In this document: positions 1-23,135 of the stretch, in pieces | Layout: the number at the start of each line of letters is the position of its first letter | Position numbering within the stretch: the first letter of the stretch is position 1 | IMG/VR virus record: IMGVR_UViG_3300046000_001271 | Coordinates: 1 to 23,135 of that record | Source: a virus | DNA length: 23,135 bases | Direction: 5' to 3' (one strand) | Translations under genes and position numbers: made by a program | Notes under the pieces: model-generated | The model's database searches: none | What the model was told of the DNA's origin: nothing | The model's input: the letters and a program-made list of their open reading frames with translations, nothing else

Positions 1-1
1 G

Positions 2-298
2 ACAGGTGATAGTAGCAGCGCAAATGGTACTGTAGCCTCATTTAAAATACCAGATGTTCCATATGATTATTATCTCAGTCTGCCAGCTACACAGAGCGTA
101 TCTACATATGAGGTTTCTGGTAAAACAGTGACAGAAATCATATCACGAAATGCTGTTTCTAACTATGACTATGAGCTTGAATTAAACGAGAAAAAAAGAT
201 TCATCAAACTCATCAAGCCTGAATATTATGGATCAATCATGCGCGAATTTTCTGCATTAACTGGAACTGAAGAAAGTTTCTATAGAAGGCTCTCATAA
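2..298 (+). CDS. 53: Baseplate wedge protein gp53-like, C-terminal part (5' end outside window)
   Basis: Open from the window edge in the frame beginning at base 2, with a TAA stop at 296-298; 98 residues are visible. The C-terminal segment YELELNEKKRFIKLIKPEYY, followed by a short helix, has the pattern of T4 gp53, where a beta hairpin with an N-E-K/R-K-R core precedes the terminal helix. In T4 gp53 clamps neighbouring baseplate wedges together and joins them to the hub. T4 gp53 is about 196 residues, so roughly half the protein is probably present. Its stop overlaps the next start as TAATG, which points to translational coupling with the gp27-like hub gene. Its position just before hub genes supports the call. 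The assignment rests on remembered motif similarity and position, so it is probable rather than certain. Confidence 0.7.
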   Translation, partial: TGDSSSANGTVASFKIPDVPYDYYLSLPATQSVSTYEVSGKTVTEIISRNAVSNYDYELELNEKKRFIKLIKPEYYGSIMREFSALTGTEESFYRRLS

Positions 299-1524
299 TG
301 GCAACTGAAGGTGACTCATATAATTCTGAGGAATACTCTACACACTATGATATAGAGGTTGATGGTGTTCCTTCTGAATTGATGGAAGAAATAACGGTCA
401 GAGAAATTATTCTGGGTGAAAGTCTTCTGACACCAGGACTTCAAACTTCTGTCAGAGTACATAGCTTTCTTCATACAAGTGCATATAAAAATATAGATTT
501 ATTCAAGAACAAGACAATTAGAATTAAAATATCTCGTCCTATTCTAAAGGTAAAGAGTGGAGTAAATCCTGCATATAATGAGAGTATGACTATAGCTCAG
601 ACAATTTATAGAGTAGATAGTCGCAAGCTTATTAATAACCAGACAGAAGAGTTTATCATAAGAGCCTGTGATCCAACACAATTAAATGACCTAGAAACTC
701 TCGTAAGTAAATCTTGGAAATGCGCTACACCATCTGATGTAGCTTCTTATGTTTTGAGAACGTGTGCTGGTGTTGAAAAATTAAATATTGAACCGTCAAA
801 CTTTGGTAGTGGATATGGCGCAGATAATATTCATCCATTTCAGGTTGTAAATCAACAGGCTAGTCGTGCTGTTTATGGCGCTGACGATCCTTCATTTGTC
901 CACTTCATGACATATGAGAATGGAGGAACACACTATTTCAGATCAGTAACAAGTCTCAGCGAACAGGGACCAATGATTGTATATGGATATGATGAAACGT
1001 CGAACTCATATAAGAACGTCGATGGTATCATGACATATAGTTTCCCTTGTGATTTTGATCTCATGTCGGACATATTAAATGGCATAGATCGCGATGGTAA
1101 TAATATTAATTCGATCATGTTATTTAATCCATGGAATAAATCATACAGTCTTTTAGGCAGTCAGATTACAGGATGTGGTGTCGGTGCTGGTGTTATCAAA
1201 CATGCCATTTCAAATATGAACAGCGCCAAAAATCAAGATATGTGCCCAGATTATAGTAATGTCTTTCTACTTAAAAGACAAGCTAGAATGTCAATCCTCG
1301 AAAGAGAAAAGACAGCATTAAGACTCACAGTTCCATTCAATACTGATCTACACGCAGGTAAGGTTATTCAGGTCAATCTATATAATAAAGATACAAAGGG
1401 TGTTCTATACGGTTCAGGTGATTATCTCATCGTCAGTATGTTCCATCAGATATTAGATGGTGGACTTGGTACGACAACCATGGAATGCGTAACAAGAACA
1501 GCGGGACAGAAAGGTATAGTATGA
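298..1524 (+). CDS. 27: Baseplate hub protein, gp27-like
   Basis: 408 residues, close to T4 gp27 (391). In T4 the gp27 trimer forms the torus at the centre of the baseplate, joining the tail tube to gp5; the same fold occurs in phage Mu gp44 and in gpD/VgrG proteins. Visible traits fit this: an N-terminal beta-rich domain (about residues 15-125) ending in a region like EEFIIRACDPTQLNDLE, a helix, then NIHPFQVVNQQASRAV (about 178-192), which matches the region where hub proteins carry P-x-x-x-I/V-N-x-L-x-x-R. A second beta domain (about 200-400) follows. AGAAGG at 284-289, 8 bases before the ATG, is a good ribosome site. Its stop overlaps the next gene as ATGA. Fold-level call; sequence identity to T4 gp27 looks low. 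Confidence 0.68.
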   Translation: MATEGDSYNSEEYSTHYDIEVDGVPSELMEEITVREIILGESLLTPGLQTSVRVHSFLHTSAYKNIDLFKNKTIRIKISRPILKVKSGVNPAYNESMTIAQTIYRVDSRKLINNQTEEFIIRACDPTQLNDLETLVSKSWKCATPSDVASYVLRTCAGVEKLNIEPSNFGSGYGADNIHPFQVVNQQASRAVYGADDPSFVHFMTYENGGTHYFRSVTSLSEQGPMIVYGYDETSNSYKNVDGIMTYSFPCDFDLMSDILNGIDRDGNNINSIMLFNPWNKSYSLLGSQITGCGVGAGVIKHAISNMNSAKNQDMCPDYSNVFLLKRQARMSILEREKTALRLTVPFNTDLHAGKVIQVNLYNKDTKGVLYGSGDYLIVSMFHQILDGGLGTTTMECVTRTAGQKGIV

Positions 1525-2768
1525 GTTTGCCAAAGAGTTCGGCCGCTTCAGGTCTGCTATATGGTATCGTAGTTGGTGGTGATCAGAGCGATCCAGATCC
1601 AGATCAGGCTAATGGTCTTCGTGTTTATTTCCCAACTATTCACGGCAAAGATGTTAAAGTAAAAGACCTAGCCTTTAGTCCACGTATTCTGAGTCCAGAC
1701 CGTGCCGCAATGCAATCGTTTTCTGGCGGTCTTGATCCAGGTTCTATGGTCGTAGCTTATAAAGATACAGGTTCTACACAGTGCCAGATTCTAGGTCTGG
1801 CTTCTGATCTGAATAATTATGAAAGCAATATTCCTGGTAACATAGGTCTTTTACAGATTGCACCTATCCTTGCGCAGTATCTCAACATGAGTACTGGTGT
1901 TTCTAGACCACCTACTATTCAACAGAGTACAGAGGGTGGTGCAAAGATATTCAAGATCAATGAGAGGGGCGATCACAATCATAATCTACTCAAAGGTCTG
2001 CCTACTCACGGTGCATTGTTTCCACTAAATGGAATACCTATTGATCCAATCAAAAGTATCACTACTGCAATTGAAGCTGCAACAAATATACCAACAGAGG
2101 GTCTATTAAACTCTCTACCAGGTGTTGCGGTGTCACTTGGTAGTCTTCTTAATAATATTCTAGCTGTTAAAAATTCTAGTAAGCAGCTTAAAAATAAAAT
2201 GTCATCTTCAACGTTTAATGCATTAGGTAGCATGAACGCTCTAATTCAATCTATGGAACAGGGTGAGAGTTCTGGCTTCATGACCTCTGGTCGTGTAAAT
2301 CAGGAAGTCTACACTGCAAATGCAATAGACCTATTATCACAATGTACCAATCTCTCTGATTTGACAGCTTCTATGTTAAGACTCCAATCAGACACAACAC
2401 TATTTGGTATGGAAGCATACGGACCTACAGTTGTAGAGCAAGAGACTGAATTTGGTAAAATTAAGACTAGCTATGGTGCGACAGGAGATCAGATGACATT
2501 AACACCTGCAACAGTAGCACAAGGTCTTAGTGCTTTGTCTAGTCTCATGTCATCTGCTTCAGGATTTCCCAGCGTTGTCCCTGGTCAAAATCTTTTTGGT
2601 CAATCATCAGGCACAATGTTGAATATGATACAGAGATTAGCACCAGGACAAGCTAGTGCGGCTATTTCTTTATTGAATCAAGTTAATACAAGTGGAGTAG
2701 CTAAAGACCTCCATAAAATGATTGAAAAAGTAGTTCAGGGTGGAAATCCTATTGACCATGTTAAGTGA
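1521..2768 (+). CDS. Baseplate hub OB-fold protein, like the N-terminus of gp5 (no lysozyme domain)
   Basis: 415 residues from the ATG at 1521. This start overlaps the upstream stop as ATGA and has AAAGG at 1510-1514, 6 bases upstream; an in-frame ATG at 1485 would lie inside the preceding gene and lacks such a site. Residues about 12-98 (GLLYGIVVGG, then GLRVYFPTIHG, then LDPGSMVVAYKD and QILGL) read as the OB-fold of gp5/gpV/VgrG hub proteins, which docks on the gp27 ring. The remaining 300 residues are predicted mixed and helical, rich in Ser, Leu and Gly, with an odd DHNHN stretch at 151-155. I see no T4-lysozyme-like catalytic pattern. The needle part of gp5 is encoded by the next gene. 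It presumably forms the base on which that spike sits. What the long C-terminal part does is unknown. Confidence 0.65.
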   Translation: MSLPKSSAASGLLYGIVVGGDQSDPDPDQANGLRVYFPTIHGKDVKVKDLAFSPRILSPDRAAMQSFSGGLDPGSMVVAYKDTGSTQCQILGLASDLNNYESNIPGNIGLLQIAPILAQYLNMSTGVSRPPTIQQSTEGGAKIFKINERGDHNHNLLKGLPTHGALFPLNGIPIDPIKSITTAIEAATNIPTEGLLNSLPGVAVSLGSLLNNILAVKNSSKQLKNKMSSSTFNALGSMNALIQSMEQGESSGFMTSGRVNQEVYTANAIDLLSQCTNLSDLTASMLRLQSDTTLFGMEAYGPTVVEQETEFGKIKTSYGATGDQMTLTPATVAQGLSALSSLMSSASGFPSVVPGQNLFGQSSGTMLNMIQRLAPGQASAAISLLNQVNTSGVAKDLHKMIEKVVQGGNPIDHVK

Positions 2769-2784
2769 GGTAAAAAAGATTTAA

Positions 2785-3720
2785 ATGGCAGTTCAAGATC
2801 CAACAGCAGCAGCAAAAGCAGCATTTCCTGGTCAACAATTCAGTACAGGTGATGCTATTACTATTTCAGGTGAAACATACACATATGATGGAAAAGCTTT
2901 TATGCCTGGTGCTGCGCCAGGTGTAGCTGGCACATCGTCAGGCGAAACATTATCAGATACACCACCTAAATGGGACGAGACACAAGACGCTAGAAAATTG
3001 CCTGGCGCTGGTAAATATCCTAATTATTGGGCACATAAGACCAGATCAGGTCATGTCTTTATGATGGATGATAGTAAGGGCGCTGAGAGTATTACTATTC
3101 AGCATCGTGGTGGTTCAATGCTGCAAATTTCACCAGACGGTAAAGTTCATATTCGCGCACAGAAAGGTCAACACACAGTTGTTTTCGGTGAAAATAGAAT
3201 GTATGTGACGGGTGCTTATGATATCACTGTAGATGGTGCTGCGTCAATGACCGTGAAGAAAGATATGAATTTCAATGCAAAAAATATGAACTTCACGGCT
3301 AGTGGTGATATGAATATTAAAGCTACAAATTTAAATCTTCAGCCCACAGGTAAACTAGAAATAGCAGGATCAGCAGTAACATTGAAGTCAAACTCACATA
3401 TCGGCATTGAAGCTCATGGAGCAATCGGTATCGTAGCAAAAGATGGTATGGAAATTGCGTCTAAAGAAGCTGAAGTCGTTATTGTGGCCAGCAAAGATAT
3501 CGGTATTCAGTCTAAGAATGGTAAATTTATAGCACAGTCGGCTACAAACATGTCGTTGAAATCAGACCAAAAGATATCAATGAGAGGTGAAGGAAAAGTA
3601 TCTCTCGTTTCTGGTAATATAGTAGCTATAGATGGTGATGTAGATGTTAAAGTACAACAAGGTGCTTCTGAACCACCAGATGCACAAAAAACTATTCAGA
3701 TTACCAAGTCAACTGCATAA
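2785..3720 (+). CDS. Baseplate central spike, beta-helical needle like the gp5 C-terminus
   Basis: 311 residues. Residues 1-60 are low-complexity Ala/Gly/Thr. YWAHKTRSGHVFMMDD (81-96) followed by GAESITIQHRGGS is the typical entry into the gp5/VgrG needle. Residues about 110-290 are short alternating strands with repeated turns of the form DGKVHI, DITVDG, DMNFNA, DMNIKA, KLEIAG and KDIGIQSKNGK. This is the register expected of an intertwined trimeric beta-helix that pierces the outer membrane on tail contraction. In T4 this domain is covalently part of gp5, whereas here it is a separate gene 16 bases after the OB-fold gene. No HxH metal-binding tip motif is evident at the C-terminus, so a separate tip protein may exist elsewhere. 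Upstream GAGG at 2767-2770 lies 14 bases from the ATG, which is long. Confidence 0.8.
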   Translation: MAVQDPTAAAKAAFPGQQFSTGDAITISGETYTYDGKAFMPGAAPGVAGTSSGETLSDTPPKWDETQDARKLPGAGKYPNYWAHKTRSGHVFMMDDSKGAESITIQHRGGSMLQISPDGKVHIRAQKGQHTVVFGENRMYVTGAYDITVDGAASMTVKKDMNFNAKNMNFTASGDMNIKATNLNLQPTGKLEIAGSAVTLKSNSHIGIEAHGAIGIVAKDGMEIASKEAEVVIVASKDIGIQSKNGKFIAQSATNMSLKSDQKISMRGEGKVSLVSGNIVAIDGDVDVKVQQGASEPPDAQKTIQITKSTA

Positions 3721-3735
3721 CACATAAATAACAAT

Positions 3736-4134
3736 ATGGTACAGACAGAAAGAAAACCAACATATTCAGACTTAGACTTAGACTTTATCGCTCATCCTAC
3801 AACGGGTGATATTGTCATTAAAAAAGGAGAGGATGCTATCAAGCGTTCTGTCCGCAATCTTATTTTGACAAATTTCTATGATCGACCATTCAGATCATTT
3901 ATCGGTTCAAATGCGCTAAAACTTCTATTTGAAAATGCTAATGCTATTACAGCGACCCTATTGAAAGATGCTATCCGTGAAGTCATAGAAAACTATGAGC
4001 CGCGTGTCAAACTAACGGATATAGATTTGAATTTTGATTATGATAATAACGGTTATAATGTCACTATGCGATACATCATTTTAAATAGAGAACAACCTGT
4101 TATCATAAACTTATTCCTGGAAAGAATTAGATGA
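3736..4134 (+). CDS. 25: Baseplate wedge protein gp25
   Basis: 132 residues, the same length as T4 gp25. It is a member of the gp25/GpW-like family that also includes type VI secretion TssE. The conserved E-P-R core is at residues 88-90 (NYEPRV), preceded by an R-S-V-R-N-L helix (37-42) and the stretch FYDRPFRSFIGS (47-58). In T4, gp25 with gp6 forms the inner wedge core and helps start sheath polymerisation. The gene is followed by gp6 with an ATGA overlap at 4131-4134. The start is odd: the 15 bases upstream contain CATAAATA (3723-3730) and no Shine-Dalgarno-like sequence. The identity of the protein is clear from length, motif and neighbour. Confidence 0.96.
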   Translation: MVQTERKPTYSDLDLDFIAHPTTGDIVIKKGEDAIKRSVRNLILTNFYDRPFRSFIGSNALKLLFENANAITATLLKDAIREVIENYEPRVKLTDIDLNFDYDNNGYNVTMRYIILNREQPVIINLFLERIR

Positions 4135-6209
4135 GTACTTCAAATACAGCTTTAAGAGTAACCGAACTAGACTTCAATGCAATCAAATCAAATCTGAAAG
4201 CTTTTCTTCGTAGCCAGTCAGAGTTTCAAGATTTTGATTTTGAAGGTTCTGGTATGTCTGTTCTTCTGGACATACTGGCCTACAATACTCATTATATGAG
4301 CTTCTATCTCAATATGGTAGCCAATGAGAGTTTCCTAGATAGTTCTCAGCTCAGAGCCTCAGTTCTTTCCCACGCTAAAGCCATTGGTTACGTGCCCACA
4401 AGTAAGCAGGGTTCGCAAGCACTATTAAACATGGTTGTGACACCTAGTGGTACTGAATCAAACACAGCAACATCAATTGTCCTAGACAAATATACTAGAT
4501 TTTTAGGTCAAGATATTGATGGTGTAAACTATCCTTTTGTGGCTCTATATTCTAATACTGCTAGTAAATCTGGCGGATCATTTAATTTTTCAAACGTAGC
4601 TATCAAGCAGGGTGAAGTCATTTCGCTCCAGTACGCAATGACACCTACAAATACTAGCAGACGCTTTGAGATTCCATCTGCAAATGTTGACGCAAGCAGC
4701 ATCATTATCACTGTACAGGAATCATCAACCAATACTGATATCAAAACATATACTAAAGTCTCAGACATTACAGTTCTCAATTCAAACTCTGAAGTATACT
4801 TTATTGAGGAAAATGAGAACCTAAACTACACCTTCTATTTTGGTGATAACGTTCTAGGCAAAAAGCCAAGAGTAGGTAATATTATTACATGTACATACCT
4901 CGATAATGTTGGTGGTCTTTCAAATAATATTACAAACTTTACTGCAATAGACTCAATCGGTGGCCTATACAGAAACAATGTCAATATAACAACTGTAACA
5001 TCTTCATATGGTGGTGTTGAAAAAGAAACAATCGAACAGGTCAAGTTTAGAGCACCATATTACTATACGACACAGAACAGAAGCGTTACCGCGTCTGATT
5101 ATGAAACTCTTATCACTAAAGATTTCCCAAACATCCAGTCTGTGTCTGTTTGGGGTGGTGAAGATAATGATCCAGTCATCTACGGTAAAGTTTTCCTGAG
5201 CTTGAAGACAGATCAAAACATCGCTCTCACAAATGCAGATAAGCAATTCATCAAGGATTCTCTCATCAGAAACAGAAATGTGGTGACAGTGACTCCTGAA
5301 ATTGTTGATCCAGACTTTGCGTATATGAGAATTGTAACTAAAATTAGCTATGATCCTAATCTAACATCTCTGCAAGCTAATGAGATTGCAGAGTTAGTAA
5401 AGGCGTCGATCTTAGACTATAATGATAAAGAATTAAACACATTTGATTCAACATTCAGAAAATCTAGACTGTCGCAGTATATGGAAAATTCTGAAAGGTC
5501 TATAGTTGGCTCTGACACAACCATATTTGTCCAAAAGCGTGTCACACTTGATTATAATAATGCTCGTAAGTATGATATCAATTTTAATATGCCGTTGAGA
5601 AAAGGTAATTACCTAAACAAGTTGTTTTCTTTCCCAGAAGTCCAGTTGAACGATTCAAACTCTATTGAAAGAAACGTTTTGTTTGAAGAAACTCTTGATG
5701 CTCCATCAGGAATTAATTCTATCATCATCACTAATAGTGGTTCACTATATCAGACAGCACCGACAGTAGTCATCTCTGGCGACGGTTCAGGTGCAACAGC
5801 AAGAGCGTACATTGCATCTGGTAAAATTGATAGAGTTGAGATTTTAACAAAGGGTGTTGATTACACTAATGCCACAGTTTCATTTATTGGTGGAGAAGGA
5901 ACTGGTGTAACAGCCACAGCGCAACTTGAAAATAATTTTGGTACAGTAAGATCATTCTATTATGACAATACTGGTAAAAAGATCACAATCAATGCAAATG
6001 CTGGTACTATTAACTATTTGACAGGTCTAGTGTCAATCAATTCAATCAGAGTTAACAGTACAATTGAAAATGATTTTTATCCAGATGGTATCGTAACTTT
6101 CTATGCACCAGCAGAAAATGAAATTATTCTACCTTTGAGAAATCGTATCCTGAATATTGATCCTCTTGATCCAAAAAGTATTTTAGTCGAGATGGTGGCT
6201 GAAGAGTAA
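4131..6209 (+). CDS. 6: Baseplate wedge protein gp6
   Basis: 692 residues (T4 gp6 is 660). The protein is of the gp6/GpJ family; two copies per wedge form the ring that holds the inner baseplate together. The N-terminus carries the family signature, DFEGSGMSVLLDILAYNTHY around residues 36-55, then LNMVANESFLDSS. The middle has the family pattern near EQVKFRAPYYYTTQNRSVTA and DYETLITKDFPNIQSVSVWG. Near residues 530-603 it carries two glycine-rich repeats (GSLYQTAPTVVISGDGSGA and a second near GVDYTNATVSFIGG). They are probably an insertion relative to T4 gp6, and related repeats occur in gp7 and gp8 downstream. GGAAAG at 4119-4124 is the ribosome site. The stop overlaps the gp7 start as TAATG (6207-6211). 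Confidence 0.95.
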   Translation: MSTSNTALRVTELDFNAIKSNLKAFLRSQSEFQDFDFEGSGMSVLLDILAYNTHYMSFYLNMVANESFLDSSQLRASVLSHAKAIGYVPTSKQGSQALLNMVVTPSGTESNTATSIVLDKYTRFLGQDIDGVNYPFVALYSNTASKSGGSFNFSNVAIKQGEVISLQYAMTPTNTSRRFEIPSANVDASSIIITVQESSTNTDIKTYTKVSDITVLNSNSEVYFIEENENLNYTFYFGDNVLGKKPRVGNIITCTYLDNVGGLSNNITNFTAIDSIGGLYRNNVNITTVTSSYGGVEKETIEQVKFRAPYYYTTQNRSVTASDYETLITKDFPNIQSVSVWGGEDNDPVIYGKVFLSLKTDQNIALTNADKQFIKDSLIRNRNVVTVTPEIVDPDFAYMRIVTKISYDPNLTSLQANEIAELVKASILDYNDKELNTFDSTFRKSRLSQYMENSERSIVGSDTTIFVQKRVTLDYNNARKYDINFNMPLRKGNYLNKLFSFPEVQLNDSNSIERNVLFEETLDAPSGINSIIITNSGSLYQTAPTVVISGDGSGATARAYIASGKIDRVEILTKGVDYTNATVSFIGGEGTGVTATAQLENNFGTVRSFYYDNTGKKITINANAGTINYLTGLVSINSIRVNSTIENDFYPDGIVTFYAPAENEIILPLRNRILNIDPLDPKSILVEMVAEE
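5718..5937 (+). repeat. Glycine-rich repeat pair inside gp6
   Basis: Two tandem copies of a pattern in which a beta strand leads to G-x-x-Y, a short loop, P/A-T-V, then G-x-G-x-G-A/V-x-A-x-A. Copy one contains YQTAPTVVISGDGSGATARA; copy two contains YTNATVSFIGGEGTGVTATA. The same pattern recurs in the downstream gp7 and gp8 genes. Confidence 0.75.
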
Positions 6210-9200
6210 TGTCAACAAACAACAAGATTTCATCTCTCATATCATCTCAGGTACCGTTCTTTGTTAGAAACGACCATCCTAACTTTGTTCTGTTTTTACA
6301 AAAGTATTTTGAGTACCTAGAACAGGACAACCAGGTTGTTCAGGTAGCTAAAGATAATATTCCTGTAATCAGAGATATTGATCTTACTTCATATGAAGAG
6401 AATCTTTACGACGAGTTTCTGAAACTTATTCCAGAAAATGTTACGGTCGATAAGAATCTTCTATTAAAAAATATCAAAGATTTCTATAGAGCAAAAGGAA
6501 CAGAAAACTCTATCAGATTTCTCATTAATATTCTCTATGGTCATGAAGATTTGGAGTTCTATTATCCTAAAAAAGATGTGCTAAGAGCTTCTGATGGTAA
6601 ATGGTTTATTCAAAGATCATTGAGAGTTACGGACACTTCTGTCAATAGTATAGCTAATTCAAATATATTGGCCATCAGTAACTTCAATGATAAGATCATC
6701 AGAGGTAATACGTCTGGTGCTACTGCTACTGTAGAAAGAGTTGATCGCTTCTTTGAAAAAGGAACGCAGATTGACGAACTGATCATATCAAACATTTTAG
6801 GCAATTTCGTCAATAATGAGCAGGTCTTTACAGTATTTTCTGAGAACGGTATTACCAAATCTCTCACATCAAATGTTTTTGGTGGTATTATCAACACTGT
6901 TACTGTGACAAATGCTGGTTCTGGTTATATAGTTGGTGATAATCCTATAGTGGAGAGTAATAGTGGTGCTGGTGCTAATCTAAGAGTTTCGCGAGTTTCT
7001 ACTGGTAATATTGCTTCTATAACTGTTATCGATGGTGGTGCTGGATATCAAACAAACTCGTTTGCTCTTTTTTCTGGTGGTGGTGCTGGTTCTGGTGCTA
7101 ATGCTGAATTGACCCTAGTATTAAATGACAGCAGTGTACATCCTAATTCATACAATATCATCTTCAGTACTGTATCAGTAGAAGCAAATACAAACACTAC
7201 AAACTCAATTGCTAATAATATTTACCAGTCTTTTGCTTATCAGAATCTTAATGTGATCTACACGAACACATCAAACATAAGAGCAAATAGTGGTGTTTCT
7301 CTAGCATCGCTCAATCTATCATCTTGGTTGGCTAATAGTAATGTATACTTTGAAACTTTTGACTCACTAAATGTGACAAATCAGATAAGTGGTGTAAGTA
7401 ATACTGTATTAATAACTGCAACAAATACAAGATCAAATCTTGTATACATTAGTCCTGCGTTTGCAACAAGACAGTCGAATTTAGTTGTCAGAATTATTAA
7501 AAGAGCAAACGCAAATACGACTTTGATCAATGCCCTTCCGTTTTATGTATATGCTAATACTGGTCCAGCAAGAACTGTTACAGTCCGTAATGCAGGTACA
7601 AATTATACAGAACTTCCATCTATCAGTATTATCGCAAACACAGGCATTCAAGAGCTAGAAATTCTAGGCAAAATGGTCATCAATAATGGTGGTTCTGGAT
7701 ATCAGATAGGTAACATCATTCAATTTAACAATGAACCAGGTGGTTATGGAACTGGTGCTAATGCTATCGTATCCAATATTAGTGGAACTGGTGCAATTAC
7801 GGCTGTCAAATTTGTTCCTAGAACTGGTCAAATAGTCGGCGGTTCTGGTTATAATGTATTACCTACAGCAAATGTGATTTCTGGAACAGGTAATGGTGCT
7901 AACATTGCCGTGACACATAGACTAGGCGAAGGCGCTTCATTCATTCTGACAAACAGTACTCTAGGTTCTATTCAAGAAATTCAGATTGTTAATAGAGGAT
8001 CAGGATACACAGATGTTCCTACAATCAATCTAAGATCATTAGGAGATGGTACGGCTACTGCTAATGCTACAATTCTAGAAGGTGTGTTCACATATCCTGG
8101 ACGTTATCTGAACGATGATGGTTTCGTATCTTCTTATAACTTCTTACAGGACAGAGACTATTACCAGAACTTCTCATATGTTCTAAGATTGAAAGAATCA
8201 ATTGCAAACTACCGTAAGGCCATAAAGCAGCTTGTTCATCCTGCAGGTATGAAACTTTTCGGTCAGTATTTGACTATCGACGAACAAGATGGTCTGAATA
8301 ATTCTGAAGGTGGTTTAGAAGCTATCACACGATCATTACCAATACCTACATTATCAATAGACTTTACAACAGGTAATCTAGATTCAAATGTGACGTTTAC
8401 CAGATCAAGTAATGCTTCGTTTGTAAACAGTTTTGGTTATATTTCGTATGTTACTGCAAATGTTGCTAGATTTACTCATGACCCTGAAACACTAAGACCA
8501 TTAGGTATTCGTGTCGAACCACAGGCCACAAACTTACTTCTATATTCTAATAATTTTACTAATTTATGGTCTAATACTGGTAATACAATCATAACTTCTG
8601 GTCTCAAGTCACCTGATGGTAATAATAATGCGTATCTTCTTTATGATTCGAATCTTAACAACGACGCATCATTTATTGATCAAAATATCACTATAACACC
8701 AAGTGCAACTCAGCGACATACATATTCGATTTTTGCCAAAGCAAATACTGCAAATGCATTTGCGATATACTGTTTCTACACAGGAACTACAGTGAATGGC
8801 TCCAGTGTTATTGTTAACAATTTTAATACTAATAATCCAACTGTAACAGCAGCTATAGCTGAAGGTGGTGAAGAACTTCCATCTAATGTTGTTCTTGAAA
8901 ATTATATTGATGGTTGGAAAAGATTGAGCTTTACTACATTTAACAGAAATGGCTTAAATAACAATATCGTATTCAGAGTATATCCTGCAACAAGAGATCC
9001 TGGAATTACAGGCGCAACCCTATTCTTTGGTCCGCAGCTTGAAACAGGTAATGTCGCGACTACGTATATTCCAACTGGTTCTGCAACTGTAACCAGAAGC
9101 TCAGACTATCTTGCGGTACAGAATACTGCATTTACTAATGTATTCAATCAGATAGAAGGTACAGTATTCGTTCAGGGTAGTACAATAGATTATGTTGTAA

Positions 9201-9613
9201 ATAATGGTGATTATCCTGTTGCTATTGCTTTGGCAAACTCATTTAGTAGAGATACTAATTGTATAGTATTCGGTTCTGATCGCACATCAAATCCACCTGC
9301 AAATGATAGTTATATGTCTGCTGTTAAGAATGGATTTAATAATGATATACAATTAGATAGAGTATATGTTGGTAAATCGTTCAGAGCAGCTTTTGCATAT
9401 GAAGATGGAAATCTTCCTAAAGGTAACATCATCTTGGCTCTAGATGGCATATCATCAAATAAAGCTAGTGCAAATATACCAAATGTTAACATACTGTACA
9501 TATCTCAGACAGCAAGATTTCAACCACAGTATCCACATAATATAGAAAAAGTTGTATATTATAATAAAGAGTTGTCAAATACAACAATGATTCAACTGAC
9601 AACTAAACCATGA
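6209..9613 (+). CDS. 7: Baseplate wedge protein gp7-like, with C-terminal tail-fibre-type module
   Basis: 1134 residues (T4 gp7 is 1032). The N-terminal 140 residues (PNFVLFLQKYFEYLEQ, then DFYRAKGTENSIRFLINILY at 91-110, then EFYYPKKDVLRASDGKW) match the pattern of the C-terminal part of T4 gp7, which has FCEAYIQYL and FYSTKGIEASYKFLFKVLYN. The later YRKAIKQLVHPAGMKLFGQY (668-687) matches the VHP segment near the T4 C-terminus. Between them lie repeated glycine-rich units. The large N-terminal domains of T4 gp7 are absent. From about residue 717 a different module begins: IDFTTGNLDSNVTFTRSSNA, RVEPQATNLLLYSNNF, FGPQLETGNVATTYIPT and a LamG-like segment to the end. Such modules are typical of phage tail fibres and adhesins. 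The role as the wedge central scaffold is inferred from family and position between gp6 and gp8. Confidence 0.85.
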   Translation: MSTNNKISSLISSQVPFFVRNDHPNFVLFLQKYFEYLEQDNQVVQVAKDNIPVIRDIDLTSYEENLYDEFLKLIPENVTVDKNLLLKNIKDFYRAKGTENSIRFLINILYGHEDLEFYYPKKDVLRASDGKWFIQRSLRVTDTSVNSIANSNILAISNFNDKIIRGNTSGATATVERVDRFFEKGTQIDELIISNILGNFVNNEQVFTVFSENGITKSLTSNVFGGIINTVTVTNAGSGYIVGDNPIVESNSGAGANLRVSRVSTGNIASITVIDGGAGYQTNSFALFSGGGAGSGANAELTLVLNDSSVHPNSYNIIFSTVSVEANTNTTNSIANNIYQSFAYQNLNVIYTNTSNIRANSGVSLASLNLSSWLANSNVYFETFDSLNVTNQISGVSNTVLITATNTRSNLVYISPAFATRQSNLVVRIIKRANANTTLINALPFYVYANTGPARTVTVRNAGTNYTELPSISIIANTGIQELEILGKMVINNGGSGYQIGNIIQFNNEPGGYGTGANAIVSNISGTGAITAVKFVPRTGQIVGGSGYNVLPTANVISGTGNGANIAVTHRLGEGASFILTNSTLGSIQEIQIVNRGSGYTDVPTINLRSLGDGTATANATILEGVFTYPGRYLNDDGFVSSYNFLQDRDYYQNFSYVLRLKESIANYRKAIKQLVHPAGMKLFGQYLTIDEQDGLNNSEGGLEAITRSLPIPTLSIDFTTGNLDSNVTFTRSSNASFVNSFGYISYVTANVARFTHDPETLRPLGIRVEPQATNLLLYSNNFTNLWSNTGNTIITSGLKSPDGNNNAYLLYDSNLNNDASFIDQNITITPSATQRHTYSIFAKANTANAFAIYCFYTGTTVNGSSVIVNNFNTNNPTVTAAIAEGGEELPSNVVLENYIDGWKRLSFTTFNRNGLNNNIVFRVYPATRDPGITGATLFFGPQLETGNVATTYIPTGSATVTRSSDYLAVQNTAFTNVFNQIEGTVFVQGSTIDYVVNNGDYPVAIALANSFSRDTNCIVFGSDRTSNPPANDSYMSAVKNGFNNDIQLDRVYVGKSFRAAFAYEDGNLPKGNIILALDGISSNKASANIPNVNILYISQTARFQPQYPHNIEKVVYYNKELSNTTMIQLTTKP
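6890..7120 (+). repeat. Glycine-rich repeat block A in gp7
   Basis: Two units with the pattern V-T-V-T-N-A-G-S-G-Y and I-T-V-I-D-G-G-A-G-Y, each followed by a loop and a G-A-G-A-N-L or G-S-G-A-N-A strand. The codons for the glycines are mostly GGT, giving runs of GGTGGT and GGTGCT. Confidence 0.75.
7571..8074 (+). repeat. Glycine-rich repeat block B in gp7
   Basis: Four further units of the same family: near RNAGTNYTELPSISI, NNGGSGYQIGNIIQFN, GGSGYNVLPTANVISGTG and NRGSGYTDVPTINL. Each ends in a G-x-G-A/T-x-A strand. The block separates the two gp7-like conserved segments. Confidence 0.78.
8357..9610 (+). other. Tail-fibre/adhesin-type module fused to the gp7 C-terminus
   Basis: Residues 717-1134 of the gp7-like protein. 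The order is: a DFTTG...VTFTRSS lead-in; RVEPQATNLLLYS; a beta-sandwich resembling a carbohydrate-binding domain, with TYSIFAKA and WKRLSFTTF; the closing QLETGNVATTYIPT and VTRSSDY; then a LamG-like segment with LALDG and KVVYYNKELSN. These signatures are familiar from phage tail fibres and tail-associated adhesins that bind glycans. Binding activity is inferred, not shown. Confidence 0.72.
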
Positions 9614-9629
9614 TCTGTTTAAATTTTAT

Positions 9630-9637
9630 TATAAATA
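9630..9637 (+). promoter_or_regulatory. T4-type late promoter TATAAATA before gp8
   Basis: An exact TATAAATA box lies in the only intergenic gap of notable size in the baseplate block (9614-9660), 23 bases upstream of the gp8 start codon. Transcription would begin about 6 bases past the box, giving a short leader that contains the AGAGGA ribosome site. This matches the late promoters recognised by the gp55-type sigma factor of T4-like phages. Activity is inferred from sequence and position. Confidence 0.7.
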
Positions 9638-9647
9638 ATAGTAAATC

Positions 9648-9653
9648 AGAGGA
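9648..9653 (+). promoter_or_regulatory. Ribosome binding site AGAGGA deciding the TTG start of gp8
   Basis: AGAGGA ends 7 bases before TTG at 9661. No ATG lies in frame nearby: the first in-frame Met is about 30 codons in, after sequence matching the gp8 N-terminus. The TTG is therefore the best start. Confidence 0.7.
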
Positions 9654-9660
9654 TTAAATT

Positions 9661-10986
9661 TTGAGTTCATCCGCCACATTTATCAAGTTTCGCGTCAACA
9701 GCGCCGAACAGTTCAAAGAATCTGTTTCAGAACCTACTCCAAATACCAACATGTATTTGACTTATGGTAAAGTGGATGCATGGGCAAATGATGCAAATGC
9801 TGATATAGCTAATACTTCTGTATCTACCGAATATCAAATTTGGTCTAACATGATTGGTGGTAAGAAAATCCTCGGCTATGATATATCGCATGTAATACGT
9901 AGAATTAACTGGGTAGCTAATACATCGTATACCTCATATGATCATAGAAATGCCAATCTATATGATGGTAACACAAATTTTTACGTTGTCACAAGTGATT
10001 ACAACGTCTACAAATGTATCGGTAATAACAACAATTCATTAAGCACAGTAGAACCTACAACAATTAATTTTGGCTCGACAGTCGAGACTTCTGATGGATA
10101 CATCTGGAAATATATGTATTCAATCTCCGACTCTGATCAGTTAAGATTTACTACAAGCAATTATATTCCAGTTAGAGTACTAGCTGCAAACGACGGTTCA
10201 CTTCAATGGCAAGTTCAAGATAATGCTATTGAAGGTGCAATCTATCACATTAAGGTTGCTAATACAGGAACAAATTATAGCAATACAAGCAACATCGGCA
10301 TATCTATATCAGGCGATGGTTCTGGTGCAGATGCGATAGTCACTTTAAACACTGTTTCGAATACAGTGTCATCTATCACAATGACGAACTATGGTCAAAA
10401 TTATACGTATGCTACCGTTGCTATCACTGGTGGTGGTGGTTCGAACGCATCTGTTATAGCTATGATTAGTCCTCCAGGTGGTCATGGTAGTAGTCCAATA
10501 TATGAATTTGGTGGATCAGCGGTTATGATCAATACACAGTTGAAATCGTCTGAGGGCGGAAAACTTCCTGCTACTAACGATGTGAGACAGATCGCTATCC
10601 TTAAGGATCCACTATTGAGAGATGGTTCTGCTGTTTCTTCTAACATTGTTTTTCAACAGGGTATAACTCTGACGACTGCTGGTTCTGGTGACTATCAACA
10701 GGATGAAATAGTATATCAAGGAACATCAGTGTCAACTGCAACTTTCAGTGGTAAAGTTGTATCGTGGGACTCAGCTAACGGAAGACTAGTTGTTATAAAT
10801 ACAACAGGAAATCCGCTATCTCAATCTCTTGTTGGAGCAAACACATCGACAAGCAGATTTATCGGTAGCATAATACCAAATTATCTGAAGCTATACTCTG
10901 GTCAACTTTTATATGTTAATAATTTAGAACCAATAACCAGATCAGCAGACCAGACAGAAGATTACAGAATAGTACTGAAGTTTTAA
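9661..10986 (+). CDS. 8: Baseplate wedge protein gp8
   Basis: 441 residues (T4 gp8 is 334). In T4, gp8 dimers bind gp7 and gp10 on the outer wedge. The family pattern is clear: an N-terminus near FRVNSAEQF, then MYLTYGKVDAW (31-41), IWSNMIGGKKIL, SHVIRRINW, YNVYKCI, EPT, DGYIWKYMYSI, then a late R-Q-I-A-I-L-K-D-P-L segment. The C-terminus LEPITRSADQTEDYRIVLKF corresponds to the T4 ending with P-I-I-x-x-x-D-Q-T-E-E. The extra length lies mostly in residues about 193-285, a glycine-rich repeat segment of the kind also found in gp6 and gp7, and about 337-402, which includes DEIVYQGTSVSTATFSGKVV. It starts with TTG behind AGAGGA, and a late promoter stands directly upstream, so this gene may open a separate late transcript running into the giant connector gene. 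Confidence 0.93.
   Translation: MSSSATFIKFRVNSAEQFKESVSEPTPNTNMYLTYGKVDAWANDANADIANTSVSTEYQIWSNMIGGKKILGYDISHVIRRINWVANTSYTSYDHRNANLYDGNTNFYVVTSDYNVYKCIGNNNNSLSTVEPTTINFGSTVETSDGYIWKYMYSISDSDQLRFTTSNYIPVRVLAANDGSLQWQVQDNAIEGAIYHIKVANTGTNYSNTSNIGISISGDGSGADAIVTLNTVSNTVSSITMTNYGQNYTYATVAITGGGGSNASVIAMISPPGGHGSSPIYEFGGSAVMINTQLKSSEGGKLPATNDVRQIAILKDPLLRDGSAVSSNIVFQQGITLTTAGSGDYQQDEIVYQGTSVSTATFSGKVVSWDSANGRLVVINTTGNPLSQSLVGANTSTSRFIGSIIPNYLKLYSGQLLYVNNLEPITRSADQTEDYRIVLKF
10240..10464 (+). repeat. Glycine-rich repeat pair inserted in gp8
   Basis: Two units, around VANTGTNYSNTSNIGISISG then GDGSGADAIV, and TNYGQNYTYATVAITGGGG then SNASV. They interrupt the region between the conserved gp8 segment that includes W-Q-V-Q and the later R-Q-I-A-I-L segment. 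Confidence 0.75.
10794..10801 (+). promoter_or_regulatory. Possible late promoter box inside gp8
   Basis: An exact TATAAATA lies within the gp8 coding sequence, about 200 bases before the giant connector gene. It could supply extra late transcription of that gene, but in AT-rich DNA a chance match inside a gene is quite possible. Confidence 0.25.
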
Positions 10987-11002
10987 GGGAAAATAGAAAA
11001 TC

Positions 11003-14000
11003 ATGGCAAATACTGCTAACAATCTAGGTCTAACAACAGACTTTAACGTAACACCTTATTACGATGATTACGATGAAGCTAAACAGTTTTATCGTATATT
11101 GTATCGTCCTGGTTATGCTGTACAGGCGCGTGAACTTACTCAGATGCAAACTATTCTGCAAAGACAGATCGAGAGATTTGGCAGACATGTATTTGAAGAA
11201 GGTACTATTGTTGTTCCTGGTTCTTTTCAGTTATATGCTGCTAATACTAAGTCGTCTCCTGGTCCTCTCAATTACGTAAAAGTAAAAGACGTTGATGATA
11301 GCAATAACACAGTAGATATCACAAACTTCAATGATGTTGAAGTTACTGGCCAAACATCTGGTGTTAAAGGTTTTATCAACATTGTTATTGATGGTTCTGA
11401 ATCATCTACAAACAAAAAGACTATTTACGTTGATTATCTACAAGCATCTAATGCTAATAGTCAAATAGTCAAATTTATTGCTGGTGAAACTCTAACATCC
11501 AATATCGGTAACCTAAAAGTTGTTGATACTGATGCAACTGGATTTGGTTCAGCATTCCGTATTACATCAGGTATCGTGTTCTCTAAGGGACATTTCATTT
11601 GGTTCCCAACACAAGAAGTTGTTCTAGATCGATACAATGACACACCAACATGTAAAGTTGGATTCAATATCGCAGAATCGATTGTAAATTCATCAACTGA
11701 CAACAGTCTTCTTGATCCAGCACTAGAGTCTTCAAACTATTCAGCTCCTGGTGCAGACAGATTTAAACTTGACGCTGAATTGCAAGTACGAGAAATTAAT
11801 GATCCTGAAGATTTGCCTGATTTTACTACACTGTTTACAATTGAAAATGGCATTATTCAAATTCTTAATGAGAGAACGCAATACTCACTGATCAATGATG
11901 AATGGGCTAAGAGAACCTTTGATGAGTCTGGAGACTATTATGTTTCTGGATTAAATATTGACATACGCGAGCATCTTGATAACGGACTAAATGGTGGCGT
12001 ATACACAAGCGCGCAGGGTGGAAACGCTAATCTCATCTCTGTGAGAGTAGAATCTGGTGATGCCTATGTTAAAGGATATAGAGTTGCAACTGAAGCTACA
12101 ACTCCATTAACTACACTAAGATCAACTACATATTCAAATGTTGAAAATCAAAGTGCTTCAGCCTTCTTAGGATCATATGTCACAATTGATGAGATGGTTG
12201 GACATTTGCCATTAGATACTGGTGTAGAAGTTAGACTTTACGACACTCAGCAAAATCGTCTTTCTAATGCAACATTCACAGCAGCACAGACTGGAAATTT
12301 AATTGGTACAGCCAGAGTTGCTTCTATAGAATATAATACAGGAACTTTAGGTACAGCAGACGGCAAATTAGATATGTATCTAATGGATATCCGTATGAAT
12401 GGAACAAATAGTTTTTCAACTGTAAGAAGCGTTTATATTGACAATGCGTCAACTGCTGATTTTGGTGCAGATATCGTTCTTGATCCTATAACAAATTCGA
12501 CTGTTCTTTATGAGCCTTTCAATGTTCCTCTTCTATACTACACAGGTTCGAATCATACCCGCAAGATAAAAGGTGTATTGGAAACTTCTGATACAACATA
12601 TAACTATACTACAACTTTACCTGTAACCATTACAGGTGGTAATTTCTCTGTTTCTGCTCCAGGCAGTGACTCTCTTCCTTATTCTGGCGTTCTTTCTACG
12701 TCTAGTAAGAGAGACATATTACTAAGTCTCAACTCAGCATTAAACGTTGCAACTGCTATAACAGTAACCAACAACGGTACGACACTTGTTGGAACAAACT
12801 TTACCAAGTTGAATGCTGGTGATATGTTGAAGTTCTCAGGCCTGGCAGATACAACAGCAAACATTTACTCCATCGTTTCTATTGCTAACGCAACACACCT
12901 AGTTGTAAATAAAGTTCCTGCTGTCCCTCTTTCAGGCAACAGTCTCTTCAAACATTACGGAAACGGTGATTATATCGATCTAACAACCTTAGGTTTCGAT
13001 AGCGGAACTGTACGTACAGTCACAGCAGCCGGTACAACACTCACGTTTGCTCTTAATGAAACTGCAATTGCAGGATCAGCAGTTGTTTCTTTCAAAGCTA
13101 AAAAAACAACAGCCGTTGAAGCTGCTAAAACTCTTAGACCAAGCAGATATGTACAAATAAACTGCTCAACTGCTGGCACAAGTGGTCCATTTAATCTAGG
13201 ATTCTCTGACGTTTATAGAATTAAACAGATTCGTAAAAAGTCAACCAGCAACTTCTCTTCAAACACTGAAGGAACTCTGGTAACAAATCAATTCATTTTT
13301 GATAATGGACAGAGAGATACCCACTATGACATTGCCAGAATTGATCCAATCGCAGGACTAACTGCAACAGATAGACTTCTGGTAGAATTAGACTACTTTA
13401 TTCCTGATTACTCACAGGGTAAAGGTTATTTCACAGTAGATTCTTATCCAGTTAACGATGTAACTGCGTCTTCAACTACTATCACTACAGCAGAAATTCC
13501 TATCTATAAGTCTCCTACATCAGGTAAAAGTTATGACCTGAGAAACCATCTTGACTTTAGACCTATCAAGTCTATTTCTGCAACCGATTCGACGACTGTT
13601 GCTGGTGCTTCGGTGAATCCTGCAACATCAACAACATTCAACTATTCTGGTACAGGTATAACATTAATATCACCGTCTACAGAGGTCATATATGATTACT
13701 CATATTATCTAGGTAGAAAAGATGTTGTCCATGTCAACAAAGATAAGATATTCTCTATCACCAGAGGTGTTCCAGCTGCAACTCCAGTAACACCACAGAT
13801 CAGTGACAATGAGATGGTTCTTGCTGTTCTCAATATTTCTCCTTATCCTTCAATTTCACCATACTACGCAAAGTTGATTGGTCGACAAGATATTGCAACA
13901 ACTACACGTTGGATTGCACCAATTAGACAAACTATGCGTGATATCGGTATCATGAAAGATAGAATTACAAATCTAGAATATTACACTTCATTGTCATTAC

Positions 14001-16912
14001 TAGAGAAGAATGCTCTTGATCTATTAATTTCAGATGCAAGTGGAAATGATAGATTTAAGAACGGTATCTTCGTTGATACATTTACAGATCATCAACTAGG
14101 TGCAACATACAATGATGATTATCGAATTGTCGTTGATCCACAAGAAAAGAGTATTAGACCTTTATACTCAATGCAACCTATCAACTATGATTATCTTTCA
14201 GGCACTAATATTAGAAAAACAGGTGATATAGTAACACTTGACTATACTGAAGTACCGTTTGCCAATATTCTTTCTGTAACTTCTACATTAAACACTGAAA
14301 AATCTAATTATAAATTTATTGGTAACTTGACTCTTGCACCCGCACAAGACGTTTGGATTGATACTAATGATGCAATACCACCAAATGTAATATCGATTAA
14401 TGGTGCAAATCTAGATGGTATGGAAGACGCTCAACAGTCTGGTGGTATAACAACAACATGGAACTCATGGCAAACTAACATCACAGGTTATAAAGTTTAT
14501 GCTGGTGATGATGCCTCTAGTACATTAGTAGGAACGTTCTCTTCTGCTGCTGAAGCAAATAGAGTTGCGCAGAATATCAGAACATCCGCTTCTGGTGCTA
14601 CAATTGAAACCATCACTACAAGTTCACGTACTGGCACAGAATATTTTAACTATCTTGATAGTGACTCAACTTCAGTCGGCTCTCGCGTGATCAATACAGA
14701 AATTGTTCCTTACATTAGAGCCCAAACTCTAATGGGTAAGGCAACAGGTCTAAAACCTTTCGCTAAGTATTTTGTATTCTTTGACAGCATTAATATGACA
14801 GAATATGTCAGACCAATCACTGAGGCCGAATATAATAACGTTGCCGCTGTATCAAGTTGGACAAATGCTGTTGGAACTGATGTTATTGCCAACTCTAATG
14901 GTGAAATTTGGTTTAGATTAAATCTTCCAAATACAGACAATCTTAGATTTACTGTAGGTCAAAAGAAATTATTGATAACAGATAGTCCAACAAGTTCTGA
15001 TTTTGCAACTTCATTTGCATCAACATCGTTCTTTGCCCAAGGTCTTATTCAGACAAAGCAAGACACAATCCTATCTACAAGACAGGTTGAAAATAGACAA
15101 AAGACTGTTTCTGAATTGACAGTAGGTTCAACATTCAGTTCTCTTCCTCCTCTACCAGAAGAACCTGAATATGAAGCTCCTATACCAGATCCTCCTGACA
15201 ACGGTCAAGTATGTCTCGCATATGTGATGCCAATCAAAGCTCCAGATAACGAAGAAGGTCTATTCTTAACTTCTGTTGAAGTATTCTTCGCAGAGAAGCA
15301 TCCTACACTTGGTGTCTGGTTTGAACTGAGAGAAGTTGACGCTGGTGGCGGTATTACACTAAATCAAGTTCCATTCTCAGAAAAGCGTTATACAAATTCA
15401 CTGGTACCCATTTCTACAAATGGTAAAACAAATGGCATGACTGTCACTTTTGATACTCCAGTATTCTTGTATAGTAACAAATCTTATGCTTTCATTGTTC
15501 ACCCTGAAGCTGGAAATCCAAATTATTACTTGTGGTGTTCACGTATTGGTGAAATCGATGTAAACACTGGCAAACAGGTTACAAGCAGAGCATATACAGG
15601 TTCAACATTCACGACAAATAATAATGTGATCTGGAATCTAGTTGATCAAGTTGATATCGTTTGTAACTGGAAGCGCGCTTCATTCGTGTCGTCTGGCAAC
15701 TTTGAAATTGGCAACAGACCAAAAGAAAAACTGTATATTCAGAATGTTGTAGGAAGCATAGAAGGATTTGGTGAACCAATTTCTTCTGGTGATAGATTGA
15801 CACTATCAGGATATGGTGGAGCAACTATTGCTGTTACTGACCTTATTGTCGGTGGTACTTCTGGCATTAATGCTAGTGTTGTTAATATCAATTCTGGCAC
15901 ATACTCTATGTCAAACATTCGATATACTGTAGGTGAAACTGTAACCGTAAGATATGCTTCAAATGCAACATCAAAAGGTACTGCGACAATTGCAACAAGA
16001 GAAACAGGTAAAGGATTCCTTGAGTACTATAAAGAGTCATCAAATTCAACGTATGTAATTCTAGATAGTTCTAATGGTAAGTTCTTTGCTAACGACTCAA
16101 TATTTGATATTTCTGACGAAGGTTCTGCTACAATTTCAAGAATCGGCAATTTCAGATATTCATTGATCGACTTTGAACCTGCAATCATTAACTTTGCTAA
16201 AGCTACACAGTCATTTGAAATGGCAACATATTCAAATACTGGCACTGCCCAAGCTTATGTTAATATCGATACTGGTGAAAACTATGAGTTTAGTACTGAG
16301 ATGGCAGTTTATTCAAGATCAAATGAAATTGCTTCATTGTCATCCAACAGATCAAATAAAGTTCGTGTGAACATGAACTCATCTTCAAACTATCTAACAC
16401 CTGTATTTGATATTGGTAGAACTCAATCTATTATTGTGGATAACATTGTTAATTCCAATACAGTAAATGAGACTAATGAAAGTGGCGGCAATCTGTTCAA
16501 TAAGTATATCTCAAAGATTGTCACATTGGCTGAAGGCCAAGATGCTGAAGATTTGAAGGTGTATCTGACTGCATATCGTCCACCAAACACAGATGTTAAA
16601 GTTTGGATTAAGATTTTAAACGGTGAAGATTCAGATACTATGGCACAGAAATCTTGGATTGAACTTGAAAAGAGTTTTGGTGGAGATATATCATATTCAT
16701 CTCTCGTAGACAAGAAAGACTTCAAGGAGTATATCTTTAATATACCTTCTTCTTATATGACAGGTACTTTAGGAGAAGTGAGATATACTAACACTCAAAG
16801 CATTCTTTTCACTGGATATAAATCATTCCAGATTAAGATAGGATTGTTGGCAACAAACTCTGCAATAATTCCTAGAGTTGCAGATTTAAGAGCGATTGGT
16901 CTTCAGATTTAA
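11003..16912 (+). CDS. Giant virion structural protein with DUF4815-like N-terminus, probable baseplate-fibre connector
   Basis: 1969 residues. The N-terminus (YYDDYDEAKQFYRILYRPGY, then AVQARELTQMQTILQRQIER and FGRHVFEEGTIVVPG, residues about 19-73) is the signature I associate with DUF4815 structural proteins of T4-like phages. A second conserved stretch, RQTMRDIGIMKDRITNLEYY plus TSLSLLEKNA (about 975-1005), belongs to the same family and looks helical. Next come IVPYIR and GLKPFAKYFVFFD (around 1249), a proline-rich linker LPPLPEEPEYEAPIPDPPDN (1381-1400), a probable beta-sandwich (about 1401-1570), G-T-S-G-x-x-A-x-V strands, and a C-terminal domain around AEDLKVYLTAYRPPNTDVKV (1848-1867). 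No signal peptide or membrane segment is evident. It occupies the position of T4 gp9 to gp12, so a role linking wedge to fibres is likely, but I cannot show which of those functions it performs. Confidence 0.78.
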   Translation: MANTANNLGLTTDFNVTPYYDDYDEAKQFYRILYRPGYAVQARELTQMQTILQRQIERFGRHVFEEGTIVVPGSFQLYAANTKSSPGPLNYVKVKDVDDSNNTVDITNFNDVEVTGQTSGVKGFINIVIDGSESSTNKKTIYVDYLQASNANSQIVKFIAGETLTSNIGNLKVVDTDATGFGSAFRITSGIVFSKGHFIWFPTQEVVLDRYNDTPTCKVGFNIAESIVNSSTDNSLLDPALESSNYSAPGADRFKLDAELQVREINDPEDLPDFTTLFTIENGIIQILNERTQYSLINDEWAKRTFDESGDYYVSGLNIDIREHLDNGLNGGVYTSAQGGNANLISVRVESGDAYVKGYRVATEATTPLTTLRSTTYSNVENQSASAFLGSYVTIDEMVGHLPLDTGVEVRLYDTQQNRLSNATFTAAQTGNLIGTARVASIEYNTGTLGTADGKLDMYLMDIRMNGTNSFSTVRSVYIDNASTADFGADIVLDPITNSTVLYEPFNVPLLYYTGSNHTRKIKGVLETSDTTYNYTTTLPVTITGGNFSVSAPGSDSLPYSGVLSTSSKRDILLSLNSALNVATAITVTNNGTTLVGTNFTKLNAGDMLKFSGLADTTANIYSIVSIANATHLVVNKVPAVPLSGNSLFKHYGNGDYIDLTTLGFDSGTVRTVTAAGTTLTFALNETAIAGSAVVSFKAKKTTAVEAAKTLRPSRYVQINCSTAGTSGPFNLGFSDVYRIKQIRKKSTSNFSSNTEGTLVTNQFIFDNGQRDTHYDIARIDPIAGLTATDRLLVELDYFIPDYSQGKGYFTVDSYPVNDVTASSTTITTAEIPIYKSPTSGKSYDLRNHLDFRPIKSISATDSTTVAGASVNPATSTTFNYSGTGITLISPSTEVIYDYSYYLGRKDVVHVNKDKIFSITRGVPAATPVTPQISDNEMVLAVLNISPYPSISPYYAKLIGRQDIATTTRWIAPIRQTMRDIGIMKDRITNLEYYTSLSLLEKNALDLLISDASGNDRFKNGIFVDTFTDHQLGATYNDDYRIVVDPQEKSIRPLYSMQPINYDYLSGTNIRKTGDIVTLDYTEVPFANILSVTSTLNTEKSNYKFIGNLTLAPAQDVWIDTNDAIPPNVISINGANLDGMEDAQQSGGITTTWNSWQTNITGYKVYAGDDASSTLVGTFSSAAEANRVAQNIRTSASGATIETITTSSRTGTEYFNYLDSDSTSVGSRVINTEIVPYIRAQTLMGKATGLKPFAKYFVFFDSINMTEYVRPITEAEYNNVAAVSSWTNAVGTDVIANSNGEIWFRLNLPNTDNLRFTVGQKKLLITDSPTSSDFATSFASTSFFAQGLIQTKQDTILSTRQVENRQKTVSELTVGSTFSSLPPLPEEPEYEAPIPDPPDNGQVCLAYVMPIKAPDNEEGLFLTSVEVFFAEKHPTLGVWFELREVDAGGGITLNQVPFSEKRYTNSLVPISTNGKTNGMTVTFDTPVFLYSNKSYAFIVHPEAGNPNYYLWCSRIGEIDVNTGKQVTSRAYTGSTFTTNNNVIWNLVDQVDIVCNWKRASFVSSGNFEIGNRPKEKLYIQNVVGSIEGFGEPISSGDRLTLSGYGGATIAVTDLIVGGTSGINASVVNINSGTYSMSNIRYTVGETVTVRYASNATSKGTATIATRETGKGFLEYYKESSNSTYVILDSSNGKFFANDSIFDISDEGSATISRIGNFRYSLIDFEPAIINFAKATQSFEMATYSNTGTAQAYVNIDTGENYEFSTEMAVYSRSNEIASLSSNRSNKVRVNMNSSSNYLTPVFDIGRTQSIIVDNIVNSNTVNETNESGGNLFNKYISKIVTLAEGQDAEDLKVYLTAYRPPNTDVKVWIKILNGEDSDTMAQKSWIELEKSFGGDISYSSLVDKKDFKEYIFNIPSSYMTGTLGEVRYTNTQSILFTGYKSFQIKIGLLATNSAIIPRVADLRAIGLQI

Positions 16913-16927
16913 ATTGGGATATAGAAC

Positions 16928-17122
16928 ATGCAAAAGACTGAAGTACCTGGAATATATAAGGATGGTAAAGGTGTTCTTATAAATAAAGATAAGGATGCCC
17001 TTGCTGCTTACAAATTGCGCAAAGAAAAAGATAGAAAATTAATGTTGATCGAAGATGAATTGCGATTTCTAAGAAATGATATTGAAGATATAAAAAACCT
17101 ACTAAAAGGACTAGTAAAGTAA
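16928..17122 (+). CDS. Small conserved phage protein with C-terminal coiled coil, function unknown
   Basis: 64 residues. The N-terminal half (VPGIYKDGKGVLINKDKDAL, residues 6-25) resembles a motif of small proteins in T4-like phage structural clusters in which a short loop containing a G-x-x-I-N-x-D turn leads into a helix. The second half (about 26-62) is charged and helical with heptad-like Leu/Ile spacing: LMLIEDELRFLRNDIEDIKN, then LLKGLV. It is thus a likely oligomerising coiled coil. It lies between the giant connector and an S74 fibre and its stop abuts the fibre start, so it may be a minor virion protein or a fibre assembly helper. That role is a guess from context. The lysine-rich composition fits a small soluble protein. 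Confidence 0.75.
   Translation: MQKTEVPGIYKDGKGVLINKDKDALAAYKLRKEKDRKLMLIEDELRFLRNDIEDIKNLLKGLVK
16978..16985 (+). promoter_or_regulatory. Possible late promoter box inside the small coiled-coil gene
   Basis: Exact TATAAATA about 138 bases before the S74 fibre gene. It is well placed to drive the fibre module, but it lies in coding sequence (codons for Leu-Ile-Asn-Lys), so a chance occurrence cannot be excluded. Confidence 0.35.
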
Positions 17123-18217
17123 ATGCCAATTACTCCAGTAGACTTGACCGACACATTTGATGTTTGGCGCATTAGAACAAATCAGAATATAAATTTATCT
17201 GAAAGTGCAAACACAGCGGCGGCGGCTGCGTTTACTAGAGCTAATGCTGCAAACGTTCTAGCATTCAATACTGGTATAGGCGCTAATGCTTATGCAACTG
17301 CGGCCACTGCTGGTGCTAATGCATACATGATTACTATCCAGAATGGTTCTAACACAGCAATTGGTACAGGTGCAAATAGTTATTTACTAGCAACTCTAGC
17401 TGGTGCTAATGTTGCCGTAGGTACTGGTGCTAACGCATATATGATCGCTGTTCAGAATGGTTCAAATACTGCCGTAGGTACAGGTGCAAATGCATTCACT
17501 AGTGCAACAATAGCAGGCGCCAATACTGCCGTAGGCGTAGGTGCAAATGCATTCACTAGTGCAACAATAGCAGGAGCTAACACAGCAATTGGTACAGGAG
17601 CTAACGCCTTTGCTACAGCCGCTGCAACTGGCGCAAATACAGTGGCCGTAGCCGCTTTTGCTAAAGCTAACTCATCAAGTGTTAATATCTTTTCAGACTT
17701 AGTTAATACAAACAGATATGTTACCTTTGCAAACAACAATTCTGGTAATACACAATCACTGAACGTTTCTACTTATGGACTATTGTTTAATCCTTTTACA
17801 AGCACACTAACGTCCAATAATATCTCAATTCCTGTGTCATTAGGTATTGGCACAGCACCTTCTGGTACAGCAGGTGAGATTAGAGCAACGAGTGATATTA
17901 CTGCATACTATTCATCAGACATTTCGTTGAAAGAAAATATAAATGTGATACCTGATGCTCTCTCAAAATTAATCCAAATAAATGGTGTTGAATTTGATTG
18001 GAGTCAATCATACATCGACAAAAGAGGTGGTGAAGATGGGTACTTTATCCGTAAAAGAGACGTTGGTGTTATAGCTCAAGAAGTAGAGAAAATTCTTCCT
18101 CAAGTAGTTGCAACAAGAGGTGATGGAATTAAAGCTGTCAAATATGAAAAACTAATAGCATTACTAATTGAAGCTATCAAAGAATTGAACGAAAAAATAG
18201 AATCTAAGAAAGAATAA
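17123..18217 (+). CDS. Short tail fibre with 19-residue repeats and S74 self-cleaving chaperone domain
   Basis: 364 residues. The N-terminus DTFDVWRIRTNQNINL (10-25) is a pattern seen at the start of fibre-like proteins in T4-like marine phages. Residues 64 to about 180 are repeats of G-A-N-A-Y/F with A-x-A-G-A-N-T-A-V/I-G-T and a 19-residue period, probably a trimeric shaft. After a segment with LGIGTAPSGTAGEIRATSD comes a Peptidase_S74 intramolecular chaperone domain: SDISLKENI with Ser265 and Lys270 in the S-x(4)-K spacing of the known catalytic Ser-Lys dyad, DVGVIAQEVEKILPQVV, then a C-terminal helix LIALLIEAIKELNEKI. In characterised relatives the domain guides trimer folding, then cuts itself off before the serine. 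That would release about 100 residues and leave a mature fibre of about 264. Translation probably uses AAAGGA at 17105-17110. Confidence 0.9.
   Translation: MPITPVDLTDTFDVWRIRTNQNINLSESANTAAAAAFTRANAANVLAFNTGIGANAYATAATAGANAYMITIQNGSNTAIGTGANSYLLATLAGANVAVGTGANAYMIAVQNGSNTAVGTGANAFTSATIAGANTAVGVGANAFTSATIAGANTAIGTGANAFATAAATGANTVAVAAFAKANSSSVNIFSDLVNTNRYVTFANNNSGNTQSLNVSTYGLLFNPFTSTLTSNNISIPVSLGIGTAPSGTAGEIRATSDITAYYSSDISLKENINVIPDALSKLIQINGVEFDWSQSYIDKRGGEDGYFIRKRDVGVIAQEVEKILPQVVATRGDGIKAVKYEKLIALLIEAIKELNEKIESKKE
17312..17650 (+). repeat. 57-bp tandem repeats encoding 19-residue fibre units
   Basis: Five full units of 57 bases (17312-17596) plus a diverged sixth. Each encodes G-A-N-A/S-Y/F, seven variable residues (T-I-Q-N-G-S-N or T-I-A-G-A-N type), then T-A-I/V-G-T. 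Units alternate between a MITIQNGSN form and an ATIAGAN form. Units four and five share a nearly identical stretch running from GTGCAAATGCATTCACTAGT, at 17483 and again 57 bases later. Confidence 0.85.
17915..18214 (+). other. Peptidase_S74 intramolecular chaperone domain, predicted self-cleaved fragment
   Basis: Begins at Ser265, the predicted cut site and catalytic serine, with Lys270 as partner. The conserved G-V-I-A-Q-E-V core and terminal coiled helix follow. The cut position is inferred from the endosialidase and related fibre chaperones. Confidence 0.85.
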
Positions 18218-18221
18218 AAAT

Positions 18222-18560
18222 ATGGCAGCATATGTAGAACTTTACATGGATCAAGGTACAACATTCAATAATGTCATCAACATAACAGATGACGTTACGA
18301 ATGCTGTTGTGAATGTTTCAGGTTATACAATAACAAGCCAAATGCGTAGGTCATATTATTCAGCTAATGCCACTGCTAATATCATATGCACAATAACAGA
18401 TGCATCAAATGGTGAGATTACCATGTCAATGACCTCAGCTAATACATCAAACATAAGACCAGGAAGATATCTATTTGACGTTAAAACAATAAATACTTCT
18501 AATGTAGTCTCACGCATACTTGAAGGAATAGTGACAGTTACACCTCAAGTAGGAAGATAA
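18222..18560 (+). CDS. Small beta-rich phage protein (BppU/Ig-like fold suspected), function unknown
   Basis: 112 residues. The layout is an N-terminal strand (YVELYMDQGTTF), a segment like VSGYTITSQMRRSYYS in the middle, then a strand pair ending PGRYLFDVKTINTSN and ILEGIVTVTPQV. I recognise this arrangement (Q-G-T-T-F, then S-G-Y-T-x-x-x-Q-x-R-x-S, then P-G-R-Y-x-F-D-V) from many small hypothetical proteins in tail-fibre regions. It recalls the N-terminal beta-sandwich of lactococcal phage baseplate protein BppU. A virion or fibre-attachment role is inferred from that and from its place between two fibre genes. The start is 4 bases after the fibre stop with no strong ribosome site, so coupling is likely. 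Next gene starts one base after its stop, with AGGAAG at 18551-18556 serving it. Confidence 0.78.
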   Translation: MAAYVELYMDQGTTFNNVINITDDVTNAVVNVSGYTITSQMRRSYYSANATANIICTITDASNGEITMSMTSANTSNIRPGRYLFDVKTINTSNVVSRILEGIVTVTPQVGR

Positions 18561-18561
18561 A

Positions 18562-18798
18562 ATGTCAATCAAAGTATTAGTCAACTCTACACCAAAAAAT
18601 AGAGTTTCGATAAACAATCAGCAAAGAGAAAATATCAGAACAGTTGGTATTGGTAGCAGTGGTGGAGCGGTAAGCTTAACACAACTCAATGATGTTGACG
18701 CATCTGATCCAAACAATAATGAAACTTTAGTATATGATGCGCTGAGTGAAAAGTATGTCATTAAAGAGTTACCTATTATAAACGGTGGAACGTTCTAA
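18562..18798 (+). CDS. Small fibre-associated protein with L-x-D-V-D motif, function unknown
   Basis: 78 residues. The N-terminal half (MSIKVLVNSTPKNRVSINNQ) is a short beta segment, followed by a Gly/Ser linker (GIGSSGG). The C-terminal half carries LTQLNDVDASDPNNNETLVY and then DALSEKYVIKELP, the pattern L-x-x-L-x-D-V-D ... L-V-Y-D-x-x-x-x-K-Y/W-V that occurs repeatedly within phage tail fibres and tail proteins. Here it stands alone as a gene. It abuts the next fibre directly, its stop ending one base before that ATG. A likely role is a minor virion component or an adaptor between the baseplate and the long fibre, but there is no direct evidence. The good ribosome site AGGAAG lies 5 bases upstream. 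Confidence 0.72.
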   Translation: MSIKVLVNSTPKNRVSINNQQRENIRTVGIGSSGGAVSLTQLNDVDASDPNNNETLVYDALSEKYVIKELPIINGGTF

Positions 18799-21700
18799 AT
18801 GGCAAATACACTAATTCAAATAAAAAGATCAACTACTACAGCAACCCCAAGTTCTCTTAATGTGGGCGAGCTTGCTTATTCTTATACATCAAATATAGCT
18901 TTTATAGGTACTTCTGATAATACTGGTGCACTTCCCATCGGTGGTCAATTTTATGTTGAAAGAACAAATACTGCTCTAGTGGCAGCCAATGCCGCATTGG
19001 CTAATACTACAGGTACATTTGCAGGCACACTTACAGTAGCAAATGATCTGATTGTTACTGGTAATGCTACATTTGATACCAATACAATGTATGTTGATGC
19101 TATTAACAATAGAGTTGGTATTGGTACAGCAGCACCATTGTTTAGATTACAAAGCAATGGTACTATAGCATCATATTCATCAGATGGAACAAATTATGGC
19201 ACATTAGGTTCTACGAGTATAAGTCTCGGCCAGAACAATTCGTTTCGCTCAGTTATATCTCATTCTGGAAATGAATCTTTACATTTTACTCCGTACAATC
19301 AATTAGTACTTGCGCTGTCTGCTTCAGATTTTACACCAAGTGTCCAGCTGACAAGTAGCAGAACTTTTGGTTGGAGTTCAACTAATGGACAATCTAATAG
19401 TCCTGATCTAGTTTTTCATAGAGATGTTGCAAATACGTTAGGCCAAAGAAACGGTACAGCAGGTCAAACATATAGACTTTATGGTACATTTACAGACACA
19501 TCTAATTATGAACGTTTAAGTATTTCTGCTAACGCAAGTGGTTCTTTTATACAGACACAACATGCTGGAACAGGAACTGCTCGATCACTGAATCTAGGCG
19601 CTAACAATACAACATTATTTCAAATTCAGCCAGCCGCAAAACCAATAAGAATGTCATCGGGTAGTATTGCTGGTACATCAGGTACAGGATTTTATCATTT
19701 AGATAATACTTCTTTTGCTTTTGGTCAAGATGCAGGATCGGGTGTGTGGGGTGGTATCTATTATGATGGATTTGTAGTTTCTTCCGAAAAGTTCTATGGT
19801 TTTGGATCATCTGGAACAGCTTCTCCTGATACTTTATTATATCGTGATGGTGCGTCAGGAAGGTTAGCACAAAGAAATAGTTCAGCCGCACAATCATATC
19901 GTCTTTATGGTACATATACAGATGCTTCTAACTATGAACGTATCAATCTAACTGCTAACACAACTGGACATTATATTATTGGTGAAGAAGGTGGTACTGG
20001 TGCTGCTCGTCCATTATATCTAGGTTCTAATAATGCTATTGCTGTTACTATTGAATCTAATAATACAGTTAGAACAAGTAGTACGCTTACATCTGGTGGA
20101 AGTATTGGTATTGGTGGTCAAGCTGTAACTAGTGCTGGTTGGGAATATAATAATCCCGCCGACATGTCAATTTATTCAAACTCTTCTAAAATGATAGGTA
20201 TACACGGTGGTAGCGGTTTTGTATTGTTTAGAAACGCAATTGCATTAAGTAGTACTGCAAACTATAATACTCAAGATGTCATTCTCGCGCGCGATGCTGC
20301 AAATATATTAGCACAACGTAATGGTACAGCTAATCAAACATATCGTCTATATGGCACATACACAGACACATCCAATTATGAACGCATAAACATAACTGCT
20401 AACACAACTGGCCATTATATCATTGGTGAAGAAGCAGGCACTGGATCAGGACGACCATTATATCTAGGTTCTAATAACCGTATCAACATGACAATCGATA
20501 CTTCTGGTAACGTTGGCATTGGTGTAACTGCACCATCTAGCATCCTTGATGTAAATGGTAAAATTACAACTCGATTTGGTGGTGCTTTAAGAGGTTACTT
20601 TGGTAGTCCTTCTTGGGATAGTTCTTATGTTGCAATTCAACATGGTTCTCTTGGCGAATCTTCAAGCAATGCAGCAATTCATCAAAGTTCGGTTGGTGAC
20701 ACTACACTCAATGCTGCAATAGGTAGAAGCGTTCTACTTAAAATTAATAATGATGCTGGAGGTCAAGGACAACTTGCATTTACTAGTAAGAATTTTGCAT
20801 TTACTGGTGCAAACGTTGGTATTGGTATTGCTACAGCAACGTCCAATCTGCATGTTATCGGTACAGCAAACGTCACATCGAATCTTGTTGTTCAAGGTGT
20901 AGATGTATTATCAAGTATAACAGGTGCTAACAACTATGCTAACTCTACATATGTAAAGTTGTCAGCAGCAAGCCAGACAATAACTGGCGATCTAACAGTT
21001 GTTGGTAATCTAAGTCTTAGTGGAAATACTACATTTTCTAACGCTCAAACGCTGATCGTCAATGATCCACTAATCTATCTTGCTGGTAATAATTATACTT
21101 CAGACATTATAGATATAGGTTTCATTGCCAACTATGTGAACGCAACTGGATCTAATGTTCATACTGGATTGTATCGTGAACATGAAGACAAGATGTACTA
21201 TCTGTTTCAGGGTTATGATAGAGAACCAATAAACAATCATATTGGTGCTTTATCTAATAACATGACGCTTGCTGTTCTTAATGCAGACTTGAGAACAAGC
21301 AACTTGACTCTTGGTGGTACAAACACTATCACATGGATCACATCTTCATTTGCGAAAGCCAATGCAGCACTAGCTAATACATCTGGTATTTGGTTTAACG
21401 GCAATCTAACAATAGGTTCTGCAACATCTGATGTGTATCTTGGTGACACGATTGTCTATGCTAATCTTGGTAGTGCTGTATCAAATAGTAACTCTGGTTT
21501 TGTCATTAATCAGACATGGAACAACGCAGGTCAAATTTTTACTGGTCTGACAATCAATGTTAATAGCACCGCGGCTTCGGCATCTTCTTATCTTCTTGAC
21601 GTAAAACAAAACAATGCTAGTGCCTTCTATGTGAGACGATACACAGGAATTCAAGGTGAAATTGGTATTAATTCAAACGGTGGTATTTGGAATTTAAGAG

Positions 21701-23135
21701 TTGTTGGTAATGAAGTTAATCTAATAGGAACTTCTGGCAATCATAACGTTAAACTTCCAGGCGCAAACTTTCTTCGTTCCGCTGTTGGTTATGGCTTTGA
21801 ACTAGGTAGCTCAAGTGGTTCTGTATTATATTCAGGCGCGCAAGAAGCGGCAAACACTCTTGCACAACGTAACGGAACAGCAGCACAAGCATATCGTCTT
21901 TATGGCACATATACTGACGCATCCAATTATGAACGTATCAATCTAACTGCTAACACAACTGGTCACTATATTATTGGTGAAAAAGGTGGTACTGGTTCAG
22001 CAAGACCATTATATCTTGGTTCTAATAATGCTATTGCAGCAACGATTGATGATCAGGGTAGAGTTGGAATTGGCACTACAAGTCCAACCTCGCCTCTTCA
22101 TGTGGCTGGTGCAACATTTCCAGTAGCAAGAATAGAAAGAACAACGTCTCTTACAACAGGATCAAGGTCCTCATTTGCATCAATACACAAAACAACTGGT
22201 GATATGACAGATGGTTTTGGCACTGATTTCAGTTTTATAATAAGAGATTCATCAAATGTTGATAATGAAATCGCTCAATTTGGTGCGTGGAGAGATGGTG
22301 CAGACAATAGCGGAACACTATTTTTCTCGACAATAAATGCTGGTGTGTTTGAGTATCCAAAGATGTTTATCAAACCCAATGGTCGTGTTGGTATTGGTAC
22401 ATTCACACCAACAGCAAAACTAACGCTTGCCAATGGTACATCTGCTACATCACAACACATATACGGTACTTATACAGATGCATCCAATTATGAACGTATA
22501 AACATAACTGCCAACTCTTCTGGTCATTATATCATTGGTGAAGAAGCTGGTACTGGATCAGCAAGACCACTATATCTGGGTTCTAATAATGCTATTGCAG
22601 CAACGATTACTGATCAGGGTAGAGTAGGTATTGGTACGACAAATCCTCTTGCTACATTGCAAGTTAATGGAAGTATATTATTAGCTAACAGTTCTGGAGT
22701 TGGTTTAAACACTCTACTCATAAATCCAAAAAATATATCCAACTTCTCAGTGATTGGTACTTATCCTGCTGAAGGTACCAACATCAACTCTACATTATGG
22801 GTTGTACCAAAAGGAACAGGTGTAGCAAACAATAAGGCACAAATTAACGTCTTTAAAACAGATTTCGTGGCAGATTCTACAAATTATGAGTTTGCTGGTC
22901 TTAGAGCAAGAGATTTTGATTTTTTCTTCGCAACAGGAAAAAATGGAACTGGTATAACAAGACCATTAGTTTTTTCTGCTGGTGGTTTAAATGGCCCGCC
23001 TATAAACGAAAATCAATTTGTTGTTGACACAACAGGTAACGTAGGTGTCGGCACATCATCGCCTGCATACAAACTAGAAGTTGCTGGTTCGTTTGCTGCT
23101 CAGACAAAGAGCTTTATTATCAACCATCAGAGTTC
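18799..23135 (+). CDS. Very long repeat-rich tail fibre protein (3' end outside window)
   Basis: Open from ATG 18799, directly after the previous stop and behind GGTGGAA (18784-18790), to the window edge: 1445 codons without a stop. The N-terminus (IQIKRSTTTATPSSLNVGEL, then AYSYTSNIAFIG) is the attachment-type start of many phage fibres. The body is built of recurring modules: at least seven VGIGTxxPxxxLxVxG motifs; five copies of a 62-residue unit centred on LYGTYTDASNYERI; one copy of a known fibre module near PLIYLAGNNYTSDIIDIGFI with HTGLYREHEDKMYYLF (about residues 750-816); and Ala-rich AxANAALANT linkers. No S74 domain has appeared by the window edge, and one could lie further downstream. 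It is probably a host-recognition fibre; the receptor is unknown. An apparent 104-residue minus-strand frame at 19601-19915 is a shadow of this gene. Confidence 0.88.
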   Translation, partial: MANTLIQIKRSTTTATPSSLNVGELAYSYTSNIAFIGTSDNTGALPIGGQFYVERTNTALVAANAALANTTGTFAGTLTVANDLIVTGNATFDTNTMYVDAINNRVGIGTAAPLFRLQSNGTIASYSSDGTNYGTLGSTSISLGQNNSFRSVISHSGNESLHFTPYNQLVLALSASDFTPSVQLTSSRTFGWSSTNGQSNSPDLVFHRDVANTLGQRNGTAGQTYRLYGTFTDTSNYERLSISANASGSFIQTQHAGTGTARSLNLGANNTTLFQIQPAAKPIRMSSGSIAGTSGTGFYHLDNTSFAFGQDAGSGVWGGIYYDGFVVSSEKFYGFGSSGTASPDTLLYRDGASGRLAQRNSSAAQSYRLYGTYTDASNYERINLTANTTGHYIIGEEGGTGAARPLYLGSNNAIAVTIESNNTVRTSSTLTSGGSIGIGGQAVTSAGWEYNNPADMSIYSNSSKMIGIHGGSGFVLFRNAIALSSTANYNTQDVILARDAANILAQRNGTANQTYRLYGTYTDTSNYERINITANTTGHYIIGEEAGTGSGRPLYLGSNNRINMTIDTSGNVGIGVTAPSSILDVNGKITTRFGGALRGYFGSPSWDSSYVAIQHGSLGESSSNAAIHQSSVGDTTLNAAIGRSVLLKINNDAGGQGQLAFTSKNFAFTGANVGIGIATATSNLHVIGTANVTSNLVVQGVDVLSSITGANNYANSTYVKLSAASQTITGDLTVVGNLSLSGNTTFSNAQTLIVNDPLIYLAGNNYTSDIIDIGFIANYVNATGSNVHTGLYREHEDKMYYLFQGYDREPINNHIGALSNNMTLAVLNADLRTSNLTLGGTNTITWITSSFAKANAALANTSGIWFNGNLTIGSATSDVYLGDTIVYANLGSAVSNSNSGFVINQTWNNAGQIFTGLTINVNSTAASASSYLLDVKQNNASAFYVRRYTGIQGEIGINSNGGIWNLRVVGNEVNLIGTSGNHNVKLPGANFLRSAVGYGFELGSSSGSVLYSGAQEAANTLAQRNGTAAQAYRLYGTYTDASNYERINLTANTTGHYIIGEKGGTGSARPLYLGSNNAIAATIDDQGRVGIGTTSPTSPLHVAGATFPVARIERTTSLTTGSRSSFASIHKTTGDMTDGFGTDFSFIIRDSSNVDNEIAQFGAWRDGADNSGTLFFSTINAGVFEYPKMFIKPNGRVGIGTFTPTAKLTLANGTSATSQHIYGTYTDASNYERINITANSSGHYIIGEEAGTGSARPLYLGSNNAIAATITDQGRVGIGTTNPLATLQVNGSILLANSSGVGLNTLLINPKNISNFSVIGTYPAEGTNINSTLWVVPKGTGVANNKAQINVFKTDFVADSTNYEFAGLRARDFDFFFATGKNGTGITRPLVFSAGGLNGPPINENQFVVDTTGNVGVGTSSPAYKLEVAGSFAAQTKSFIINHQS
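19444..19629 (+). repeat. Fibre 62-residue module, copy 1 (most diverged)
   Basis: 186 bases encoding QRNGTAGQTYRLYGTFTDTS, NYERLSISANASG, then G-T-G-T-A-R-S-L-N-L-G-A-N-N. The beginning is conserved and the middle departs from the other copies. Confidence 0.85.
19870..20055 (+). repeat. Fibre 62-residue module, copy 2
   Basis: 186 bases, same length and register as copy 1. Contains LYGTYTDASNYERINLTANT, GHYIIGEEGGTGAARPLYLG and SNNAIAVTI. Confidence 0.9.
20314..20499 (+). repeat. Fibre 62-residue module, copy 3
   Basis: 186 bases. Contains LYGTYTDTSNYERINITANT and GHYIIGEEAGTGSGRPLYLG; followed directly by a VGIGVTAP motif at 20512. Confidence 0.9.
21865..22050 (+). repeat. Fibre 62-residue module, copy 4
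   Basis: 186 bases. Nearly the same protein as copy 2 (GHYIIGEKGGTGSARPLYLG), with many differing bases that are largely synonymous; followed by VGIGTTSP at 22063. Confidence 0.9.
22450..22611 (+). repeat. Fibre 62-residue module, copy 5 (shortened start)
   Basis: Begins with a replaced lead (SQHIYGTYTD instead of QRNGTAxQxYRLYGTYTD), then matches copies 3 and 4 to NNAIAATI; followed by VGIGTTNP at 22624. A further, much diverged relative may lie near 22855-22985 (STNYEF ... GTGITRPLVFSAGG). Confidence 0.85.

Follow-up and report, generated by a model that had tools for sequence, protein, structure and literature searches.

A T4-type puncturing device probably made from two gp5 chains, with an enzyme-free spike and a separate, putatively tail-associated hydrolase, in an aquatic phage

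Our analysis of a 23,135-base virus record from an aquatic T4-like phage (the window, by which we mean the whole stretch at its full length) indicates that gp5 of its T4-type puncturing device is very probably made as two chains, forming a spike free of enzyme, while a separate, probably tail-associated hydrolase would open the cell wall and the C-terminal part of the OB-fold protein likely serves as a collar. We regard the arrangement as a variant of the T4 device, one that also occurs in cyanophages. An earlier note on the same DNA did not see it there, and in cyanophages it has gone mostly unremarked; in the literature that we searched we found no statement of the split in words.

The gene order of the window is that of a T4-type baseplate cluster: gp53-like, gp27-like, OB protein, needle, gp25-like and gp6-like, followed by more baseplate wedge and gp8-like proteins. 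The genes that matter here are:

2..298, + strand: C-terminal part of a gp53-like baseplate wedge protein, cut by the window start (PHROG 232 baseplate wedge subunit, E 2.5e-11)
298..1524, + strand: gp27-like hub protein (PHROG 350 tail protein, E 4e-26)
1521..2768, + strand: OB-fold spike protein of 415 aa, the gp5 N-terminal part (OB-fold at about residues 8-95; about 100-415 conserved and without lysozyme)
1818..2765, + strand: residues 100-415 of the OB protein, its C-terminal region and a putative collar or docking region (AlphaFold model, clade conservation, purifying selection)
2785..3720, + strand: beta-helical needle protein of 311 aa, the gp5C equivalent (PHROG 430, T4 gp5 and KP1 spike matches)
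3736..4134, + strand: gp25-like wedge/sheath initiator (PF04965, E 5e-12; PHROG 261, E 9e-43)
4131..6209, + strand: gp6-like baseplate wedge protein (PF21379, E 7e-21; PHROG 219, E 5e-157)

A full-length homologue of the truncated gp53-like protein, in the related contig L011, matches Phage_gp53 PF11246 (E 2e-11), and PHROG 350, the family of the gp27-like protein, is also matched by the cyanophage gene directly upstream of gp5. We also looked for psbA, as a clue to the host, in seven related records and obtained no match.

In the OB protein, the AlphaFold model places OB-fold strands at residues 12-93. Over residues 8-95 or 8-125, the model resembles by VIA-align the P1 spike (Z 8.8), a PVC spike (7.5) and T4 gp5 (Z 7.4), and the T4 gp5 S351L structure 1wth is among its structural matches. 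Foldseek returned spikes as the first three PDB matches (R2 pyocin, VgrG1 and VgrS), each of them weak, and among viral structures the best named matches, both of them marginal (E 4e-3 and 1e-2), are gp5 of S-CAM9 and S-T4, two Synechococcus phages. Moreover, a distant relative (L015), alone in the family, matches the N-terminal part of PHROG 430, at positions 13-69 (E 2.6e-6), and hhalign of the OB profile against T4 and cyanophage gp5 gives alignments that are weak, yet in register with the OB-fold. An N-terminal spike-type OB-fold is thus present in the window protein. Fold, synteny and the match of one distant member together suggest that this protein, very divergent by sequence, belongs to the gp5 family; searches by tblastn with it and with its L015 relative in 50,697 phage records gave no match, and no member of the family was confirmed in bacterial genome contigs.

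The needle is easier to place. It matches PHROG 430, "baseplate hub and tail lysozyme", at positions 318-550 (E 1e-18), and a profile built from seven needle sequences matches both residues 358-493 of the solved T4 gp5 (E 1.4e-8) and the central spike of phage KP1, 9f4a (E 6e-15). Sarcoglycan and DUF2345 matches on the needle were set aside as generic beta-helix repeats. By these matches the needle is a gp5C homologue in a gene of its own, predicted to be a trimer. The cut that matures T4 gp5 lies, as established by work on T4, at Ser351/Ala352. In T4 the first conserved needle motif, SGH, begins 45 residues past this cut; in the shortest needles (L015 and L013) it begins about 38-40 residues after the initial one. 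Since the two spacings are similar, the gene boundary falls approximately at the T4 cut site, with the shortest needles of the clade starting within about 10 residues of it.

Where, then, is the wall-cutting enzyme? The first of two alternatives offered in the earlier note, that it is encoded elsewhere, is supported: the window's population has a protein with a lysozyme and an M15-like module beside a T4_baseplate gene. This gene lies outside the window record, and the link between them is a chain of metagenomic contigs that overlap and belong to a near-identical population, the window matching L027 at 99.87% over 12,727 bases, L027 matching L028 at 99.4% and L028 matching L029 at 99.9%. Along these contigs about 5 kb separate the OB gene from that of the hydrolase, which has 738 aa and is encoded on the opposite strand. 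In relatives, the opposite strand carries, on the upstream side of gp53 and gp48, genes for gp4, a DNA end protector and a tube-like protein, then the T4_baseplate gene, followed by that of a protein of 685-1130 aa, and wherever their contigs extend that far a protein sharing the N-terminus of the 738-aa hydrolase adjoins the T4_baseplate (gp26-like) gene.

The 738-aa protein, as encoded on L029, matches Phage_lysozyme PF00959 at residues 138-258 (E 1.4e-11), and this domain is recognisably akin to the T4 gp5 lysozyme (27% identity by blastp, E 1.5e-5 in a small set). The GH24 catalytic residues Glu139 and Asp148 are kept, and the Thr of the third position is replaced by Arg, so that GH24 activity is not certain. 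An HxxGxAxD motif of the M15 type at residue 410 suggests that the second module is M15-like; we make this call from the motif because the AlphaFold model of the protein (pLDDT 42) is too poor for use. A relative on L051 matches Peptidase_M15_3 slightly below the cut-off. PF00959 was found in none of eleven records that include the window, because the type of lysozyme varies among relatives and because the window record stops short of the hydrolase gene.

What varies is the catalytic part. The relatives of the hydrolase keep its N-terminus (LTPxQ...LFPxYY), and mostly its C-terminus too, while their catalytic modules differ:

L031: lysozyme and M23
L023: lambda-R-like lysozyme (PHROG 90, E 1.5e-20)
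L053: Phage_lysozyme2, "phage tail lysozyme", and an SGNH-like module
L051: transglycosylase-like module and M15_3
L060: SLT

The relatives in L025 and L063 gave no convincing match in Pfam. A carrier protein with exchangeable wall-hydrolase modules is the less expected part of our result. A spike freed of its lysozyme may perhaps have let this phage group carry its wall-cutting enzymes as plug-in modules on a carrier with fixed ends, an exchangeable glycosidase (GH24, lambda-R-like, tail-lysozyme-2 or SLT) together with a peptidase or esterase (M15, M23 or SGNH), and a change of cell-wall specificity could then leave the conserved puncturing machinery untouched. We put this forward tentatively, at slightly less than even chances.

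Could the separate hydrolase instead be a late endolysin, made for cell lysis, with entry proceeding without a tail enzyme? PHROGs do call its lysozyme module "endolysin", and some phages do tolerate an enzyme-free spike, one report describing a contractile phage without enzymatic domains (PMC11948020). However, the gene adjoins baseplate genes, conserved non-enzymatic ends flank the variable modules, and the closest relatives of the lysozyme domain lie mostly within tape-measure proteins of other phages. Comparable proteins are, moreover, abundant in virions of cyanophage S-CREM2, where mass spectrometry counted 73 and 71 unique peptides for the "endolysins" gp208 and gp209, next to 40 for the OB protein gp211 and 14 for the needle gp212 (PMC10665884). 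In our family search gp209 has a Phage_lysozyme match and gp208 a glycoside hydrolase 19 match. The authors of that study suggested the capsid as a possible place for these endolysins (PMC10665884); we consider a location in the tail at least as likely, since the genes sit among baseplate genes. The late-endolysin explanation is therefore improbable to us, and we infer that the hydrolase of the window's population is a tail-associated virion component.

We now turn to the 300 residues that follow the OB-fold. The earlier note had seen no lysozyme pattern there, and this holds: searches of the window OB protein in Pfam, PHROGs and NCBIfam gave zero matches, to hydrolases or to any other family, while the same Pfam search applied to T4 gp5 as a positive control gives Phage_lysozyme PF00959 at 1.3e-12. 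The profile search that the note had proposed for residues 100-415 likewise produced no hydrolase, nor did a search of PDB sequences for a hidden one. In the AlphaFold model this region consists of a beta-hairpin, a helical segment at 183-290 and then further strands and helices, with a block of pLDDT about 71-88 from 201 to 300 and lower confidence elsewhere. VIA-align of the model listed no lysozyme, in a comparison that barely covered residues past 125.

One could still suppose that a wall-degrading enzyme has gone unrecognised in these 300 residues and takes the part of the lysozyme in T4 gp5. The region is conserved throughout the clade and under purifying selection, it holds several conserved histidines (H163, for example, is invariant), and it could be too divergent for matches to known families. 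Against this stand the empty family searches, the Foldseek matches of the OB model, the best of which in the PDB are spikes and not enzymes (in a comparison that barely extended to the C-terminal part, with a model of moderate confidence), and the presence of a dedicated hydrolase gene nearby in the same population. The second alternative of the earlier note, an activity in the tail of the OB protein, thus finds neither a family match nor an enzyme match to its helix and strand model, itself of low to middling confidence, and we regard such an enzyme as slightly less probable still than a late endolysin. Most likely, residues 100-415 hold the needle as a collar, in the place of the lysozyme ring of T4.

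That the OB-fold (1521-2768) and the needle (2785-3720) are separate genes, as had been read from the window, is confirmed by both open reading frames at these positions and by the same split across related loci. The longest start listed for the OB gene is at 1485, but alignment with relatives favours the ATG at 1521, from which the gene shares 4 bases with the end of the gp27-like gene (stop at 1524). Scans of viral contigs yielded relatives of the OB protein on about 30 distinct contigs, the full-length ones at 29-99% identity, plus several contigs with only the needle. When profiles of both proteins were run against all open reading frames, OB and needle were two frames in every contig covering both, about 20 related loci, spaced by -11 to +18 bases (the value of -11 probably reflects the choice of start codon). 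The needle frame relative to the OB gene is 0, 1 or 2 depending on the locus, and a Shine-Dalgarno-like stretch precedes the needle start in many loci, for example AAGGAG in L007. Differences by codon position follow a protein-coding pattern in both genes, at 0.26/0.14/0.54 in the OB gene, its C-terminal region included, and at 0.27/0.20/0.53 in the needle gene. A sequencing error that had broken a single frame, which the earlier note named as a possible refutation, was looked for and not found, and the independent split loci and variable relative frame rule it out as the cause. Errors do occur in the data set, as the broken needle frame in L003 attests, but the identical OB/needle boundary in independent contigs from many metagenomes, the relative frame that changes with locus and the Shine-Dalgarno-like stretches exclude sequencing error and make a fusion by conserved or programmed frameshifting very unlikely, leaving any such account of the split with a negligible probability.

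Among known systems, close parallels are in the Kyanoviridae. A lysozyme match was sought in gp5 of P-RSM6, S-RIM2, ACG-2014e and ACG-2014f, and none was obtained; and, as in the window, several cyanophages have a needle gene right after the OB gene. The split is present in S-RSM4 (g5 and a "putative base plate lysozyme") and in S-CRM01 (g59 and g58, noted gp5), and a split needle gene also occurs in ACG-2014e/i/j, S-CAM4, S-WAM2, S-H9-1, S-CREM2, S-B68, S-N03 and S-H34. S-CREM2 gp212 matches our needle profile (hhalign E 8e-8); for ACG-2014e-type phages, position, annotation and a weak needle-profile match suggest that the partner is a needle. Downstream of gp51, family searches confirmed separate proteins of the lysozyme, peptidase or endolysin kind for P-RSM6, ACG-2014f and S-CREM2, and in other cyanophages a separate wall enzyme is suggested by annotation or position. 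The likeness has limits, however. In P-RSM6 and S-RIM2, unlike the window, gp5 is one chain; the Kyanoviridae OB proteins, at about 690-990 aa, exceed that of the window in length and show no significant alignment beyond the OB-fold; and their hydrolases have tape-measure-like N-termini rather than the LTPxQ...LFPxYY of the window clade.

T4 itself (Straboviridae) shares with the window an OB-fold at the hub, the beta-helical needle homologous to gp5C and the gp53, gp27-like, gp25 and gp6 neighbours. T4 gp5, however, is one chain of 575 aa with a lysozyme between OB-fold and needle and a maturation cut, whereas in the window there are two genes, the lysozyme is absent and a different region of 300 residues follows the OB-fold. 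The Anabaena myophage A-1(L) also has an enzyme-free spike, with wall hydrolysis placed on another baseplate component (PMC10966104); there the hub protein itself carries the inserted enzymes (PMC10966104), while the window clade uses a separate protein.

How could such a device work? We propose that gp5 would be made as two chains from the outset, a trimer of the OB-fold protein capping and continuing the gp27-like hub and a separate needle trimer being seated on it non-covalently. This two-chain spike would resemble the post-cut state of T4 gp5, both fragments of which stay together in mature T4. The 300 C-terminal residues of the OB protein would surround the needle as a collar in place of the T4 lysozyme ring, and the action of the enzyme-free spike on the outer membrane would be mechanical. 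Its conserved ends would keep the hydrolase at the tube tip or hub until, after puncture, it is released into the periplasm and there cuts both glycan and peptide.

Annotation of T4-like aquatic phages routinely names such spikes "tail lysozyme", and those that we examined are without lysozyme, while the actual enzyme is in an adjoining gene called "hypothetical", "endolysin" or "peptidase"; recognising this corrects the annotations. More generally, a gene boundary can take the place of the T4 maturation cut, and it becomes directly testable whether the exchangeable hydrolase modules of the tail follow the cell-wall type of the host.

The gap between the needle gene (the beta-helical gp5C equivalent) and gp25 is 15 bases in the window, whereas the relative L015 has several extra genes there, some of them fibre- or lectin-like (L015:8718-15459). 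In a single contig, L003, the needle frame is broken (L003:2871-3774); near-identical contigs have it whole, so the break is probably an error of sequencing or assembly.

A search with Pfam PF05488 found no PAAR spike-tip gene in the window (1-23135), while in S-CRM01 and S-CREM2, cyanophages whose spike is likewise split into two genes, a PAAR gene lies close to the spike genes. PAAR matches in the records of L053 and L015 are weak. The window also encodes a tail-fibre-like protein.

L074:13573-13866, PAAR entry, cyanophage record
L064:19281-19625, PAAR entry, cyanophage record
window 17123-18217, tail-fibre-like protein with C-terminal Peptidase_S74 intramolecular chaperone domain (PF13884, E 9e-13)

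The carrier, a separate gene beside the T4_baseplate gene, was located in ten contigs:

L029:329-2545, carrier
L031:2256-4391, carrier
L023:5171-8110, carrier
L026:310-2367, carrier
L025:122-2350, carrier
L051:723-3092, carrier
L053:965-3112, carrier
L056:729-2858, carrier
L060:27-3419, carrier
L063:1217-3340, carrier

Some carriers (L025) contain a GEKGPESIVP-like motif, of a kind seen at tape-measure C-termini; no tape-measure gene was recognised in the stretches of L023, L027, L029 and neighbours examined. In L029, from a population near-identical to the window's, the lysozyme domain retains the GH24 catalytic Glu and Asp at residues ~139-157, with Arg replacing the usual Thr (YWDVNAWRIGYG), and the same holds for L031. 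Across the carriers the modules are GH24, lambda-R-like, Phage_lysozyme2 or SLT, and M15, M23 or SGNH. The carrier is a putative tail hydrolase whose ends are conserved while its catalytic modules can be exchanged.

Follow-up and report, generated by a model that had tools for sequence, protein, structure and literature searches.

The window analysed here, the whole 23,135-base record of an uncultured bacterial virus, contains a T4-like baseplate and tail cluster ending in a long fibre gene, and raises the question of why a module of about 62 residues should recur along that single gene, and whether it acts as a conserved shaft element, as a place where fibre segments change partners, or as both. 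Pfam searches returned matches to Gp8 (PF09215) and to a baseplate wedge protein, and a gp6 homologue shares 29-31% identity with cyanophages; both the order of the baseplate genes and their homology are T4-like. The fibre gene runs off the end of the window, and its remainder is supplied by contig L006, which is 99.93% identical to the window across 11,271 bases and encodes the full protein of 1547 aa (L006:6938-11581). The N-terminus is similar to that of other phage fibres. A Pfam match to DUF4055, with an E-value of only 0.013, was rejected as the identity of the protein. Within the window, the gene is organised as follows:

18799..23133, + strand, long fibre gene, 1445 aa within the window and open at its end
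18799..18984, + strand, N-terminal domain, common to fibre genes at the same genome place in relatives, probably virion-proximal
19444..19632, + strand, module copy 1, the most divergent of the first five
19867..20064, + strand, module copy 2 (codon alignment, profile, tree)
20311..20511, + strand, module copy 3 (codon alignment, profile, tree)
20923..21387, + strand, E1 unit, common to same-place fibres of relatives without the module
21505..21633, + strand, second widespread module, M2 (QTWNNAGxxFTGLxxNVT...; LSQTWNNAGTTFTGLKLNVTDTASA...)
21862..22059, + strand, module copy 4 (codon alignment, profile, tree, structure model)
22429..22620, + strand, module copy 5, with a different entry (capping loop plus TSATSQHIYGT), a variant also seen in L008-L010
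22831..23040 (aa 1345-1414), + strand, module copy 6, degenerate (iterated profile, E = 9e-10)

The protein ends beyond the window in a C-terminal cap (LRYGSLEGPENGVYVRG; L006:11240-11578), an uncharacterised type of fibre tip that is common, its relatives occurring in 507 viral stretches; the cap had no match in Pfam, the PHROGs that it matched are ones of unknown function, and its comparison with solved folds gave nothing below an E-value of 0.001. Around the fibre gene, a neighbouring ORF (17123-18217) combines an N-terminal half containing 57-base repeats (GANAF..ATxAGANTAxGT) with a C-terminal Peptidase_S74 domain. On the 3' side, L006 carries three tandem ORFs of 228-255 aa (L006:11790-14214), two of which match Laminin_G_3, and another three of 319-337 aa (L006:16348-19297), the first matching phrog_9600.

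The original prediction had proposed five copies of a 62-residue module in a shared register. Five in-frame copies are present where it had placed them, alignable over 65 codons without indels, and their matches to the module profile (E = 1e-22 to 1e-26) show that they are no chance resemblance. The count of five omitted the divergent sixth copy at 22831-23040, and copy 5, which had been given a start at 22450, does lie there, but its homology to the other copies begins only at about base 22456. The first 13 or so codons of this copy belong to a different variant, in which a capping loop comes first and LTLANGTSATSQHIYGTYTD next. Copies 2-5 share 77-92% identity in protein and 77-88% in DNA, whereas copy 1 shares just 52-60% identity with the others (dN/dS 0.26-0.43) and is older and more divergent than copies 2-5.

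The resemblance among copies 2-5 had been ascribed to selection on old duplicates that differ largely at synonymous positions, and codon analysis agrees on each point. Pairwise dN/dS values range from 0.09 to 0.23, and their bootstrap upper limits (0.22-0.61) all fall below one, away from the ratio near one that would speak against selection; the dS values of 0.48-1.01 indicate that these are not fresh duplications. Combined with the lack of any sign of conversion at silent sites, these values indicate copies that are old and maintained by purifying selection. Gene conversion within the gene, rather than selection alone, might also keep the copies alike through concerted evolution: copies 4 and 5 have an additional common 3' stretch (86-93% identity across some 60 bases that run through the capping loop), copies 2 and 4 have 35 identical bases in common, and a conversion test on all sites detected significant clustering. 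At silent sites, however, a run-length test among the copies found no clustering (P 0.6), and dS among copies 2-5 is as large as the 0.59 that separates copy 5 from the single module copy of another phage, L008; we regard conversion as quite an unlikely explanation.

Selection on long-separated copies thus being the preferred account, the L008 comparison also bears on their origin. Its dS is the same as for copy 4 against copy 5, and the protein tree joins copy 5 and the L008 copy as sisters (100/93), so that either copies 2-5 were not all born in this phage lineage or the block around copy 5 has moved as a unit. The stretch made up of copy 5 with its preceding and following capping loops is found at 81% DNA identity over 276 bases in L008-L010, where the neighbours on both sides differ from those in the window.

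Capping loops were identified by a motif described in fibres of the Bdellovibrio MAT family, in which it marks the edges of beta-helix segments, and which is present too in MyRF, an S74 protein (PMC10769870). The full gene encodes seven VGIGTxxPxxxL motifs:

19114..19149, + strand, capping loop VGIGTAAPLFRL, motif as in PMC10769870
20512..20547, + strand, capping loop after copy 3
20815..20850, + strand, capping loop VGIGIATATSNL
22063..22098, + strand, capping loop after copy 4
22387..22422, + strand, capping loop before copy 5
22624..22659, + strand, capping loop after copy 5
23041..23076, + strand, capping loop after copy 6

Every copy had been expected to adjoin such a boundary. The motif does follow copies 3, 4, 5 and 6, and also precedes copy 5, but none follows copies 1 and 2. 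The gene hence has the V-G-x-G-x-x-x-P-x-x-x-L loops that close shaft segments in MAT/S74-type fibres. The block containing VGIGIATATSNL is common to L008-L010 (90%) and to a second fibre gene on L006 (86%).

An AlphaFold2 model of copy 4 (model mdad20687c2df), computed from an alignment of 91 related sequences, reached a pLDDT of 84; averaged by block, the score is 90-97 across residues 31-100. All of the modelled chain is strand or loop. Foldseek searches of this model against the PDB returned Bdellovibrio MAT fibre structures at ranks 1 to 15 (best E-value 7.5e-4). Compared over the whole length, the model gives low TM-scores against these structures (0.26-0.38) and a large rmsd. A single chain taken out of an interwoven trimer would be expected to score in this way, although this agreement is no proof of such an arrangement. 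Furthermore, a profile built from the copies aligns with 8OJN (E = 2e-5) along the module's second half and the loop. Among predicted viral structures, most hits are to fibre-like proteins from uncultured Caudovirales and from cyanophages, and predicted uncultured-phage fibres give TM-scores of 0.64-0.69 in the best five matches. The model is consistent with a beta-strand shaft fold of the MAT/S74 type and supports the shaft alternative of the conserved shaft or trimer-clamp element that had been proposed; the module would then occupy a shaft position and pack as a trimer.

The module extends well beyond this virus. A strict pattern search identified relatives in 73 viral loci and 11 bacterial genome contigs, the latter including a Bdellovibrionales MAG at 55% identity (L258 carries the module), and this search and later scans together located it in 148 distinct ORFs among the retrieved sequences, 97 of which also contain M2. 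The second fibre gene on L006 is among its carriers. On a Verrucomicrobiales contig (L263:4083-8168), five module copies form a single clade of their own, a separate expansion. A tblastn search with the module against 50,697 phage records yielded nothing at 1e-5 and just weak matches up to E 10, indicating that its nearest relatives are uncultured. No Pfam family scored above its gathering threshold for the window's module copy, a Pfam search with 91 module members gave scattered weak matches to three families, and a literature search on the motif letters returned nothing relevant.

Presence of the module is uneven among close neighbours. Of the phages with the 112-aa neighbour gene seen in the window, just three sequences (the window itself, L006 and L007) have it, and in about 50 relatives the fibres at the same genome position mostly do without it and are built from other units: the N-terminal domain, E1, collagen-like repeats and, in some, the same C-terminal cap. 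Three same-position fibre ORFs of 2114-2413 aa (L088, L089 and L090) repeat E1 four to five times and have no module, so more than one unit gets repeated between variable segments in these genes.

Surface domains repeated along a fibre are able to bind glycans, and MAT fibres present a surface cleft between capping loops (PMC10769870), so the module might instead be a ligand-binding domain of the lectin-like knob kind, repeated for avidity and no part of the shaft. We consider this very unlikely: the module is so similar across unrelated phages and bacteria as to be unlike a specificity domain, the variable parts of the gene sit between its copies, and the structures that its fold matches are MAT fibres containing beta-helix shaft regions.

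The wide distribution of the module would also make it a site at which fibre genes could exchange segments. Loci L020 and L048 have the fibre N-terminus in common and differ in the next segment, and from inside the module their DNA becomes 98-100% identical for 376 bases, against about 85% in the flanking genome. At L057, the following gene is L020-like upstream of the module and L048-like downstream. Matches from other samples exist for both: L270 matches L057 at up to 90% (query residues 27-399), and L048 is identical to L053 across 5241 bases. A single 74-kb contig has L020 at one end and L057 at the other, with two different alleles of one fibre region, and for that reason their mosaics call for caution; the contig may reflect an imperfect circular overlap or strain mixing, and some alleles may be assembly-mixed.

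To score junctions across the 148 ORFs, at least 75% identity was required on one side over 40 columns, and at least 68% onward to column 110, with 30% or less on the other side over 40 columns. This rule replaced an earlier protein-level test in which the module alone could fill the 50-column side. Of the 50 clustered junctions that this left, 21 fell within 10 aa of a module, against 12.5 expected (P about 0.004), and 35 at a module or M2, against 21.2 expected (P 0.0005). Under five threshold settings, four gave P values of 0.005-0.03 and one gave 0.07. The excess is modest, about 1.7-fold, and may be inflated by alignment anchoring on the conserved module. In a first test at the DNA level, which covered fewer alleles, the ends of blocks with at least 80-90% identity showed no excess in modules (16 against 15.6 expected; 3 against 4.0), and an excess appeared at the 75% cut-off only, where module conservation alone could cause it. 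From these P values and the null DNA test, the enrichment has support but is modest in size, and other joints exist beside the module.

The null result at high DNA identity would fit a module that is nothing more than a conserved structural repeat, with flanks diverging by point changes and indels and junctions mirroring conservation, and purifying selection alone accounts for the conservation within the gene. That reading is rather unlikely given the abrupt rise in identity inside the module between L020 and L048, the switch of nearest relative across the module in L057, and the persistence of the enrichment when the similar side must run 110 columns past the junction. Rather than colinear fibres with no exchange near the modules, the relatives are non-colinear with junctions enriched there. 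The segment exchange put forward in the original prediction is accordingly borne out in related fibre genes, but not for the gene in the window itself, since the searches turned up no close relative suited to the comparison.

The reading we favour, and consider probable, is a trimeric beta-helix-type fibre in which a near-constant shaft module doubles as an exchange joint. The case for this reading draws on the repeat, the purifying selection acting on it, its breadth, the predicted beta fold with MAT fibres as its nearest solved fold, and the junction enrichment in related genes. The gene would encode a long fibre of a T4-like phage with a contractile tail, built like the trimeric beta-helix fibres of the MAT and S74 types: after the N-terminal domain would come a shaft whose beta-structured units are each closed by a VGIGTxxPxxxL loop, and then the C-terminal cap. 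The module would be one standard shaft unit, with five to seven beta strands, separating variable segments. The need to fold and to pack in register within the trimer may keep it near-constant, and it may serve as a homologous joint because many fibre genes carry it, so that recombination between fibre genes at the module or M2 would join new segments and leave the shaft unbroken. Homologous recombination is the putative mechanism of such exchange, which might in turn affect host recognition. A bolder proposal, which we hold only as a doubtful possibility, is that the module is a dedicated joint, selected both as a shaft unit that accepts any neighbour and as a shared recombination stretch, linking unrelated phages and bacteria, predatory Bdellovibrio relatives included, in one pool of fibre parts.

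Among known systems, the nearest solved fold is that of the Bdellovibrio bacteriovorus MAT fibres Bd3182, Bd2133, Bd2439 and Bd1334 (PDB 8OJN, 8OND, 8ONF and 8OML; PMC10769870), which likewise have VGxGTxxPxxxL capping loops, beta-strand shaft units and modular C-terminal caps. MAT proteins have an N-terminal domain of 130 aa behind a signal peptide. The window's fibre is a phage virion protein encoded beside baseplate genes, and its C-terminal cap is of another, unsolved type. S74 phage fibres, such as the T5 L-shaped tail fibre and the K1F endosialidase, have the same type of stalk with capping loops (PMC10769870), and in L008-L010 the module is placed ahead of an S74 motif (SDxxxK, identified by motif). 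The window's fibre ends instead in the LRYGSLEGPENGVYVRG domain and gave no Pfam Peptidase_S74 match for a C-terminal chaperone domain (SDxxxK).

As with T4 gp37-type adhesins, segments are exchanged between T4-like fibre genes. In gp37, short His-boxes act as joints; here the joints are 62-residue modules, and no gp37 homology was found in the window's fibre. Tail-fibre mosaicism is documented (PMC2993671), and recent tail-fibre shuffling between unrelated flanks, with domain mosaicism, has been described for phage receptor-binding proteins (PMC10684548); that work compares families in bulk, whereas here the repeated joint itself is pinpointed. Such mosaicism is well known and its joints are seldom located, and this module provides a new, well-resolved example: a unit of about 62 residues, not in Pfam, which recurs as many as six times within a gene, is carried by numerous phage genes as well as some bacterial ones, and marks places where fibres change partners. 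Through it, uncultured T4-like phages are connected with a class of trimeric fibres whose structures have been solved. It can also help to annotate fibre genes from the environment, and provides a defined element with which to test the origin of new fibre combinations.
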